In this document: positions 1 to 64,000 of the stretch, one piece after another
How positions within the stretch are numbered: position 1 is the stretch's first letter
Layout of the letters: each line of letters starts with the position of its first letter
Assembly (NCBI GenBank): GCA_031281345.1
Contig: JAITFN010000015.1
Coordinates: forward strand, 1 to 64,000
Reading direction: 5' to 3'
Length of the DNA: 64,000 nucleotides
DNA from: Candidatus Fibrimonadaceae bacterium
Lineage (GTDB): Bacteria > Fibrobacterota > Fibrobacteria > Fibrobacterales > Fibrobacteraceae
Notes under the pieces: model-generated
What the model saw: only the letters and a program-made list of their open reading frames with translations
Databases searched by the model: none
Told to the model about the DNA's origin: nothing
Made by a program: the position numbers and the translations under genes

Positions 1-29
1 ATAATATTAGTATCAATAATTGCGTTCAT
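1..29 (-). CDS. PIN-domain (VapC-like) toxin, N-terminus only, runs off window
   Basis: Minus-strand ATG at 29 reads MNAIIDTNI, the typical PIN-domain start; it overlaps the 3' end of the 13..261 gene by 17 nt. Confidence 0.6.
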
Positions 30-261
30 AGCGTTTATATCTTGCCTCTTTAATTTCATCATCTGTTATTGTAGAGGGTAAAATTCCAAATAAAGACTCT
101 GCAATAGCAAGCCTTTCTGTAATATTATTTTGTTTTTCTTCTGAAACTTTCTGAATTTTAGGTTTTAAAAAAGTTATTAAAACTTCATATTCCTCTTTAA
201 AAGGAATAACTTCTTTTGGCTTTATAGACACGCCATCATAAACACCTTGAATTGCCAGCAT
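13..261 (-). CDS. antitoxin-like small protein upstream of PIN toxin
   Basis: 82 aa, MLAIQGVYDGVSIKPKEVIPFKEEYEVLITF resembles small antitoxins paired with PIN toxins; overlaps the toxin start. Confidence 0.6.
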   Translation of the reverse strand: MLAIQGVYDGVSIKPKEVIPFKEEYEVLITFLKPKIQKVSEEKQNNITERLAIAESLFGILPSTITDDEIKEARYKRYERNY

Positions 262-316
262 AATAAACCTCTTAGTTAAGATAGAAATAAAACTTTTTGA
301 CTAAATGAGAAATTCG

Positions 317-2044
317 CTAATCTTTATCTATCCCAAAAACCGCATTGCCCGCACTGCGCAAATGGTCGCGGATTTTGCGGAAAGCGTAAAGCATATTTGA
401 ATAGGCATCGTCAACCACAGGCGATGTTGCATTCCCACTAGATACGCTCCAGAATGTAGCCCTCATTGAGCGGATAAAATCTTTTATTTCGGCATAATCT
501 CTTTCGTGTTCTTCTATCATTTGCTGATTATGCCTGCGACCAGTTCCCAAAACAGGAATCAGTTTGCCATAAGCCGCAGAAATAAGGGCGTTTAGTTTTA
601 GCAAATCATTTTTTTGGTAATCCAAAAAATCCACTTTATTATCCAAAACCCTGAGCCTCAGTTTTGCCACTTGCTCAATATAATCAGAAGTGCTTTCCAG
701 ATTGTCAAAAATCTTTTCGTAAGCGAAAATCCTATGTTGCACGGCAGAGGTCGCCGTTTCTTCGTTGCCAACAAAACTCGTTAAAATTCCCATCAATTTG
801 GATTTTATCATATCGTATTGTTTTTCCATTTCAAAAATCTGGTCAATTTCAGGGGAGCTTTTGTCGGAATTTTCAATACAGTTGCTTAAATTATCTACTC
901 CCGTTTTCAATTGATTTCCCATATAATTCAAAACCTTTTGAATACGACTTTCCATCTCAAAAAACATAGTGTAAGATGAAGTGTCTCTGTGGGTATATGA
1001 AAGTGTTAGCAAAGCTCCCACTTCTGGAGGTTGCTCTGCTTCTTTGCGGAGCAGTTTTATTTTTGTAAAAATGTTTGTAACTTTGGGATTTTCCAAAAGA
1101 TTCGCCAAGGCTCTGCAAGGGGCTAAAAATATGAGCGTGTTGAAAATATTAAATGTTGAATGCACAGCCGCTATGCCAAAACTGACATTTTTAGATTCGC
1201 TCAGATTTGTTAATCCAAAGAAAGTGTTCAGTTCCCATTCAACAAAGCCTATAAAAGGGTGGAATAAAAGCGTTATATAGAATACACCTATTAAATTAAA
1301 CAGAGAGTGGAAATAAGCCGCACGGCGAGCATTGTTGTTTGCTCCCAAAGAAGCCAAAATTGCCGTTATGGTTGTGCCAACGTTTTCGCCTAAAACAAGG
1401 GCTGCTGCGGTGTGAAAATTTATTAAGCCTTGGCTTGCAAGCACCATAGTTATGCCGATTGTAACGGAACTGGATTGCACCATAAGCGTTAAAAAGCAAC
1501 CGAGTGCTGCACATTTCAAAATGCCTGGATAGCTGTTGGCGTTGAAAATGCTGAACATTCTAACAAAGTCTGGATTTTCCTTAATTGGCTCCACAGCTTC
1601 TTTCATAAAGAGAAGCCCTAAAAATATGCAACCAAGCCCTAAAAATCCGAGGGCTATGTATTTAATGGTTTCTTTTTTGCAAAATATATATACTATGGCA
1701 GATATACCCGCTATGGGAAGCCCGTATTGGTCTATTTTTATGGTTAAAATCCAAGCTGTTACTGTGGTTCCTATGTTTGCGCCCATAATGACCCCAACCG
1801 CCTGTGCAAGGGTCATTAAGCCGCCATCCACAAAACTCACCACTAAAACAGTTGTAACAGAGCTGGATTGTATTATACCTGTTACCAAAAGCCCAATGCC
1901 CACTCCAAATATCCTATTATTGGTAGCCATACCCACAAGGGTTCTCAATCGATCGCCAGCAACTGTTTGCAAACCATCGGAAAGAAATTTCATTCCCAAA
2001 AGGAAAATGCCTATGCCGCCGGCCAAAGAGAGTAATATTTCCAT
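317..2044 (-). CDS. Na/Pi cotransporter family protein (NptA/PhoU-like)
   Basis: Duplicated QSSSVTT / GANIGTTVTA / GENVGTTITA motifs plus C-terminal PhoU-like helices; ATG at 2044 (track uses TTG at 2050). Confidence 0.9.
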   Translation of the reverse strand: MEILLSLAGGIGIFLLGMKFLSDGLQTVAGDRLRTLVGMATNNRIFGVGIGLLVTGIIQSSSVTTVLVVSFVDGGLMTLAQAVGVIMGANIGTTVTAWILTIKIDQYGLPIAGISAIVYIFCKKETIKYIALGFLGLGCIFLGLLFMKEAVEPIKENPDFVRMFSIFNANSYPGILKCAALGCFLTLMVQSSSVTIGITMVLASQGLINFHTAAALVLGENVGTTITAILASLGANNNARRAAYFHSLFNLIGVFYITLLFHPFIGFVEWELNTFFGLTNLSESKNVSFGIAAVHSTFNIFNTLIFLAPCRALANLLENPKVTNIFTKIKLLRKEAEQPPEVGALLTLSYTHRDTSSYTMFFEMESRIQKVLNYMGNQLKTGVDNLSNCIENSDKSSPEIDQIFEMEKQYDMIKSKLMGILTSFVGNEETATSAVQHRIFAYEKIFDNLESTSDYIEQVAKLRLRVLDNKVDFLDYQKNDLLKLNALISAAYGKLIPVLGTGRRHNQQMIEEHERDYAEIKDFIRSMRATFWSVSSGNATSPVVDDAYSNMLYAFRKIRDHLRSAGNAVFGIDKD

Positions 2045-2184
2045 TTTCAAGTGGAAATATAGAAAATTCTTTCAATAATCACACAAAAAGGGAAAAAAAC
2101 ACAAATTTTGGCTAAAAAACGCACAAAAAGGGAAAAAATGACTATATTATATCTGTGATGTAAAGTAATTGCAAGGGGGTTGCT

Positions 2185-4941
2185 ATGCTTAAAAAAATTC
2201 AGTTGATTTTTGCTTTTGCGCTTGTGGCGTTTTTTTCAAATGCTTTTGGAGATTTCATAGAACTAGATGTTATAGTTCGTGATTTTAAGGTTGGGTATCC
2301 TGGCTTTGAAGAATTTGATTCTGATTTGGGAAGCAATGGCCAGTGCACAGAAAAAAATGATGCTCGTGAATCTAGATGGATTCCAGAAAATAGGATATGC
2401 TTTTCGGGTAGCAACTATATTCCTTGTTCTCAGGGCGGTACGCAGCTTGGCTATGGGCAAGACAACGGTAAAACAAATGCGAATGGCGTTAAATTCAGAG
2501 GTTATTGCAATGGTCCAGATAAAGCCACAAATTGCAGTTGCAATGCGAATGGCAACACAATATCTAACGGCGATTGCGAATGGGCTAATCCGGTTGGTGT
2601 AACCAAAGGCATGGTTGGCAATAGATTAGATTACTCCGGATGCACAAAAGACGATGAAAAGGGACCTGCAGGCTCTATAGAAGAAGCTATAAATGGTCGC
2701 TATTGCGCACGTCCTCAAAAAGAGAATGGCGCATGCCACAGCAGTAACCTTCAAAGTTGGTTTACCAATAGCGGGGACGCAAAAACTTATGAGGATGTGA
2801 TAAGACTTAATCAGGTTGGCAACGGAGCTTTTTATGAGATAAATTACGATTACAACACAAGAACGGAATGGCGCCCGGGCACGGGTCTTTACGACAACGG
2901 CTATTTTCCTTTAGATAAATATGGAGATTCTTGGGGGATGCAGAGTTTGAATATTTGGTGCCCCCCTATTGGAACCGGAATAAGTTATGATTTAGGAGAA
3001 GACTGCAGGAGATGGAAGAATGCTGGTACTGGTGTTAAGGGACCAAAAGACCCTACAGCAGCTCAATTAGCCGTAAATAACGGTGTCCCTGCAAGACTAT
3101 TGCACAATTACGGTTTTTCGATGGCTGGTTCTGGTGAATTTAAATTTGACAAAAGTAAAGATGAAGAGTTTCAATTCATAGGCGATGATGATATGTGGAT
3201 ATTCATAGATGGAAACCTTGTGGTGGACTTGGGTGGTACCCATTTGGCGGCTCCAGCAAAAATAAATATAAGAGATTATGGCAATAGCAAAGGCTGGGAA
3301 GATGGTTCTATGCACGCTATAAATTTTTATTATCTAGATAGGCAAACAGATGGCTCAAATATGAAACTTCGCATATCCATTAGCAACTTGTCGCCCTCTC
3401 GTTTTGGTGCGCCTCGCATATTAAAAGCCGAAACAATTCAAAAGCAAGATGGCACAAGCGAAACAACTATATATGTCAATAACAAGATAGAGAATTTACA
3501 GAATTTCATTAGCTCCGGTCAGTTCCCCATAATAATAAAGAAACCTGGCAACCCCGATATTTTGGCTTACAGGCTTGACAAAATCATTGATGGACCTGTG
3601 AATATGGGTTCGGATGGTTATGCTTATGTGATAACCGGACAGGTATGCAAAAGTAGCAATGAATGTGGCGGTGCTTGGATACTTAACTCTGGCGATTCGC
3701 TTTCTTTCAATGTAAAAAATGGACAAGACGTAACAGATGGCGGATTTAATAACCCCAACGGATTAGGCTTGTCAGACGAAAGCTGGTATATAAAATCCAC
3801 AAATGGCACTCCAGCTACCACAAAGTCTTGGGCTATTAACACAACAAACTTGCCACCAATAGATTTCAAGCCAAATGTCCCCGATAAAACCCCAGTTAAA
3901 CCACCTTTCGTCATTGCTGATGGTGGTGGCGGTGGTGACCAAGGTGATAGAACAGTGCCTGGTGGAGCAGGCGGAAGCGTTGGCAAGTATGATGGCGGCG
4001 GCAAATTCCCGAACATAACTCAAGTTTGGGATGCTAAAACAGGCACAATGGTTCCTATCGGTAACATTCCAGGAGCAGGCATAAATAATAGCGATGTTCA
4101 CGGGTTTGGCGTAGTGGGCAATCAAATTCCTCCGCAGAGAACCGGTGAATTAATTTTAACTGTTTTCCCCAGCACCACAAATGCAGCTGAATATGACGCA
4201 TGGTCAAAAGACCCACAAAGGCAAAAACTCTTCGGTTTGCCACCACAGGCAAGTGACGATCCAAATGAATGGTGGGGCTTGGCAAACCCAAGTAAATCTC
4301 CAGAGTATAACAACGGTATTCAACCTATTCAACCTGGTGGATACCAATTTGTGAAAAACGGCTTCCCAAATGAAAGCAGCACCAAAGGCAACATAAAAAT
4401 AGCGCCAACTCGTTGCACAGCTATATTCGACGAAAAGGGTGAACCTCGCATAAATTGCTTGAACTTCAGCTTGGTGGCAAAACAGCCATTCCAGCTTGCA
4501 GTAACAGTTTACGACCAATTGGGCAACTTTGTAACCCAATACCGCGAAACTTTAACCGAGCAGGAATTCAGAAATGTTGTTCAAGCTCCAAATTATATTG
4601 ATAATGGTGCCCTTGTTAACAAAAGCGGAACGAGTACTGGATGCGAACTGCCAACTCCCAGCAACTATGGCGCACCAACCACTTTAACCACCAACGGTCA
4701 GATTAACGTGAACGTAAACATATATCCATTCTCCGCCAATGGCCGCCGTTTTGGAAATGGTGTTTACATAGTAAAAATAGACAGAGTGGATTTGCCATTC
4801 AAAGATGGAGAAAAAGACTCCTATGGAAATGGCTACACTTGCATCAGTGCCGGAGGCGGAAATTCAGCAAGGACGAGTCCGTCTTTTATACGTTATCACG
4901 CAGACCAAAAATTTGGCTGGATGCGCACCAATCAAAAATAA
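2185..4941 (+). CDS. fibro-slime domain-containing secreted protein
   Basis: Signal peptide; DDDMWIFIDGNLVVDLGGTH motif of the fibro-slime/PA14-like domain; Gly-rich linker; good ribosome-binding site. Confidence 0.85.
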   Translation: MLKKIQLIFAFALVAFFSNAFGDFIELDVIVRDFKVGYPGFEEFDSDLGSNGQCTEKNDARESRWIPENRICFSGSNYIPCSQGGTQLGYGQDNGKTNANGVKFRGYCNGPDKATNCSCNANGNTISNGDCEWANPVGVTKGMVGNRLDYSGCTKDDEKGPAGSIEEAINGRYCARPQKENGACHSSNLQSWFTNSGDAKTYEDVIRLNQVGNGAFYEINYDYNTRTEWRPGTGLYDNGYFPLDKYGDSWGMQSLNIWCPPIGTGISYDLGEDCRRWKNAGTGVKGPKDPTAAQLAVNNGVPARLLHNYGFSMAGSGEFKFDKSKDEEFQFIGDDDMWIFIDGNLVVDLGGTHLAAPAKINIRDYGNSKGWEDGSMHAINFYYLDRQTDGSNMKLRISISNLSPSRFGAPRILKAETIQKQDGTSETTIYVNNKIENLQNFISSGQFPIIIKKPGNPDILAYRLDKIIDGPVNMGSDGYAYVITGQVCKSSNECGGAWILNSGDSLSFNVKNGQDVTDGGFNNPNGLGLSDESWYIKSTNGTPATTKSWAINTTNLPPIDFKPNVPDKTPVKPPFVIADGGGGGDQGDRTVPGGAGGSVGKYDGGGKFPNITQVWDAKTGTMVPIGNIPGAGINNSDVHGFGVVGNQIPPQRTGELILTVFPSTTNAAEYDAWSKDPQRQKLFGLPPQASDDPNEWWGLANPSKSPEYNNGIQPIQPGGYQFVKNGFPNESSTKGNIKIAPTRCTAIFDEKGEPRINCLNFSLVAKQPFQLAVTVYDQLGNFVTQYRETLTEQEFRNVVQAPNYIDNGALVNKSGTSTGCELPTPSNYGAPTTLTTNGQINVNVNIYPFSANGRRFGNGVYIVKIDRVDLPFKDGEKDSYGNGYTCISAGGGNSARTSPSFIRYHADQKFGWMRTNQK

Positions 4942-5550
4942 TTAAAGACTGCTGAAATTTCTTAAAACTTCTAACCCAATATCGCCACTCTTTTCCAAAT
5001 GGAACTGAGTGGCTATTAAGTTACAACCGTTTCCTATAATGCAGGGGAATGTTTGGGAGCCATAAGTTGTTGTGCCGTATATTGTTTCTGTATCGCAGGC
5101 AGAGGGGGCAAAAGAATGCACAAAATAAAAATTTGAATTATTTGGAATACCTTTGAAGATAGGGTGCTCTTTTGTGAAATTAACCTGATTCCAACCTATT
5201 TGCGGGATTTTCAAATTCGGCTCTTTCTTGAATTTCGCTGCCCTGCCCTGCAAAAGCCCAAGGCATTTTACCCCACCGTCTTCTTCGCTTTCTTCCAAAA
5301 TAATTTGGCATCCAATGCAAATGCCCAAAATAGGGGTTCTTTTTTTAAAAGCTCTTTCAAGGGAGGTACCAATACCGCTTTTATTCAAATTTTTCATAGC
5401 AGCCCCAGCAGCCCCAACGCCGGGGAAAATGATTTTCTCTGCATTCTCAATTTCCTCTGGTTCGCTTGAAACCAAGCTTTTTATGCCTAAATACTCCAAA
5501 GCGTTATGCACAGAGGTCAAATTGCCCGCGCCATAATCCACGATTATCAT
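4942..5550 (-). CDS. hisH: imidazole glycerol phosphate synthase subunit HisH
   Basis: DYGAGNLTSVHNAL and GICIGCQ motifs; HLEKSGDIGLEVLRNF C-terminus. Confidence 0.92.
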   Translation of the reverse strand: MIIVDYGAGNLTSVHNALEYLGIKSLVSSEPEEIENAEKIIFPGVGAAGAAMKNLNKSGIGTSLERAFKKRTPILGICIGCQIILEESEEDGGVKCLGLLQGRAAKFKKEPNLKIPQIGWNQVNFTKEHPIFKGIPNNSNFYFVHSFAPSACDTETIYGTTTYGSQTFPCIIGNGCNLIATQFHLEKSGDIGLEVLRNFSSL

Positions 5551-5602
5551 AGCTCAAAAGTAGAAATAAATTTCTACATTATCCAAAACAAAGGAGTTTC
5601 TT

Positions 5603-6055
5603 ATGGAAAAAACATTCGCTATGGTAAAACCCAATGCGGTTAAGTCTGGGCTCATTGGGCACATAATCGCTCGCTACGAATCTGCAAGGCTATCTGTTGT
5701 GGCACTTCGCTTTAAGCAGATGACCCAAGCCGATGCAGAGGGTTTTTATGCAGAGCACGTTGGCAAAGGATTTTTCGCAGAGCTTGCCAAATTCATGACC
5801 TCTGGTCCTTCTGTTCAGCTTGTGCTTGCAGGCGAAAACGCCATTGCAAAAGTCCGTGCCATTAACGGAGCAACAAATCCAGAAAAGGCAGAACCAGGCA
5901 CCATACGCTACGACTGGGCAACTTCTATGACAGAAAACGCAGTGCATTCCTCAGATAGCCCAGAAAGCGCAGCAAGAGAAATAGCCTTCTGGTTCAAGCC
6001 CGAAGAAATTTTTGAATACGGCGCAACGGATCAGAGAGCAAAGTCTGTACTCTAA
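5603..6055 (+). CDS. ndk: nucleoside diphosphate kinase
   Basis: KTFAMVKPNAVKSGLIG; NAVHSSDSPESAAREIAFWF. Confidence 0.95.
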   Translation: MEKTFAMVKPNAVKSGLIGHIIARYESARLSVVALRFKQMTQADAEGFYAEHVGKGFFAELAKFMTSGPSVQLVLAGENAIAKVRAINGATNPEKAEPGTIRYDWATSMTENAVHSSDSPESAAREIAFWFKPEEIFEYGATDQRAKSVL

Positions 6056-6977
6056 AATAATTCTTTCCCCAATGGAAGGCGTTACGGATTTGCCGTTTCG
6101 CCGATTTATACGAGAGCTTTCCAAAGACAAGCAGCCTTTTTTCGTTTCGGAATTTTTGTCCACAGGTAGTTCTCTTTTTTTAACCCCTGTAAATACAAGG
6201 GCTGTTCGCTTTGATAAAGAAGAAGAACCATTTTGTATGCAGTTGTTTGGGCATAATGCAGAGAGGCTTTCCGCTGCGGCTTTGCAGGTACAGGAATTGG
6301 GAGCGGCTTTTGTTGAGCTCAACGCAGGCTGCCCAGCACCAAAAATCGCAAACAAAGGTTCTGGCTCTGGCTTGCTGAGGGATTTGCCAAATTTGCAAAA
6401 AATTTTACAATCTATGAAAAGTGTTTTGAAAATTCCGCTGTTTTTAAAATGCCGTTTAGGCTGGGATGAGAATTCCATAGTGATAAATGAGGTTTTGGAA
6501 ATGGCAGAGGGCTGTGGGGTAGAGCAATTAACCATTCATGGCAGAACAAAAGTGCAGGGCTACAAAGGCCTCGCGAATTGGAACGCAATAGGAGAAATAG
6601 CAGCGAAAGCAAAAATTCCAATAATTGGCAACGGCGATATAGACAGCGCAGAAAAAGCCTTGAATGCTGTTAAAAATTATGAAGTGAAAGGAGTAGCAAT
6701 AGGCAGAGCGGTTCTGCGCAATCCCTGGATTTTTTCGCAAATAGCAAATGCAGAAACAAAAAAAATAACAGCCTCGGATGCCTGCAATGCCGTTCTTCGC
6801 TACGAAAAATTGCTCAGAGCAGATTCTATGAGGGAAGGGCAAATCATAGGCAGATTAAAACAGCTTTCCGCAAGGCTCTGTTTGGAATTCTCACCGGATT
6901 TTCGGTTGAAGGTTTTGCACTCAGAGACTGTTCGTGAGATTTTAGATAACTGGGGAGCTATTGTTCAGACAATTTAA
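6012..6977 (+). CDS. dus: tRNA-dihydrouridine synthase
   Basis: SPMEGVTDLPFRR, NAGCPAPKI, GRTKVQGYKG, GNGDI motifs; TTG start inside the ndk 3' end. Confidence 0.9.
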   Translation: MNTAQRIREQSLYSKIILSPMEGVTDLPFRRFIRELSKDKQPFFVSEFLSTGSSLFLTPVNTRAVRFDKEEEPFCMQLFGHNAERLSAAALQVQELGAAFVELNAGCPAPKIANKGSGSGLLRDLPNLQKILQSMKSVLKIPLFLKCRLGWDENSIVINEVLEMAEGCGVEQLTIHGRTKVQGYKGLANWNAIGEIAAKAKIPIIGNGDIDSAEKALNAVKNYEVKGVAIGRAVLRNPWIFSQIANAETKKITASDACNAVLRYEKLLRADSMREGQIIGRLKQLSARLCLEFSPDFRLKVLHSETVREILDNWGAIVQTI

Positions 6978-7625
6978 CGCTTCTTTTGCTGCATTTTGCT
7001 CGGCTTGTTTTTTTGAAAAACCTTCTCCCTTGCCAAGCCTTTTTTTGTTCACATTAACTGCAATTCTGAATTCTCTTTTATGCACCTCGCCCCACTCTTC
7101 CAAAAGCTCATACTTGGGTGTGCCAAGCCCAAGCTCCTGCGTTTTTTCGTTGAGAAGCATTTTGGGATTTTGAAATATATCGCTTTGCAGAATTTCATTT
7201 TCTTCTGCGAACAGAAATTTTGAAAGTATTTCCCTGCACTTTTCAATGCCTTTATCTAAATATACCGCACCTATAAGGGCTTCAAAAACATCTGCCATAA
7301 GAGTGGGATTTTTTTTATCAACGCCCTCTGCGCTTATTAAATATGAATGCAGCTTTAAACGTTTTGCCACCCGTGCAAGGGCATCACCGCTAACAATAGC
7401 AGATTTCTTTTTTGTTAGCATTCCCTCATTTTCCCTTCCATATTTTAAGAACAAAAATTCCGCAGTCAAAAAATTAAGAACGGAATCCCCTAAAAATTCC
7501 AAGCGCTCGTAAGTTTCAAAATCCAAAACTGCGAGCCCCCGTTTGCAAGAGCTATGAGTGAAGGCTTGTTTTAGCAAGCCCTGATTTTCAAAGGAGCAAT
7601 TTAAAATTTGCTCCAATTTTCGCAT
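6942..7625 (-). CDS. rnc: ribonuclease III
   Basis: ERLEFLGDSVLNF signature and C-terminal dsRBD. Confidence 0.95.
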   Translation of the reverse strand: MRKLEQILNCSFENQGLLKQAFTHSSCKRGLAVLDFETYERLEFLGDSVLNFLTAEFLFLKYGRENEGMLTKKKSAIVSGDALARVAKRLKLHSYLISAEGVDKKNPTLMADVFEALIGAVYLDKGIEKCREILSKFLFAEENEILQSDIFQNPKMLLNEKTQELGLGTPKYELLEEWGEVHKREFRIAVNVNKKRLGKGEGFSKKQAEQNAAKEALNCLNNSSPVI

Positions 7626-7643
7626 TGCAATGCCTGTCCGCTA

Positions 7644-7880
7644 TTATTTCTCAGCCAAGAACTTGACCACATCGCCAACGGTCTGGAATTTCTCCGAAAC
7701 AGCATCTGGTATTTCAACCTTGAACTCGTCTTCCAAACCCATTATGAGTTCGGTGCGGTCTAAAGAATCTGCTCCCAAATCGCCTGTAAAAGAAGCTCCT
7801 TCTACAACCTGCTCTTCCTTGACTTCTAATTTGTCAAGAATAACTTTTCTCACTCTGCTGACTATTTCATCGTCTGCCAT
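7644..7880 (-). CDS. acpP: acyl carrier protein
   Basis: GADSLDRTELIMGLEDEF phosphopantetheine site. Confidence 0.96.
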   Translation of the reverse strand: MADDEIVSRVRKVILDKLEVKEEQVVEGASFTGDLGADSLDRTELIMGLEDEFKVEIPDAVSEKFQTVGDVVKFLAEK

Positions 7881-7930
7881 TGTTTTCTCCTGAATGGATG
7901 TTTAACATAATATAGTAAAATATATAAAAA

Positions 7931-8671
7931 TTATGCGCCTAAGCCGCCGTCAACGCCAAGTACCTGCCCAGTTATGTAAGCTGCTTCGTCAGAAGCCAAA
8001 AAAGCAACGGCATTAGCCACGTCTCTAGGGTTTCCCAAATCTTTTAGAGGTATTGCCTCTTTGTATTTGACTATTACCTCTGGTGCAAGCTTATCTGTCA
8101 TAGCGGTTTTGATAAAGCCAGGGGCTATGGCATTAACTGTTACTCCGCGGGCGGCAAACTCCATTGCGTTTGATTTTGTTAAGCCTATTATGCCAGCTTT
8201 GGAGGCTGCATAGTTAGACTGCCCAGCTTGGCAACGAATGCCGTTTATGGAGGCCATATTTATTATACGGCCAGAGCGGTTGCGCATTAAATGCGAGCTT
8301 ATAGCCTTTGTGCAAATAAATGCGGAACGCAAATTTACGTTTAACACCGCGTCAAAATCTTCTTGCTTCATACGAATTATCAGGTTATCGCGGGTTATGC
8401 CAGCATTGTTCACCAAAATATCCACTTTGCCAAAATCCGAAAGTATTTGCTTGAATATTTCGTCCACTGCCTCTGGGCTAGATACATCGCAGGCATAGCC
8501 TTTGCAAGTGACTCCGAGTGCCTCTACCTCTTTTATGGAAGAGCCATCGCCGAGCTGAATATCTATTATTGCAACATTTGCGCCATTTTCTGCCAAAACT
8601 TTTGAAATTTCCAAACCAATGCCACGAGTTGCCCCCGTGACAATTGCATTTTTGCCTTTTAAATTTATCAT
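7931..8671 (-). CDS. fabG: 3-oxoacyl-[ACP] reductase
   Basis: SDR fold TGATRGIG, NNAGITRD, YAASKAG; adjacent to acpP. Confidence 0.95.
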   Translation of the reverse strand: MINLKGKNAIVTGATRGIGLEISKVLAENGANVAIIDIQLGDGSSIKEVEALGVTCKGYACDVSSPEAVDEIFKQILSDFGKVDILVNNAGITRDNLIIRMKQEDFDAVLNVNLRSAFICTKAISSHLMRNRSGRIINMASINGIRCQAGQSNYAASKAGIIGLTKSNAMEFAARGVTVNAIAPGFIKTAMTDKLAPEVIVKYKEAIPLKDLGNPRDVANAVAFLASDEAAYITGQVLGVDGGLGA

Positions 8672-8682
8672 TTGAACCTCCT

Positions 8683-9435
8683 CTAGTTAATTGAAGTTTT
8701 TTCCATTGTCTTTTCTATAGACCATTCAAGCCCATCGGGGTAGGTAGAAGCAAGTGGCGACAGAAAGCACCCTGCAAAAATTGCGAGAGTAGCAAAGGCG
8801 ATAACAGGGCGCCTGCTATAGACATAAACAAAGCAAAGAATAGTTGCAGTGATAATGCCCTCTGCAATGCCAATCGCAAAATGTATGGGTTGCATCAAAG
8901 ACAGGAATGTTGAAAAAGGAAGCGCGGTTATGCCAGATAGCTGTGTTTCTAGCACCACGCAAAACGCACCAATTTGTAAACTTGCAACAGCCGAGGCAAT
9001 GGAAGCAAGCGTTATGTTTTTAAATGTCATTCCATTTTTAACAAGAGGTTTAAAAACCAATGGATAAACAAATAGGCAAGGTATAACACCCATATTGAAA
9101 ATATTGCACCCCAAAGCGAGCAAGCCTCCATCTGCAAAGAACAGGCATTGAACAGCAAGCACCGCAGATATGGCAAGGAGCGCTGGAAAACAGCCAATTA
9201 TAGCGGCAAGCAAAATACCACCAATTATATGCCCGCTTGAGCCAGTGGCTGGAATTGTGAAATTGAGCATTTGCGCAGCAAACACAAAAGCACCAGTCGC
9301 GCCAATTAAGGGAATTTTATCTGCGCAAAAGCCGTCTTCTTTGATTTTTTTCACGGCATAAACATTGGTAGCAAGGCTAACGGCACACATAGCAGCACCT
9401 ATAGCAGGGGATAAAAGAGAATCTGACATATGCAT
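8683..9435 (-). CDS. energy-coupling factor ABC transporter permease, CbiM-like
   Basis: MHMSDSLLSPAIG start, GSSGHIIGGILLAAIIG, multi-TM; CbiM family. Confidence 0.85.
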   Translation of the reverse strand: MHMSDSLLSPAIGAAMCAVSLATNVYAVKKIKEDGFCADKIPLIGATGAFVFAAQMLNFTIPATGSSGHIIGGILLAAIIGCFPALLAISAVLAVQCLFFADGGLLALGCNIFNMGVIPCLFVYPLVFKPLVKNGMTFKNITLASIASAVASLQIGAFCVVLETQLSGITALPFSTFLSLMQPIHFAIGIAEGIITATILCFVYVYSRRPVIAFATLAIFAGCFLSPLASTYPDGLEWSIEKTMEKTSIN

Positions 9436-9454
9436 AACAAGAATATAGTAAAAA

Positions 9455-10135
9455 TTACTTTCCTTCTTTCTCTTTTTCTTTTAAAAATTCGTTCCAATCA
9501 CTGACAACACCAACGGGGTTTTCGGTGGTATCTATATCAAAACCCATGCTTTTCAAAGGAGCAATAGAGGATTTCAACTCTTCTAGTGCGTGAACGGAAC
9601 GCGTATAATTGTTTTGCAAATCTCTGAGTATCTCTTCGCGTTGGCGAATATCTTTGTCTTGACTGGATATAATGGAGAATAAAGTTAGCAACCAGCCAGC
9701 CAGCAAAAACAGAAAAACTAAGGCTATGCCAGGTGCAAGCCTTATCCCTGTGCTTTTGTTATAGGTTATGCCAGTGGCTTTTAGCTTTTTCCAAAAATCG
9801 GAGTCTTTTCTATATGAATCTTTGGAATCGTATATTTTAAATATATGGTAAAAGGGGCTAAAAAATTCCCTATTTGTTTCGTTGTGAAAAATAATCACCA
9901 ATTCGGAGTCTTTTCCCTTAACGAAATTCAACAATTCCAAAAACATTCCCAAATAATTCTTGTCTCTGAACTTAACCCGCTCAAGAACCACAAAATAAAT
10001 TTTATTGGTGCCTTCAACCGAAGAGAATAACCTTTCACGCACGGCTGAGAGCTGCTGAGGTTTCAAAATACCCTTGAACTCAAGCATAACTTCGTTTTGG
10101 AAAATTTCCATTTCAAAGTCTAAATTTTCATTCAC
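9455..10135 (-). CDS. membrane protein with STAS-like N-terminal region
   Basis: GTG start at 10135 overlaps the stop of 10132..11976 (GTGA); one TM segment; coiled coil. Confidence 0.55.
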   Translation of the reverse strand: MNENLDFEMEIFQNEVMLEFKGILKPQQLSAVRERLFSSVEGTNKIYFVVLERVKFRDKNYLGMFLELLNFVKGKDSELVIIFHNETNREFFSPFYHIFKIYDSKDSYRKDSDFWKKLKATGITYNKSTGIRLAPGIALVFLFLLAGWLLTLFSIISSQDKDIRQREEILRDLQNNYTRSVHALEELKSSIAPLKSMGFDIDTTENPVGVVSDWNEFLKEKEKEGK

Positions 10136-11976
10136 AGAAAAAGCCCTCCGCTGTTCAGCTTTATGCGTAAATGAAAGGTATCGCTTTCTTGCCCTTTTAA
10201 TTCTGCCCTGTGAAAAATAGCGAGCCGCAAGCCCTGCGCAATATCTGGAGCGGCAACAGAACCTATGCCAAAAATAGGTGCGCATAGAACATTTGCGTTT
10301 TTGCTCATTTCAACGCTGGCACCAATACTTAAAACTCTGTCTCTAAAATCTATTTTCTTCACATCGTTATGAAAACTGTTGCTGAGTTCGGTTTTTATTT
10401 TTTGGCCACCAATTTTAAGTGCCTGTCCGCGAATATCATCGTAGCGAAATCCAAGGCATAGCTCCGTTGCAATTTCTCCATTAAAAGCGTGAAAAGAATT
10501 GTTTGTGACAGACACGCTAACCAAAAGCTCTGAGTCGGTATTTTTAAGACTAAAAACCTTTTCTACCTTAAAAGAAAAATCTTTTCCGAGGTGCGATATA
10601 TTTTGCTCGCCAAACAATATAACTTGTACTTTGTCTTCTTGTTTTTTCACTGAACTTTCGTAAGGGCTTAAAAATGCGCCTTGGCGGTCGTTAATCCACA
10701 AATTTCTTTGGTCTAGGGTTTCAAATTCAAAAGGACAAATATGGTCTAAAAAAAGCGGAGAAACTTCACCATCATCTCGCATAGCACAAACTAACTCCGA
10801 AAAAGATGGTTTGAATGCAAGCGAGCGAACCCAGCCACCAAAAACCGGTTCTATAAGGCATTCCAAATACTTATTGCTGAAAAAAAGCTGCTGATTTCCG
10901 TCTAAAAGAAAACCAGACATTGCAAAGTGAATTCCTTCATAGGCTCCATCTTCTATCAAAACATTTTCTGCTTTCATAACGGAGCGATTTGCCCTGAACC
11001 TCACGGCATCGCGTAGCATGCCGTTTACAGTTTTTTCAAAATAGCTTTTAGGCATTGATTTTAACAGTTTTTCAAAAACTTCTTCTCGAATTTTCTCATT
11101 GCTAGTGGAATGGGCTTTGAAATACACGTTTAAAATTCTTTTATGCAAAAAATTTATTTCTGGCATGCGTAAAAGTATGTCGCGACAACTTGGGGCAAAA
11201 GAACTGTAGCTAATCAAATTTACCTTGCCGGCAGCCTTTTGCTCGGCCACCGCTTGGCAAAGCAAATTATGCTCAATATCCAAGCCTTCGGCTTTTGCGG
11301 TATCTATGGCTTGCAACCATTGGCTTGTGAAAACTGTTTCTTCTAAATCCACATTCAAAAGAACACAATTCACTCCACTTGAATCCTTGAAATTTTTAAG
11401 TGCATTTATTATCTCTGCACGGTCGCCGTTTTGACAAACAAGAGACAGGCTTTGGGCATAAGTTAAAATTCTCGTAAAAGAATCACCGTATTCAGCAGCA
11501 AACCACCCGCTTACCAAAGCCTTTCTCCCAAGTGCTTCTTGAACAGAGATATCTGGCATAAGAGTGTATTCAAAACCAAATTTTTCAAGGCTTTCTATAA
11601 GCGAAATTTCCCAAGCGTGCGATTTACAAAAAAATCCCGTTGGCTCCATTAAAGAATCCGAGAGAATTTTTTTGTGCTTTTGCAGTTGCAATTCCCTGAG
11701 TTTTTTTGGAAACAAAGGGAGCATAGCATCGTTATATGCTCCGCCTAAAAATTCTAATTGTTTGTTTGCAACAAATTCAGAGAGCTGTTCGCGCTCTTTT
11801 TTATATTCCTTGTTCAGAGACCTGAGCATTTTCCCTGTAAAAAACACGCTTAACTTCAGTGCTGGCCTTCCATGCAACAAACTGATTATTTTTTCTGACC
11901 AGATTTTTGAAGCATGGAGATGCGCATTTTTTTTATGCGGGTCGTAAACAGGGCAAAGAACAAGTGAGAGCTTCAT
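10132..11976 (-). CDS. GH57-like protein with DUF1926-type C-terminal domain
   Basis: N-terminal GH57-like region, C-terminal glucanotransferase-like beta region; catalytic motifs degenerate (see findings). Confidence 0.7.
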   Translation of the reverse strand: MKLSLVLCPVYDPHKKNAHLHASKIWSEKIISLLHGRPALKLSVFFTGKMLRSLNKEYKKEREQLSEFVANKQLEFLGGAYNDAMLPLFPKKLRELQLQKHKKILSDSLMEPTGFFCKSHAWEISLIESLEKFGFEYTLMPDISVQEALGRKALVSGWFAAEYGDSFTRILTYAQSLSLVCQNGDRAEIINALKNFKDSSGVNCVLLNVDLEETVFTSQWLQAIDTAKAEGLDIEHNLLCQAVAEQKAAGKVNLISYSSFAPSCRDILLRMPEINFLHKRILNVYFKAHSTSNEKIREEVFEKLLKSMPKSYFEKTVNGMLRDAVRFRANRSVMKAENVLIEDGAYEGIHFAMSGFLLDGNQQLFFSNKYLECLIEPVFGGWVRSLAFKPSFSELVCAMRDDGEVSPLFLDHICPFEFETLDQRNLWINDRQGAFLSPYESSVKKQEDKVQVILFGEQNISHLGKDFSFKVEKVFSLKNTDSELLVSVSVTNNSFHAFNGEIATELCLGFRYDDIRGQALKIGGQKIKTELSNSFHNDVKKIDFRDRVLSIGASVEMSKNANVLCAPIFGIGSVAAPDIAQGLRLAIFHRAELKGQESDTFHLRIKLNSGGLFL

Positions 11977-12022
11977 TTACTTGTAAATATAGAAAATTAT
12001 ATAAACTTTTTAAAGAAATTTA

Positions 12023-13198
12023 TCAAATTCCCCAATAAAATCTCAGCATAATAGAAAAATAACTTTCATTGCGGTTTTTTATTGAACTTTCTGCAAATAA
12101 ATTTAAGTCTTCCCTTAAATCAAAGGAAATCCATGTCTTTAAATCTGTTTTTGCAATTTTCTCTTTTGCATTCAAACGCAAATAATCAAAATATATTCCA
12201 GAGCGATAATTTCTCGCAGAAAAAACTCTGGTAAAAATTTGAAAACCTGTATAAAATTCCATTTGCTCCTTTTCCAAAACCGAACCACGAAGCATATAAC
12301 CGAGCAGGTAATCGTTGAATATAATGTAGGTTTTGCCCAAACCGATGTTTGTGGTTATATATTTTTCCCAGCCTCTTTCAAGTAGCCAAGACCAGCCAGA
12401 AATAAAGTCGCGTGAGGGTATTTCTGAACGAGCACGAGCAAGCCACAATTCTCTGAAATTTATTTCGCCCTTGTCAATATACATATTCAAAACCAATACT
12501 TCAAGATTTATGAAATTTGAATAATAGCCAGCATAATCGCTTACATCGTGCAAAAACAACCGGAAACGCAAATTCGCATAAACCTTTTCTAGGAATAACA
12601 TTCCAATGTCAAAGCGGCTATATTTGTGCGGGATTTGCATATCTTTTTGCTCTATAAAATTTTCATCCTCTCTCTTGTTTCCAGAAAATTGCAACAATAT
12701 AGGTTTTTCTAATTTGCCACTTTCATTTAACAACCTTATTAAATTTTGCGGGGTTAGCAAAGCGGGTGCTTCTTGAACGGAATCAAGTGTGTTTTCTAGC
12801 AAATCATAAAGTCCGTCAACGCAATTTTTTGTGAAAAATTTATATGAATCTTCTTTTGTTTTCCAAGAATTTAAAGTATCGTTGAATTTTGCCAGTTCCG
12901 CATTTGAAATTTTAAGCGGATAAATAAACAAGTCGCGTTTCTCATTATCCACATATTTATAAATTTTCTCATAAAAAGGTATGGTTTCATATTTTGCCGC
13001 AAAGCCACCATATACGCCTTTCGTTATGTAACTGAGTTTATTGGCATCTCCTGGTTCTGCCACAAATTCTATTGTGTTCCATAGTGGATATGGAAGTGAA
13101 TCCGCTTGAAGAAGAAACACGTGTCCAAAAGCCGAAGCAGGATTTTGCTGATAGGGGGAGGTTAAAACAATAAAAAGCGTGGAATAAAAATTCAGCAA
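12023..13198 (-). CDS. DUF4105 domain-containing protein
   Basis: ASAFGHVFLL ... TKGVYGGFAAKYETIPFYEKI ... KNCVDGLYDLL pattern. Confidence 0.75.
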   Translation of the reverse strand: MLNFYSTLFIVLTSPYQQNPASAFGHVFLLQADSLPYPLWNTIEFVAEPGDANKLSYITKGVYGGFAAKYETIPFYEKIYKYVDNEKRDLFIYPLKISNAELAKFNDTLNSWKTKEDSYKFFTKNCVDGLYDLLENTLDSVQEAPALLTPQNLIRLLNESGKLEKPILLQFSGNKREDENFIEQKDMQIPHKYSRFDIGMLFLEKVYANLRFRLFLHDVSDYAGYYSNFINLEVLVLNMYIDKGEINFRELWLARARSEIPSRDFISGWSWLLERGWEKYITTNIGLGKTYIIFNDYLLGYMLRGSVLEKEQMEFYTGFQIFTRVFSARNYRSGIYFDYLRLNAKEKIAKTDLKTWISFDLREDLNLFAESSIKNRNESYFSIMLRFYWGI

Positions 13199-13210
13199 AA
13201 ATATTACCAG

Positions 13211-13711
13211 TTATAGCGAATTTTCTATTTCATCGGCGAAAACTTCGGCATTGCCGTTTGCTTTTCTTATGGCTTTTTTAATCAAAAGCGTAGATTCGTC
13301 TTTAGGAATTCCTTCGCTTTCCAGAAGCAAAATCAGAGAATTCAAATGGTCTCCTTTGCCCTTTTGATTATCCTTAACTATTTTGTCATAAGATTTTACA
13401 GCAAAATTCCTTATGGAACTATTCTTTGCTTTTTGCTGAACTACAGGAGCAGGCTGCTGTTGTTGCTGAACTTGAACAGCCTGTGGAGCCGCTGGTTGTG
13501 AGGCTGGTTGCTGTTGGTAAATGATCACAGGCTGTTGCTGCTGCGGTTGCTGTTGATTAACAACAACCGTTTCTTTTTTACCGCTGGTGCTGCCGCTTGT
13601 AGAACCTGTGGACACACCGAGTGCGGCGGTGGTAGAGGCAACAGAACAGGAGATGGTTAATGCGGCAAATACAAAACTTGCCGACAATAGAAGAAAAGAA
13701 TTTGATTTCAT
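13211..13711 (-). CDS. Gln-rich lipoprotein
   Basis: Lipobox LTISCSVA; poly-Gln/Pro low-complexity stretch; conserved-looking C-terminal helical domain. Confidence 0.65.
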   Translation of the reverse strand: MKSNSFLLLSASFVFAALTISCSVASTTAALGVSTGSTSGSTSGKKETVVVNQQQPQQQQPVIIYQQQPASQPAAPQAVQVQQQQQPAPVVQQKAKNSSIRNFAVKSYDKIVKDNQKGKGDHLNSLILLLESEGIPKDESTLLIKKAIRKANGNAEVFADEIENSL

Positions 13712-13844
13712 AGTATACTCCTTTTTAATAAGAAACTATGGTATAAATATAATAAAATTTTCCGCAAAAAAAAAGAAAAGTGATAAATTATCACTTTTCC
13801 TGAGAAAATGAAGATTTTTAAGGAGTAGCCAGAATTGAGTTATT

Positions 13845-15605
13845 CTACGCTTCCTGTTCCTTTTTTTCTTCTTTCTTTTTCTTTTCCTTTTTCTTTTCCG
13901 TTGAATTCATGCCTGGTTTGTGATTTGTTTTCCAATCGGTAAGTTCATCGGGATGGTTTTTGAAATAATCTGCCGCAGACAGATAAATGGTACGCTGGCT
14001 GTTGTTCAGCTCGGTAACTATGGCAGGAATTTCATCGCCAATCTTGAATGCTTCGGCTGGGATTTTAATGTAATCTGTGCCTAGTTTTGAAACTGGAACA
14101 AGACCCTCAAAGCCACGAGTAAGCTCAACGGCTGCACCGCGTTCAATGAGGCGAATTATTTTGCCCTTAACCTCTGCGCCAACTTGGAAATCGTTCTCAA
14201 CGGAATCCCACGGATCGTCTTCCAAGTGCTTCATGGAAAGAGAAATGCGGCGTCTCTCGCTATCTACAGCAAGCACAACGCATTCAACCTTATCACCTTT
14301 CTTAATCATCTCGCCCGGGTGTTCAATTTTCTTTGTCCAGCTCATATCAGAAACGTGAATCAAGCCGTCAACGCCTTCTTTAATTTCAACAAAGGCACCG
14401 AATGTTGCAATGGAACGAACCTCGCCAGTGACCTTTGCGCCAGGCAAAAGCTCGCTTTCAATGGATTCCCACGGGTCTGTTTCTAACTGCTTTGTACCAA
14501 GCGAAATGCGCTCGTTCTCGGCTTCCACTTTTAGAACAACTGCTTCTATTTCTTGACCAACGGTGAAAAGTTTGTTTGGGTGCTGCAAATGCGCGCTCCA
14601 AGACATTTCGGAAACGTGAATAAGACCTTCCAACCCGCTTTCCAGCTCAACAAAGGCACCGTAATCGGTGACAGAGACGATTTTGCCCTTGACCTTTGTA
14701 CCTTCGGGGTAGCGTTCTGCAACATCTTTCCACGGGTGTGGGTGAAGCTGCTTTATGCCAAGCGAAATGCGTTCTTTTTTGTCGTTGAAATCCAAAATAA
14801 CAACTTCAACTTCTTGTCCGAGCTGCACAATTTCTTTTGGGTCGTTAATACGTTTATAGCTCATATCTGTTATGTGCAACAAACCGTCCACGCCGCCAAG
14901 GTCTATAAATGCGCCGAACTCGGTGATATTTTTGACAATGCCTTTGCGAACCTGATTCTTTTCCAAAGTATCCAAAACATTGCCCCTTTGCTTGTTGCGC
15001 TCATCTTCAAGCACAATGCGGCGGCTAACAACAATGTTCCTGCGGTCTTTGTTGATTTTTATGATTTTCAAATCAAATTCTTGGCCAATTATTATGTTGA
15101 TGTCTGGAATTTGGCGAAGGTCTATTTGTGAACCTGGCAAGAATGCTGGAATGCCGAATAAATCCACTTCCACTCCACCCTTTATGCGGCGAGAAAGAGT
15201 GCCGCGCACAACGTCTCCTCTTTCGTAAGCTTCGTAAACCTGTTTCCAAATTCTTAGGAAATCTGCTTTTTGTTTTGAAAGAACAAAACGGCCGTCTTCG
15301 TTTTCAAATTTGTCTATATATACTTCTATTTTTGAGCCTATCTCTATTGGCTCGCCTTCTTTGAACTCCTCGCGGGGGATTATTCCCTCTGATTTTCCTT
15401 TTACATCAACAAAAACTTCTAAGTCGCTAACGTGGCGAATTATGCCTTCTATAACAACTTCTTCTTTAAAGTCGTTGAGCGTTTTGTTGTAAATTTCAAG
15501 AGCTTCGTCAGAAACTGCTATGCCTTTGTTTTCTTGCTCTGCGTTCAAGATTTCGTTTAAGTCGTCTTGTGTGCCTGCTTTTACTTTTAACGTTTGATTG
15601 GACAT
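13845..15605 (-). CDS. rpsA: 30S ribosomal protein S1
   Basis: Six S1 repeats (GAFVDLGGVDGLLHITDMS-type); Lys/Glu-rich tail. Confidence 0.95.
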   Translation of the reverse strand: MSNQTLKVKAGTQDDLNEILNAEQENKGIAVSDEALEIYNKTLNDFKEEVVIEGIIRHVSDLEVFVDVKGKSEGIIPREEFKEGEPIEIGSKIEVYIDKFENEDGRFVLSKQKADFLRIWKQVYEAYERGDVVRGTLSRRIKGGVEVDLFGIPAFLPGSQIDLRQIPDINIIIGQEFDLKIIKINKDRRNIVVSRRIVLEDERNKQRGNVLDTLEKNQVRKGIVKNITEFGAFIDLGGVDGLLHITDMSYKRINDPKEIVQLGQEVEVVILDFNDKKERISLGIKQLHPHPWKDVAERYPEGTKVKGKIVSVTDYGAFVELESGLEGLIHVSEMSWSAHLQHPNKLFTVGQEIEAVVLKVEAENERISLGTKQLETDPWESIESELLPGAKVTGEVRSIATFGAFVEIKEGVDGLIHVSDMSWTKKIEHPGEMIKKGDKVECVVLAVDSERRRISLSMKHLEDDPWDSVENDFQVGAEVKGKIIRLIERGAAVELTRGFEGLVPVSKLGTDYIKIPAEAFKIGDEIPAIVTELNNSQRTIYLSAADYFKNHPDELTDWKTNHKPGMNSTEKKKEKKKKEEKKEQEA

Positions 15606-15606
15606 T

Positions 15607-16305
15607 TTAACCTGTTCGGGTTGCGCCCAGAGAATGTTTGCAACGCGCCACCTCGCCTACGCTCTGCAAAATTTTCTGAACTTGTTGTTGGATTGTGATG
15701 TGCGAGGTGTCTATTTCAATTGCATCTTTAGCTTTCACAAGGGGAGCTATTTCTCTCTCAGAATCTGCCTTATCCCTTTCTCTTAAATTTTTCTCTACGC
15801 TCTCAAGGGTCTCACCCAGAGCCTTACCTGCAGCCTGCAGCTCAAGCAACCGCCTGGCCGCTCTTGTGCCATAATCCGCGGTTAAAAAGAACTTGTATTT
15901 TGCATTGGGGAAAACCACCGTTCCAATATCGCGCCCGTCTAAAACACAAGGCTGCCCAGAACCAATTTCCCTCTGCCGTGCCGTAAGGGCTTCTCTGATG
16001 TATGGCATAGCGCTGTATTTGCTAACCACCGTGCTTATTTTAGGGTCTCTAATCTCACCTTCTCTATTAACGCCATTTATCAAAATCTGATTATTTTTAT
16101 CAAAAGAAATTCTTATCTCATTTAAATTCAAGCTATTCTCCACCCGAAGCTCTCCATTCTCAGCTAAATAAGCAACCGCTCTATACATAGCTCCAGTATC
16201 CAAATAAGTATAGCCAAGCTCTTTGGCAACCAATTTCGCCGTGGTACTTTTGCCAGTGGCGCTAGGTCCGTCTATTGCTATAACTTCTACAGTGTCGTTT
16301 TCCAT
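15607..16305 (-). CDS. cmk: cytidylate kinase
   Basis: AIDGPSATGKSTTAKLVAKELGY; DGRDIGTVVFPNA; ATG at 16305 preferred over the extended ORF. Confidence 0.93.
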   Translation of the reverse strand: MENDTVEVIAIDGPSATGKSTTAKLVAKELGYTYLDTGAMYRAVAYLAENGELRVENSLNLNEIRISFDKNNQILINGVNREGEIRDPKISTVVSKYSAMPYIREALTARQREIGSGQPCVLDGRDIGTVVFPNAKYKFFLTADYGTRAARRLLELQAAGKALGETLESVEKNLRERDKADSEREIAPLVKAKDAIEIDTSHITIQQQVQKILQSVGEVARCKHSLGATRTG

Positions 16306-16350
16306 ACTAGGGTCTATAAATATAGAAAAATTATTACTATATTCACACTT

Positions 16351-17178
16351 ATGGGCAAACTTAAACTCTGCGCGCTTGCTTTGGCCTTGGCTTTTTTTGC
16401 TATTGGTTGCGGAAAAAAAGAACCAAATGGGCTTGAAATAATAAAAAAACGTGGTTTTTTGCAGATTGCCGTTATGGGCGATGACCCGCCATTTGGTTAT
16501 ATAGACCACAGGGGCAAAAATCAGGGTTTTGAGATAGTATTTGCAAAAAGGCTTGCTTACGAGCTTTTTGGAGATTCCTCAAAAATTGAATTTATAATTG
16601 TTGACCCCATTGGCCGCTTTGATGTTTTGACAAACGGAAAGGCAGACGTAGTAATCGCGAATTTCACAAATACACCCGAAAGAGCCAAAATATTTGATTT
16701 TGCACATCCATATATGAAAGCCTCCATTAGCGTGATTTCGCCCAAAACCACCCCAATCAGAGACCTAAGTGAATTAGCTGGCAAAAAGTTGATTGTTCTC
16801 AAAGGCACTACCTCGGAAAAATATTTCTCAGAAAAACATCCAGAAATAGAACTTGTGACTTTTGGGCGGATAGACGAAACTTTTATAGCATTAAAAGACG
16901 GCAGAGGAGCGGCACTAGCACAAGATAATACCGTTACATTTGCATGGGCAAATGAAAATCCTGCTTTTGAAGTTGGAATTAGTTCCCTAGGCTCGGTTGA
17001 AGGCATTGCCCCCGCACTTAAAAAAGGCAACACCGAGTTGCTTAATTTCATAAACAAAACCATTGAGGACCTGGCAGAAGAACAATTTTTTCACAAAGAT
17101 TTTGAAGCAACGCTCAGAGCATTCATGGGTCCCAAAGCAAATCCCGATGATTTTGTGGTGGAAGGCGGAAAGATTTAG
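16351..17178 (+). CDS. amino-acid-type ABC transporter substrate-binding lipoprotein
   Basis: Lipobox FAIGCGKK; SBP family 3 features (DPPFGYID, NGKADVVIANFTNTPER). Confidence 0.88.
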   Translation: MGKLKLCALALALAFFAIGCGKKEPNGLEIIKKRGFLQIAVMGDDPPFGYIDHRGKNQGFEIVFAKRLAYELFGDSSKIEFIIVDPIGRFDVLTNGKADVVIANFTNTPERAKIFDFAHPYMKASISVISPKTTPIRDLSELAGKKLIVLKGTTSEKYFSEKHPEIELVTFGRIDETFIALKDGRGAALAQDNTVTFAWANENPAFEVGISSLGSVEGIAPALKKGNTELLNFINKTIEDLAEEQFFHKDFEATLRAFMGPKANPDDFVVEGGKI

Positions 17179-17201
17179 CCATTCAAGGGGGGATGCTTTT
17201 T

Positions 17202-18638
17202 TTAGTAGCAAACCTTGTTTCTTCCAGTTCTCTTTGCTCTGTAAAGCATTTCGTCTGCTACGTCGTAAAGAATTTGAGGATTTTGTTCTAAATGCGGAAT
17301 AAGGCTTGCAATGCCAGCACTAATTGTAATGGAAATATGCTTATCTGAATCTTTAAGTGGAATTTCTGTTTCTTGCACTTCTACTCTAATTTTTTCTGCA
17401 ATTTCAATAGCACCTTCTTCTCCTGTTCCAATGAGCAACACCCCGAATTCTTCGCCACCCAACCTAAATACAAAATCGTGTTCGCGCCTTGCGTGTTTCA
17501 CAAAAATACCTGCAACGCATTTCAACACTTCATCGCCCTGAACGTGCCCATAAGTATCATTGCATTTTTTAAAGAAGTCAATGTCTAGCATAATCAACGA
17601 AATGTATTTTTGTTCCTTTTCCATTCTTGCAAATTCTGGTTCTATTATTTTTTCGTAATATCTTCTGTTGAATATGTTGGTTAAGGGGTCTGTTAAACTT
17701 TCTTTCTCCATGTTTTCCTTTTTTCTCTGTTCCACACTCATAAGCATAATCACAAAAATCGAAACGGATATTATCATAGTTATGAAAAGGAAAGTTGGTA
17801 TAACAAACATTTTGTTGAAGAAGAAATTTTTTGTTGAATAAATGGATTTAATTGGCATTTTTGAAATCAAAACAAAGTTCCGCTCAAAAACAGGGGTAAA
17901 GAATATGTAATGATTATTATCTGCGATAAAAGAATTTGAATAAGAAAAAATTTTATTCTTGTAAGCATTCAGACCAATTTCGTCAAACTTAAAAGAATGC
18001 ATATTTTTTATATAGCCTTCATCAGTTGAGGTTATGAGATTCTCAGAATAATCGAGCAGATATATTTCGTGTTCTGGCACTCTTTTATGCTGTAAAAGCA
18101 CTCTTGTTAATTTCTCTAAATAAAAAGAATGAGACAAGGCACCAATATCTTGCCCCTTGTTGTTGTAAATGTTTATTGAAAAATCCATCAATATCTTGTT
18201 GCTAGGAGAGTCTAAATATGGCAGGGAGAATGAAACTCTCCCATTGGCTTTTTTGGCATTTATGAACCAAGGGCTTTTGATGCTATCTTTATTGGAACTA
18301 ATATAAATTTTCAAAATATCGGGATCAAAATTAATTTTGCCACTGATATATTTTTTTAAAAATTCATCTTTATATTCTAATTCCATCAAATTGGATAATG
18401 TTAGCTTGGATTCTATTAACGATTGTTCCAGTTTTTTTAGATTAAGTGACACATCGCTCAAAAGACTGAGATTTTCGGCATAAGTGCTTGTTTTTACCTG
18501 ATCTGCCAAAAACATTTTGAAATTTGAAATTAAAAACACGGCAAATAGCAAAATACTTATTAAAATGACAACCATTGATAAAAAAACTATCAAACTTTTG
18601 TTAGCATCTTTTGTCCATTTGCGAATTTCAATTGCCAT
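17202..18638 (-). CDS. Cache-type sensor diguanylate cyclase (GGDEF)
   Basis: RLGGEEFGVLL active site with upstream REHD I-site; two TMs; ATG at 18638. Confidence 0.9.
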   Translation of the reverse strand: MAIEIRKWTKDANKSLIVFLSMVVILISILLFAVFLISNFKMFLADQVKTSTYAENLSLLSDVSLNLKKLEQSLIESKLTLSNLMELEYKDEFLKKYISGKINFDPDILKIYISSNKDSIKSPWFINAKKANGRVSFSLPYLDSPSNKILMDFSINIYNNKGQDIGALSHSFYLEKLTRVLLQHKRVPEHEIYLLDYSENLITSTDEGYIKNMHSFKFDEIGLNAYKNKIFSYSNSFIADNNHYIFFTPVFERNFVLISKMPIKSIYSTKNFFFNKMFVIPTFLFITMIISVSIFVIMLMSVEQRKKENMEKESLTDPLTNIFNRRYYEKIIEPEFARMEKEQKYISLIMLDIDFFKKCNDTYGHVQGDEVLKCVAGIFVKHARREHDFVFRLGGEEFGVLLIGTGEEGAIEIAEKIRVEVQETEIPLKDSDKHISITISAGIASLIPHLEQNPQILYDVADEMLYRAKRTGRNKVCY

Positions 18639-18687
18639 TATGGGTGTAATATAGTAAATTCCTTTATTACTTACTATATTAAAAAGA

Positions 18688-20370
18688 ATGCAGAACGATT
18701 TAGTTTCACGCCTTATGAGCCTACCTGCCAAGCCAGGCGTTTATTTGATGAAGAACTCCAAAGGCGAGATTATTTATATAGGCAAAGCCAAGCTTTTGAG
18801 CAAGAGGGTTCGTAGCTATTTTGATGGGAGGGAAAAAGAAGGCCACAGGGCAGCAATGCTTATGCTCCCGCATATAGTAGATATAGAATGGATAATAACC
18901 GAAACCGAAACCGAAGCCCTTATTTTAGAGGCAAATTTAATAGCGCAGCACCAGCCATATTACAATGTTCGCCAAAAAGACAACAAGCATTTTCCGTATT
19001 TAATGCTTGAAATGCAAGAGAAATTCCCACGCCTTAGGCTAACCCGCAAAACAAAAGAAGACGAAAATCTCTATTTTGGCCCATTTACCAATTCCAACTA
19101 CATAAGGGCTATTCTAGATATGGTTCCACGTCTTTTTTATTTAAGGGAATGCCATTTGACATTTCCATTGAAAAAAGAAGTTCGTCCCTGCCTTAATTTT
19201 CATATGGGCAGGTGCAAGGCTCCTTGCATAGACAATATTACCGAAGAGGAATATATGGAGGGTGTATATGCCGCCAAAATGCTTTTGGAAGGTAAAAACA
19301 CCGAAATTTTAGCGAGGCTGCAAAGGAAAATGCAAATAGCGGCAGCCGAAATGCGTTTTGAAGATGCCAGCAAATATAGAGACCAAGTTTTTGCGGTGCA
19401 AAGCGCATTCGCAAAGCAAAAAGCAGATCACGCAAACAATGCAGGACTAAGCCTTGATGTTATTGCTGTTTGCAGAGCAAAAGAACTGGCAACTGCGGTT
19501 ATAGTTGAGTACAGAAGCGGGATTTTATTCAACAGGCGGCATTTCTATTTGGAAAGCCACTTGGAACAGGAACCTCCGGAGATTTTGTCGGAATTTTTGC
19601 CGGGTTGGTATTTGAGCGTTTCAAAAGATGATTTGCCGCGCGAGATAATTATGGAATTTTCGCTTGGCGAGGAGCAAGAGGCATTTGAAGAATTGCTCGC
19701 AAATTTGGCTGGTCACAAAATTCAGGCTGAGGCTCCGCAAAGAGGTGAAAAACTTGGATATTTGCAAATGGCAAAAGCAAACGCAGAAATGCTCTTGGTT
19801 GAATTACAGGCAAAAGGCGCAAAATACGATGAAATGAACAGGAGCGTTTTTGAACTGCAAAAGGAATTGAATTTAAACAATCCGCCACTCTGCATAGAGT
19901 GCTTTGATATTTCGCATTTGGGTGGGGAAGAGCCTGTGGCAAGTATGGTTCGTTTTGTGAATGGCTTTCCGAGCAAAAGCGATTACAGAAAATACAAGGT
20001 TAAAGTAGCAATGGGTGGAGACGATTTCGCGAGCATGAAAGAAATTTTAACTCGAAGACTTACAAGACTGCGAGCAGAAAAATCCGATTTCCCAGATTTA
20101 CTCCTTATAGACGGTGGCAAGGGGCAGGTTAACGCAGCTTTTGAAGTTTTAGAGAAAATGAATTTAACAGACATTCCCGTTATTGGGCTTGCCAAGCGTT
20201 TAGAGGAAATTGTTTTCCCCGGAGAAAAGCCATCCGTTTTGTTAAAACGTAATCACCCAGCCTTGCAGCTTTTGCAAAGAGCAAGAGACGAGGCACATAG
20301 GTTTGCTATAAAATTCCAGAGGAAGAGGAGGAAACTCCAACCTACAAAGACCTCTCCACTCGCTTTATAG
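18688..20370 (+). CDS. uvrC: excinuclease ABC subunit C, C-terminally short
   Basis: GIY-YIG domain, UVR motif, UvrC RNase H-like domain (CFDISHLGG, LLIDGGKGQ); ends after AHRFAI without HhH. Confidence 0.93.
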   Translation: MQNDLVSRLMSLPAKPGVYLMKNSKGEIIYIGKAKLLSKRVRSYFDGREKEGHRAAMLMLPHIVDIEWIITETETEALILEANLIAQHQPYYNVRQKDNKHFPYLMLEMQEKFPRLRLTRKTKEDENLYFGPFTNSNYIRAILDMVPRLFYLRECHLTFPLKKEVRPCLNFHMGRCKAPCIDNITEEEYMEGVYAAKMLLEGKNTEILARLQRKMQIAAAEMRFEDASKYRDQVFAVQSAFAKQKADHANNAGLSLDVIAVCRAKELATAVIVEYRSGILFNRRHFYLESHLEQEPPEILSEFLPGWYLSVSKDDLPREIIMEFSLGEEQEAFEELLANLAGHKIQAEAPQRGEKLGYLQMAKANAEMLLVELQAKGAKYDEMNRSVFELQKELNLNNPPLCIECFDISHLGGEEPVASMVRFVNGFPSKSDYRKYKVKVAMGGDDFASMKEILTRRLTRLRAEKSDFPDLLLIDGGKGQVNAAFEVLEKMNLTDIPVIGLAKRLEEIVFPGEKPSVLLKRNHPALQLLQRARDEAHRFAIKFQRKRRKLQPTKTSPLAL

Positions 20371-23300
20371 CTTCTTCAAAATCACTGTGCAGCAGCAGTT
20401 CAGAGAGGGTGGACAAAAGCTCTTTGGTTTGGCGCGACCAACGCTTGGAATAAATATCAGAGAGAACGTTTTTGGCTAATTTTTTGTCGTAAGCAGTACA
20501 AGCATACCGGAATTCCAAAAGTTTAGCACGCAAATATGCAGTATCTTCATCATCAAAAACATTTGAATCGTCGTCAGAGTCTATTTTTTGAATTATCTCG
20601 TTAAGGCTATCTAAAAAAGGCGGAGTATCGGTGGATATAACCGCTCTATTGCCCTCATTGCCTGCCATTTCCAAATCGTGGGCAGCCTTGGAAAGTGCTC
20701 TTTCGCCAACATTTGCAAGCACACTTTTTAAGGCATTTGCATTTATAGCAAATAATTTCAAATCTTCGTCTGTTGCGGTATTTATATTATTTGAAATTGA
20801 CTCAAGAACTTGGAATCTTTTCTTGGCATCACGGGCAAAGGCAAGTTCCATAGTAGAACTCATTTTAAAACTTGAATCGCGAGCGCTGATTTTTGAAAGA
20901 GCATACTGGCGGCGAACTTCCCCTATCACTTCTGGGCTTTGCCTATCGCGAATAAATTTATTCAAAATGGAGTTCATCTGGTGAATGTTTATGGGTTTTG
21001 AAATAAAACCATCAAAACCATTTTTCAAAAATAGTTCTGCCTGCCCTCCAATAGCATTCGCTGTTAGTGCAATAATGGGATTGTTATATCCAAATTCACG
21101 AATGGCTCTAACAGCTTCCACTCCATCCATTTCTGGCATCATGTGATCCATGAATATAATATCGTAACTTCTGCCTTTCTTAATTTTTTCTACAGCTTCT
21201 GCTCCGCTATCTGCTGTGTCAATAGTGAGCTTGTAAGGTTGTAGCAAACCTTTGGCAACATATAAATTGGATTCCACATCGTCAACAATAAGCACATTGC
21301 CATAAGGCATTGGTTCGCGTTCTATTCTCGCACTTCTAATTTGCGCGTAACTTATATAACGGAAATTTTGCAAACTTTCAACAAGTTCTTTGCCCAAAAC
21401 ACCCGAATTGGTGCTCTTTTGCGGCAAGCGCACTATAAATTCCGTACCTTTGCCAAGCTCGGTATTCACAGCAACTTCGCCTTTCATCGCCTTTATCAAA
21501 TATTGCGTGATGTTCATGCCAAGCCCAGTGCCTTCAATCAAATAGCTGAAATTAGAGTATTCATCAAATATTTTGTTTTTCTGTTCTTCGGTCATGCCTT
21601 GCCCAGTATCGCTCACGCTAAAAACGAGTGTCATATCAAAATTTTCTTTTTTAGTGTTTTCTGCACTCACCGATAATTTTACTTTTCCAGATTCAGTATA
21701 TTTAAATGCATTGGAGAGCAAATTATTCAAAATCTGCTTAATGTGAATCACATCTCCAAACAACATAACGGGTAGGTTTTCGTCAACATTAAATTCAAAT
21801 TCAACCGCTCTGTTTTTCATTCGCATAATGTTAAGTTGCACAACATCGTTTATCAAACTCGCAACATCATATTCCACAAATGCAATTTCTATTTTATTCG
21901 CCTCTATTTTATATACATCTAATATATTGCTTATAACATCTAAAAGTAAATAACTTGTATTGTAAATCTCAATAAATACTTTTTTCATATCTTGCCCTAT
22001 GGTTTCGTTCTGCAATTGTATTTCGGTGATGCCCATAATTGTAGCCATAGGCGTTCTTATTTCATGGCTTATGCGCGATAAGAATCTATTTTTGAAACGG
22101 CTGCTCTGTTCGGCCAATTCCCTTGCAACAACTAATTCGGTTACGTCTTCGGAATGTTGTATATGTACAATTTCGCCATCGTGCCATTCCATGTATCTAT
22201 CTGTATTGCGATATACACGCCCAGTTAAGGAGCTACGTTCTTCCCATATAACAGTGTTGTGCGGTTCCTTATTCAACTGTAAACAAGGGCAAAATTCGCA
22301 TTTTTTGTCCATTCCCTCCTGAAAAACTTTATAACAAATTTTCCCAATTGCCTCGTCTAAACCGTAATGCTTTTTCATATTTTCGTTTATAAAGAGAATT
22401 TTATCCGTAGATGGGTCGGTAACATATATCATAATATCCAACCCGTTCAGCACGTTTGTGAGAACTTTTATGGATTGTTCTGCGCTTTCTTTGGCTCTCT
22501 CAATTCTCAGTAGCAAGGTTATCAATACAGCTGCCAATACAATGCCAAGCAAACTGAGAACTATTGTAATGCTTTTAATCTCTTTATAATAATTTTCCTC
22601 TGGTATCAAAACTCCTACATACCAGTTGTTTTTCAACCTCTTGAAAAATGCAACCGACTCTTCGTTTCTGTAATTCAACACTCTGCGCTCAGAAATTTCT
22701 GCGCCTTGTTCCAATTCTTCCGCAAGGCTTGATATTCCATAATTCACATCACGGAGTGCCTTGCCCAGTAGCGAGGAATCGGGATGGACAACAATATTTA
22801 ATTCTTCGCTGAGAAGTATTCCTACTTCTGTTTCTGCAATATATATACTGCTTATATATTCTTTGATTTTGGCAAGATTTATATCTAAACAAATTATGCC
22901 CAGCCGATTGCCTTTTTCATCAAAAATACGGCTTACATAAGTGATGATAATTGCGCCAGTCGCCGCATCCAAATATGGCTCCGTAATTCTCACTTCTTTG
23001 CCTAACTTCATCGCTAATTCATGCCAAGGGCGTTCCGATAGCATATAATTGCTTGGCGGAACCCAATCATTGCCAATAATCAATTTTCCATCAAATGCTT
23101 CAAAAACACCATATACATTTATTATGTAAGATGCGAATTTCTCATCGGTTGTCATATATTGGGTTACGTTTTTAATATATTCAGAAAGCATCTCAAAACT
23201 TTTGTGCTGTGAAATCATTATTCGGGCGGTTTCTGCTATGCCACTCAGCACCACTTCATTTTCAAGCAGTTCAAATTCAATGCTAGACTGCATATGAAAG

Positions 23301-23443
23301 ATATCATTCTCAGCCTCCCTTTTCAAATGGTCGTGTTCTAATTTATGCGTCAATAAATAGTTTAAAACTATCATCAACGCAAACGAAAGCACAATCCATA
23401 GAATTTGCGCGTGTAAGTGCTTGGGTATCAGTGAGCGTATCAT
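20342..23443 (-). CDS. hybrid sensor histidine kinase (Cache-PAS-HisKA-HATPase-REC-Hpt-like)
   Basis: ISHEIRTPMATIMG, VSDTGQGM, REC FMDHMMPEMDG, C-terminal Hpt-like helices. Confidence 0.9.
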   Translation of the reverse strand: MIRSLIPKHLHAQILWIVLSFALMIVLNYLLTHKLEHDHLKREAENDIFHMQSSIEFELLENEVVLSGIAETARIMISQHKSFEMLSEYIKNVTQYMTTDEKFASYIINVYGVFEAFDGKLIIGNDWVPPSNYMLSERPWHELAMKLGKEVRITEPYLDAATGAIIITYVSRIFDEKGNRLGIICLDINLAKIKEYISSIYIAETEVGILLSEELNIVVHPDSSLLGKALRDVNYGISSLAEELEQGAEISERRVLNYRNEESVAFFKRLKNNWYVGVLIPEENYYKEIKSITIVLSLLGIVLAAVLITLLLRIERAKESAEQSIKVLTNVLNGLDIMIYVTDPSTDKILFINENMKKHYGLDEAIGKICYKVFQEGMDKKCEFCPCLQLNKEPHNTVIWEERSSLTGRVYRNTDRYMEWHDGEIVHIQHSEDVTELVVARELAEQSSRFKNRFLSRISHEIRTPMATIMGITEIQLQNETIGQDMKKVFIEIYNTSYLLLDVISNILDVYKIEANKIEIAFVEYDVASLINDVVQLNIMRMKNRAVEFEFNVDENLPVMLFGDVIHIKQILNNLLSNAFKYTESGKVKLSVSAENTKKENFDMTLVFSVSDTGQGMTEEQKNKIFDEYSNFSYLIEGTGLGMNITQYLIKAMKGEVAVNTELGKGTEFIVRLPQKSTNSGVLGKELVESLQNFRYISYAQIRSARIEREPMPYGNVLIVDDVESNLYVAKGLLQPYKLTIDTADSGAEAVEKIKKGRSYDIIFMDHMMPEMDGVEAVRAIREFGYNNPIIALTANAIGGQAELFLKNGFDGFISKPINIHQMNSILNKFIRDRQSPEVIGEVRRQYALSKISARDSSFKMSSTMELAFARDAKKRFQVLESISNNINTATDEDLKLFAINANALKSVLANVGERALSKAAHDLEMAGNEGNRAVISTDTPPFLDSLNEIIQKIDSDDDSNVFDDEDTAYLRAKLLEFRYACTAYDKKLAKNVLSDIYSKRWSRQTKELLSTLSELLLHSDFEEAIKRVERSL

Positions 23444-26400
23444 TTGTATAACTCCATAAATTCTGTTGTTTTAGAAACCGCTTCTTCAAAATCGCTGTGC
23501 AAAAGAAGTTCTTGAAGAAGAGCCAAAAAGTCTTTGATTTTTGAAGACCATTGCATAGAGCTAAGCTCGACTAGAATATTCTTGGCGAGTTTTTTATCGT
23601 AATTTGTGCAAGCAGATCGGAACTCCACAAGTTGCGCCCTAAAATACACGGTGTCTTCTTCTTTTGACGCAATTGCATCTTTATCGGATTCAAGCCTTTG
23701 AATCACTTTGCCAAGACCTTCTAAAAAATTCCCTGTTTCGGCAGATATAACCGCTCTATCGCCCTCATTGCCAGCTTTTTCCAGCTTGCGGGCAATATTT
23801 GAAAGTTCTTTTTCGCCAACATTTGCCAAAGCACTTTTTATGGCATGGACATGAATAGTGAATAAGCGTAAATCTTCGTTTGTTGCGTCATTGATGTTCT
23901 TTGAGATTGAATCCATAATTGGTATTTTCTTTTTGGCATCGCGAATAAAAGCAAATAGCAAGTCTGGGTTTGCTTTGAAATCTATTTCATAAGGGCTTAT
24001 TTTTGAAATATTATGCTTTTGGCGAGCCTCCGCTATAACTTCTGGACTCTGCTTGTCGCGAATATACTTGTTCAAAATGTAGTCCATTTGGCGAATATCT
24101 ATGGGTTTTGAAATAAAATCATCAAAACCTTTGTTCAATAAAATCTCTGCCTGCCCAACTATTGCATTCGCAGTAAGTGCTATAATGGGAGCCGAGTATC
24201 CTGAATCGCGCATAATTTTTACCGCCTCCACACCATCCATTTTTGGCATCATCTGGTCCATAAATACAACATCGTAAATCTTGCCGTTCTTAATTTTTTC
24301 TACCGCTTCTTCGCCGCTTTCGGCTATATCAATGGATAGCTTGTAAGGTTGCAGCAAACCTTTGGCAACAAATAGATTAGATTCCACATCGTCAACAACA
24401 AGCACGTTGCCATAAGGCATAGGTTCGCGTTCAATTCTGGCATTCTTTAATTGTGAATCTTTGACAAAACGGGAATTTTGCAGATTTGCGGTTAATTCTT
24501 CGCCCAAAACATCTTCGCTCACAAATCCTTGCGGTACTTTCACATTAACAACCGTACCCTTTCCAACCTCGCTCTCAACGGAAATTTCGCCATTCATCAT
24601 TTGAATGAGATGTTTCACTATGCTCATTCCAAGCCCTGTGCCCTGAACTGCTCTATTGTATTCCAAATTAAAACGGGAGAATTCTTCAAATATTTTGTTT
24701 TTCTGTTCTTCGGTCATGCCTTGCCCCGTATCGCTTATGTTGAAAATAAGCAGGATATCAGAGCTTTCGCTTTTCTTCTCGGAGCTCACAGCCAATTTCA
24801 CTTTTCCTTTATTGGTGTATTTGAACGCATTTGTGAGCAAGTTATTCAAAATCTGTTTAATGCGCAGTTCATCTCCCAATAACTCTGTAGATACATTTGG
24901 GTCAACCTCAAGTTCAAAATCAACAGCTTTGTGGCTGAACTGAACCATATTCAATTGCACAACATCGTAAATCATGCTTGCAATATTGTACTTATTTGAA
25001 ACAAGCTCTAATTTGCCAAATTCCGCTTTTGACAAATCCAGAATATCGTTTATGATATTGAGTAGCAAACTGGCAGAAGCATAAATTTTATTAAGAGCCT
25101 CTTGTGTTGGCAAAGGCAGTGCATCATCTTCAAGTTGAATTTCGGCAATTCCGAGAATGGCATTCATAGGTGTACGAATTTCATGGCTCATTTTTGCAAG
25201 GAATGCAGATTTGGCAATATTAGCTGTTTCGGCTTCGGCTTGTTTTTTTGCCATGATTTTAAGGTTGGTTATATCTTGCACCACTTCAATATATCCAGTA
25301 GTTTCGCCTTTTAAATCCTTTAATTTTGCAACGTCCACCTGATACGATTTGTCTCCATCTGAGAAATATGTTTGTTTAAGCCCTCTTTTTGCGCATTCTA
25401 TGCCGCAATCAATGGTGTTGCATATATTGGCATTCCAGTTACTGCACGGTTTGCCCAAGGCATCTTTAAGCGTTATTCCCAAAAATTCTTCAACCGCAGT
25501 ATTTATGAATGTCCATTTAGCATTTGTATCGGTCACGGTTACGAGAAGCGGTATGGCATTGAGAATGGATTTATACCAATGAACCATAAATTTAGAGTTC
25601 TCGCTTTCTTTGTGCAATTCGTCTAGCATTGCTTTAAGCCCACGCAAGTCACGCAGATATGCTACCACAGAAAAGTCGTCTTTATATTTAACGCGCGTAA
25701 GGATAATCTCGCAAGGGATAGGTTCGCCGTCTAATGTTTGGTGCATCCATTCAAATTGGTTAAAGCCTTTTTCAAAAGTTTCGTTTATAAGCGCAACTGC
25801 TCTCTCACGTGATAACTTCCCATTTGGCTGATATTCTGGCGAGAGTTCGTGGAATTTGTCAATGCATTCTTGCTTGCTGGTCAATTTAAACAACTTAATA
25901 GCCTTCTGATTGCATTCTATAATATTGCGATTTTTATCGAGCATAAGGTAGCCGAGCGGTACATTGTCAAAAACCATTTGCAGATGTTTATCTGCTTCGC
26001 GCATTTTAGTGATTTGCAAATTGCGGCTAATTGCATTGCTCATCATAAATCCAACAGAGGTGAGTATTTCCATTTCTTCTCTTGAAAATTTACGCTCTGT
26101 GTGGCAATTATCAATATTGAAAAATCCCCAAAAATCATCATCTAAAAACAACGGAATTATGACTATGGATTTCACGTCGTAGCTACTCAAAAAATCTTGC
26201 TCGTCTTGCGATAAATCTTTTACCAAAGTGTTTATATTTTCTCTGCGTAAAAATATTTTTTTCCATTCCTGCCGCTTGCCGTAAGAAAAATTGAACCCAA
26301 CTGGAATTGGCACGCACTTTTTGCCATATTCGCTGAGCCATTTATGCCTACACACAAAACGCAAATCGCCGTCAATCATTTCGTTGCGGTAAATTTGAAC

Positions 26401-27873
26401 GCGGTCAACATCAAGGCATTGCCCCATAAGCTCAAGACTTTTTAACAGTGAATTTTCAAAATTGCTTTCGTCATAGTTCTGCAACAAAATAGAAGCTATC
26501 TGATTCACAGTGTTCAGCAAAAGGCCCCTATTTTTAATTTCGTTCACCATTCGTTTTGTATCGCGCAAATCTCGCATATAAGACATCAAAACAACTTCTT
26601 TGTCAAACTCGGCACGTACAAGCATGACTTCGTAAGGAACAGGCTCGCCGTTCAGTTTTTGGTGCATCCATTCAAAATTATAGGAACCATTTTCATAAGC
26701 CTTGGTTGCAACTTTTGTCAATTCATCGCGTGATAATCTCCCATTGGATTGATATTTGGGTGAGAACTCTAAAAATCTTTTAACGAACTCTTGCTTGCTG
26801 GAGAGTTCAAACATTTTAACAACTCTCAAATTGCATTCAATAATGTTTGCATTTTTATCAAATATAATGCTGCCAAATGGCGCATTTTCAAATATTATCC
26901 CCATTCGTTTTTCCAGTTTGTTGTTCACTGCTGTTATACGCGACAATAGTAGGCTTAAAGTAATTGCCATTGTAAGGCCTAGAATCGAAAGGAATTCTGC
27001 TATGCCATTCAAATTTTGGTAATACTCTTTAGAAGGTATTATAACGGAGAGGCTCCAGCCATTTTCCAATTGCCGCATAAAACCAATAGCTTGATTGCCC
27101 TTGTAATCCATCACTTTGCGCTCAGAAATACTTATGCCTTGCCTTAAATCGCTTTCAATGGAGAGACCATCATTCAACTGGCGCAGTGATTTACCCAAAT
27201 ACGAGGGGCTTGGATGGGCAATGATTTCAAATTGCTTATTGAATAATATGCTATAGGTGCCTTCGGTTAAATGCACATTGCTTGCATACTCTTTAATTTT
27301 GCTTAATTTTAAGTCCATGCAAATTATGCCAAGAGATTTGCCTTTATCATCCATAATTCTGCGCGAATAAGTGATAACGGGCACGTCCAAAACAACATCC
27401 ATATATGGTTCAGTAACAGCAATGCCCCCATTAGCTTCAACAGCCGCTTTATACCAAGGACGGTTTTGAGGTGAATAACTATCTGGGGGAACCCTATCAA
27501 CGCTGGCATGAAACTTTCCTTCAAATACATCAAAAATGCCATAAATATCCGTAACCTGAGATAATACATTTTTATTGTTAGACATATATTCAGTGACATT
27601 TTTCAAATACCAAGACACTTTCTCGTAATCATCGCCTTTAATAATCATTTTGCGAGCCGTTTCTGAAATTATGTCCATCATGGTTTTCAGTTCGGTCAAA
27701 TCGGTTTCTATTTTTATGCTTGTATTGTCTAATACATTTTCGGCATCTTGCTTAAGATGCTTTTGCTCTGTACTGCTTATCAAAAGGTAGCTTGTTCCAA
27801 TAACCAACATAAAAGCAAGGAAAACAAGGATCACTTGCCAATAAGATAATATGCGTTTATACTTCGCTACCAT
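23440..27873 (-). CDS. hybrid sensor histidine kinase (Cache-PAS-GAF-PAS-PAS-HisKA-HATPase-REC-Hpt)
   Basis: MSHEIRTPMNAILG, ISDTGQGM, FMDQMMPKMDG, Hpt HAIKSALANVG; 4-nt overlap with the downstream paralogue. Confidence 0.9.
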   Translation of the reverse strand: MVAKYKRILSYWQVILVFLAFMLVIGTSYLLISSTEQKHLKQDAENVLDNTSIKIETDLTELKTMMDIISETARKMIIKGDDYEKVSWYLKNVTEYMSNNKNVLSQVTDIYGIFDVFEGKFHASVDRVPPDSYSPQNRPWYKAAVEANGGIAVTEPYMDVVLDVPVITYSRRIMDDKGKSLGIICMDLKLSKIKEYASNVHLTEGTYSILFNKQFEIIAHPSPSYLGKSLRQLNDGLSIESDLRQGISISERKVMDYKGNQAIGFMRQLENGWSLSVIIPSKEYYQNLNGIAEFLSILGLTMAITLSLLLSRITAVNNKLEKRMGIIFENAPFGSIIFDKNANIIECNLRVVKMFELSSKQEFVKRFLEFSPKYQSNGRLSRDELTKVATKAYENGSYNFEWMHQKLNGEPVPYEVMLVRAEFDKEVVLMSYMRDLRDTKRMVNEIKNRGLLLNTVNQIASILLQNYDESNFENSLLKSLELMGQCLDVDRVQIYRNEMIDGDLRFVCRHKWLSEYGKKCVPIPVGFNFSYGKRQEWKKIFLRRENINTLVKDLSQDEQDFLSSYDVKSIVIIPLFLDDDFWGFFNIDNCHTERKFSREEMEILTSVGFMMSNAISRNLQITKMREADKHLQMVFDNVPLGYLMLDKNRNIIECNQKAIKLFKLTSKQECIDKFHELSPEYQPNGKLSRERAVALINETFEKGFNQFEWMHQTLDGEPIPCEIILTRVKYKDDFSVVAYLRDLRGLKAMLDELHKESENSKFMVHWYKSILNAIPLLVTVTDTNAKWTFINTAVEEFLGITLKDALGKPCSNWNANICNTIDCGIECAKRGLKQTYFSDGDKSYQVDVAKLKDLKGETTGYIEVVQDITNLKIMAKKQAEAETANIAKSAFLAKMSHEIRTPMNAILGIAEIQLEDDALPLPTQEALNKIYASASLLLNIINDILDLSKAEFGKLELVSNKYNIASMIYDVVQLNMVQFSHKAVDFELEVDPNVSTELLGDELRIKQILNNLLTNAFKYTNKGKVKLAVSSEKKSESSDILLIFNISDTGQGMTEEQKNKIFEEFSRFNLEYNRAVQGTGLGMSIVKHLIQMMNGEISVESEVGKGTVVNVKVPQGFVSEDVLGEELTANLQNSRFVKDSQLKNARIEREPMPYGNVLVVDDVESNLFVAKGLLQPYKLSIDIAESGEEAVEKIKNGKIYDVVFMDQMMPKMDGVEAVKIMRDSGYSAPIIALTANAIVGQAEILLNKGFDDFISKPIDIRQMDYILNKYIRDKQSPEVIAEARQKHNISKISPYEIDFKANPDLLFAFIRDAKKKIPIMDSISKNINDATNEDLRLFTIHVHAIKSALANVGEKELSNIARKLEKAGNEGDRAVISAETGNFLEGLGKVIQRLESDKDAIASKEEDTVYFRAQLVEFRSACTNYDKKLAKNILVELSSMQWSSKIKDFLALLQELLLHSDFEEAVSKTTEFMELYK

Positions 27874-28907
27874 TCTACACTTACATTCATAAAACGTTCA
27901 TGAACATCACAAAATACTTCCACTATTTTAGGGTCGAATTGTTTTCCAGACTCAGACTTGATTATTTCAACTGCTTTATAATGGTCAAAAGCCTTTTTAT
28001 ACACTCTCTCAGATATCAGGGCATCGTAAACGTCCACTACAGCCAAAATTCTTCCCTGAAGAGGAATGTCTAAACCTTTAAGCCCACGTGGGTAGCCTGT
28101 GCCGTCCCAACGCTCGTGATGATAGCTTGCGAAAATTTTTGCCTTGTTCCAAAAAGATTCTTCACGAGTTTTGCTTATTATTTTATCTATAATCTGCTCG
28201 CCTGCATTTACGTGTTTTTTCATTATTTCATATTCTTCTTCGTTTAACTTGTCTGGTTTATTCAAAATGGAGTCTGGAACGGCTATTTTGCCTATATCGT
28301 GCAAACGAGCCGAAGAAGCTACCAAGTCTGAATTCCAACTTTTTATTTCATCTGCATACACGTTGCGTTCTAGCATAGCATCTATTAGAATTTTAGTTTG
28401 AATCGTGGTTCGCTCAATGTGGCCACCAGTCAGGTGGTCGCGGCTTTCAACAACATCTGCCAGAATAGATATAATATTATCGTATAAAGACTCCATCTGT
28501 TTTGTTTTTTGTTCCAAATGCTCTGTTCTTTCACGGACAACGCCATCCATATCCATATGCATTTTAACGCGGTTCAGCAAAACAAGGGCAGAAAAGGGTT
28601 TTACTATAAAATCTATAACACCGAGGTCAAAGCTATGAGCCTCTACCATAACATCTGCTTGCCCTGTTAAAAATATCACCGGTATATTAGCGGTTTTGGG
28701 GTTATCCTTCAATATACGTAGTGCTGTGTAACCATCCATTTCTGGCATAGAAATATCCAGCAATATCAAATCTGGCGTAATTTTTTCTAACATAGCAAAC
28801 ATTTTAGCAGCAGAGGGTAAAGTCATAACGCGGTACTGGCTTTCCAGTACCTCTTCTACCTTAGATAGGCAAGTATCGCTATCATCAACTACAAAAATGG
28901 TTTTCAT
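27867..28907 (-). CDS. response regulator with HD-GYP phosphodiesterase domain
   Basis: REC LILLDISMPEMDG; HDIGKIAVPD and HHERWDGTGYPRGL motifs intact. Confidence 0.93.
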   Translation of the reverse strand: MKTIFVVDDSDTCLSKVEEVLESQYRVMTLPSAAKMFAMLEKITPDLILLDISMPEMDGYTALRILKDNPKTANIPVIFLTGQADVMVEAHSFDLGVIDFIVKPFSALVLLNRVKMHMDMDGVVRERTEHLEQKTKQMESLYDNIISILADVVESRDHLTGGHIERTTIQTKILIDAMLERNVYADEIKSWNSDLVASSARLHDIGKIAVPDSILNKPDKLNEEEYEIMKKHVNAGEQIIDKIISKTREESFWNKAKIFASYHHERWDGTGYPRGLKGLDIPLQGRILAVVDVYDALISERVYKKAFDHYKAVEIIKSESGKQFDPKIVEVFCDVHERFMNVSVEW

Positions 28908-29055
28908 CAATTATGGTAATATATAAATTTTTGGGAATTATAGATATAAATCACCACACCATCTCCGCAAACATATATAACGTATAAATCTACATGGAAA
29001 TCCACAATTCCAAAAAATGGATTCAAATCGCTCTAATCTTTTAATTCGACAGAAT

Positions 29056-29346
29056 TTATTGGCTATAATCTTTTATAATGGATGAGTCAGCCTTTCCCGT
29101 AAATTTTGGATTTAGGCAAGACAAAATGCTTCTGCTTAAATCAGTTCCATTTAGTTCACTCAATAGTTCATCTTTATACAGTCGTAAACTCATAAGTACA
29201 TATCTCAGGATGGCTATTTCTTGTTCCTTGGTTTTCTCGTATACGCAACGGGTCTCTAGTTCTTTATATCTTTTAAAAAGAAAATAAAGACGTTCTAATT
29301 GACATTTTACATCGTTTAATTTTTGCGTTGTCGTTTTAAAGTTCAT
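29056..29346 (-). CDS. hypothetical protein
   Basis: 96-aa intergenic ORF, Lys/Leu-rich helical. Confidence 0.45.
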   Translation of the reverse strand: MNFKTTTQKLNDVKCQLERLYFLFKRYKELETRCVYEKTKEQEIAILRYVLMSLRLYKDELLSELNGTDLSRSILSCLNPKFTGKADSSIIKDYSQ

Positions 29347-29535
29347 TTTAACCTCTTAGTACAATATATAAGTTATAGGGGCTATTCATAGCTTTGTTTT
29401 GCCTTTATCAATAAAAATTATTTTGCTATTGGCTACATTCATTGCGGTATTCTGTCATTACCAATATGGTTGCCTTATGTGGTTAGCATTGAGTAATAAC
29501 TGGATGTACCCAATTTCGGGAATTATTTACTTATT

Positions 29536-30042
29536 CTAAAAAAACACATTTTTTTTCTCTTTTCTACAATCCCAATCTTCATCGGTATAGGAGCGTATAG
29601 AATTTAAATCTATTATGTCTTTTAAATTACCTTCTTCGGTATTATCGCATACAAGCATTACATGGAATACAATGTCGTTACTAGCACCGCATATTTCTGC
29701 ATTATATGGTTTTATTTTGTATAAAACTATACCTTTCGAAAGAATCCAATATTTAATAATGGTAGATGGGGTAGCAAAGTACATAGCAAAATAATTACAT
29801 TTAGATTCTGCATAATCTTTATCAAATACGTGCGGAAACCATGACTCTAAAGTGTCTTTGCCAAGAATAAAACCATTCTTATATTTTGGACGTAGATGTT
29901 CACTCTTATCTCCAATCATTCTATAAGATACTACCGCTTTGCTATTAATGGGTGGAACCTCGCTGAAAAACCAATTGCAAGAAAAAAATGCAACCGATGT
30001 TACAAAAATGCAAACAAATCTACCAATAGAGACTTTCATCAA
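29536..30042 (-). CDS. hypothetical lipoprotein
   Basis: Signal peptide with FFSCNWFF lipobox-like motif; ATGA overlap with upstream S8 peptidase gene. Confidence 0.6.
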   Translation of the reverse strand: MMKVSIGRFVCIFVTSVAFFSCNWFFSEVPPINSKAVVSYRMIGDKSEHLRPKYKNGFILGKDTLESWFPHVFDKDYAESKCNYFAMYFATPSTIIKYWILSKGIVLYKIKPYNAEICGASNDIVFHVMLVCDNTEEGNLKDIIDLNSIRSYTDEDWDCRKEKKNVFF

Positions 30043-31826
30043 AAATTCTCGCGCAAGTGATAACCTAAAAGTACATTGCCGCCAGCGTTAAAACTTCTTT
30101 TGAAAATTATAGTTAAAGGTGCATTTGACTGTGTGACAAAATCAACAACTTCAAAAGCATTCGTTGATGATGTTGAAGAAGCAATTCTTTTACCGTTTTG
30201 CTCAACATATAAACCAATGATTTGAGGGGATCTTCCAAATTGATAAACAAAAGTACCGGAAACAAGCCATGCTATGGCTATCCTATAACGTTTATTCGCT
30301 TGAATATTATTTTCTGTAAATTTTATTTCTTTATTGGAGTCAAAGAAATCAGAATTTCCTCCATTCCACCATGCGCTTCTTGTTCCCCAAGCAACGCTGG
30401 AATAAGTCATAATTCCTTTAGCAATTTGAGAATAATTGTCTGTATCCCAAGAATTAGCATTTTGAATAGGTATCGTTTCTCCAGTCAAAAGAACCGCTTT
30501 CATTAAAGCTGGCTGTCGCTTAAAAAAAGGATGCTGATCTAATAGTGAAGCTGTAAAACCTGCCGCAAGAGGAGTAGCTGCACTTGTGCCATCTATGAAA
30601 CCATAAATACCCATATCTATGTCGGTATACATTGCTATTTCAGGCTTATCGCTACCTTTGTTGATATCATTGACTAACATAGTGACGTTATTTCTAAGTA
30701 AAGGGTTTTTCCAACTAGAGCTCCACGAGTCATAATCAACATAGCGATTTGTAGCAGGATCTATCGCGCCAACAGTTATGACATTCATAGCTTTACCCGG
30801 AGATGTTACAGGGATATACTTGTCGTTTCCAGCAGATACAAAATTTATTACTTTATTTTCATAAATGTAATTATCCATATTCGCATCACGGCCGCCGTAG
30901 AAAGCATTACCTTTGTCATAATAATAACTATGCGTACCTATTTCTAAAGGAGGGGAATATGAAAATGGATTTGAAGGATACGGAGCGGAACTATTAATTC
31001 CAAAAATATGTGCTGAAGTGGCAGCTTTTTGCACAACATTTACAACCCTACTATGATGCGTATCATAAGTACCAGTACATTTATCTGTATATCTGCCTGA
31101 ATCTACTATTGGAAAATTTGTATTCCTACAATTAATCTCCGCTACGTAAACTCCTATTCTTTTGCCATCATAACCAATATTATGGGCAGTTGACAACTGA
31201 ATTGTTGACAAAATAGAGACTATACTGGCAGTTGATTCTGGTTCTTTATAATCGTCAATAATGAGTTCTTTATAATTTTTTGTCAGCTCGTAAATTTCCT
31301 CTGCCGTCATCCACGCTGTCCAGCTACGGTCATCTGAACTTATTACACCTTGAACAGGCAAATCTCTTTTGCCTCTTTTTTCTTGTCTAAATTTTGCCAA
31401 ATTCTTATCTAAATATTCAAGGTATTCTTTTTCACTTATTTTTTTACCATTAAATGAATAATTATGTTTTTTAGTTTCGGAATTGTATTCATAGCTGGCA
31501 TACGCAGGTTCTATATTATTTTCACGTATATGCATATCCGAAACAAGAACCAGCCTTTTTTGTTTATTATCTACAACCTTTACCTCTCCTTTTCCGATTT
31601 TATCGGTACTTGATTTTACCCTACCCTTAACATCAGTCTTCATTTCAATAGTCTTTTTCTCGCTGGCTTTGGCGAGTTGTTCGTTCATCCACTTTTCCAC
31701 ATCTGGGCTTATTATTACCACATTGGGATCGTAAGGAGGCAGATATTCTTCTTGTGAATATGTATTTTGCCAAGCAAAACAAAACAGAAAGGCCAAAAAC
31801 ATCAATGATTCGAAAGAGATTTTCAT
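30039..31826 (-). CDS. S8 (subtilase) family serine peptidase
   Basis: Ser motif GTSAATPLAAGF; FVSAGND oxyanion-region motif; signal peptide; N-terminal prodomain-like region. Confidence 0.82.
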   Translation of the reverse strand: MKISFESLMFLAFLFCFAWQNTYSQEEYLPPYDPNVVIISPDVEKWMNEQLAKASEKKTIEMKTDVKGRVKSSTDKIGKGEVKVVDNKQKRLVLVSDMHIRENNIEPAYASYEYNSETKKHNYSFNGKKISEKEYLEYLDKNLAKFRQEKRGKRDLPVQGVISSDDRSWTAWMTAEEIYELTKNYKELIIDDYKEPESTASIVSILSTIQLSTAHNIGYDGKRIGVYVAEINCRNTNFPIVDSGRYTDKCTGTYDTHHSRVVNVVQKAATSAHIFGINSSAPYPSNPFSYSPPLEIGTHSYYYDKGNAFYGGRDANMDNYIYENKVINFVSAGNDKYIPVTSPGKAMNVITVGAIDPATNRYVDYDSWSSSWKNPLLRNNVTMLVNDINKGSDKPEIAMYTDIDMGIYGFIDGTSAATPLAAGFTASLLDQHPFFKRQPALMKAVLLTGETIPIQNANSWDTDNYSQIAKGIMTYSSVAWGTRSAWWNGGNSDFFDSNKEIKFTENNIQANKRYRIAIAWLVSGTFVYQFGRSPQIIGLYVEQNGKRIASSTSSTNAFEVVDFVTQSNAPLTIIFKRSFNAGGNVLLGYHLRENF

Positions 31827-32013
31827 AGAAACACTCCTAGTTTAATTTTATAAAATATACAAAATTAGTTTAATGATTAAAGTGAATAATTTCAGTATAT
31901 GTATGGTAACCTTTGGGAATGGCTAAATTCGCTAAAAAACAACATTTCAATTCTATTTTTAGAGTCTTAAAATCCCCAAAAGTCTTATATAAATTTTTCT
32001 ATATTACTCCCGT

Positions 32014-32775
32014 ATGCATAACGCGAAGTTCATAGTTCCAAATGCTTTCACCAGCATTAATTTTTTACTCGGTGTAGCTTCTATATGTTGCTCTGCCGGT
32101 TTGTTTGAAATAAAAAACGAATATCATGTGGTTATGGGGGCGCATTTCATAATTTTTTGCGCATTACTAGACAAATTAGACGGTTTTGCCGCCCGTGCTT
32201 TTAACGCAAGCTCGGAATTCGGGGCGCAGTTCGACAGCCTTGCAGACTTAATAGCATTTGGTTTAGCACCCGCATTTATGATAATGTTTGCCTATAAAGA
32301 TATATTGCCAGATTGGTATGAATCGCACAAACTAGCCCTATTTGCCGGAGCTGCGGTTTATATGGTATGTGCCGCTATGAGGCTTGCCAAATACAACGCA
32401 ATGGATAACGATTCCTACCCCGATTATTTCTCTGGAATGCCCTCTACTTTTGCTGGGATTGTAAATGCCTTGGTCGTAATTTTGCTCTGCAAGTATAAAT
32501 TCTTTGACTCTTGCCCCGATATTCTCTACATTCCCCTGGTGATTATGCTAATTACCAGCGTACTTATGGTTAGCCCCTTGTTTCTTGCTAAACTAAAAAA
32601 GAGAAAAAGCAATATCATAAACGCAATACAAGTGATAAACATAGCCGGGGCTTATATTGCGGGCTTTGCCATGATTTTGCCTGAATATCTAATGGCTTTG
32701 GTACTCATATATTTTATAATAGGTTTTGCGCACGGAATAATAACCCGCAATAAAATAACAGCTAAGGAGCCTTAA
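32014..32775 (+). CDS. pssA: CDP-diacylglycerol--serine O-phosphatidyltransferase
   Basis: CDP-alcohol phosphotransferase motif (LDKLDGFAARAFNASSEFGAQFDSLADL). Confidence 0.9.
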   Translation: MHNAKFIVPNAFTSINFLLGVASICCSAGLFEIKNEYHVVMGAHFIIFCALLDKLDGFAARAFNASSEFGAQFDSLADLIAFGLAPAFMIMFAYKDILPDWYESHKLALFAGAAVYMVCAAMRLAKYNAMDNDSYPDYFSGMPSTFAGIVNALVVILLCKYKFFDSCPDILYIPLVIMLITSVLMVSPLFLAKLKKRKSNIINAIQVINIAGAYIAGFAMILPEYLMALVLIYFIIGFAHGIITRNKITAKEP

Positions 32776-32997
32776 ATGGAAGCGGAAACCTCAAGTGATG
32801 TTTTATACTATATATGGTTTGCTGTTCTTGTGGCTTTTTTGGTAATTCTGTTTGTTGCAAAATCTAAATTTGATAACAGTTTTGCCAAAAGACAAGAACG
32901 CCGCAGAATGCTAATATATTCAAAAATAAAACTCACACCCTCAAATGAAGGACAAAATAGAGCACTGAAAATAAAAAGAATTAGAGATTTAAGATGA
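32776..32997 (+). CDS. small membrane protein
   Basis: 73 aa, one TM, sits between pssA and ispE. Confidence 0.5.
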   Translation: MEAETSSDVLYYIWFAVLVAFLVILFVAKSKFDNSFAKRQERRRMLIYSKIKLTPSNEGQNRALKIKRIRDLR

Positions 32998-33833
32998 TTT
33001 TAGCCGAACTTGCACCTGCAAAAATAAATCTTTTTTTATCCATAATAAATAAAAGAGAAGATGGATACCACGATATTGGCACAATGTTCCACACCCTTAA
33101 TTGCGGAGACCGTCTTTTTGGCGAGCGAGACAGCAGCGGCGAAATTTCTATCTCTTACAATAATCCGCAAGAATACTCACCTAAAAAAGACCTAGTTTGC
33201 AAAGCAGCAGAGAAATTAAAAGAAAAACATATGATTTCAAGCGGAGTTCGTTTTTATTTGGAAAAAAACTTACCTCTGGGTGCAGGGCTTGGCGGCGGAA
33301 GTTCCGATGCAGCAGCCGCGCTCAGGCTTTTGAACAAATTATGGGGTCTGCGCGCCAGCTCAGAAGAATTAGAAGAAATAGGGAGGGGCATAGGGGCCGA
33401 TATTGCCTTTTTTGTGAAAGGCGGGGCTGCGTTTGCAACTGGTATTGGCGATATTTTAACACCGCAAAACACAATAGAGAGCGATTGCTGCATAATTTTA
33501 GCCACGCCCAAATGCTCAGTTTCCACCGCCGATGCCTATAAAGACGTTATCCCTGCTGGCACCCTGCACTGGCAAAACTTTTTGAAGAATACAAACCCCT
33601 TAGACAATTTATACAATCAATTTGAAGAAACCGTGCTCGAAAAATATCCCCTTATAAATTCCTTAAAGCAAAAATTAAATGATTGCGGAGGAAACTCCCT
33701 GCTCTCTGGCAGTGGCTCTAGCGTTTTTTCTCTATTTTATTCTTTGGAAAGCGCGGTGAATGCTTATGAGACTGTTAAAGATGAATGCAGGTTTTTACGG
33801 ATTACGAGTTTTTCTCCAAGAAATTATTTTTAA
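32994..33833 (+). CDS. ispE: 4-diphosphocytidyl-2-C-methyl-D-erythritol kinase
   Basis: PAKINLFLSI; LPLGAGLGGGSSDAAAAL GHMP motif. Confidence 0.93.
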   Translation: MILAELAPAKINLFLSIINKREDGYHDIGTMFHTLNCGDRLFGERDSSGEISISYNNPQEYSPKKDLVCKAAEKLKEKHMISSGVRFYLEKNLPLGAGLGGGSSDAAAALRLLNKLWGLRASSEELEEIGRGIGADIAFFVKGGAAFATGIGDILTPQNTIESDCCIILATPKCSVSTADAYKDVIPAGTLHWQNFLKNTNPLDNLYNQFEETVLEKYPLINSLKQKLNDCGGNSLLSGSGSSVFSLFYSLESAVNAYETVKDECRFLRITSFSPRNYF

Positions 33834-34320
33834 CTTCAACATATTTTTTCGCACTCCACTCGCAGTGTTTTATTTCATCTTCTGTCAAATCCCTAACTCT
33901 GCGTGCCGGACTTCCGGTTATTAGGGAATAAGGCGGAAATTCTTTGCCACTGGTGACAAGGGCGCAGGCGCCAACAATGCTGTGGTGGCCAATTACGGCT
34001 CCGTCCATAACGCAAGCCCCCATACCAATTATGCAATAATCCTCAACTGTGCAAGCGTGGATAATGGCATTGTGACCAACTGTCACTCCCTCACCTATAA
34101 CAACTCCTTTGTCGCTTGCCAAATGCACCGTTGAATTATCTTGAACGTTTGAGTTTTTCCCAATTTTTATGCTGTTTATATCTCCTCGCAAAACCGCATT
34201 GTGAAAAATGGAAACATCATCTGAGAGTTCCACATCGCCTATAACGCGGGCACCTGGAGCTATGAACACATCTCTCCCAACAAGTGGCTCTTTTCCTTTA
34301 AATGCGTAAATCCCTTTCAT
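33802..34320 (-). CDS. gamma carbonic anhydrase family protein
   Basis: Left-handed beta-helix hexapeptides; QDNSTVHLASD, VGHNAIIHACTV, MGACVMDGAVIG. Confidence 0.88.
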   Translation of the reverse strand: MKGIYAFKGKEPLVGRDVFIAPGARVIGDVELSDDVSIFHNAVLRGDINSIKIGKNSNVQDNSTVHLASDKGVVIGEGVTVGHNAIIHACTVEDYCIIGMGACVMDGAVIGHHSIVGACALVTSGKEFPPYSLITGSPARRVRDLTEDEIKHCEWSAKKYVEVKNNFLEKNS

Positions 34321-34739
34321 TTTTTCTTTTTCTCTCTTTTTGGGGTTACTCCTTTGTCGGATGTTAAAAAACCTAGCTGTTTAACACCAGCAAGCTGAAC
34401 CAAAGATACAATTTTCATAACAATGCCATAATGCACGGATTCATCGGATTGTATCACCACCGGTATATCACTATTGCAAAGCGATTCAAAAATTTTATCA
34501 AAATTGTTCATGCGCACTTCCATACCTTCAATGAAAATTTTTTCTTCCTTGTTTATGGAAACTGTGCACATCTTTTTCTGTTCCAAGGTAGGTGCTTCGG
34601 CATTTGGCAAATCTACCTTTATGCCTTGGCTCATAAGAGGAGCAGATATTAAAAAAACTATCAAGATGGCAAAAACAACATCTATCATGTTGGTTAAGTT
34701 CATCTCTTGGTTCAGCGATTTTCCGCGGCTTCTTTTCAT
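34317..34739 (-). CDS. ExbD/TolR family biopolymer transport protein
   Basis: NMIDVVFAILIVFLISAPLMSQGIKVDLPNA. Confidence 0.9.
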   Translation of the reverse strand: MKRSRGKSLNQEMNLTNMIDVVFAILIVFLISAPLMSQGIKVDLPNAEAPTLEQKKMCTVSINKEEKIFIEGMEVRMNNFDKIFESLCNSDIPVVIQSDESVHYGIVMKIVSLVQLAGVKQLGFLTSDKGVTPKREKKKK

Positions 34740-34741
34740 AA

Positions 34742-35452
34742 TTATCTTTTGGCTGTTTCTCTTTCTGTGAAAACTTTTTCTATGGCGAGCAAATCCCCGC
34801 GTTTGAATAAACTTAGCAAGCGCGATGCAAAATTGTAATAAAAAATTTCTTGGCGGGTATTGCGCGAAACAAAATAGTTATATGCAATGGAAGCAGGAAT
34901 GGCAGCTATCAATCCTGCAACGGTGGTCACCAAGGCAACCGCTATGCCTGGGGCAACAACGCTCAAATCTGCCGAGCCGTGCGTTCCAATTTCGTAAAAA
35001 GACTGCATAATTCCCCAAACGGTTCCAAAAAGCCCAAAAAACGGCGAAACGTTGGAAGCCATTGCCAAAAAAGAGAGTTTGCCATCGTCTATCATTCTGC
35101 AAGCCTCTACCTCGCGCTGTATGGTGTCTTCTAGCATTTCTGAGCGAGGGCCAAGGGTTTCAACGCTAACAAAGGGGCTTAAATTTTTAGCCTCTTCTAG
35201 CACTGCGCCTGTTATGAATCTAAGCGGGCACTTAGGTGCTGCTGCAAAAAAACTCTCCACTTCCGCAAAATGGTTTACGCGTTCAAAATTTTTATAAAAA
35301 CGAATATTTGCGCCCATTTTGTTTTTAAGGGAGAGATATTTTGTTATTATTATTCCCCAAGCAAATAGCGAAAAACAGCATAAAATTAAAAGTACAGCTA
35401 TGGTAACAGGGTCGCCCAGCGACATTTTAATTATTTCAAAAGTGATTTTCAT
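34742..35452 (-). CDS. MotA/TolQ/ExbB proton channel family protein
   Basis: FFGLFGTVWGIMQSF; ALVTTVAGLIAAIPASIAYNYF. Confidence 0.92.
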   Translation of the reverse strand: MKITFEIIKMSLGDPVTIAVLLILCCFSLFAWGIIITKYLSLKNKMGANIRFYKNFERVNHFAEVESFFAAAPKCPLRFITGAVLEEAKNLSPFVSVETLGPRSEMLEDTIQREVEACRMIDDGKLSFLAMASNVSPFFGLFGTVWGIMQSFYEIGTHGSADLSVVAPGIAVALVTTVAGLIAAIPASIAYNYFVSRNTRQEIFYYNFASRLLSLFKRGDLLAIEKVFTERETAKR

Positions 35453-35482
35453 AGCGGGTAATTTAGAAAATTTCGCATTTCC

Positions 35483-35511
35483 TTGACAAAATTTTCAATT
35501 TTTTCTATATT
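35483..35511 (+). promoter_or_regulatory. sigma70-type promoter of rpmH
   Basis: TTGACA (35483-35488), 17-nt spacer, TATATT (35506-35511). Confidence 0.8.
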
Positions 35512-35519
35512 TAAACCCT

Positions 35520-35675
35520 ATGAAAAGGACTTTTCAACCACATAATCGCAAACGTGCCAACAAACACGGCTTTAGGCACCGCATGGAAGACCGCTGGGGT
35601 CGCGACGTACTAAGCTCTCGCCGCTCCAAAGGCAGAAAAAGGCTCACCGTAAGTGATGAGTTATACAAAAAATAA
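35520..35675 (+). CDS. rpmH: 50S ribosomal protein L34
   Basis: [51 protein letters not shown]; missed by the ORF track because it is short. Confidence 0.96.
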
Positions 35676-35690
35676 CCGCTAAGGCTCATT

Positions 35691-36023
35691 TTGGGCACGC
35701 TTAGGAATTTTCGCTTTCCCTCGCAGGATTCTTACAATGTTGTGGCATCTAAGGGCAAAAAGCTCCGAATTGGCTTTTTAAGCCTTAAAATTATGCCTGC
35801 ACCCGATGCCTGCAATAGGTTTTGCTTTGTTGTTAAAAAGAAAAGCGGAAACGCTGTTTTTCGCAATAAATGCCGCCGAATTCTGCGTTCTGTGTTATTC
35901 AAAGAAGCAAAAAACTTCAAATCGCCCGCTTGGATTATGGCTCTTGTTGAAATGAGCCAAGCAGATGCAAATTGGGAGGCTCTGAGGGGAGATGCCGGAA
36001 AGCTGGTGCTTGAACTATGTTGA
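35691..36023 (+). CDS. rnpA: ribonuclease P protein component
   Basis: Position after rpmH; KKKSGNAVFRNKCRRILR motif; TTG start. Confidence 0.88.
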   Translation: MGTLRNFRFPSQDSYNVVASKGKKLRIGFLSLKIMPAPDACNRFCFVVKKKSGNAVFRNKCRRILRSVLFKEAKNFKSPAWIMALVEMSQADANWEALRGDAGKLVLELC

Positions 36024-36217
36024 TTAAACTCATAAAATTATATCAAAAAGTGCATCCAGCTTTTTTTAGTGGGTGTTGCAGGTTTTACCCAACTTGCTCA
36101 AATTATGCCATAGAAGCACTGGAAAAACACGGCATTATAAAAGGCATTCTACTTACAATATGGCGAATCTTACGTTGCCAGCCTTTTTGCAAAGGCGGCT
36201 TTGACCCTGTTCCGTAG
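36017..36217 (+). CDS. yidD: membrane protein insertion efficiency factor YidD
   Basis: YQKVHPAFFSGCCRFYPTCSNYAIEAL. Confidence 0.95.
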   Translation: MLIKLIKLYQKVHPAFFSGCCRFYPTCSNYAIEALEKHGIIKGILLTIWRILRCQPFCKGGFDPVP

Positions 36218-36229
36218 GTTTACTATATT
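36201..36229 (+). promoter_or_regulatory. sigma70-type promoter inside the yidD 3' end
   Basis: TTGACC (36201-36206), 17-nt spacer, TATATT (36224-36229), 6 nt before the ATG at 36236. Confidence 0.65.
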
Positions 36230-36235
36230 TCTCAC

Positions 36236-37000
36236 ATGCCTGTAATTCAAACCGATATTGAAACATTTGAGCAAATTGTAATAAATGGCTCTGCGGAAAA
36301 AGCTATTGCGGTTGCTTTTGAGGCATCACCTGCGCTGGAAAAACTCGCCAGCGAACTTAGATTCACCATAGCAAAGCTAGACCCCGAAGACCCTAACAAC
36401 CAGCAGCTTGCCGCTTACCTGCGCGTAAGCGCAATAACCGATATTCGCATTTTCAAAAACAGGCAAATTGTAGCCAACATAGATGGCACTCTTTCCGAAG
36501 CAGAGCTAAAAAAACAACTCTTGCCGTTTTTTTTATCAGAAGAAGAAAGTCTGTTGCTAAATGCCGAAGAAGCCATAAATTTTGGGCAAGCAACTGCGGC
36601 TATAAAAATTCTGCAAAAACTATTTGAAAAAAATCCGAGCAACAAAAAAGGTTGCTATCTGCTCGCAAAAGCCAAAGTTATGGCTGGCAAAAAAGAAGAG
36701 GCAAAAACTTTATTGCAAAATATAAAAGAAGGCGATGATTTTTACAATGAATCAAAATCCCTCATTGAGTTAATGGAATTTTACGAAGATGCCGTGCCCC
36801 CTTACGACAAGGCTTATAAATTAGCATCTCAAAACAAATACAAAGAAGCCTTGGACTCATTTTTAGAACTTATTGAAAACAAGCAAGACAAAGAGGGCAA
36901 GGCGAAAAAAGCTATGATAACGTTGTTCTCCGTTCTTGGTCCCAAGCACGAGCTGACTTGGGAGTATAGGGCAAAACTCAATAGGTTGATTTATATATAG
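36236..37000 (+). CDS. thioredoxin-fold/TPR protein, CnoX/YbbN-like without CxxC
   Basis: N-terminal thioredoxin-like fold with no CxxC, C-terminal TPR-like region (KNPSNKKGCYLLAKAKVMAGKKEEAKTLL). Confidence 0.65.
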   Translation: MPVIQTDIETFEQIVINGSAEKAIAVAFEASPALEKLASELRFTIAKLDPEDPNNQQLAAYLRVSAITDIRIFKNRQIVANIDGTLSEAELKKQLLPFFLSEEESLLLNAEEAINFGQATAAIKILQKLFEKNPSNKKGCYLLAKAKVMAGKKEEAKTLLQNIKEGDDFYNESKSLIELMEFYEDAVPPYDKAYKLASQNKYKEALDSFLELIENKQDKEGKAKKAMITLFSVLGPKHELTWEYRAKLNRLIYI

Positions 37001-38202
37001 TGCATATCTCCCTTCTTCCTTCTCGCGAAAAATCCCTGCTGCGCCTTCACCCTTGGGTGTTCAGCGGTGCGGTGGATAAAGTGAATGGAAACCCAAAACT
37101 TGGCGAAAATGTTGAAATTGTTGATAGCAAAGGTAATTTTTTGGCTTGGGGTGCATATTCGCCAAATTCGCAGATAAGGGCGAGGGTTTGGAGTTTTGAG
37201 AGAAACGAAAAAATAGATAAAGATTTTTTTGTACGCAAGTTAAAGCGTTGTTTGGAGAGCCGTAGTGTTATGGGCTTTGAGCCAAAGGGAGCAAATGCAT
37301 TTCGCTTGGCTAATGCGGAGAATGATTTTTTGCCAGGGTGCATAATTGATTATTATGCGAGTTATTTAAGCGTTCAGTTGCTCTCTGCTGGCTGGGAAAT
37401 TTTTAGGGGAATTTTAGTTGAGTGTTTAATGGAAATTTTCCCGAATTGCAAAGGGATTATTGAGCGTTCAGATAGCAGTGTTCGCATAAAAGAGGGCTTG
37501 GAGCCGCAGGTGAAAATTTTAGCGGGGGAAATTCCTCAAAATGCGGTGGAAATAGAAGAAAATGGGTTAAAAATTTTGGTTGATTTGCACAGCGGGCACA
37601 AAACCGGATATTATTTAGACCAAAGAAATGCGAGAAAGAGAATTGGCGAGCTTGCCAAAGACAAGCGTGTTTTGAACTGCTTTTGCTATACCGGAGGATT
37701 TGGCTTGTTTGCCGCAAAGGGAGGCTCAAAATTTGTTAGGCAAGTTGATGTTTCTGCTTCTGCGCTTGAGCTTGCAAAGCAAAATGCCGCATTGAACGGC
37801 TTGGAAAGTGCAGAAATTGAATACGCAGAAGCAGATGTATTCACACACTTGCGCAAATGCAGGGACAAGGGCGAAACCTTTGACCTCATAATCCTAGATC
37901 CGCCTAAATTTGCGGAATCTACAAGCCAAGTGGAAAAGGCGGCAAAGGGCTACAAAGACATTAACTTATTGGCTATTAAACTGCTCGCTCCAGGTGGAAT
38001 GCTCGCCACATTTAGTTGCAGTGGGCATATAAGTGCTGAGTTATTCCAAAAAATAGCAGCAGATGCTGCAGTTGATGCAAAACGCCAAGTACAAATTTTG
38101 GAAAGTTTTAGACAGGCACAAGACCACCCAGTGCTAGGGTCATTCCCAGAGGGAATGTATTTAAAAGGATTGCTTTTATTTAGTGGCTCCGAGCAGATTT
38201 GA
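37000..38202 (+). CDS. class I SAM-dependent rRNA methyltransferase (RlmI/RlmK-like)
   Basis: PUA-like N-terminus (HPWVFSGAV), LNCFCYTGGFGLFAA, LDPPKFA; last codons lie in the tRNA-Phe-derived att repeat. Confidence 0.9.
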   Translation: MHISLLPSREKSLLRLHPWVFSGAVDKVNGNPKLGENVEIVDSKGNFLAWGAYSPNSQIRARVWSFERNEKIDKDFFVRKLKRCLESRSVMGFEPKGANAFRLANAENDFLPGCIIDYYASYLSVQLLSAGWEIFRGILVECLMEIFPNCKGIIERSDSSVRIKEGLEPQVKILAGEIPQNAVEIEENGLKILVDLHSGHKTGYYLDQRNARKRIGELAKDKRVLNCFCYTGGFGLFAAKGGSKFVRQVDVSASALELAKQNAALNGLESAEIEYAEADVFTHLRKCRDKGETFDLIILDPPKFAESTSQVEKAAKGYKDINLLAIKLLAPGGMLATFSCSGHISAELFQKIAADAAVDAKRQVQILESFRQAQDHPVLGSFPEGMYLKGLLLFSGSEQI

Positions 38203-38226
38203 ACTGCTGACGCACGGATTTTCAGT
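38179..38226. repeat. att repeat copy A (outer end of element 1)
   Basis: 48-bp identity to the 3' part of tRNA-Phe: tttagtggctccgagcagatttgaactgctgacgcacggattttcagt. Confidence 0.92.
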
Positions 38227-38372
38227 GGCAAATGAAGCTGGAAATCATCGGATTCTTTTGAGTTTCGTGCATTCCATAATTAGCATTGCTTTGGCACTGT
38301 CATAAGACTGACACTTAAATTCCTTATGTTAATAATAATTTTATTATTTTAACCAAAAGTAGGAGAAATGTT

Positions 38373-38663
38373 ATGAAAAAAATACTTTTTATTGCCACTT
38401 GCTTATTCTTATTAAGCTGTTCATCTGAAAATGAAGATGATGAGTGGATTCAACCTAGAGCGTGCTTTAAATTGCTACCGCCCTGTGTTCCTTATCATGA
38501 CGAGTACACTTCTAAGGAGTGCAATTCAAGCGAGGTAATAGAACAAGCAACATTAACTCTTGAAGAACATGGATGCTTATTCAAGAAATCAGCTTGCTTA
38601 GAAAATGAAATTGAGGGTCGTGATAATGAAAAAAACATAAAGTGTGAGCGTGAATTAAATTAG
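38373..38663 (+). CDS. Cys-rich lipoprotein
   Basis: Signal peptide with LLSCSS lipobox, six further Cys. Confidence 0.6.
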   Translation: MKKILFIATCLFLLSCSSENEDDEWIQPRACFKLLPPCVPYHDEYTSKECNSSEVIEQATLTLEEHGCLFKKSACLENEIEGRDNEKNIKCERELN

Positions 38664-38911
38664 TTATTCTACTTCGTAAGCCAAATTGTTTATTCTCAAA
38701 AAGCCATTCCAACGAACTTCAGCTCTATAAACAACATTGCGTTCCCCTTGAAGTAAAATGTTCCACTGACTAATAATCTCCTGCTCATCGTCAGCCAGCC
38801 CAATAGACCACGTGCTTTTTGCTATGAAAGGCACGAACCGTGTCATTTCCATGTCAATTATAGGAAGCTAGGGAACTCCTACACACTAAAATACCATACA
38901 TGGATTATTAA

Positions 38912-39112
38912 CTATTGCTTTCTGTCGGTTAAATCAAGTTCAAGACCGGTCTTAATGCAATTTGCAATAACACACACAAACACATAACCGCAAAAAATGT
39001 TCTCAATAACATCACATACATCTTTTGATAGAAAAAAGGGACATACAAAGATTAAGGTAAATAAGAAAATCATAATTCTAAACAGCCATTTATCAACTTT
39101 TATCTTTGTCAT
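38912..39112 (-). CDS. small two-TM membrane protein
   Basis: 66 aa, MTKIK start shared with neighbouring mini-ORF. Confidence 0.45.
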   Translation of the reverse strand: MTKIKVDKWLFRIMIFLFTLIFVCPFFLSKDVCDVIENIFCGYVFVCVIANCIKTGLELDLTDRKQ

Positions 39113-39173
39113 CTTATACCTCCATAGCTAATCTACAAAATTTCTCCGCAAGTGGATCAAATTAAAACAGAAA

Positions 39174-39281
39174 TTAAGGAATAAGCTCAATGAGCTTGAG
39201 AAGCAAAATCCATCCAAATACACTAAGCACTAAAGCACTTGTTGCTGGGCGTGCTTTCATAAACGATTTTATCTTTGTCAT
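39174..39281 (-). CDS. short membrane peptide ORF (35 aa)
   Basis: MTKIKSFMKARPATSALVLSVFGWILLLKLIELIP; same upstream sequence and MTKIK start as 38912..39112. Confidence 0.35.
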   Translation of the reverse strand: MTKIKSFMKARPATSALVLSVFGWILLLKLIELIP

Positions 39282-39282
39282 C

Positions 39283-39504
39283 TTATACCCCCAAAGCATT
39301 ACAAATTTTCCTTATTAACCCGTGGTAAAACATAGCATTCATACTTTTGGAATCCATTAGATAATTATCATAATCCTTTACATAAAGCTCTAAGTAATTT
39401 GTGACATTATTTCTCATACCAATTAAATGCTCTGGATCATGCTCTTTTAGCAACTCAAAAAGTTTTAGCCATTTGTCTCTAGGTACCATCATTTTACACT
39501 CCAT
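39283..39504 (-). CDS. hypothetical protein
   Basis: 73-aa ORF with shared leader sequence upstream. Confidence 0.4.
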   Translation of the reverse strand: MECKMMVPRDKWLKLFELLKEHDPEHLIGMRNNVTNYLELYVKDYDNYLMDSKSMNAMFYHGLIRKICNALGV

Positions 39505-39519
39505 AGCTAATCTACAAAA

Positions 39520-39918
39520 TTATTCCATGTCTCTTAACCAAAAAACTTTATTTCGTTTGTGCCACTCATAATTTGCGCAATAATTTTTATACCAAAAGTC
39601 TAGTCTAGTACTCATAGCTTCTATTTCTTTTTCCACTTCTTTGTCTATTTCATAAGGACAAAGTCCAGTTTCTACGCATGGATACCATGTAAGTTCTTCA
39701 CGAAACACCTCAGAATTAGTTGCAACTAAATTCCTATAAAAAGCATAGTATGCTTTAGTGTAATACTCTATAGGAATTTTTTTTAAATCAAGCTGTTTTT
39801 TTAAGTCACTAGCAAAGACCTTTTTTGTCATAACATCGTTATACATTTTACATGATTTATTTGTATCTGCCATAGAAATACTGGTCATTAGTGCAACTGC
39901 TACAAGAACTTTTTTCAT
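39520..39918 (-). CDS. secreted hypothetical protein
   Basis: Signal peptide MKKVLVAVALMTSISMA; RBS GAGAATAATT. Confidence 0.55.
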   Translation of the reverse strand: MKKVLVAVALMTSISMADTNKSCKMYNDVMTKKVFASDLKKQLDLKKIPIEYYTKAYYAFYRNLVATNSEVFREELTWYPCVETGLCPYEIDKEVEKEIEAMSTRLDFWYKNYCANYEWHKRNKVFWLRDME

Positions 39919-40002
39919 AATTATTCTCCTTTTTTGGCTAAAGCCTTTTCCCTTTTGTTATGTCGTAATAACATAAAAATAATTCTGCCTCAGAATGAAA
40001 TT

Positions 40003-40152
40003 CTAAAATAAGGTTTTTCTCAATGGAATACCCTCGGCTAATTTCTCAAGAGCTGTTTTATTGTCTTCTTCGCTTGTCTTCATTTTAGAATAAGCGAATG
40101 CTGTTGAAGCCAAAGCCACGGCAAACGCAACTACTACGATTTTCTTTTTCAT
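40003..40152 (-). CDS. secreted small peptide (49 aa)
   Basis: MKKKIVVVAFAVALASTAFAYSKMKTSEEDNKTALEKLAEGIPLRKTLF; ATG 40152 with RBS identical to that of 39520..39918. Confidence 0.5.
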   Translation of the reverse strand: MKKKIVVVAFAVALASTAFAYSKMKTSEEDNKTALEKLAEGIPLRKTLF

Positions 40153-40272
40153 AATTATTCTCCTTTTAACTAATCTACAAAATTTCTCCACAATTGGATC
40201 AAATTATTTTCATTTTTTCTGCTTGGATAGCACTTTCTTTATTAGAGGCGAAATCTTTAAGAAATGGACTTT

Positions 40273-40632
40273 TTAAATTTTAATTTTACCTTCTACAATT
40301 AGTTTTACCACTGTTTTAGTAAAAGTATCGCTGGAGTTATGACGTTTATGTTCTTTAAGTTCTTGTTTAATGGATTCTTTTTCATCATCTGTTAAATTAT
40401 TCCATCCTGGGTACTTCCTTTCCCATTTTGCTTCTTTTTTTATTTTTGCAATGATTTCATCAGTATAAACAATGTCATGCTCAGTAGGCGGTCTTAACAT
40501 TCTTAGAAAACCAGTGAAAATGTATTTATCGTCTAAATCTTCATCTGCTATAATGAATTTATCCCCGAATTTACTCTTAATCTCTTCTTTCAGAGCCTTT
40601 ATCTTATCATTTTTCTTAATAATTTCTGGCAT
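40273..40632 (-). CDS. hypothetical protein
   Basis: 119-aa charged ORF, divergent from the next gene. Confidence 0.5.
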   Translation of the reverse strand: MPEIIKKNDKIKALKEEIKSKFGDKFIIADEDLDDKYIFTGFLRMLRPPTEHDIVYTDEIIAKIKKEAKWERKYPGWNNLTDDEKESIKQELKEHKRHNSSDTFTKTVVKLIVEGKIKI

Positions 40633-40718
40633 AAATGTTACAATTTAGAAAAATCTTAACATTTTTGACTATTTGGGAAGCGACTATTAATACACATGTT
40701 AAACTTTTGGAGGCAACT

Positions 40719-41057
40719 ATGAAAAGTTCCCAAAACAATGCTGCGGATAGCCGCTCAAAGATGAAATTCTCTGAAAAAGCCAAATTTGACGATTTTAGGG
40801 ATTTTTCAAGGTACAATGACGAGCAATTAGCTTACGAATGTGTATTAGACTGTGGCTATTCCATTCAAGAGTATAATGAATGGAATAATTCTAGGCTGAT
40901 AAAAACGGAACTAATAAACAAGTTTGTAGTAAAACGAATCAAAGCTGGGGAATTACCCAAAGAGGTAATAGAGGATTTTCATCTTCTATTCATAGAAGAT
41001 GTTGATGCTTTGGAAGTCTTGAATAAGCTTTCGGTTGTTTTCATGGATTGGAAGTAG
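40719..41057 (+). CDS. hypothetical protein
   Basis: Internal ATG (MKSSQNNAADSRSK), with GGAGG just upstream, is a more likely start than 40635. Confidence 0.5.
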   Translation: MKSSQNNAADSRSKMKFSEKAKFDDFRDFSRYNDEQLAYECVLDCGYSIQEYNEWNNSRLIKTELINKFVVKRIKAGELPKEVIEDFHLLFIEDVDALEVLNKLSVVFMDWK

Positions 41058-41180
41058 AACTATAATTGCATAAATAAAAATGGCCACGGGTGTTTGGCCA
41101 TAACTCATCAGAGATACACCCTCACGTTTCCTAGGCAAAATGTGAGTATTAACAAGAAGCCCTAGCGTGAGGTACAAATT

Positions 41181-41849
41181 ATGAGAACAAACATAAAACT
41201 ATGCCATGAGGAAGTTGAATACAAAAAAACTCTTGGACGGTATGGAAAAGAAATGGTTAAACAAAACCATGACAACCTTAAGGTAATGCTTAACTGGCTT
41301 ATGCAGGAAGATACTTACCCTTCTTACGAAGAGTATAAGGAAGCATTTTTAGAGCAAGGCAAAAATAGGCAATGGACACCAGAGGCACGAACAGAAGGAG
41401 CTATTCAGTATCTTTGGAAACATCAAGCAGGAAAATGGAACCAGCAGAGGAATTTGAAACCATTTCAAAACACTTCAGAGCATTCCATCTCATCTCACCC
41501 ATCTCATTCCACTTCACCCATTACACCCATTTCATTACATAAGAGTTCATCAGAGACTACAGAGAACACTAGAGAAACACCAGAGGCACCTAGAGAATCT
41601 CAGAGAAATACAGAGACTACAGAGAACTCAGAGACTACAGAGAAACAACAAATTATTGAACTTTTGAATGAACATAAAGAAGTTCTAGAAGAACAAATAA
41701 AGTCTTATGAAGGTTTCTGTTCTTACAAAGAAGTTTATTTAAATGAACTCTTTACTCTGTTTAAGACAAAGCATCCTAACTTAGTTTATAATGATAAAAG
41801 TCTAAGACATAACTTTATCACCTGCATTTATGACTTCTACAGGCACTAG
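41181..41849 (+). CDS. hypothetical protein with S/T/E-rich linker
   Basis: 222 aa; internal DNA repeats encode SETTENTRETPEAPRESQRNTETTENSETTEK. Confidence 0.55.
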   Translation: MRTNIKLCHEEVEYKKTLGRYGKEMVKQNHDNLKVMLNWLMQEDTYPSYEEYKEAFLEQGKNRQWTPEARTEGAIQYLWKHQAGKWNQQRNLKPFQNTSEHSISSHPSHSTSPITPISLHKSSSETTENTRETPEAPRESQRNTETTENSETTEKQQIIELLNEHKEVLEEQIKSYEGFCSYKEVYLNELFTLFKTKHPNLVYNDKSLRHNFITCIYDFYRH

Positions 41850-42135
41850 TTTGTTTGAAAAGGATTTTATGGGCCTGACAACCCGCACGGGTACCCTTCT
41901 CCCCCGCTGGGTCTCTCACGCTAATACCCCTAGTTCCTTGTCAAATGTGTTGGTTGGTAGGAACAGGTGGGCTAATGCAAACGAGGGAACTAACCCTTTA
42001 TCTCAGGCATTATAAATAATTGCATTCTTTTTGTGCCACTCCCCGCAATTGAAATTAGATTATCCACTAGGTTTTATCGCAAGTGACATGGAAATGTCAT
42101 AATCTATGGGTGGAGAAATGGCAAAACCAAAGAGA

Positions 42136-42183
42136 TTTAGTGGCTCCGAGCAGATTTGAACTGCTGACGCACGGATTTTCAGT
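42136..42183. repeat. att repeat copy B (junction of elements 1 and 2)
   Basis: Same 48 bp as copies A and C; identity with C extends to 42187. Confidence 0.93.
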
Positions 42184-42614
42184 CCGATAGTATCCAAGAG
42201 GATTACAGTCAAATCTAGTAAATCTAACCGTTGTTCCTAAATTACCAAACACTTCCACCATTTTCATTATTTCTTGTGTCACTTTAATGTCACCTCACTA
42301 AACCTTATTTTAAAACTAACTTTTTTCTATAAAAGAGTTCATTTTATTTTCAAAAAATAAATAAATCGTGCCGGCACGAAGCCGATAAAATAGGGGTTTG
42401 TGGGTAGGTGGTGTTTTAACAGGTTCTAACAAATTCTAGGGGTGGTTCTAGGTGGGGTGGTGGGTTTGTAGGGTAAAGGGTAGGGGTCAAGGGTTCAACC
42501 CCAAAATCAAACAAGTAAATAATTTAGGGGGTGTTAAGTGAATTTGTTTTTTCACTATTATTTTTTTTTATTTCACTTAATACACCCAAAAAATTTCTAG
42601 GGCTGTGTGTCTTT

Positions 42615-43712
42615 TTACTTATTAGATTTTCTACGGTTGTCTTCCTTACACAACATTTCACAATTTTCAATTATTGTTTTACCACCCAAACTCCAAGGGG
42701 TTATATGGTCAGCTTCCATTTCCTCTATTTTAAATTTTTTACCACACTTTTTACAAATACCGTCTTGTTTTTCATAAACTTTTAATTTCTCTTTGTCAGT
42801 AAAAGAACGAATACTCAAATGTTTTTCCTCACCATCTATTAAATACTCATAAATTCCTTTTTTACTTGTAACATCATCATCATCAATAAGTTTTTTTATT
42901 TGTTTTTCCAAATCATTTGAATTAAATTTTTTGTCCTTAAAATTGTTGTAAAGGTTTCCCCAATTTATACCTTTCATTTCCTTTCTGTAATTTGGAAAAA
43001 TAACATTTACCCAATTTATTACACCTTGAAAATACAGCCATAATTCATTAGCGTTTGGTGTGTGTTGGTGTTCAGCCATATATTTTTCTATGTTGTTTTC
43101 ACTAATCCATTTTATAGCCGTTTCCAAATACTCTTGTCTGTTTGGGTGTCCATTTAAATAATCTTTGGATATATTGTAGGCTGGGCAATTATTTTTACTA
43201 AAATACCTTTTAGCATCTGTAAGCCATTCACCTGTGTAAATAGCATTTCTTAATTCTTGGTCTGTTAGTTTTTCACCAGCTATGTTTATTATTTTGAACC
43301 AGTCCAATTTTTCCCTGTCTGTTCCTTCACAAAAATAAATCATTAGTTTGTATTTAAGGATTTTTTCTTGTTCCTCTTTTTCTAGGTTATGAAAATACTG
43401 TGGCTTTCCTTTTGTAAATTCTATTGAAAAATTACCAACAACATATTCACAAATACTTATGGTTCTTTGTTGTCCGTCTAAAACTTCATAGGTTTCATTT
43501 TCGTTTTTAGCCCAATACATAACATTAAGGGGAAAGTTTTTCCAAATTGTTTCCAAAACGGCGTTACGTTTTTCGTCTTTATACACAAATTCCCTTTGGT
43601 ATTTTGGTCTTATGTTTAACCTACCATCATACCCAACAACACCTTCCTCGTCTTTGTTGGTGTAATTTTTTACAACCTCTTCCACAGGGATTTCTTTCAA
43701 ATCTATTTTCAT
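42615..43712 (-). CDS. DUF262 and HNH endonuclease domain protein
   Basis: DUF262 motif YEVLDGQQRTIS; C-terminal HNH: CKKCGKKFKIEEMEADHITPWSLGGKTIIENCEMLCKEDNRRKSNK. Confidence 0.88.
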   Translation of the reverse strand: MKIDLKEIPVEEVVKNYTNKDEEGVVGYDGRLNIRPKYQREFVYKDEKRNAVLETIWKNFPLNVMYWAKNENETYEVLDGQQRTISICEYVVGNFSIEFTKGKPQYFHNLEKEEQEKILKYKLMIYFCEGTDREKLDWFKIINIAGEKLTDQELRNAIYTGEWLTDAKRYFSKNNCPAYNISKDYLNGHPNRQEYLETAIKWISENNIEKYMAEHQHTPNANELWLYFQGVINWVNVIFPNYRKEMKGINWGNLYNNFKDKKFNSNDLEKQIKKLIDDDDVTSKKGIYEYLIDGEEKHLSIRSFTDKEKLKVYEKQDGICKKCGKKFKIEEMEADHITPWSLGGKTIIENCEMLCKEDNRRKSNK

Positions 43713-43713
43713 T

Positions 43714-44664
43714 TTATTTCTCCTTTTTTTTGATTAAAAGACGGGCATAGGTTTCTTTGTTATTAAGTTTAAATCTATGTCCATAGTTTGGGTTGTCTTC
43801 AACATATCTATCAATACCAATAATTTCAAATTGTTGTGGGTTGTATTTGTCTAAAAAGGTAATTGGAACACCCATTACACCATCATAATCCATAGGGATT
43901 TCTTTGGTTACATCTACATTTATGGCTTTGTAATTGTCATACTTTGGGTAATCTTTTTTATTGTATTTTTTGTAGAGAATTAAATTTTCGTGTCGTTCTT
44001 TGTAATCCAAATTTGTGAACCAACGAACACCTTTAACACGAATATAGTGGTTTCCCTCGTTGTCTATTCTATAACCAGCTGCTTTCAAAGGATAATCTTT
44101 TGGAACTTTAAATTCCCTGTCTCCACTATGAATACTAACCCCAAGCCAAATTTTATTTTCTTTAATTAACTTGAAAATCTCTTTGTAAGTTATAGAATTT
44201 ACATTACCAATAATTACAAACTTCCTTTTATATTCCACAAGTTGTTCTACATATTCTCTAAACAAACTAAAAGGGGGATTTGTTATTACAATATCACTTT
44301 TTTTCAAAATTTCCACACATTCTTTACTTCTAAAATCCCCATTTTCTATTAAAATTGTTTTAACACCCACCATAATATCATTGTCATTACCACCCTCATA
44401 TTCCAATTTATATGTTTCACCTTGTTTGAAAATATCCTCATATACAAAGTGTGTGGAGATAAGTTTTTTAATTCCCAATTTTTCAAAATTCAAGTGAAAA
44501 TACTTCCAAAAATTACTTAATTCTGGGTCATCACAATTACAGAAAATAACCTTACCTTTTAGGTGTTCCTTGTAATGGTTTATTTCTCGTTCTATGTCTG
44601 GTAGTTGTGTATAGAACTCGTCTTTTTTGGCTTTACTAGCTAGGTGTAAATTTAAATTACCCAC
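43714..44664 (-). CDS. adenine-specific DNA methyltransferase, EcoRI-methylase family
   Basis: FYTQLPDIEREINHY, CNCDDPELSNFWKYF, ITNPPFSLFREYV (motif IV NPPF). Confidence 0.88.
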   Translation of the reverse strand: MGNLNLHLASKAKKDEFYTQLPDIEREINHYKEHLKGKVIFCNCDDPELSNFWKYFHLNFEKLGIKKLISTHFVYEDIFKQGETYKLEYEGGNDNDIMVGVKTILIENGDFRSKECVEILKKSDIVITNPPFSLFREYVEQLVEYKRKFVIIGNVNSITYKEIFKLIKENKIWLGVSIHSGDREFKVPKDYPLKAAGYRIDNEGNHYIRVKGVRWFTNLDYKERHENLILYKKYNKKDYPKYDNYKAINVDVTKEIPMDYDGVMGVPITFLDKYNPQQFEIIGIDRYVEDNPNYGHRFKLNNKETYARLLIKKKEK

Positions 44665-44924
44665 AGATTTCTAATGTAGAAAAAATATTGAAAATTTACT
44701 CCCAAAGCCTAGAAAACTATTACAACAACCCAAATTCACGTAATTCTTACGTCAAAATCCATTCTAACCCTGTGGGTGTGGGTGTATGAATTTGCTGGCT
44801 GAATTTGTAAAATTACCCCTTTTATTTTTAATTCTAGCCCTTTGATTTCGTTTTAGGTAATAACACCTATTCACAAATTCAAGGGGTTTATCCACCTTTT
44901 CTAATTGTAAATAAATATGTTTGG

Positions 44925-45198
44925 TAGTGGTGTAGTTTCAAGTGTTCCACGCATACTTACACAATAGTTCTATAAGTATAATGAATTTGAAAATACACCA
45001 CTAAAACAATAAATTATTATAACATAAGAATATAAAACATTTGATATTACACCATTAAAAACATTAAACAAAAAAATAATAAATAATATAAAAACAAAAA
45101 ATAAAAAGTATGAAAAAATAATAATTTATTAAGGTGTAATTTCATAAATCAGATATATGAAGTGGTAAGTGTGTCAAGTGTTTGAAACTACACCACTA
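44925..45198. repeat. five iteron-like copies of TGAAAWTACACCAYTA
   Basis: Copies at 44925-44940(-), 44988-45003(+), 45042-45057(+), 45129-45144(-, imperfect), 45183-45198(+). Confidence 0.75.
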
Positions 45199-45873
45199 TA
45201 ATTTATTCTCTTTCAAAACCTTTTTAATTGTCCTTTTGTCCGTTTTTAATTCTTGGTGTATTTTATTAATAGAATAACCTTGTTTGTGAAGGTTTATTAT
45301 TTTCTCTTTTTTTACATCTTTTATTTTATTCCCAGCCCCCTCTCTTTTACCACCACGTTTTATTTCCACACCATTTTTTCTATTGTATTCATTTAACCAT
45401 TTTCTAATAGTGGGTTTGGTATAAGGTTTAGGTTTCCTTCTAACCAATGAAGCCAACATATTTGCTTCTTTTATGTTTCCATTTTTTAACCACCAATAAA
45501 AGAAAATTTCTTTGGCTCTGTGGTCATTACTGATTTTTTTCATTATAAAATCTGGTAACCATTTTGTTTCACTTGTTTTGGGTGGCTCATAAGGCTTGTA
45601 GGTTTGTTTCCATTTAGGGATTTGTCTAAAAAGTTGATTTACTTGGTTGTTTATTGTTTTAGCATTGTGTTCAGTATGTTTTAACCTGTAATGTTTTGAT
45701 TTGTTTATTATTTCCTGTATTGTGGTTTTTAACCAACCTCTGGTAACGCTAAAATAAGGGTCTTTGTCCCATTCCATTTTAACAGCCATTCTAACAGAAT
45801 AATAAATTACTTGGTGGTGACGGTCAGCCCATTCAGCTGATTTTTCTATATAATCGTCTAGTGTTTTTTTCAT
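45196..45873 (-). CDS. HTH-containing protein of the integrative element
   Basis: 225 aa; C-terminal resolvase-like HTH (KQGYSINKIHQELKTDKRTIKKVLKE); stop overlaps the last iteron. Confidence 0.55.
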   Translation of the reverse strand: MKKTLDDYIEKSAEWADRHHQVIYYSVRMAVKMEWDKDPYFSVTRGWLKTTIQEIINKSKHYRLKHTEHNAKTINNQVNQLFRQIPKWKQTYKPYEPPKTSETKWLPDFIMKKISNDHRAKEIFFYWWLKNGNIKEANMLASLVRRKPKPYTKPTIRKWLNEYNRKNGVEIKRGGKREGAGNKIKDVKKEKIINLHKQGYSINKIHQELKTDKRTIKKVLKENKL

Positions 45874-46011
45874 TTACAACCTTTCCCCCTTCAAAAAAAT
45901 TACACACCCAAAAAAACAATTTTCTTGGGAAAGGTGGGTAGTTTTGAAGGCTCTACCACACCTGTTTTATTTATTTGGGAAAAATAGTAAATAACCTAAA
46001 AAGGTATTTTT

Positions 46012-46140
46012 ATGAATAACGAAAATTCAGTTCCAAACAAAATTCTAAAATGGGCAGAAAACAAAGAAAAAAGGGAAGGAAAATCACGTAAGGTTTTGTA
46101 TAATCCAAAAGAGAAAGTGTCTAAAACACAAGGAAAATAG
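46012..46140 (+). CDS. small basic protein (42 aa)
   Basis: MNNENSVPNKILKWAENKEKREGKSRKVLYNPKEKVSKTQGK, convergent with the integrase gene. Confidence 0.35.
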   Translation: MNNENSVPNKILKWAENKEKREGKSRKVLYNPKEKVSKTQGK

Positions 46141-46142
46141 GG

Positions 46143-47333
46143 TTAGAAATAATCCTCTTCAAGCCACTTCAACAATTCCTTTCTCTCCTTGATAGTTTCC
46201 TCAAATCCAGCCTTGAAATGTTTGGGTTCAAATTTTCCATAAAGGTCTGTGGTGATACTTGTTCCAGCGTGCCCCATTTGATAGCTCACCATTTGTAATG
46301 GAGTTTGGGCTAGTAGCTTATTCACAGCAAAAGTATGTCTCAACCTGTGTGGGTGTATTCCTTTGTAATACCTACCCAAAACCAGCCTAAAAGCATTTGT
46401 GGTTGTTTTGAATATATTGCCCCTCTCAAATAGTTTTACTAAGGTGGGGCAAATAGGGAGATTTCTATTGGCTGAACTTGTTTTACCTGTGGTTTTAATG
46501 TTTCCAACAAAATCGCCATGTAAAGAAATAATGTTATTTTTAAGGCTGTCTGGTTTTATAGCATTTAATTCGCCCAACCTTATACCTGTAATCAAAAGAA
46601 ACAAAGCTATATCGTGGTAAGATTTATTTGTTTCAAGATTTTTCAATAATGTTTTTTGTTCCTCAATGCTCAAAGGCTCAACTACCTTTTTATTTTTTCC
46701 AACCACAGCCTTAACCTTAACCGACCCCCAAAGGTTTCCGTTATGAATCCAGCCTTGTAAAGCCGCTAGTTTGGCTAGCTGTTTCAAAATGTCAAGCCCT
46801 TTTTTAATCGTGCTAGCACTTACAATTCCTTTGTGTTTGCTGTATCTTTTTTGGGAACGCCAATTTATAAAATCATAGGCGGTGCTTAATTTTAGGTCAT
46901 TGGTTGTTTTAAGTTCATAATCATTGAAAAAATCAAAGAATAACCTTTCACAACCAAAGTGCTCAACGTCTTGTAAATCCTCAGCATTTTTACTTTTTTT
47001 CCAAAGCTCAAAAAGTTCTCTCAACGAGTGTGTTCCCAATTTCTCAACACCTGAATTGTAGGGTAGTGTTATGGTGGGTGGTATTATTAAACCACGTATA
47101 AATTCCTTTTTACCCTCCTCGTCTAGGCTTACATACTGAATTACGATTTGTTTCACCTCTTGGGGTGTAATGGTTTGTCTTCTCTCTTTGGGTAGTAAAA
47201 CCATTATAGTTTCGTGGGCTGTTTTACACAACCTTAAAAACGTTTTATTCAGTTTTGGAACGGCGTAGGATATTTCCTTGTAGCCTCTTGTTTTATCCCT
47301 GATTAGCCCTGTTTTCTCAACCAAACAAGCCAT
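46143..47333 (-). CDS. tyrosine recombinase/integrase
   Basis: LFLLITGIRLGE (Arg I), HPHRLRHTFAVNKLL (HxxR), GHAGTSITTDLYG (Tyr). Confidence 0.95.
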   Translation of the reverse strand: MACLVEKTGLIRDKTRGYKEISYAVPKLNKTFLRLCKTAHETIMVLLPKERRQTITPQEVKQIVIQYVSLDEEGKKEFIRGLIIPPTITLPYNSGVEKLGTHSLRELFELWKKSKNAEDLQDVEHFGCERLFFDFFNDYELKTTNDLKLSTAYDFINWRSQKRYSKHKGIVSASTIKKGLDILKQLAKLAALQGWIHNGNLWGSVKVKAVVGKNKKVVEPLSIEEQKTLLKNLETNKSYHDIALFLLITGIRLGELNAIKPDSLKNNIISLHGDFVGNIKTTGKTSSANRNLPICPTLVKLFERGNIFKTTTNAFRLVLGRYYKGIHPHRLRHTFAVNKLLAQTPLQMVSYQMGHAGTSITTDLYGKFEPKHFKAGFEETIKERKELLKWLEEDYF

Positions 47334-47434
47334 ATATCCCCCTGTTTTTCTTGTGTCAGTTTAGTGTCAGGTGATAAAATGGGATAAAAACTTTGAAAAA
47401 TGAAACCCCTTAAAGTCTTCACATTCAAGGGGTT

Positions 47435-47482
47435 TTTAGTGGCTCCGAGCAGATTTGAACTGCTGACGCACGGATTTTCAGT
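47435..47482. repeat. att repeat copy C (within intact tRNA-Phe)
   Basis: Same 48 bp as copies A and B. Confidence 0.93.
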
Positions 47483-47512
47483 CCGACGCTCTACCAACTG
47501 AGCTACAGAGCC
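47440..47512 (-). tRNA. tRNA-Phe (GAA)
   Basis: GGCTCTGTAGCTCAGTTGGTAGAGCGTCGGACTGAAAATCCGTGCGTCAGCAGTTCAAATCTGCTCGGAGCCA folds as a cloverleaf with GAA anticodon; CCA not encoded. Confidence 0.96.
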
Positions 47513-47521
47513 GTGGGGGTA

Positions 47522-47550
47522 AATATAGAAAAATTTGAGGACTTTGTCAA
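47522..47550 (-). promoter_or_regulatory. sigma70-type promoter of tRNA-Phe
   Basis: Minus strand TTGACA (47550-47545), 17-nt spacer, TATATT (47527-47522), 9 nt before the tRNA 5' end. Confidence 0.8.
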
Positions 47551-47646
47551 TTTTTGAGGCAACGAACAGAAAAACCAAACCCCTTGCCACGATAGCTCTG
47601 ATAAACATAAGCTGAAAAAGCTATTGAATTTCTGCTGAAACAGTAA

Positions 47647-47674
47647 AAGCCCCCCCGCTTTCGCGAGAGGGCTT
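47647..47674 (-). terminator. intrinsic terminator of flagellin gene
   Basis: AAGCCCTCTCGCGAAAGCGGGGGGGCTT hairpin followed by TTAC on the minus strand. Confidence 0.6.
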
Positions 47675-47691
47675 AACCCTACGGTTTAAAA

Positions 47692-49377
47692 TTAACCTAC
47701 CAAACCCAAAACCGCTTGCGGTAAGCTATTAGCTTGCGCCAACATGCTCGTGGAAGCCTGCACCATAATTTGATTTCTGGTGAAGTTTGTGGTTTCCGTT
47801 GCAAAGTCGGTATCGCGAATGCGACCTTCTGCGTCTTGGATGTTGTACTCCATAGAAGCTATGTTGTTTATGGTGTAGTCAAGACGGTTGATGTAGGTAC
47901 CAATGGCTGCACGGTTGCCGCTTATCACCTTTATGGTTTCCTGGAGCTTGTCAATAGCTCTTTGGGCACCTTCGCGGGTGTCAATGGTCTGGGCTTGCAA
48001 GCCCAAACCTTTAACGTCAACTGCAACGTAGTTCACCTTTATCTGGTTGGCTGCTGCACCACCCAAGCCTGTTGAGTAGTTTGGACCAACGTGCAGAATC
48101 TCAGAAGCCGCCGTGCCTGTGGCTATGTCCTTTTCGGCATAAATTTTGTAGGCATCTTTGAGGTCGCTGATGTTTTTCTGCCAAGCAGCTACCTCGTCTT
48201 TTGAGTCACCTACAGTCATTTTTCCCACATCAATTCCAAGCACAGCTTTTAAGTCGGCCTGCATTCCCTCAGAAGCTCTTGAACCAAAGATTGCACCCAG
48301 AGCAGACCACCTATCCTCATCAGAGCCAGTTCTGGCAACACTTATCTGGGCTATGATTCTTTCAAGAGAACCAATACCAGTGGTGGTTGTGAATGTATTA
48401 ACGGCAGCTATATCCGAAGTCGCAATGTAATTTAACATAAAGTTTCTGGTCCTTGCTGCACCAGCTGCGATAGATCCTACTCCTACATCGGCTGATTGAT
48501 AGTTAATTAAAGCATCCCAAGCTTCTCTCAGGAAGGTGTTTAACGTTTGGACAGTTTTCATATTGCTGGCTGTTCTTTCGTCATCCAAAAAATTTCTATC
48601 TGTCATCCATTGCACGATATTGGTGTTCAATCGGTCGTTGCCAAGATTGACTGTGCTTAAGCTAGTGCTATCCCCAGCCCAAGTTACAGTAAAAGCTTTC
48701 AAGACATCTTCTATATTGGCATCGGTCAGTATTCCCGCTTTTGCTAGACCATCTGTTGGATCCAACAATACCTTGTTGATACCATTTATAGCCGTATTTA
48801 TTGCAGCGGCACCACCACCCAGAGTGGTTGTCAAGGATGCAAAACCACCTTTCAAGTCTTGACCAAAGTATTTGTAAACTACGTTAGCGGCTTCCTGAAA
48901 AGCGATTTCCTTGTTGTAAGGGTCAAGTTTTGTTGCAGCGAAGCTCTTGTTCGGGTCAACATCAAAGAGCAGCACGTTTTTGCCGTTGTAGTCAGTGTTT
49001 TTGGCTACGCGGTCCATTTCCTTAGTGAGAGCTTGGAACTCGTCGTTAAGGTACATACGCTCGGTGCTTGTCAGAGTATCGTTGGCGGATTGCACAGCCA
49101 ATTCCTTCTGCCTTTGCATCATATTGGTGATTTCGCTGAGAGCGCCTTCTGCTATTTGCAGAGCAGCTTGCCCGTCTTGGGAATTCCGTTTGGCTTTACC
49201 CAACCCACGAATTTGCGTTCGCATTTGTTCACTCATCGCCAGTCCCGCGGCATCGTCTTGGGCACGATTTATCCTTAAGCCTGTTGAGAGCTTTTCCAGT
49301 GACTTTGTCATAGAGTTGTCGTTTTGAAACAACGCCTGTTGAGTCACCATAGCACGAATGTTATGGTTTATTTGCAT
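47692..49377 (-). CDS. flagellin
   Basis: Conserved N-terminus (INHNIRAMVTQQALFQNDNSMTKSLEKLSTGLRINRAQDDAAGLAMSEQMR) and C-terminus (RIRDTDFATETTNFTRNQIMVQASTSMLAQAN); large variable centre. Confidence 0.96.
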   Translation of the reverse strand: MQINHNIRAMVTQQALFQNDNSMTKSLEKLSTGLRINRAQDDAAGLAMSEQMRTQIRGLGKAKRNSQDGQAALQIAEGALSEITNMMQRQKELAVQSANDTLTSTERMYLNDEFQALTKEMDRVAKNTDYNGKNVLLFDVDPNKSFAATKLDPYNKEIAFQEAANVVYKYFGQDLKGGFASLTTTLGGGAAAINTAINGINKVLLDPTDGLAKAGILTDANIEDVLKAFTVTWAGDSTSLSTVNLGNDRLNTNIVQWMTDRNFLDDERTASNMKTVQTLNTFLREAWDALINYQSADVGVGSIAAGAARTRNFMLNYIATSDIAAVNTFTTTTGIGSLERIIAQISVARTGSDEDRWSALGAIFGSRASEGMQADLKAVLGIDVGKMTVGDSKDEVAAWQKNISDLKDAYKIYAEKDIATGTAASEILHVGPNYSTGLGGAAANQIKVNYVAVDVKGLGLQAQTIDTREGAQRAIDKLQETIKVISGNRAAIGTYINRLDYTINNIASMEYNIQDAEGRIRDTDFATETTNFTRNQIMVQASTSMLAQANSLPQAVLGLVG

Positions 49378-49397
49378 AGTGGTTACCTCCTTGCACA

Positions 49398-49469
49398 GTT
49401 CAAACCTCGGGCATCCTTGCCTTCGGCGTTAAACCCTTTTCCGGCACTCGCCGGCAACCCAGGTTTAAC
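49398..49469 (-). ncRNA. structured 5' leader of flagellin mRNA (candidate cis-regulatory RNA)
   Basis: Two mutually exclusive GC-rich folds readable in the sequence (see findings). Confidence 0.45.
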
Positions 49470-49599
49470 ATTTGGCTCTTTTAGTTAAGTTATAGGCTTG
49501 TTTTTGAGAAAAATTTAACCAAATCGCAATGATTTGCACCTATTGCAAAAAATAAAAAGGATTAGTTTGTAAATTTATGTGTATATTGCCCGAATTGTA

Positions 49600-49848
49600 T
49601 CAAGTGCCTCTTTTGTTTGTTGAAACAAAAAACCATTTTATGTAATCCATCATTTGCGTGCCAATGCCTTGCCCTTGGATCCTCGCCCCAAAAATATCAT
49701 TCATCCAGTTATTTACGGGAAATTGCTCTTCTTTGCTTTGAAATCGCATAATTTTGTCTTCAATGCTTTCGCTTGTTTTTACGCAGTAGTAATAATTCAC
49801 ATCATCCAAATTTGCACCTATCAAATAATCATTTATGCTCTCGTGCAA
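49600..49848 (-). pseudogene. remnant of a RelA/SpoT-like protein
   Basis: WQWNGLHESINDYLIGANLDDVNYYYCVKTSESIEDKIMRF...WMNDIFGARI reads as an internal fragment; upstream in-frame stop, no N-terminus. Confidence 0.4.
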
Positions 49849-49921
49849 GCCGTTCCATTGCCAGATTTTCCTTCATAATAAATCTTAAAAATGTGAAATT
49901 TTAAGTGAATTTGCGAAATTT

Positions 49922-50566
49922 TTATGCTTTCAATTGCACATCGGAAGATTTTTTTGTATATTTAGAGGTAGAGGCGGTTGGAAAACCGCTTTGGATAGCT
50001 GGCTCCGGGGGACTAATCCCGTTCTTGTTCCAGCTATCCTTTTTGTTTTCTTGCAAGATTTTAGTTAACCTACCATATTTTGAATTATCTCCAGCGTTTT
50101 CTGCTTTTGCAAATACTTCTTTTGGTGTTCCATCAAACACATTCTGGTCATAGTAAATTTCATTACCCATTTTCCCAACTGTACTTAATATAGTATGAGA
50201 TTCACCGTCTATATTTACTCCGATAATGTAGTAGGAATATTTGTTATATTTGGTATTATCCCCTTCAGATGGCATTTCTTCCAAAAATTGCATATTCTCT
50301 ATTATCTGCGGAATATGGGCTATGGTCTTTTGGTATGCCGCTCCGCTTCTATAATGCGTAGCTAGTTTTTCTGCACTTCTCTTTGAAAGTATTATTTTAT
50401 TGCCTATAGAATGATTTTTGTATCCTTCATTATTTCGTAGTTTGGTTAATATAAAATTTGTGATAGATTTCATATTACCTAATTCATACTTACCTCTATA
50501 CGCCTCACCAGCAAGCTCTATCTCGCTTGCGTGTACAATACGGTCTATGCGTTCTTCAAGAGTCAC
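49922..50566 (-). CDS. phage Barnase/EndoU/ColicinE5-like (PBECR-type) nuclease-domain protein
   Basis: IILSKRSAEKLATH...TIAHIPQIIENMQFLEEM...YYIIGVNIDGESHTILSTVGKMGNEIYYDQNVF pattern typical of phage-associated polyvalent toxin domains. Confidence 0.5.
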   Translation of the reverse strand: MTLEERIDRIVHASEIELAGEAYRGKYELGNMKSITNFILTKLRNNEGYKNHSIGNKIILSKRSAEKLATHYRSGAAYQKTIAHIPQIIENMQFLEEMPSEGDNTKYNKYSYYIIGVNIDGESHTILSTVGKMGNEIYYDQNVFDGTPKEVFAKAENAGDNSKYGRLTKILQENKKDSWNKNGISPPEPAIQSGFPTASTSKYTKKSSDVQLKA

Positions 50567-50571
50567 GTTTT

Positions 50572-52869
50572 CTAAAAAACCTGCGTTTTTCCTTGACTAA
50601 AATCCACCTTCATAGTCCCCATTTCGGAAGTTTTATAGTTCCTAATTCCAAGGCTGTCCAGCCTATCCAAAACCTCCTTGCTCGGATGCCTGTACATATT
50701 TTTTTGCGCAACAGAAATAATGGTAGCACTCGGTGAAACCCTCTCCAAAAACTCCCTTGTGCTTGAAGTTTTGCTCCCGTGATGCCCAAGTTTCAGCACA
50801 TCGCTTTTTATGTCTAATGGGAGCAGCTGCCTCTCACCCTGTTTTTCCAAATCTCCTGTTAAAAGCAAAGTTTGTCCAAGCCCCTCAACTTTTAGCACTA
50901 TGGAATTGTTGTTCTGATTTTTTTCGCAGAGCAAGGAATCGGGATAAAGAACGGTTAAATCCCATTCACTTTTTGAAATGAGCATTTTTTCTTTTAAGCC
51001 GAGTCCCGTGTGCAAATTTTTTATAGGTACTCCCTTTGCCTTTGCAGTTTCCAAAACGTTTCGCCAAGAGCGGTCTTCCACAGAGTGCTGGGCACACGAA
51101 GTTGTCCAAAATTCTTTTACGGGAAATTCCTTCAATATATCTGCGGCATTGCCGTAATGGTCTGCGTGTGGGTGAGATATTATCATAGCATCTATTTTTG
51201 AAATTCCCTGCGAGCGAAAATAGGGAATTATTTTGTCTTTGGCAAGGCTTCGTTTTTTCCCCGGAGGCCCTGCATCCACAAGATAAAAACGCCCACCCGG
51301 GCTTTTCAGCAAAATGCTATCCCCTTGCCCAACATCTAAAAACACCGCACTCCAGCTCGGAAAAAAATTCTTTTTAAATTCAAATCCAAAAAAAACTACA
51401 GCGCAAAAAAACAGGCAAAAAATTGCCACTCGCCGCACTCGGTGATTTTTTCTTCTCATAAACGGCAATAAAGATATAAAAATTGAAATGGCAAATAAAC
51501 AGGGCAGGGGCCAAGGACCAATGGTAGAAGAAGCATAAGGATTTACAGCCAAAAAACTTGTGATTACAGAACTTGCCCGCAAAAGAAGTGTTGCGGAATC
51601 CGCAAAGGTTTGACAAATAAAAGGGTGAATCCCAAAAAGCGATAAAACGCTAGCCTGCATACCCAAACCCACAAGAGGAACAACCACCAAATTTCCAAGC
51701 CAAGATATTGGAGAAAAAGACTGAAAATGAAAAACGAGCAAGGGCAAAGTACTTAGCGTTGCACAAAGTGTTATAAAACTCGGATTAAAAATAAAAGAGG
51801 AAAAAACTTTGCCTATTTTACCGCGAAAACTCGGTAATTTAATGCCCTGCCCAAGCAAAATTCCAAAAGTCGCCGCTGCGGAAAGCTGAAATCCGGCATT
51901 GAAAGCCTGTTCTGGGCTAAAAATCAGGATAAAAACAAGAGCAACCCCAAGTGCATTTATTGAATTTGCATTTTTTTGAAAAATATTTCCGCTTTCCATA
52001 ACGCAAAACATAAGCACAGCGCGCCACACCGCAGAAGAACCGCCTGTTATGGGGGCATAAAGGCATAAAAGGGCTATGGATAAAATTTGCGAAACCTTGC
52101 GGGGCAGCCTCAAAGCCCTCAAAAACAGAGTGAGCATACCCGCCAGCATAACAACGTGAAACCCTGAAATGCTTAAAACGTGAACTAAGCCCGTTTTTCT
52201 AAAATCATTCTGCAAAGTTTCCGAAATCCCAGACCTATCGCCTGCCAAAAGCCCCATAAGCAAGGCACTTTCGGGTTTGGCATAGTATTGCAAAAAGTAT
52301 TTTTCCAATTTTTGCTTTACAGAGAACGAAAATCTCTGAAAGGTGAATTTACTACTCAAAATTTCAACTTTCTCTAAACTACCGCTTGCCCTATACCCCT
52401 GTGAGCGCATCCATTCCGGTGCATTGAAGGAACCAGGCACGGTTGGTGGGGTGGCGGGAAACCATTTTGCCTGCCACAAAACGCTATCACCGGGCAAGGG
52501 GAAATTTTCTCCGGCATAGTTCAGGCGGGTTTTGCCAAAATCCGTTTTTAAAATTATTGCGTGGCCATTTGGCCTGTTCAAAACCTCTTCCACAGTGCCC
52601 TGCCCGCTTTTAGGAGGATTTTCCTCAAAACGGAAGCTGTCTTTTTGCAAAAAATAAGACGAAAGAATCACTCCGCAGACCGCAAAAGAGACTTTTCTAA
52701 GTACAGGGCTCAGAATATAAAGCCAAAAGGCGAGCAAAAATGCTATTTGCCAGTGAACAGTTGCCCCAAGTGCAAGCAAAACGCTTACAGCTCCCGAAAA
52801 TGCCGGATAGCGATTGAAATTATTTCCTATCATACCTATTAGACGTAAAAAAAGGGAAAAAAATCCCAA
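50572..52869 (-). CDS. comEC: DNA internalization-related competence protein ComEC/Rec2
   Basis: Competence TM domain (LLMGLLAGDRSGIS, HVLSISGFHVVMLAG) plus MBL domain (FLDVGQGDSILL, ISHPHADHYGN). Confidence 0.93.
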   Translation of the reverse strand: MGFFSLFLRLIGMIGNNFNRYPAFSGAVSVLLALGATVHWQIAFLLAFWLYILSPVLRKVSFAVCGVILSSYFLQKDSFRFEENPPKSGQGTVEEVLNRPNGHAIILKTDFGKTRLNYAGENFPLPGDSVLWQAKWFPATPPTVPGSFNAPEWMRSQGYRASGSLEKVEILSSKFTFQRFSFSVKQKLEKYFLQYYAKPESALLMGLLAGDRSGISETLQNDFRKTGLVHVLSISGFHVVMLAGMLTLFLRALRLPRKVSQILSIALLCLYAPITGGSSAVWRAVLMFCVMESGNIFQKNANSINALGVALVFILIFSPEQAFNAGFQLSAAATFGILLGQGIKLPSFRGKIGKVFSSFIFNPSFITLCATLSTLPLLVFHFQSFSPISWLGNLVVVPLVGLGMQASVLSLFGIHPFICQTFADSATLLLRASSVITSFLAVNPYASSTIGPWPLPCLFAISIFISLLPFMRRKNHRVRRVAIFCLFFCAVVFFGFEFKKNFFPSWSAVFLDVGQGDSILLKSPGGRFYLVDAGPPGKKRSLAKDKIIPYFRSQGISKIDAMIISHPHADHYGNAADILKEFPVKEFWTTSCAQHSVEDRSWRNVLETAKAKGVPIKNLHTGLGLKEKMLISKSEWDLTVLYPDSLLCEKNQNNNSIVLKVEGLGQTLLLTGDLEKQGERQLLPLDIKSDVLKLGHHGSKTSSTREFLERVSPSATIISVAQKNMYRHPSKEVLDRLDSLGIRNYKTSEMGTMKVDFSQGKTQVF

Positions 52870-52968
52870 AAAAGTGAAATCTTTTAAAAAAAAGTGATTT
52901 TTTTATGAAAATATCTGTTTTTTTATCGGAATTTAAATAAATAGCCATAAAAATTATATATTATTAGT

Positions 52969-53691
52969 ATGTCTATTACTATTAAAACATTCGCCTTTGT
53001 CGCTGCGGTATCAATGTTACTTTTATCTTGCAACGAATTTGGTACCAATTCCGATTCTAGTAGCACAAACGACTCAGCTTTTGCTCCCAGCTGCAAAGTC
53101 TATATCAGCCGTGATGTCTATGACGGCCCTGATGACCCCTCTATTGTTATAATAGTTGGAGATGTGCAAGACTGGATAGAAGAGCAGCTTGCATCTGGCG
53201 GCAATGAGAGAAAGCCCATTTGGATTGCAATGTCGGACATACATTTAGCAAATATGGATATTCCAAAAAGACCTGAGGTTAGTGGCACTTACAATGAAAT
53301 AACCGGAGAATCCAAATTTTTCATAAATGATCAAGAAGTCACTTATGATTATGTAAAAGAAAGTGAAGAGGCTTGGCGGCAAGAATACATAAAATTTATG
53401 GAAGAACAAATACCTTTGTATATGGCTTCTGTGTATATTCCGGGCGAGAATGTGGAAATACTCCACGGCGGTTGGAAAGCGTTTATGACAGCAGAGGAAA
53501 TCGTTGAATTATCAGAAAACAACGAAGGACTTTCAATTTCGTTCTGGACAGAAGCTCCTTATATGCCTGGAATACCTGTAGACGATATGCCTATAGACGA
53601 GGGTGGCAGTGGTGATGCAACATTGGAATACACGCAAACGTACATAGAGTACACTGTAGGTAAAGTAGAATACTCTCATCGTTGTCCTTAA
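52969..53691 (+). CDS. lipoprotein homologous to the N-terminal prodomain region of the S8 peptidase at 30039..31826
   Basis: Lipobox LLLSCNEF; shared DPxxVII..DVxxWxxEQLA, SDxHxxxxxI, WxAxMTAEEIxEL motifs. Confidence 0.75.
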   Translation: MSITIKTFAFVAAVSMLLLSCNEFGTNSDSSSTNDSAFAPSCKVYISRDVYDGPDDPSIVIIVGDVQDWIEEQLASGGNERKPIWIAMSDIHLANMDIPKRPEVSGTYNEITGESKFFINDQEVTYDYVKESEEAWRQEYIKFMEEQIPLYMASVYIPGENVEILHGGWKAFMTAEEIVELSENNEGLSISFWTEAPYMPGIPVDDMPIDEGGSGDATLEYTQTYIEYTVGKVEYSHRCP

Positions 53692-55373
53692 CCGAGAAGC
53701 CCCTTAACCTTTTCTACAACCTCTGCAATAGGTACCATTTCCATATCTTTCTTAGAGCGAAGTTTCCACTCAACTTTGTTCTCTGCAAGACCTTTTTTGC
53801 CTATGGAAATGCGAATTGGTATTCCCCATAAATCGCCGTCTTTGAACTTAACGCCTGGGCGTTCGTCACGGTCATCAACCAGAACTTCTATTCCTTGGGC
53901 TTCCATTTCTTTTTCCAGTTGCTCAGATACCTGCAAAATTGCATCGTCTTTTGCTATTTGCACAATGAGAACTTGGAATGGTGCAATGGAAAGGGGCCAT
54001 ATAGGACCAAAATCATCGTGGCTGTTTTCAACAACGCTTGCCATTAAACGACCAACGCCAATTCCGTAGCAACCCATTATAGCGGGTTTAACCTCGCCTG
54101 CCGCATCTGTGAAAGAACAATTCATATTTTCGCTGAATTTTGTGCCCAGCTTGAATATATTGCCAAGTTCAATGCCCCTTGTTTCCGTCAATTCCTTTTC
54201 GCATTTGGGGCAAAGACAATCCGCTGCTGCTTCTGCAATATCCACCGTTTCAAAACTGGCAAAATCTCTTTTTGGAATGCAGTGAATAAAGTGATAGCCT
54301 TCTTCGTTTGCACCAACGATTAAGTCTTTGCTTTCGGCGGCTCCAGTGTCTAATATTATTCTGCAATTTTTTGCATTTATTGGGCTTGCATAGCCCGGAA
54401 TCATTCCGCTTGCTTTTATCAATTCTTCGGAGGCGGGGATTAAGGTTTTCACTTTCAAAAAATTTCTCAGTTTAGTTTCGCTCACCTCTAAATAACCCTG
54501 AACCAAAGCTACTATCAGTTTGCCATCAACGTCAAAAAATACGCATTTGCCGGCATTTTTTTTGTTCGCTTTTAAAAAAGTGCAAACCTCATCAATGGTT
54601 TGTTTGCTAGGCGTTGCTACTTTCTCAAGACTCAAATTTCCATCAACTGGTTGCCTTTTGAATTCGGCTATTTCCCTGTTCGCTTGGTAGCCGCAATGTT
54701 TGCAGATAATTAAGTAATCCTCACCGCTCGGCGTGTCTAGCATAAATTCGTGGGCAATTTTTCCACCCATAATTCCTGTGTCGGACTGAACAATTACGGG
54801 TTCTATCCCAACTCTGTTGAAAATTTTTTGGTAGGCTTTGTATTCAAGTTCGTAGTGCTTGTCTAAATCTTCTGATGTGGAATGGAAACTGTAGGCATCT
54901 TTCATTTCAAATTCGCGTACCCTGATTAAACCGCCTCGCGCACGCGCTTCGTCTCTGTATTTTGTTTTGAATTGGTAGAGCATAAAGGGCAGTTGCTTGT
55001 AGCTGGAAAGCACGTAGCGCGCCATATCGGTAATGGCTTCTTCGTGGGTCATTGCCAGCACCATATTGTGGCTGTTGCGGTCTTTGAAACGGAGCAGTTC
55101 GTCTCCTATCGCTTGGTAGCGGCCAGCCTCGCTCCAAAGCTCGGCGGTTTGTACCACTGGCAAATCCACTTCCATTCCGCCAATTACGTTCATCTCTTCC
55201 CTTATTATATTTTCAATTTTGCGAATAACCCTAAGCCCCAAGGGTAATATGCTGTATATACCTGTGGATAATGGCTTAATATAGCCGCCTCGCATTAAAA
55301 ATATATGGCTTGGCAGTTGCGCATCGCTTGGAATTTCGCGAAGCGTTGCGTAAAAGAAATTTGAGAGTTTCAT
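53688..55373 (-). CDS. proS: prolyl-tRNA synthetase
   Basis: Class II aaRS motifs; RGGLIRVREFEMKDAYSFH; inserted editing domain. Confidence 0.96.
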   Translation of the reverse strand: MKLSNFFYATLREIPSDAQLPSHIFLMRGGYIKPLSTGIYSILPLGLRVIRKIENIIREEMNVIGGMEVDLPVVQTAELWSEAGRYQAIGDELLRFKDRNSHNMVLAMTHEEAITDMARYVLSSYKQLPFMLYQFKTKYRDEARARGGLIRVREFEMKDAYSFHSTSEDLDKHYELEYKAYQKIFNRVGIEPVIVQSDTGIMGGKIAHEFMLDTPSGEDYLIICKHCGYQANREIAEFKRQPVDGNLSLEKVATPSKQTIDEVCTFLKANKKNAGKCVFFDVDGKLIVALVQGYLEVSETKLRNFLKVKTLIPASEELIKASGMIPGYASPINAKNCRIILDTGAAESKDLIVGANEEGYHFIHCIPKRDFASFETVDIAEAAADCLCPKCEKELTETRGIELGNIFKLGTKFSENMNCSFTDAAGEVKPAIMGCYGIGVGRLMASVVENSHDDFGPIWPLSIAPFQVLIVQIAKDDAILQVSEQLEKEMEAQGIEVLVDDRDERPGVKFKDGDLWGIPIRISIGKKGLAENKVEWKLRSKKDMEMVPIAEVVEKVKGLLG

Positions 55374-55585
55374 TCTTTTTCGTGAACCACTACAGATAGC
55401 TTGTTCTGTTTAAACTTGTTCATAGCTATGGTTGTGGGTTTTTCTTCTAACTGAATAAAACCTTGGTGTGCTTGGTTGTTTATGAACCTAGATTCCTTGG
55501 ACATCATAACCACAGCCTTAAACGGCGAACCACCGCATTTTTCGCTTTCGTAAATATCGTCTAAATAAACTTTTTGGTCTAACAT
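55370..55585 (-). CDS. RNA polymerase omega subunit-like protein
   Basis: KAVVMMSKESRFINNQ...EEKPTTIAMNKFKQNKL matches RpoZ pattern. Confidence 0.6.
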   Translation of the reverse strand: MLDQKVYLDDIYESEKCGGSPFKAVVMMSKESRFINNQAHQGFIQLEEKPTTIAMNKFKQNKLSVVVHEKE

Positions 55586-55626
55586 AGCTTACCTCGTTTT
55601 TTGTGTGGGAAGATAATATAGTAAAT

Positions 55627-57984
55627 TTAACGACCAGCTTTCCTGAACATCTCCACCGCACTTTCTGGCGAATCATCGCCGCTCGCGTTCTTTATTGGGG
55701 CAAATTCCTCTTCTCGCAAAACTCCTGTTAAATACATATTTCCGAGCTTTGGGAAGGCATCAAACAAGAGTTGCTCAAACTTAAAGGCTTTTTCTATGCC
55801 GCAAACACGCTTAACAGCCAAATGCCAAGGCAAAGATTCCTTTTCAAGTTTCTTTAAAGATTCCATTGTGAATAGATGAGCGAGAATATTGCCGCCGTCT
55901 AGTTTTTTTGCGAGTTCAGGGGAAATTTCGCTATATTCAATAACCCCGGGCAAGCCGTTTTTAAAGGCAAACACGCCCATTTTTTCTTCGGGATATTTCT
56001 TTTTCACAACCTTGGAAGCCGCAGCCATTTTTGAGTCCAAAAAAGCTCCTATAAAAGGCGGGTCGCAGGGTTTCGCTAGAATGTTATCCACCCCGTACAG
56101 AAAAACAATTTCTATATCCTGTTCTTCAAGCCATTTCAAAGCACCTGTCTCGCAAAGCGCCCTAAAACAGCCGCCATTGCCGTCTGGGGCTAAAAATAAA
56201 TCCCCATTGTTTTCAAATATAAGTTCTCTATTCGGAGACATTGCAAAAATGGTGCCTTGTTCAATGAATTTAATTTTATTCTTGTCTAAACCAAAATAAT
56301 CATTTTGCTCAAAATGTTCTATGGTATCTTTATTGTTCAGCGGGCTTGTCATTATAACCCAAGGGATGTTTTTTCCCAGCTTCAACATATTTTCTGCGTG
56401 TATTTGGAAAATGGATTTGCCAAGGGATTCCAGCCTAAAAACCCCTTTTGGTCCTTCAAAACCGAGCCTAGAACCCTGACCGCCTGCGATTAAATAAGCC
56501 GCAGCCTTTCCCTGTTTCAAAATTTCTTTGCCCTTTTTTTCAAATTCATCGTATTTTGGGTTATCTCGGAGCATTTCAAAATTCATTGGACTAATGTTTT
56601 CTTCTATGTGTTTTATCTCTTTTTTTGTCAATTCCTTTAATTCATCGTATAGCTTTGAACCCATAATTTTCCAAAGCTCAAAAGTTTTTATGCACTTATC
56701 GCTTAAAAGCTCCGCCTGCTCCGGTGTTTTGCTCTCTGTGTAGCAACGGAATTCGGGAGCGTTTCCGCTTTTGCGCAAATGGATAATATCTCCGTTTTCA
56801 AATTCTATTCTGTAGCCATCTGTGGAGTCCACTGAAAAGCCTCTGGTTAAACCGCTCCCTGCATACCTTGCCGGCAATTTTGCGAGAAGTTCCGAGATTT
56901 TTAGGTTATGTTTTTTGCTCTCTATAATGGTTGCAATAATGGGAGTTAGAGCATCTCTTGTTGTTAAACTCTCGGTTAAAAAACCGCCGTTTGCCTCAAA
57001 ACCCGCAACACTCTTGTATTTGCCCTGCAACTTTTTTATCCCTTCAATAACAAAGGGGCTTCCAATTCTCGTTCTAAGAACTTCCTTGAAAAAACCGCTT
57101 TTCTCGGCAGCCGTGTTGCAGCTAACGGGAATGGCAACCGCCTCTACCCCAAGTGCCCTGCCTGCCAAAATACCCAGCGAATCGCCTTTAAGCCAAACCC
57201 CGTTTTCATCAGACAAAAGCGGTCTGTCGGAGTCTCCGTCTGTGCTTGCCACGCAAAAAAACTCGCCGCTCGCACAAAGTTGCTTTGCTAAAGCCACGTC
57301 TTCTTTGCGAATGGCCTCTGTATCCACAGGTACAAATTTCTCGCTTCGCCCTACCGCTTTTACGTTTGCCCCCAATTCGGTTAAAATTTCTGGAGCAATA
57401 TCCCTGCCTACAGCAGAGTGCTGATAAAAGGCTATATTCACGCCTTGCAAAGAATTTTTTGGGAATAGGTTTAAAATATATTCTTTGTAGATTTTCAGGG
57501 CTTCTCCATTTGAATCTTTCATATCCTTTGTCCCTTGTCCCTTGTCCCAAGAAGACATATCCACTTCCTGACTGCGAATATCCTGTTCGTCTGCTTTTGT
57601 TATTTCTCCATAATAATCGCAGAATTTTATGCCGTTTCTGTTGTCTGGTATGTGGCTTCCGGTTACCATTATGCTTGGGATTCCTTTTTTTATGCTGTAG
57701 AGTGCAAGGGCGGGGCTTGGCAAAAAGCCTTGATAGTCGCATTCAAAACCTGCGGTTTTTGCCGCTACCATACAAGCTGCCATTATGCGTGGGGTGCTTG
57801 GGCGCAAATCACCACCTATTGCTACCTTCTTTTTTGCATTTTTGTTTGCCAAGGTGTGCTGCAAAAAACCAAGGGTATAGGCATAGCATACCTCATCTGT
57901 CATATCACTGACAAGCCCTCTCGCCCCACTTGTTCCAAAAACCACACCACTGCTTTCCATTAAAGAAGCTATTGAAATCTGCAT
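55627..57984 (-). CDS. bifunctional phosphohexomutase / UDP-N-acetylhexosamine pyrophosphorylase-like fusion
   Basis: N-terminal PMM/PGM (TGSHIPDNRNGIKF, STDGDSDRPL, RKSGNAPEFR); C-terminal UAP1-like (YLIAGGQGSRLGFEGPKGVF, APDGNGGCFRAL, VDNILAKPCDPPFIG, VIEYSEIS); ATG at 57984. Confidence 0.88.
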   Translation of the reverse strand: MQISIASLMESSGVVFGTSGARGLVSDMTDEVCYAYTLGFLQHTLANKNAKKKVAIGGDLRPSTPRIMAACMVAAKTAGFECDYQGFLPSPALALYSIKKGIPSIMVTGSHIPDNRNGIKFCDYYGEITKADEQDIRSQEVDMSSWDKGQGTKDMKDSNGEALKIYKEYILNLFPKNSLQGVNIAFYQHSAVGRDIAPEILTELGANVKAVGRSEKFVPVDTEAIRKEDVALAKQLCASGEFFCVASTDGDSDRPLLSDENGVWLKGDSLGILAGRALGVEAVAIPVSCNTAAEKSGFFKEVLRTRIGSPFVIEGIKKLQGKYKSVAGFEANGGFLTESLTTRDALTPIIATIIESKKHNLKISELLAKLPARYAGSGLTRGFSVDSTDGYRIEFENGDIIHLRKSGNAPEFRCYTESKTPEQAELLSDKCIKTFELWKIMGSKLYDELKELTKKEIKHIEENISPMNFEMLRDNPKYDEFEKKGKEILKQGKAAAYLIAGGQGSRLGFEGPKGVFRLESLGKSIFQIHAENMLKLGKNIPWVIMTSPLNNKDTIEHFEQNDYFGLDKNKIKFIEQGTIFAMSPNRELIFENNGDLFLAPDGNGGCFRALCETGALKWLEEQDIEIVFLYGVDNILAKPCDPPFIGAFLDSKMAAASKVVKKKYPEEKMGVFAFKNGLPGVIEYSEISPELAKKLDGGNILAHLFTMESLKKLEKESLPWHLAVKRVCGIEKAFKFEQLLFDAFPKLGNMYLTGVLREEEFAPIKNASGDDSPESAVEMFRKAGR

Positions 57985-58004
57985 AAAAGTAAATCTAGAA
58001 AATG

Positions 58005-58085
58005 TCCCCCCTTGAATGGAGATTTTTTTAACAAAAATCACCATTCGTCCCCCCGTTCTTTCCGCTCGGAGAGCTAACGGGGGGA
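58005..58085. repeat. GC-rich palindromic intergenic element
   Basis: CCCCCCGTT...AACGGGGGG hairpin (58049-58084) with inner CTTTCCG/CGGAGAG stem; flanking TCCCCCCTTGAATGG also found (inverted) at 17179-17193. Confidence 0.6.
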
Positions 58086-58258
58086 ACGCCACATTGAAAT
58101 TCAAATTTAATAAGTGGCTACTTTAGAAAAACAAAAGTTATAGAAACGTCACCATTGTATTTTATGTGTGTATTCAATATGTATTTCTTTTGTAATAAAT
58201 TATTTTTTTGCGAATTTTTCCCCTTTTCTGCAAATTCTTTCTTATATTCTATTAATAT

Positions 58259-59626
58259 ATGCGGGCTACGACCCTTGAAAAATTATTACTCATCATTTTT
58301 GACTGCATAGCAAGCAGCTTGTGCTTCTTTATATTTTTGCCAAACTACACCGAACACATAGCTCTTGCTGTTTTGTGCTGGTTTTTGATATTTTTATGCG
58401 CTGGCGCATATCGCAGGTGGCTTTTGGAGTCTCGCACAGCTCACGTTATGTATATGCTAAAAATAGTTGGAGCTGCATATTGCTTGACCGTAGCCGCCTT
58501 GTTTGGCAAAAACGCATTTAGCATAGACAAATTCCTTAGAGATATTTCTCTTGCTTCAAACTACTTTCTTTCTGTTTGGTTTTCTGTTAGCATTTTTAGG
58601 CTTTTGATTTGCAAAATTTTGCGGCATTTCCTCAGCAAAGGCTGGGGTGCAGACTGTATTCTTTTACTCGGTTGCACAAATGAAGCACGGGAATATTCGC
58701 AGTTGTTTAAAGATAATCCCCAACTTGGGAAAAAAGTGATAGGCATTGTGGAAGAAAGTTATGGACCAGAAAAAATCTTTGAAGGCTTGCAAATTTTGGG
58801 GACTTATTCCGATTTGCCAAACTTAATCAAAAAAAACAATGTACAAGCGATTATCATAGCTCACCGCAACAATTCCGAAAAGAAAATCAATGAAATTTTA
58901 TATTGGGTAGCTCACTTGCCCGTGAAAGTTTATTTGGTGCCAAGTTTGTGGGAATGCGCAAAGAATTTCAAAACATCTAGCCAACCGATGCTTGTGCGTT
59001 CCAAAGAATTACAAGAGCTTTTTGTGCTTAATTTGCTGCCTTGGCAGGCCACCGCAAAAAGAATTATGGATATTGCAATAGCCTTGCTTTTGCTTGTGCT
59101 TACATTTCCCTTGCTCTTAGTAACCGCTATTGCAATTAAATTAGATTCTAAAGGTCCTGTTTTTTACAAGCAGCAGAGAATAGGTTTGTATTCAAGGGCA
59201 TTCACCATCTATAAATTTCGCTCTATGAAGTTAGATGCAGAAAAAGACGGTCCACAATGGGCAAGAAAAAACGATAACCGCATAACAAAAGTTGGGAGAT
59301 TCATTCGCAAATACCGCATAGACGAAATTCCGCAGCTGATTTGCGTTTTAAAAGGCGATATGAGCATGGTGGGTCCCAGGCCAGAACGTTCTGTATTTAT
59401 AGAAGAACTCCGCAAAACCATTCCATTTTACGCAAGCCGTTTAAAGATGAAACCAGGCATAACCGGCTGGGCTCAAGTTCGCCACCATTACGACAACGAT
59501 ATTGAAGACGTAAAAATAAAACTGGGCTACGACATTTACTATTTATCCAATGCATCCATTTTGCTAGACATTCAAATTTTAATCAGAACAATTTACGTGG
59601 TTTTAGCCGGAAAAGGAGCGCAGTAA
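58259..59626 (+). CDS. polyprenyl glycosylphosphotransferase (initiating sugar transferase)
   Basis: RIMDIAIALLLLVLTFPLLL, GPVFYKQQRIGL, KFRSM, SMVGPRPE, KPGITGWAQV. Confidence 0.94.
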   Translation: MRATTLEKLLLIIFDCIASSLCFFIFLPNYTEHIALAVLCWFLIFLCAGAYRRWLLESRTAHVMYMLKIVGAAYCLTVAALFGKNAFSIDKFLRDISLASNYFLSVWFSVSIFRLLICKILRHFLSKGWGADCILLLGCTNEAREYSQLFKDNPQLGKKVIGIVEESYGPEKIFEGLQILGTYSDLPNLIKKNNVQAIIIAHRNNSEKKINEILYWVAHLPVKVYLVPSLWECAKNFKTSSQPMLVRSKELQELFVLNLLPWQATAKRIMDIAIALLLLVLTFPLLLVTAIAIKLDSKGPVFYKQQRIGLYSRAFTIYKFRSMKLDAEKDGPQWARKNDNRITKVGRFIRKYRIDEIPQLICVLKGDMSMVGPRPERSVFIEELRKTIPFYASRLKMKPGITGWAQVRHHYDNDIEDVKIKLGYDIYYLSNASILLDIQILIRTIYVVLAGKGAQ

Positions 59627-59645
59627 AATTGCTACCTTACAACCT

Positions 59646-60827
59646 ATGCCTATAAAAGATGTAAAACCGGAAATTCTCGCCGAATTGCGCGGAAACAATG
59701 CCGCAGATTCCTTGCTTTCCAAAGATGCTGCAAAAAACGCAGACGCTCTGAGATTTTTCCCCGAAAATCACGAAGGCGAAATTCGGCCACCCTTTTTTCA
59801 CGATACCGACCGCATTATACATTCTCAGGCTTATACCCGCTACATAGACAAAACGCAAGTGTTTTATCTGTGCGAAAACGACCATTTAACGCATAGGGTG
59901 CTGCACGTTCAGCTTGTGGCAAAAATAGCCAGAACTCTTGGGCGGGTTATGAAATACAATGAAGATTTAATAGAGGCAATAGCCCTTGGGCACGATGTTG
60001 GACATTCACCCTTTGGGCATACCGGAGAGAGATTTCTCTCTGCTTTTTTGAGAAGCAAAAATGAGGGTTATTTTTGTCACAATGCGCAAAGCTTTAGGCA
60101 GTTGCACGAAATTGAAAAAACCGAAGGAAAGCACTATATAAACTTATGTATTCAAACATTGGATGGCATACTTTGCCACAACGGAGAATGGATAGACGCA
60201 GAATATAAAAACAATTCCAGCAAAACAAAGGAAAAACTCTATGAGGAATATCAAAAATGCCTTGTTGATGAAAATGCAACAAAAAAACTGCGACCTATGA
60301 CAATGGAAGGCTGCATTGTGCGAGTTTCCGATGTTATTGCATATATAGGCAGGGATATAGAAGATGCCATTGCCGTGAATTTGATAAAAAGAGAGGATAT
60401 TCCAGCAGATGTAGCCGAGGTTCTTGGAAATACCAATAAACTCATAGTTAATTCACTCGTTTTGGATATAATAAACAACAGTTATGGCAAAAATTCCATA
60501 TCTTTTTCAAAAGACGTTTTTAACGCTTTGAATAACCTAAAAAAATGGAACTACAAAAATATTTACGATGCTCCACAAAAAATGTCTGAAGACTCTAAAA
60601 TACAGAATATGTTTAATGCTGTGATGGAATCTCTTATAGAAAAAAAACTGCGAGGCAATATCAAAGAGCAATATCACAAATGGGAAAAAGACCAAAGCGA
60701 GGAATATTTCAATACAAATGGTCCCGCACGCATAGCGGCAGATTATTTGTCTGGAATGACAGACGATTTTTTGATGAGTTCTTATAGGGAATTGGTTGTT
60801 CCAAAATCCTTTGGATTTAGTTTTTAA
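59646..60827 (+). CDS. dgt: deoxyguanosinetriphosphate triphosphohydrolase-like HD protein
   Basis: RIIHSQAYTRYIDKTQV, GHDVGHSPFGHTGE. Confidence 0.85.
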   Translation: MPIKDVKPEILAELRGNNAADSLLSKDAAKNADALRFFPENHEGEIRPPFFHDTDRIIHSQAYTRYIDKTQVFYLCENDHLTHRVLHVQLVAKIARTLGRVMKYNEDLIEAIALGHDVGHSPFGHTGERFLSAFLRSKNEGYFCHNAQSFRQLHEIEKTEGKHYINLCIQTLDGILCHNGEWIDAEYKNNSSKTKEKLYEEYQKCLVDENATKKLRPMTMEGCIVRVSDVIAYIGRDIEDAIAVNLIKREDIPADVAEVLGNTNKLIVNSLVLDIINNSYGKNSISFSKDVFNALNNLKKWNYKNIYDAPQKMSEDSKIQNMFNAVMESLIEKKLRGNIKEQYHKWEKDQSEEYFNTNGPARIAADYLSGMTDDFLMSSYRELVVPKSFGFSF

Positions 60828-60828
60828 T

Positions 60829-61941
60829 ATGAAATTTTTGCTTGGCTTTTTACTTTTGGTTTTTTTTGCTTCTTGCGCAAAAGAATCCGTGCCAAAAGAA
60901 AACAGTGAGCAAGCCGAGCATTTTAGTGTGTATTATGGCGATGGCTATAAAATTTTGAACATAAAAGAAGCATGGAATGGAGATTCCGAAAATCACCGCT
61001 GGTTGCTTTTGGATTCAAACGAAAATAAAATCCCAGATAGCTTAAAAAATTTGCCTGTGATTAAAATTCCAATTAAAAGAGCTGTGGTGCTTTCTACGGT
61101 GGCTATAGCTTTTATGGAAAAAATGGGCTTGCTCCATAGTATAGTAGCTGTTGAAAACAGAAATTTGATTTACAGCGAAAAAATGCAGAACTTAATAGAC
61201 TCTCTTTCCATAAAACAGGTTGGAAGCGGAAACACTTTGGATTTGGAAACCATATTGATTTTGCGCCCAGACATAGTTTTAACCTTTGGCACAGGCTCCA
61301 CCATTTACGATGACTATCCCCGCCTTAAAACCTCAGGAATTCCAGCTATTTTAACCGCCGAGTGGATGGAGAGCCACCCTCTTGCTCGCTTTGAATGGTT
61401 AAAGTTTTTTGGGATTTTGTTTGGAAAAGAAAAAGAAGCAGATTCAATTTTCAAAGAGACTGTTCACAGATATAATTTGCTTGCGGAACAAGCTCTGAAT
61501 TCTGCCGAAAAACCCTCTGTTATCACGGGATACCCCCAAGGCTCCGAATGGCTTGCGGGCGGAGGGAACAGCTACTTTGCAAAATTTTTGCGAGATGCTG
61601 GAGCAAAATATATTTGGGAAAACACACCCCAAACGGGGCTTTTAACGCTCAATATAGAGGCTGCTTTGCAAAGCGGGGCGCAGGCAGAGTTCTGGCTACA
61701 TCCAAGCCTCTGGGCGAGCAAGTCAGAAATTACGCAAAATGAACCGAGAATGCACATATTTCCTTCTTGGCAAAACAACAAAATCTATCAAAGCTCAAAG
61801 CGCACCGGCAAAAACGGAAGCAGGGATTTTTATGAATCCGGTGTGGCATACCCAGATTTGGTTTTGGCAGACCTCATATTTATATTTCACCCAGAAATTT
61901 TGCCAGAACACCGTTTTGTATATTATGAGTTGGTAAAATGA
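60829..61941 (+). CDS. ABC transporter substrate-binding lipoprotein (BtuF/FhuD-like)
   Basis: Lipobox FFASCAKE; PRVVxxS-like KRAVVLSTVAIAF, LRPDIVLTF. Confidence 0.8.
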   Translation: MKFLLGFLLLVFFASCAKESVPKENSEQAEHFSVYYGDGYKILNIKEAWNGDSENHRWLLLDSNENKIPDSLKNLPVIKIPIKRAVVLSTVAIAFMEKMGLLHSIVAVENRNLIYSEKMQNLIDSLSIKQVGSGNTLDLETILILRPDIVLTFGTGSTIYDDYPRLKTSGIPAILTAEWMESHPLARFEWLKFFGILFGKEKEADSIFKETVHRYNLLAEQALNSAEKPSVITGYPQGSEWLAGGGNSYFAKFLRDAGAKYIWENTPQTGLLTLNIEAALQSGAQAEFWLHPSLWASKSEITQNEPRMHIFPSWQNNKIYQSSKRTGKNGSRDFYESGVAYPDLVLADLIFIFHPEILPEHRFVYYELVK

Positions 61942-63089
61942 TACGTTTTTTTATAATTATTCTTATGGTCTTGCTCTCGCTCGCAAACGCGGCAGATGGC
62001 TCGGCATCAAAATCCGAAATTCAAGCGATTTCAAAGCCAATTTTTTATGAAGAACTACTCCTTAGGCAACGAGACCAAATGGTGCAAAACCCCGTAAATT
62101 TGGAAAGCCCTGTAGATTCAAATTACAAAATCGGTCCTGGTGATTTTTTTGAAATTCTTTTTCCTTCGGGAGTTGAGGGTTTGCAGGTTTCACCAGAAGG
62201 AACGGTTGCCATTCAAGGTAGCGGAATTGTTTACGTTAATGATATTCCTCTTTACGAGGCAAAACGAAAAATTTTGGACAAACTAAAAAATCGTTATGAC
62301 CAAAGATACATAGGAGTGCATTTGGTTCAGCTTCGCAAATTTATGGTGAACGTTCATGGGGCGGTGTGGAACCCTGGGCAAGTTACGGTTAGTGGGCAGG
62401 CAAAGATAATGGGAGCAATTTATGCTGCCGGAAATTTTAAACAATCGGCGAACAAAGATAGCATTTACATATACCGCAAAGGCGACACTATAGTCACAAC
62501 AGAAAATATCCTTTTGCAAGCTGGAGACATAATAGAAGTTCCCTACAAAGAATGGCAGCAAACAGTCAATTTAATTTTAGCCGATAAAGCAACAACAGTT
62601 CCTTATGTTCCAAATCGCACAATAAAAAAATATACCGAAGATGCTGGCATAAATATTGAAGGTGGCTACAACGGAGTGAGCGTTAAATATCATGAAAACA
62701 ACTTTGTGAAATGGATCGGAATAAATCAAATAGGCAGTTTTTCGCCAGAACCTTCGTGTGACATTGAATTTCATATTCAGTCACCTTTTGTATATATTGG
62801 TGGTGCTACAGCAGTGGTTGGAAAAGTTCCTTACAATCCGTCAATGCACGCAGCAGATTATGTGGCAGCAAGCGGAGTTACAATAATAACCGGAGATTTT
62901 TCCAGAGCCTCTGTTATGAGAGATGGAAAAAAAATTTCTGTGGATTGGGCAAAGGGTGAAATTTTACCCGGAGATTTTATTGAAATACCACGTACAGCCT
63001 ATGAACAAATAAAAGATGTTACATATTTTATAGCATCGCTTATAGGCATATTGGCAACAACTGTAACAATTTATGTAGCAACCAGGTAG
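61938..63089 (+). CDS. polysaccharide export protein (Wza-like, SLBB)
   Basis: YKIGPGDFFEILF poly-export domain; SLBB-like VNVHGAVWNPGQV. Confidence 0.85.
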   Translation: MIRFFIIILMVLLSLANAADGSASKSEIQAISKPIFYEELLLRQRDQMVQNPVNLESPVDSNYKIGPGDFFEILFPSGVEGLQVSPEGTVAIQGSGIVYVNDIPLYEAKRKILDKLKNRYDQRYIGVHLVQLRKFMVNVHGAVWNPGQVTVSGQAKIMGAIYAAGNFKQSANKDSIYIYRKGDTIVTTENILLQAGDIIEVPYKEWQQTVNLILADKATTVPYVPNRTIKKYTEDAGINIEGGYNGVSVKYHENNFVKWIGINQIGSFSPEPSCDIEFHIQSPFVYIGGATAVVGKVPYNPSMHAADYVAASGVTIITGDFSRASVMRDGKKISVDWAKGEILPGDFIEIPRTAYEQIKDVTYFIASLIGILATTVTIYVATR

Positions 63090-63094
63090 GTAAT

Positions 63095-63703
63095 ATGTTT
63101 AGACTCACACTCGTTTTATTGTTATTGCTTGTAGCGGCGATTGCCACTATAGGCGTTTTGGTTGGTCGTTCTTTGAACGGCGGGCAGGTTATAACCCCAA
63201 AGCAGGAAACAAGCATTCACGTGAATGTGCGTGAGGTTTTTCCGGTGGCGGAATTCATATCTCTTGTTTACAGATACACAGCTGTAATTAAAGATGTGAA
63301 CAGCAAGGAAATGTTTGGCATTCCTATCCCAGGTACCGAAAAGAAAATGCTTGCGGTTATAGATGGGACTATAAAACTTGGCATTAACTGCAAAGATATG
63401 AAAATAGACACAACTCGCACAGACACGCTTTTCATAAAATTCCCGCCAATAAAAGTTCTCGCCCACGAATTGCACCCAGAAACGGCAGAAGTATATGACC
63501 AGAGAAACGGCATTTTCAATAAATACAGGGCAACTGACCATTTTGCAATAGAGGCAAGGCAAAAATCGGAAACAGAACTCAATGTTAGAGCCAATATGGA
63601 TATAGTTTTGCAAGCTCGTGCAGCAACTGAATACGCATTCAGATCGTTCTTGCACGCTCTTCCAGTTTTAGACACAATACCTGTAGCTTTTAAATGGAAT
63701 TAA
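63095..63703 (+). CDS. DUF4230-like membrane-anchored protein
   Basis: N-terminal TM then VFPVAEFISLVYRYTAVI / DGTIKLGINCKDM pattern. Confidence 0.65.
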   Translation: MFRLTLVLLLLLVAAIATIGVLVGRSLNGGQVITPKQETSIHVNVREVFPVAEFISLVYRYTAVIKDVNSKEMFGIPIPGTEKKMLAVIDGTIKLGINCKDMKIDTTRTDTLFIKFPPIKVLAHELHPETAEVYDQRNGIFNKYRATDHFAIEARQKSETELNVRANMDIVLQARAATEYAFRSFLHALPVLDTIPVAFKWN

Positions 63704-63710
63704 AAGAAAT

Positions 63711-64000
63711 ATGTCTTTAACTGAAATTCTGATTTTTTTGCTGCAAAGAAAAAAATATTCAATCGGAATACCACTTCTTGCTGGAATTTCAGGATTTGTT
63801 ATAGCTTGGATTTCGCCAGAATATTACAAAAGCGAAATTAGAGTGTTTTTAGATACCGGTTCCAAAACAGCAAATATAAATTCTTTGGTAAAAAATGCCT
63901 CATCATCTAATATGCTCAGTTCTCTCGGAGCAGGTCTTGGAAGTGTTGGAACGCAAGAGAACGAAGATTTATATTTAGAAATTGTCAGTGGAAGAGATGT
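63711..64000 (+). CDS. Wzz/chain-length-determinant-like protein, partial
   Basis: MSLTEILIFLLQRKKYSIGIPLLAGISGFVIAWISPEYYKSEIRVFLDTGSKT...; runs off window. Confidence 0.75.
   Translation, partial: MSLTEILIFLLQRKKYSIGIPLLAGISGFVIAWISPEYYKSEIRVFLDTGSKTANINSLVKNASSSNMLSSLGAGLGSVGTQENEDLYLEIVSGRD

What the first reader, a model, noticed from the sequence alone, without database searches (positions are those of the whole stretch)
52969..53691. Stand-alone lipoprotein homologous to the prodomain region of the S8 protease 21 kb away
Lipoprotein: DPSIVIIVGDVQDWIEEQLASGG...IWIAMSDIHLANMDI...YNEITGESKFFINDQEVTYDYVKESEEAWRQEY...GGWKAFMTAEEIVELSEN. Protease N-terminus: DPNVVIISPDVEKWMNEQLAKAS...LVLVSDMHIRENNI...YNSETKKHNYSFNGKKISEKEYLEYLDKNLAKFRQE...RSWTAWMTAEEIYELTKN. 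Co-linear over the prodomain, catalytic domain absent. Subtilase prodomains are chaperones and inhibitors, so this may be a cell-anchored inhibitor or immunity factor, or a decoy chaperone, acting on the secreted protease.
Basis: partly seen in the sequence, partly recalled or inferred. Interest (0 to 1): 0.68.

Follow-up and report, generated by a model that had tools for sequence, protein, structure and literature searches.

The report
Lipoprotein built from a protease prodomain
A termite-gut bacterium carries a membrane-anchored protein that is a detached copy of the "safety-catch" domain of one of its secreted protease families; such copies occur across its genus, even in genomes where that protease was not found, so they probably bind or block such proteases, but no binding has been shown.

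Summary
The lipoprotein at 52969-53691 is homologous to the N-terminal (pro-) region of the subtilase at 30039-31826 (BLASTP 3e-9; profile 49.7 bits against 16.6 for the best of 7000 shuffles). It is one of a family of stand-alone prodomain lipoproteins found in 7 of 12 genomes of the genus (Ca. Fibrimonas, termite-gut Fibrobacterota). The tree nests them inside the Fibrimonas protease prodomains. They share a deletion of the DxLGR segment and flanking cysteines.

The inhibitor/immunity reading is plausible but indirect. Five of the eight genomes without this protease still carry stand-alone prodomains, and the window's copy is among the most diverged, so an inhibitor tied to the protease 21 kb away is not specifically supported. 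Membership in the I9 propeptide-inhibitor family was not met by sequence and is unresolved by structure. Most likely it is a permanent, membrane-anchored antagonist of such proteases, self-made or from neighbours (about 0.45). New variant of a known kind.

The parts
52969..53691 (+). Stand-alone prodomain-like lipoprotein, 240 aa (the finding)
   Evidence: ORF; homology
52969..53031 (+). Lipoprotein signal peptide and lipobox Cys21; leader resembles that of the PART lipoproteins
   Evidence: sequence; the PART profile matches 52969-53121 over its positions 1-49 only, E 6.9e-6; leader search of the own genome
53119..53559 (+). Prodomain-homologous part (residues 51-197); modelled order b-a-b-(hairpin)-a-b-b-a-b
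   Evidence: HMM domain 51-197, i-E 4.4e-38, from a profile that includes this sequence; AF2 model mean pLDDT 63.6, core about 80
53560..53688 (+). C-terminal tail (modelled with very low confidence) with Cys239, which could pair with Cys42
   Evidence: Cys positions; pLDDT below 50 from model residue 155
31227..31751 (-). Homologous prodomain of the S8 protease (residues 26-200)
31563..31667 (-). MKTDVKGRVK segment present in the protease prodomains and absent from the stand-alone lipoproteins
   Evidence: alignments
30039..31826 (-). S8 protease, 595 aa: signal peptide, prodomain, catalytic domain (Glu230 at the Asp position, His257, Asn334, Ser415), C-terminal beta domain
   Evidence: Pfam PF00082 5.4e-13; alignment with subtilisin and KP-43 structures
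29536..30039 (-). PART lipoprotein, directly downstream; its ATG overlaps the protease stop (TGATG)
50572..52869 (-). comEC-like gene, left neighbour
   Evidence: name from sequence knowledge
53688..55373 (-). proS-like gene, right neighbour; overlaps the lipoprotein stop by 4 bp, convergent
   Evidence: name from sequence knowledge

Best explanation
The gene encodes a protease prodomain that has become a permanent membrane-anchored protein. In Ca. Fibrimonas the prodomain of a secreted subtilase lost its DxLGR segment, was placed behind a lipoprotein leader (possibly that of the PART gene of the same operon) and acquired flanking cysteines. The most likely action is that the ectodomain binds the active-site face of mature subtilases of this family, as the attached prodomain is expected to do before cleavage, but as a stable inhibitor, and so protects the cell envelope from its own or a neighbour's protease. 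Shown: homology, derived position in the tree, lipobox, retention of and selection on relatives. Inferred: export and anchoring, the disulphide, binding, inhibition and the protective role.
For: Homology far above shuffles. Stand-alone copies in 7 of 12 genus genomes, grouped with the Fibrimonas protease prodomains at 100/100 support and derived relative to other S8 prodomains; a single origin is not rejected (p-AU 0.24). Purifying selection on other stand-alones: omega 0.52 and 0.38 in two close pairs, with dN about 14 times that of proS between the same two genomes. A Cys near the start and one near the end in nearly all complete stand-alones, none in the window protease's prodomain. The second lipoprotein family of the same proteases (PART) is also kept as orphans, and in one genome after deletion of the protease interior. 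Stand-alone subtilisin propeptides characterised in eukaryotes are potent subtilase inhibitors (PMC6993865).
Against: No interaction data. The window's copy is a long branch: it lacks the GKRDLP-type motif, and the acidic residue after the last strand (D191 in the protease) is replaced in 'SISFWTE'. Stand-alones occur in G004, G008 and G011, in which no Pfam S8 match was found, and in G003 and G006, which have only other S8 types. Foldseek finds no significant match for the low-depth model.
Confidence: 0.45

Rival explanations
1. Exapted fold: the detached prodomain is an ordinary surface or periplasmic lipoprotein (for example a binding module) and no longer acts on proteases.
For: Present in genomes without a detected cognate protease; fast evolution of the family and loss of conserved motifs in the window's copy.
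Against: Most other stand-alones keep the GKRDLP-type motif and the acidic residue after the last strand, as the proteases do.
Confidence: 0.27
2. Decaying relic: a duplicated prodomain fragment inserted between proS and comEC, under weak or no selection.
For: No close orthologue found in other genomes; in G002 proS and comEC abut without it, and the close relative G008 has another gene at that place; longest end branch among the stand-alones.
Against: Open full-length frame with intact signal peptide, lipobox and both flanking cysteines; relatives show omega below 1.
Confidence: 0.13
3. Trans-acting folding helper (chaperone) for the proteases, like ORF2 of the Aeromonas sobria protease.
For: Prodomains of subtilases are intramolecular chaperones; ORF2 is encoded just downstream of its protease and inhibits it with IC50 84 nM (PMC5638518).
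Against: The proteases keep their own prodomain, the gene is unlinked, and copies exist without a detected protease. PART, not this gene, has the ORF2-like position.
Confidence: 0.08

Closest known systems
Stand-alone subtilisin propeptide-like inhibitors (POIA1, yeast Pbi2, Arabidopsis SPI-1, TgMIC5, Plasmodium SUB1-ProM; PMC6993865)
   Same: A prodomain-like protein encoded as its own gene, without a catalytic domain.
   Different: Those are eukaryotic, and are classed in MEROPS I9 or shown to have the propeptide fold; here the protein is a bacterial lipoprotein with clear sequence descent from the prodomain of a protease family in the same genome, and no I9 sequence match.
Aeromonas sobria protease ASP and its ORF2 chaperone (PMC5638518)
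   Same: A subtilase with a separate inhibitory or chaperone partner encoded just downstream; compares with PART.
   Different: PART is a lipoprotein and the Fibrimonas proteases keep an N-terminal prodomain; no relation of sequence was tested.
KP-43 subfamily peptidases of Bergeyella cardium (PMC11982257)
   Same: KP-43 (1wmd) is the best PDB match of the catalytic domain; Bergeyella enzymes have an inhibitory propeptide unlike I9.
   Different: No stand-alone copies described in the passages read; sequence relation of the propeptides not tested.
Orphan immunity genes of bacterial effector systems
   Same: Antagonist-like lipoproteins persist, and PART multiplies, without the enzyme gene.
   Different: No toxicity of the protease, delivery route or immunity has been shown.

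Membership tests
MEROPS I9 / Pfam Inhibitor_I9 (subtilisin propeptide) | Sequence match to the family | tested here: not met
   No such Pfam match for the lipoprotein, its relatives or the proteases at E up to 1; PDB profile searches give no propeptide; hhalign to five I9 sequences recalled from memory scores 10.8, within the column-shuffled null (maximum 19.0)
[quoted passage not shown]
   The AF2 model has the elements in that order plus an extra hairpin and an N-terminal strand-helix, but mean pLDDT is 63.6 and Foldseek finds nothing significant
MEROPS I9 / Pfam Inhibitor_I9 (subtilisin propeptide) | Inhibits a subtilase | not testable with these tools
   Needs purified proteins
Prodomain family of the Fibrimonas S8 proteases | Homologous over the domain and grouped with the protease prodomains | tested here: met
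Prodomain family of the Fibrimonas S8 proteases | DxLGR segment and GKRDLP-type motif | tested here: not met
   Segment absent from the stand-alones; motif kept by most other stand-alones but absent from the window's copy
Bacterial lipoprotein | Signal peptide with lipobox and Cys | tested here: met
   MSITIKTFAFVAAVSMLLLSC, read from the sequence; no predictor was run
Effector-immunity pair | Immunity gene adjacent to the effector gene | tested here: not met
   The lipoprotein is 21 kb from the protease; PART, not this gene, is adjacent
Effector-immunity pair | Protects against the enzyme | not testable with these tools
   Needs an experiment
Peptidase family S8 (the homologous protease) | Asp-His-Ser triad | tested here: inconclusive
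   His257 and Ser415 conserved; Glu230 aligns with the Asp position

The most novel reading that the evidence does not exclude
Fibrimonas subtilases are competition or host-directed weapons whose two built-in antagonists, the prodomain and the co-encoded PART lipoprotein, have each been released as families of membrane-anchored orphan 'immunity' proteins that protect cells lacking the protease from their neighbours.
Probability: 0.18. Interest if true: 0.75.

Novelty: new variant of a known kind. Interest (0 to 1): 0.5.

Why it matters
Stand-alone subtilisin propeptides are known from a few eukaryotes and have been suggested to reflect convergence (PMC6993865). Here descent from a protease prodomain can be traced within one bacterial genus, through loss of a segment, a lipoprotein leader and added cysteines. 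It gives a testable case of an enzyme's own safety catch becoming a separate gene.

Tried and rejected
Full-length protease model from four sequences: unusable (mean pLDDT 36.8). Foldseek of the lipoprotein model: nothing significant. I9 by profile comparison: within the null. Pfam and NCBIfam: nothing for the lipoprotein. Plasmids and viral contigs: no relatives. Chance similarity rejected. Signal peptides as the cause of the match rejected, since the aligned region starts after them. Rfam on the insert in the G001 protease: nothing. A shared flanking cassette or mobile element around the stand-alone genes: flank comparison showed only leader similarity and one orthologous pair. An early idea that the catalytic Asp is simply lost (Asn) was dropped after the structure-based alignment put Glu230 at that position.

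Full report
1. Observation. The ORF at 52969-53691 encodes a 240-aa protein with a lipobox. It aligns with the region between signal peptide and catalytic domain of the S8 protease at 30039-31826 (-): residues 47-195 against 24-195, 26% identity, E = 3e-9 for the single comparison. A profile built from nine protease prodomains alone scores the mature lipoprotein at 49.7 bits; the best of 7000 shuffled stand-alone sequences reaches 16.6. The reverse search and a profile-profile comparison (99.9%) agree.

2. Source. The window is contig C29 of a 2.56-Mb genome (84% complete). The nearest named records are Fibrobacterota MAGs, including Candidatus Fibrimonas termitidis, so I call the genus Fibrimonas; the assignment is by relatives.

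3. Distribution. The own genome has two S8 proteases, both of this family, and three stand-alone prodomain lipoproteins: the window's, one on C58, and one split over the ends of contigs C58 and C10. Stand-alone copies were found in G000, G001, G003, G004, G006, G008 and G011. The protease catalytic domain was found only in G000, G001, G002 and G005. So five of the eight genomes without the protease carry stand-alones. If each had one protease copy lost at random to incompleteness (60, 87, 88, 78 and 77% complete), the chance that all five miss it would be about 3 in 10,000 (my estimate, assuming independence). G003 and G006 have other S8 types; G004, G008 and G011 show no Pfam S8 match.

4. 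Descent. In the prodomain tree, with related S8 prodomains from other genera of the family as outgroups, the stand-alones and the Fibrimonas prodomains form one group (100/100). Inside it the deepest fork is unresolved, and a single origin of the stand-alones is not rejected (p-AU 0.24). The window's copy has a long branch and its place is unsure. The stand-alones lack the DxLGR segment that S8 proteases of other genera also have, so loss is the simpler reading. Some stand-alone leaders resemble the leader of PART: the PART profile matches several of them over its first 31-49 positions only, and a leader query of the own genome found two stand-alones and, weakly, PART. Borrowing of that leader is possible but not shown.

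5. The partner. At 8 of 9 Fibrimonas protease loci a second lipoprotein, PART, lies directly downstream; one of the eight is cut by a contig end. The exception is a protease interrupted by an insertion in G001. In five loci PART overlaps the protease stop by 1 to 4 bases. PART also occurs as orphans, tandem arrays and two-domain fusions. In G010 the protease is reduced to its signal peptide joined in frame to about its last 20 residues, followed by an intact PART. No other protease of this family was found in G010.

6. Selection. Two close stand-alone pairs give omega 0.52 and 0.38. Between G000 and G008 the stand-alone dN is 0.23 against 0.016 for proS, with dS 0.44 against 0.30. These proteins are constrained but evolve fast. 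The window's own gene has no close orthologue, so its selection was not measured.

7. Place of the window's gene. In G002 proS and comEC overlap directly; in the window an 818-bp stretch with the lipoprotein on the other strand lies between them. G008, whose proS is 97% identical, has another gene there. The gene is therefore probably a recent arrival at this place.

8. Structure. The AF2 model of residues 42-240 from six sequences has mean pLDDT 63.6, with about 80 in the core. Its elements come in the order expected of a subtilisin propeptide plus a hairpin. Foldseek against the PDB finds nothing significant, and sequence comparison with I9 is within the null. Family I9 membership is therefore not claimed. 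KP-43-type peptidases with a non-I9 propeptide are known (PMC11982257), and KP-43 is the closest solved relative of the catalytic domain.

9. Mechanism. Prodomains of subtilisins bind the active-site face of their enzyme and inhibit it until removed (established for that family). A lipoprotein version with flanking cysteines could serve as a lasting, membrane-held antagonist. This is the best explanation at 0.45. The rivals are exaptation, relic and trans-chaperone. The tie to the protease 21 kb away is not specifically supported.

Noticed in passing
window 29536-30039 (-); L049, L052, L053, L055, L059, L060: PART lipoprotein family, without Pfam or NCBIfam match where tested, directly downstream of the protease; also orphan, tandem and two-domain copies.
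   Followed up: partly
L133 5482-6233 (-), G010:C172: Protease reduced by internal deletion to signal peptide plus about 20 C-terminal residues, in frame, with PART intact behind it.
   Followed up: yes
window 31137-31139 (-): Glu230 at the position of the catalytic Asp; Glu at this place in most Fibrobacteraceae relatives examined (Asp in L054), with the His and Ser conserved.
   Followed up: partly
L044 7630-8456 (G001:C9): Protease interrupted between prodomain and catalytic part by an insert that reads like an IS1-type transposase (by eye); a stand-alone prodomain lipoprotein lies just upstream.
   Followed up: partly
window 52870-53687: 818-bp stretch with the lipoprotein between proS and comEC, absent in G002 where the two genes overlap.
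   Followed up: yes
window 42615-47333: ORFs that read like an HNH-type nuclease, an adenine methyltransferase-like protein and a tyrosine recombinase, next to a flagellin-like gene; possible integrated element (by eye).
   Followed up: no
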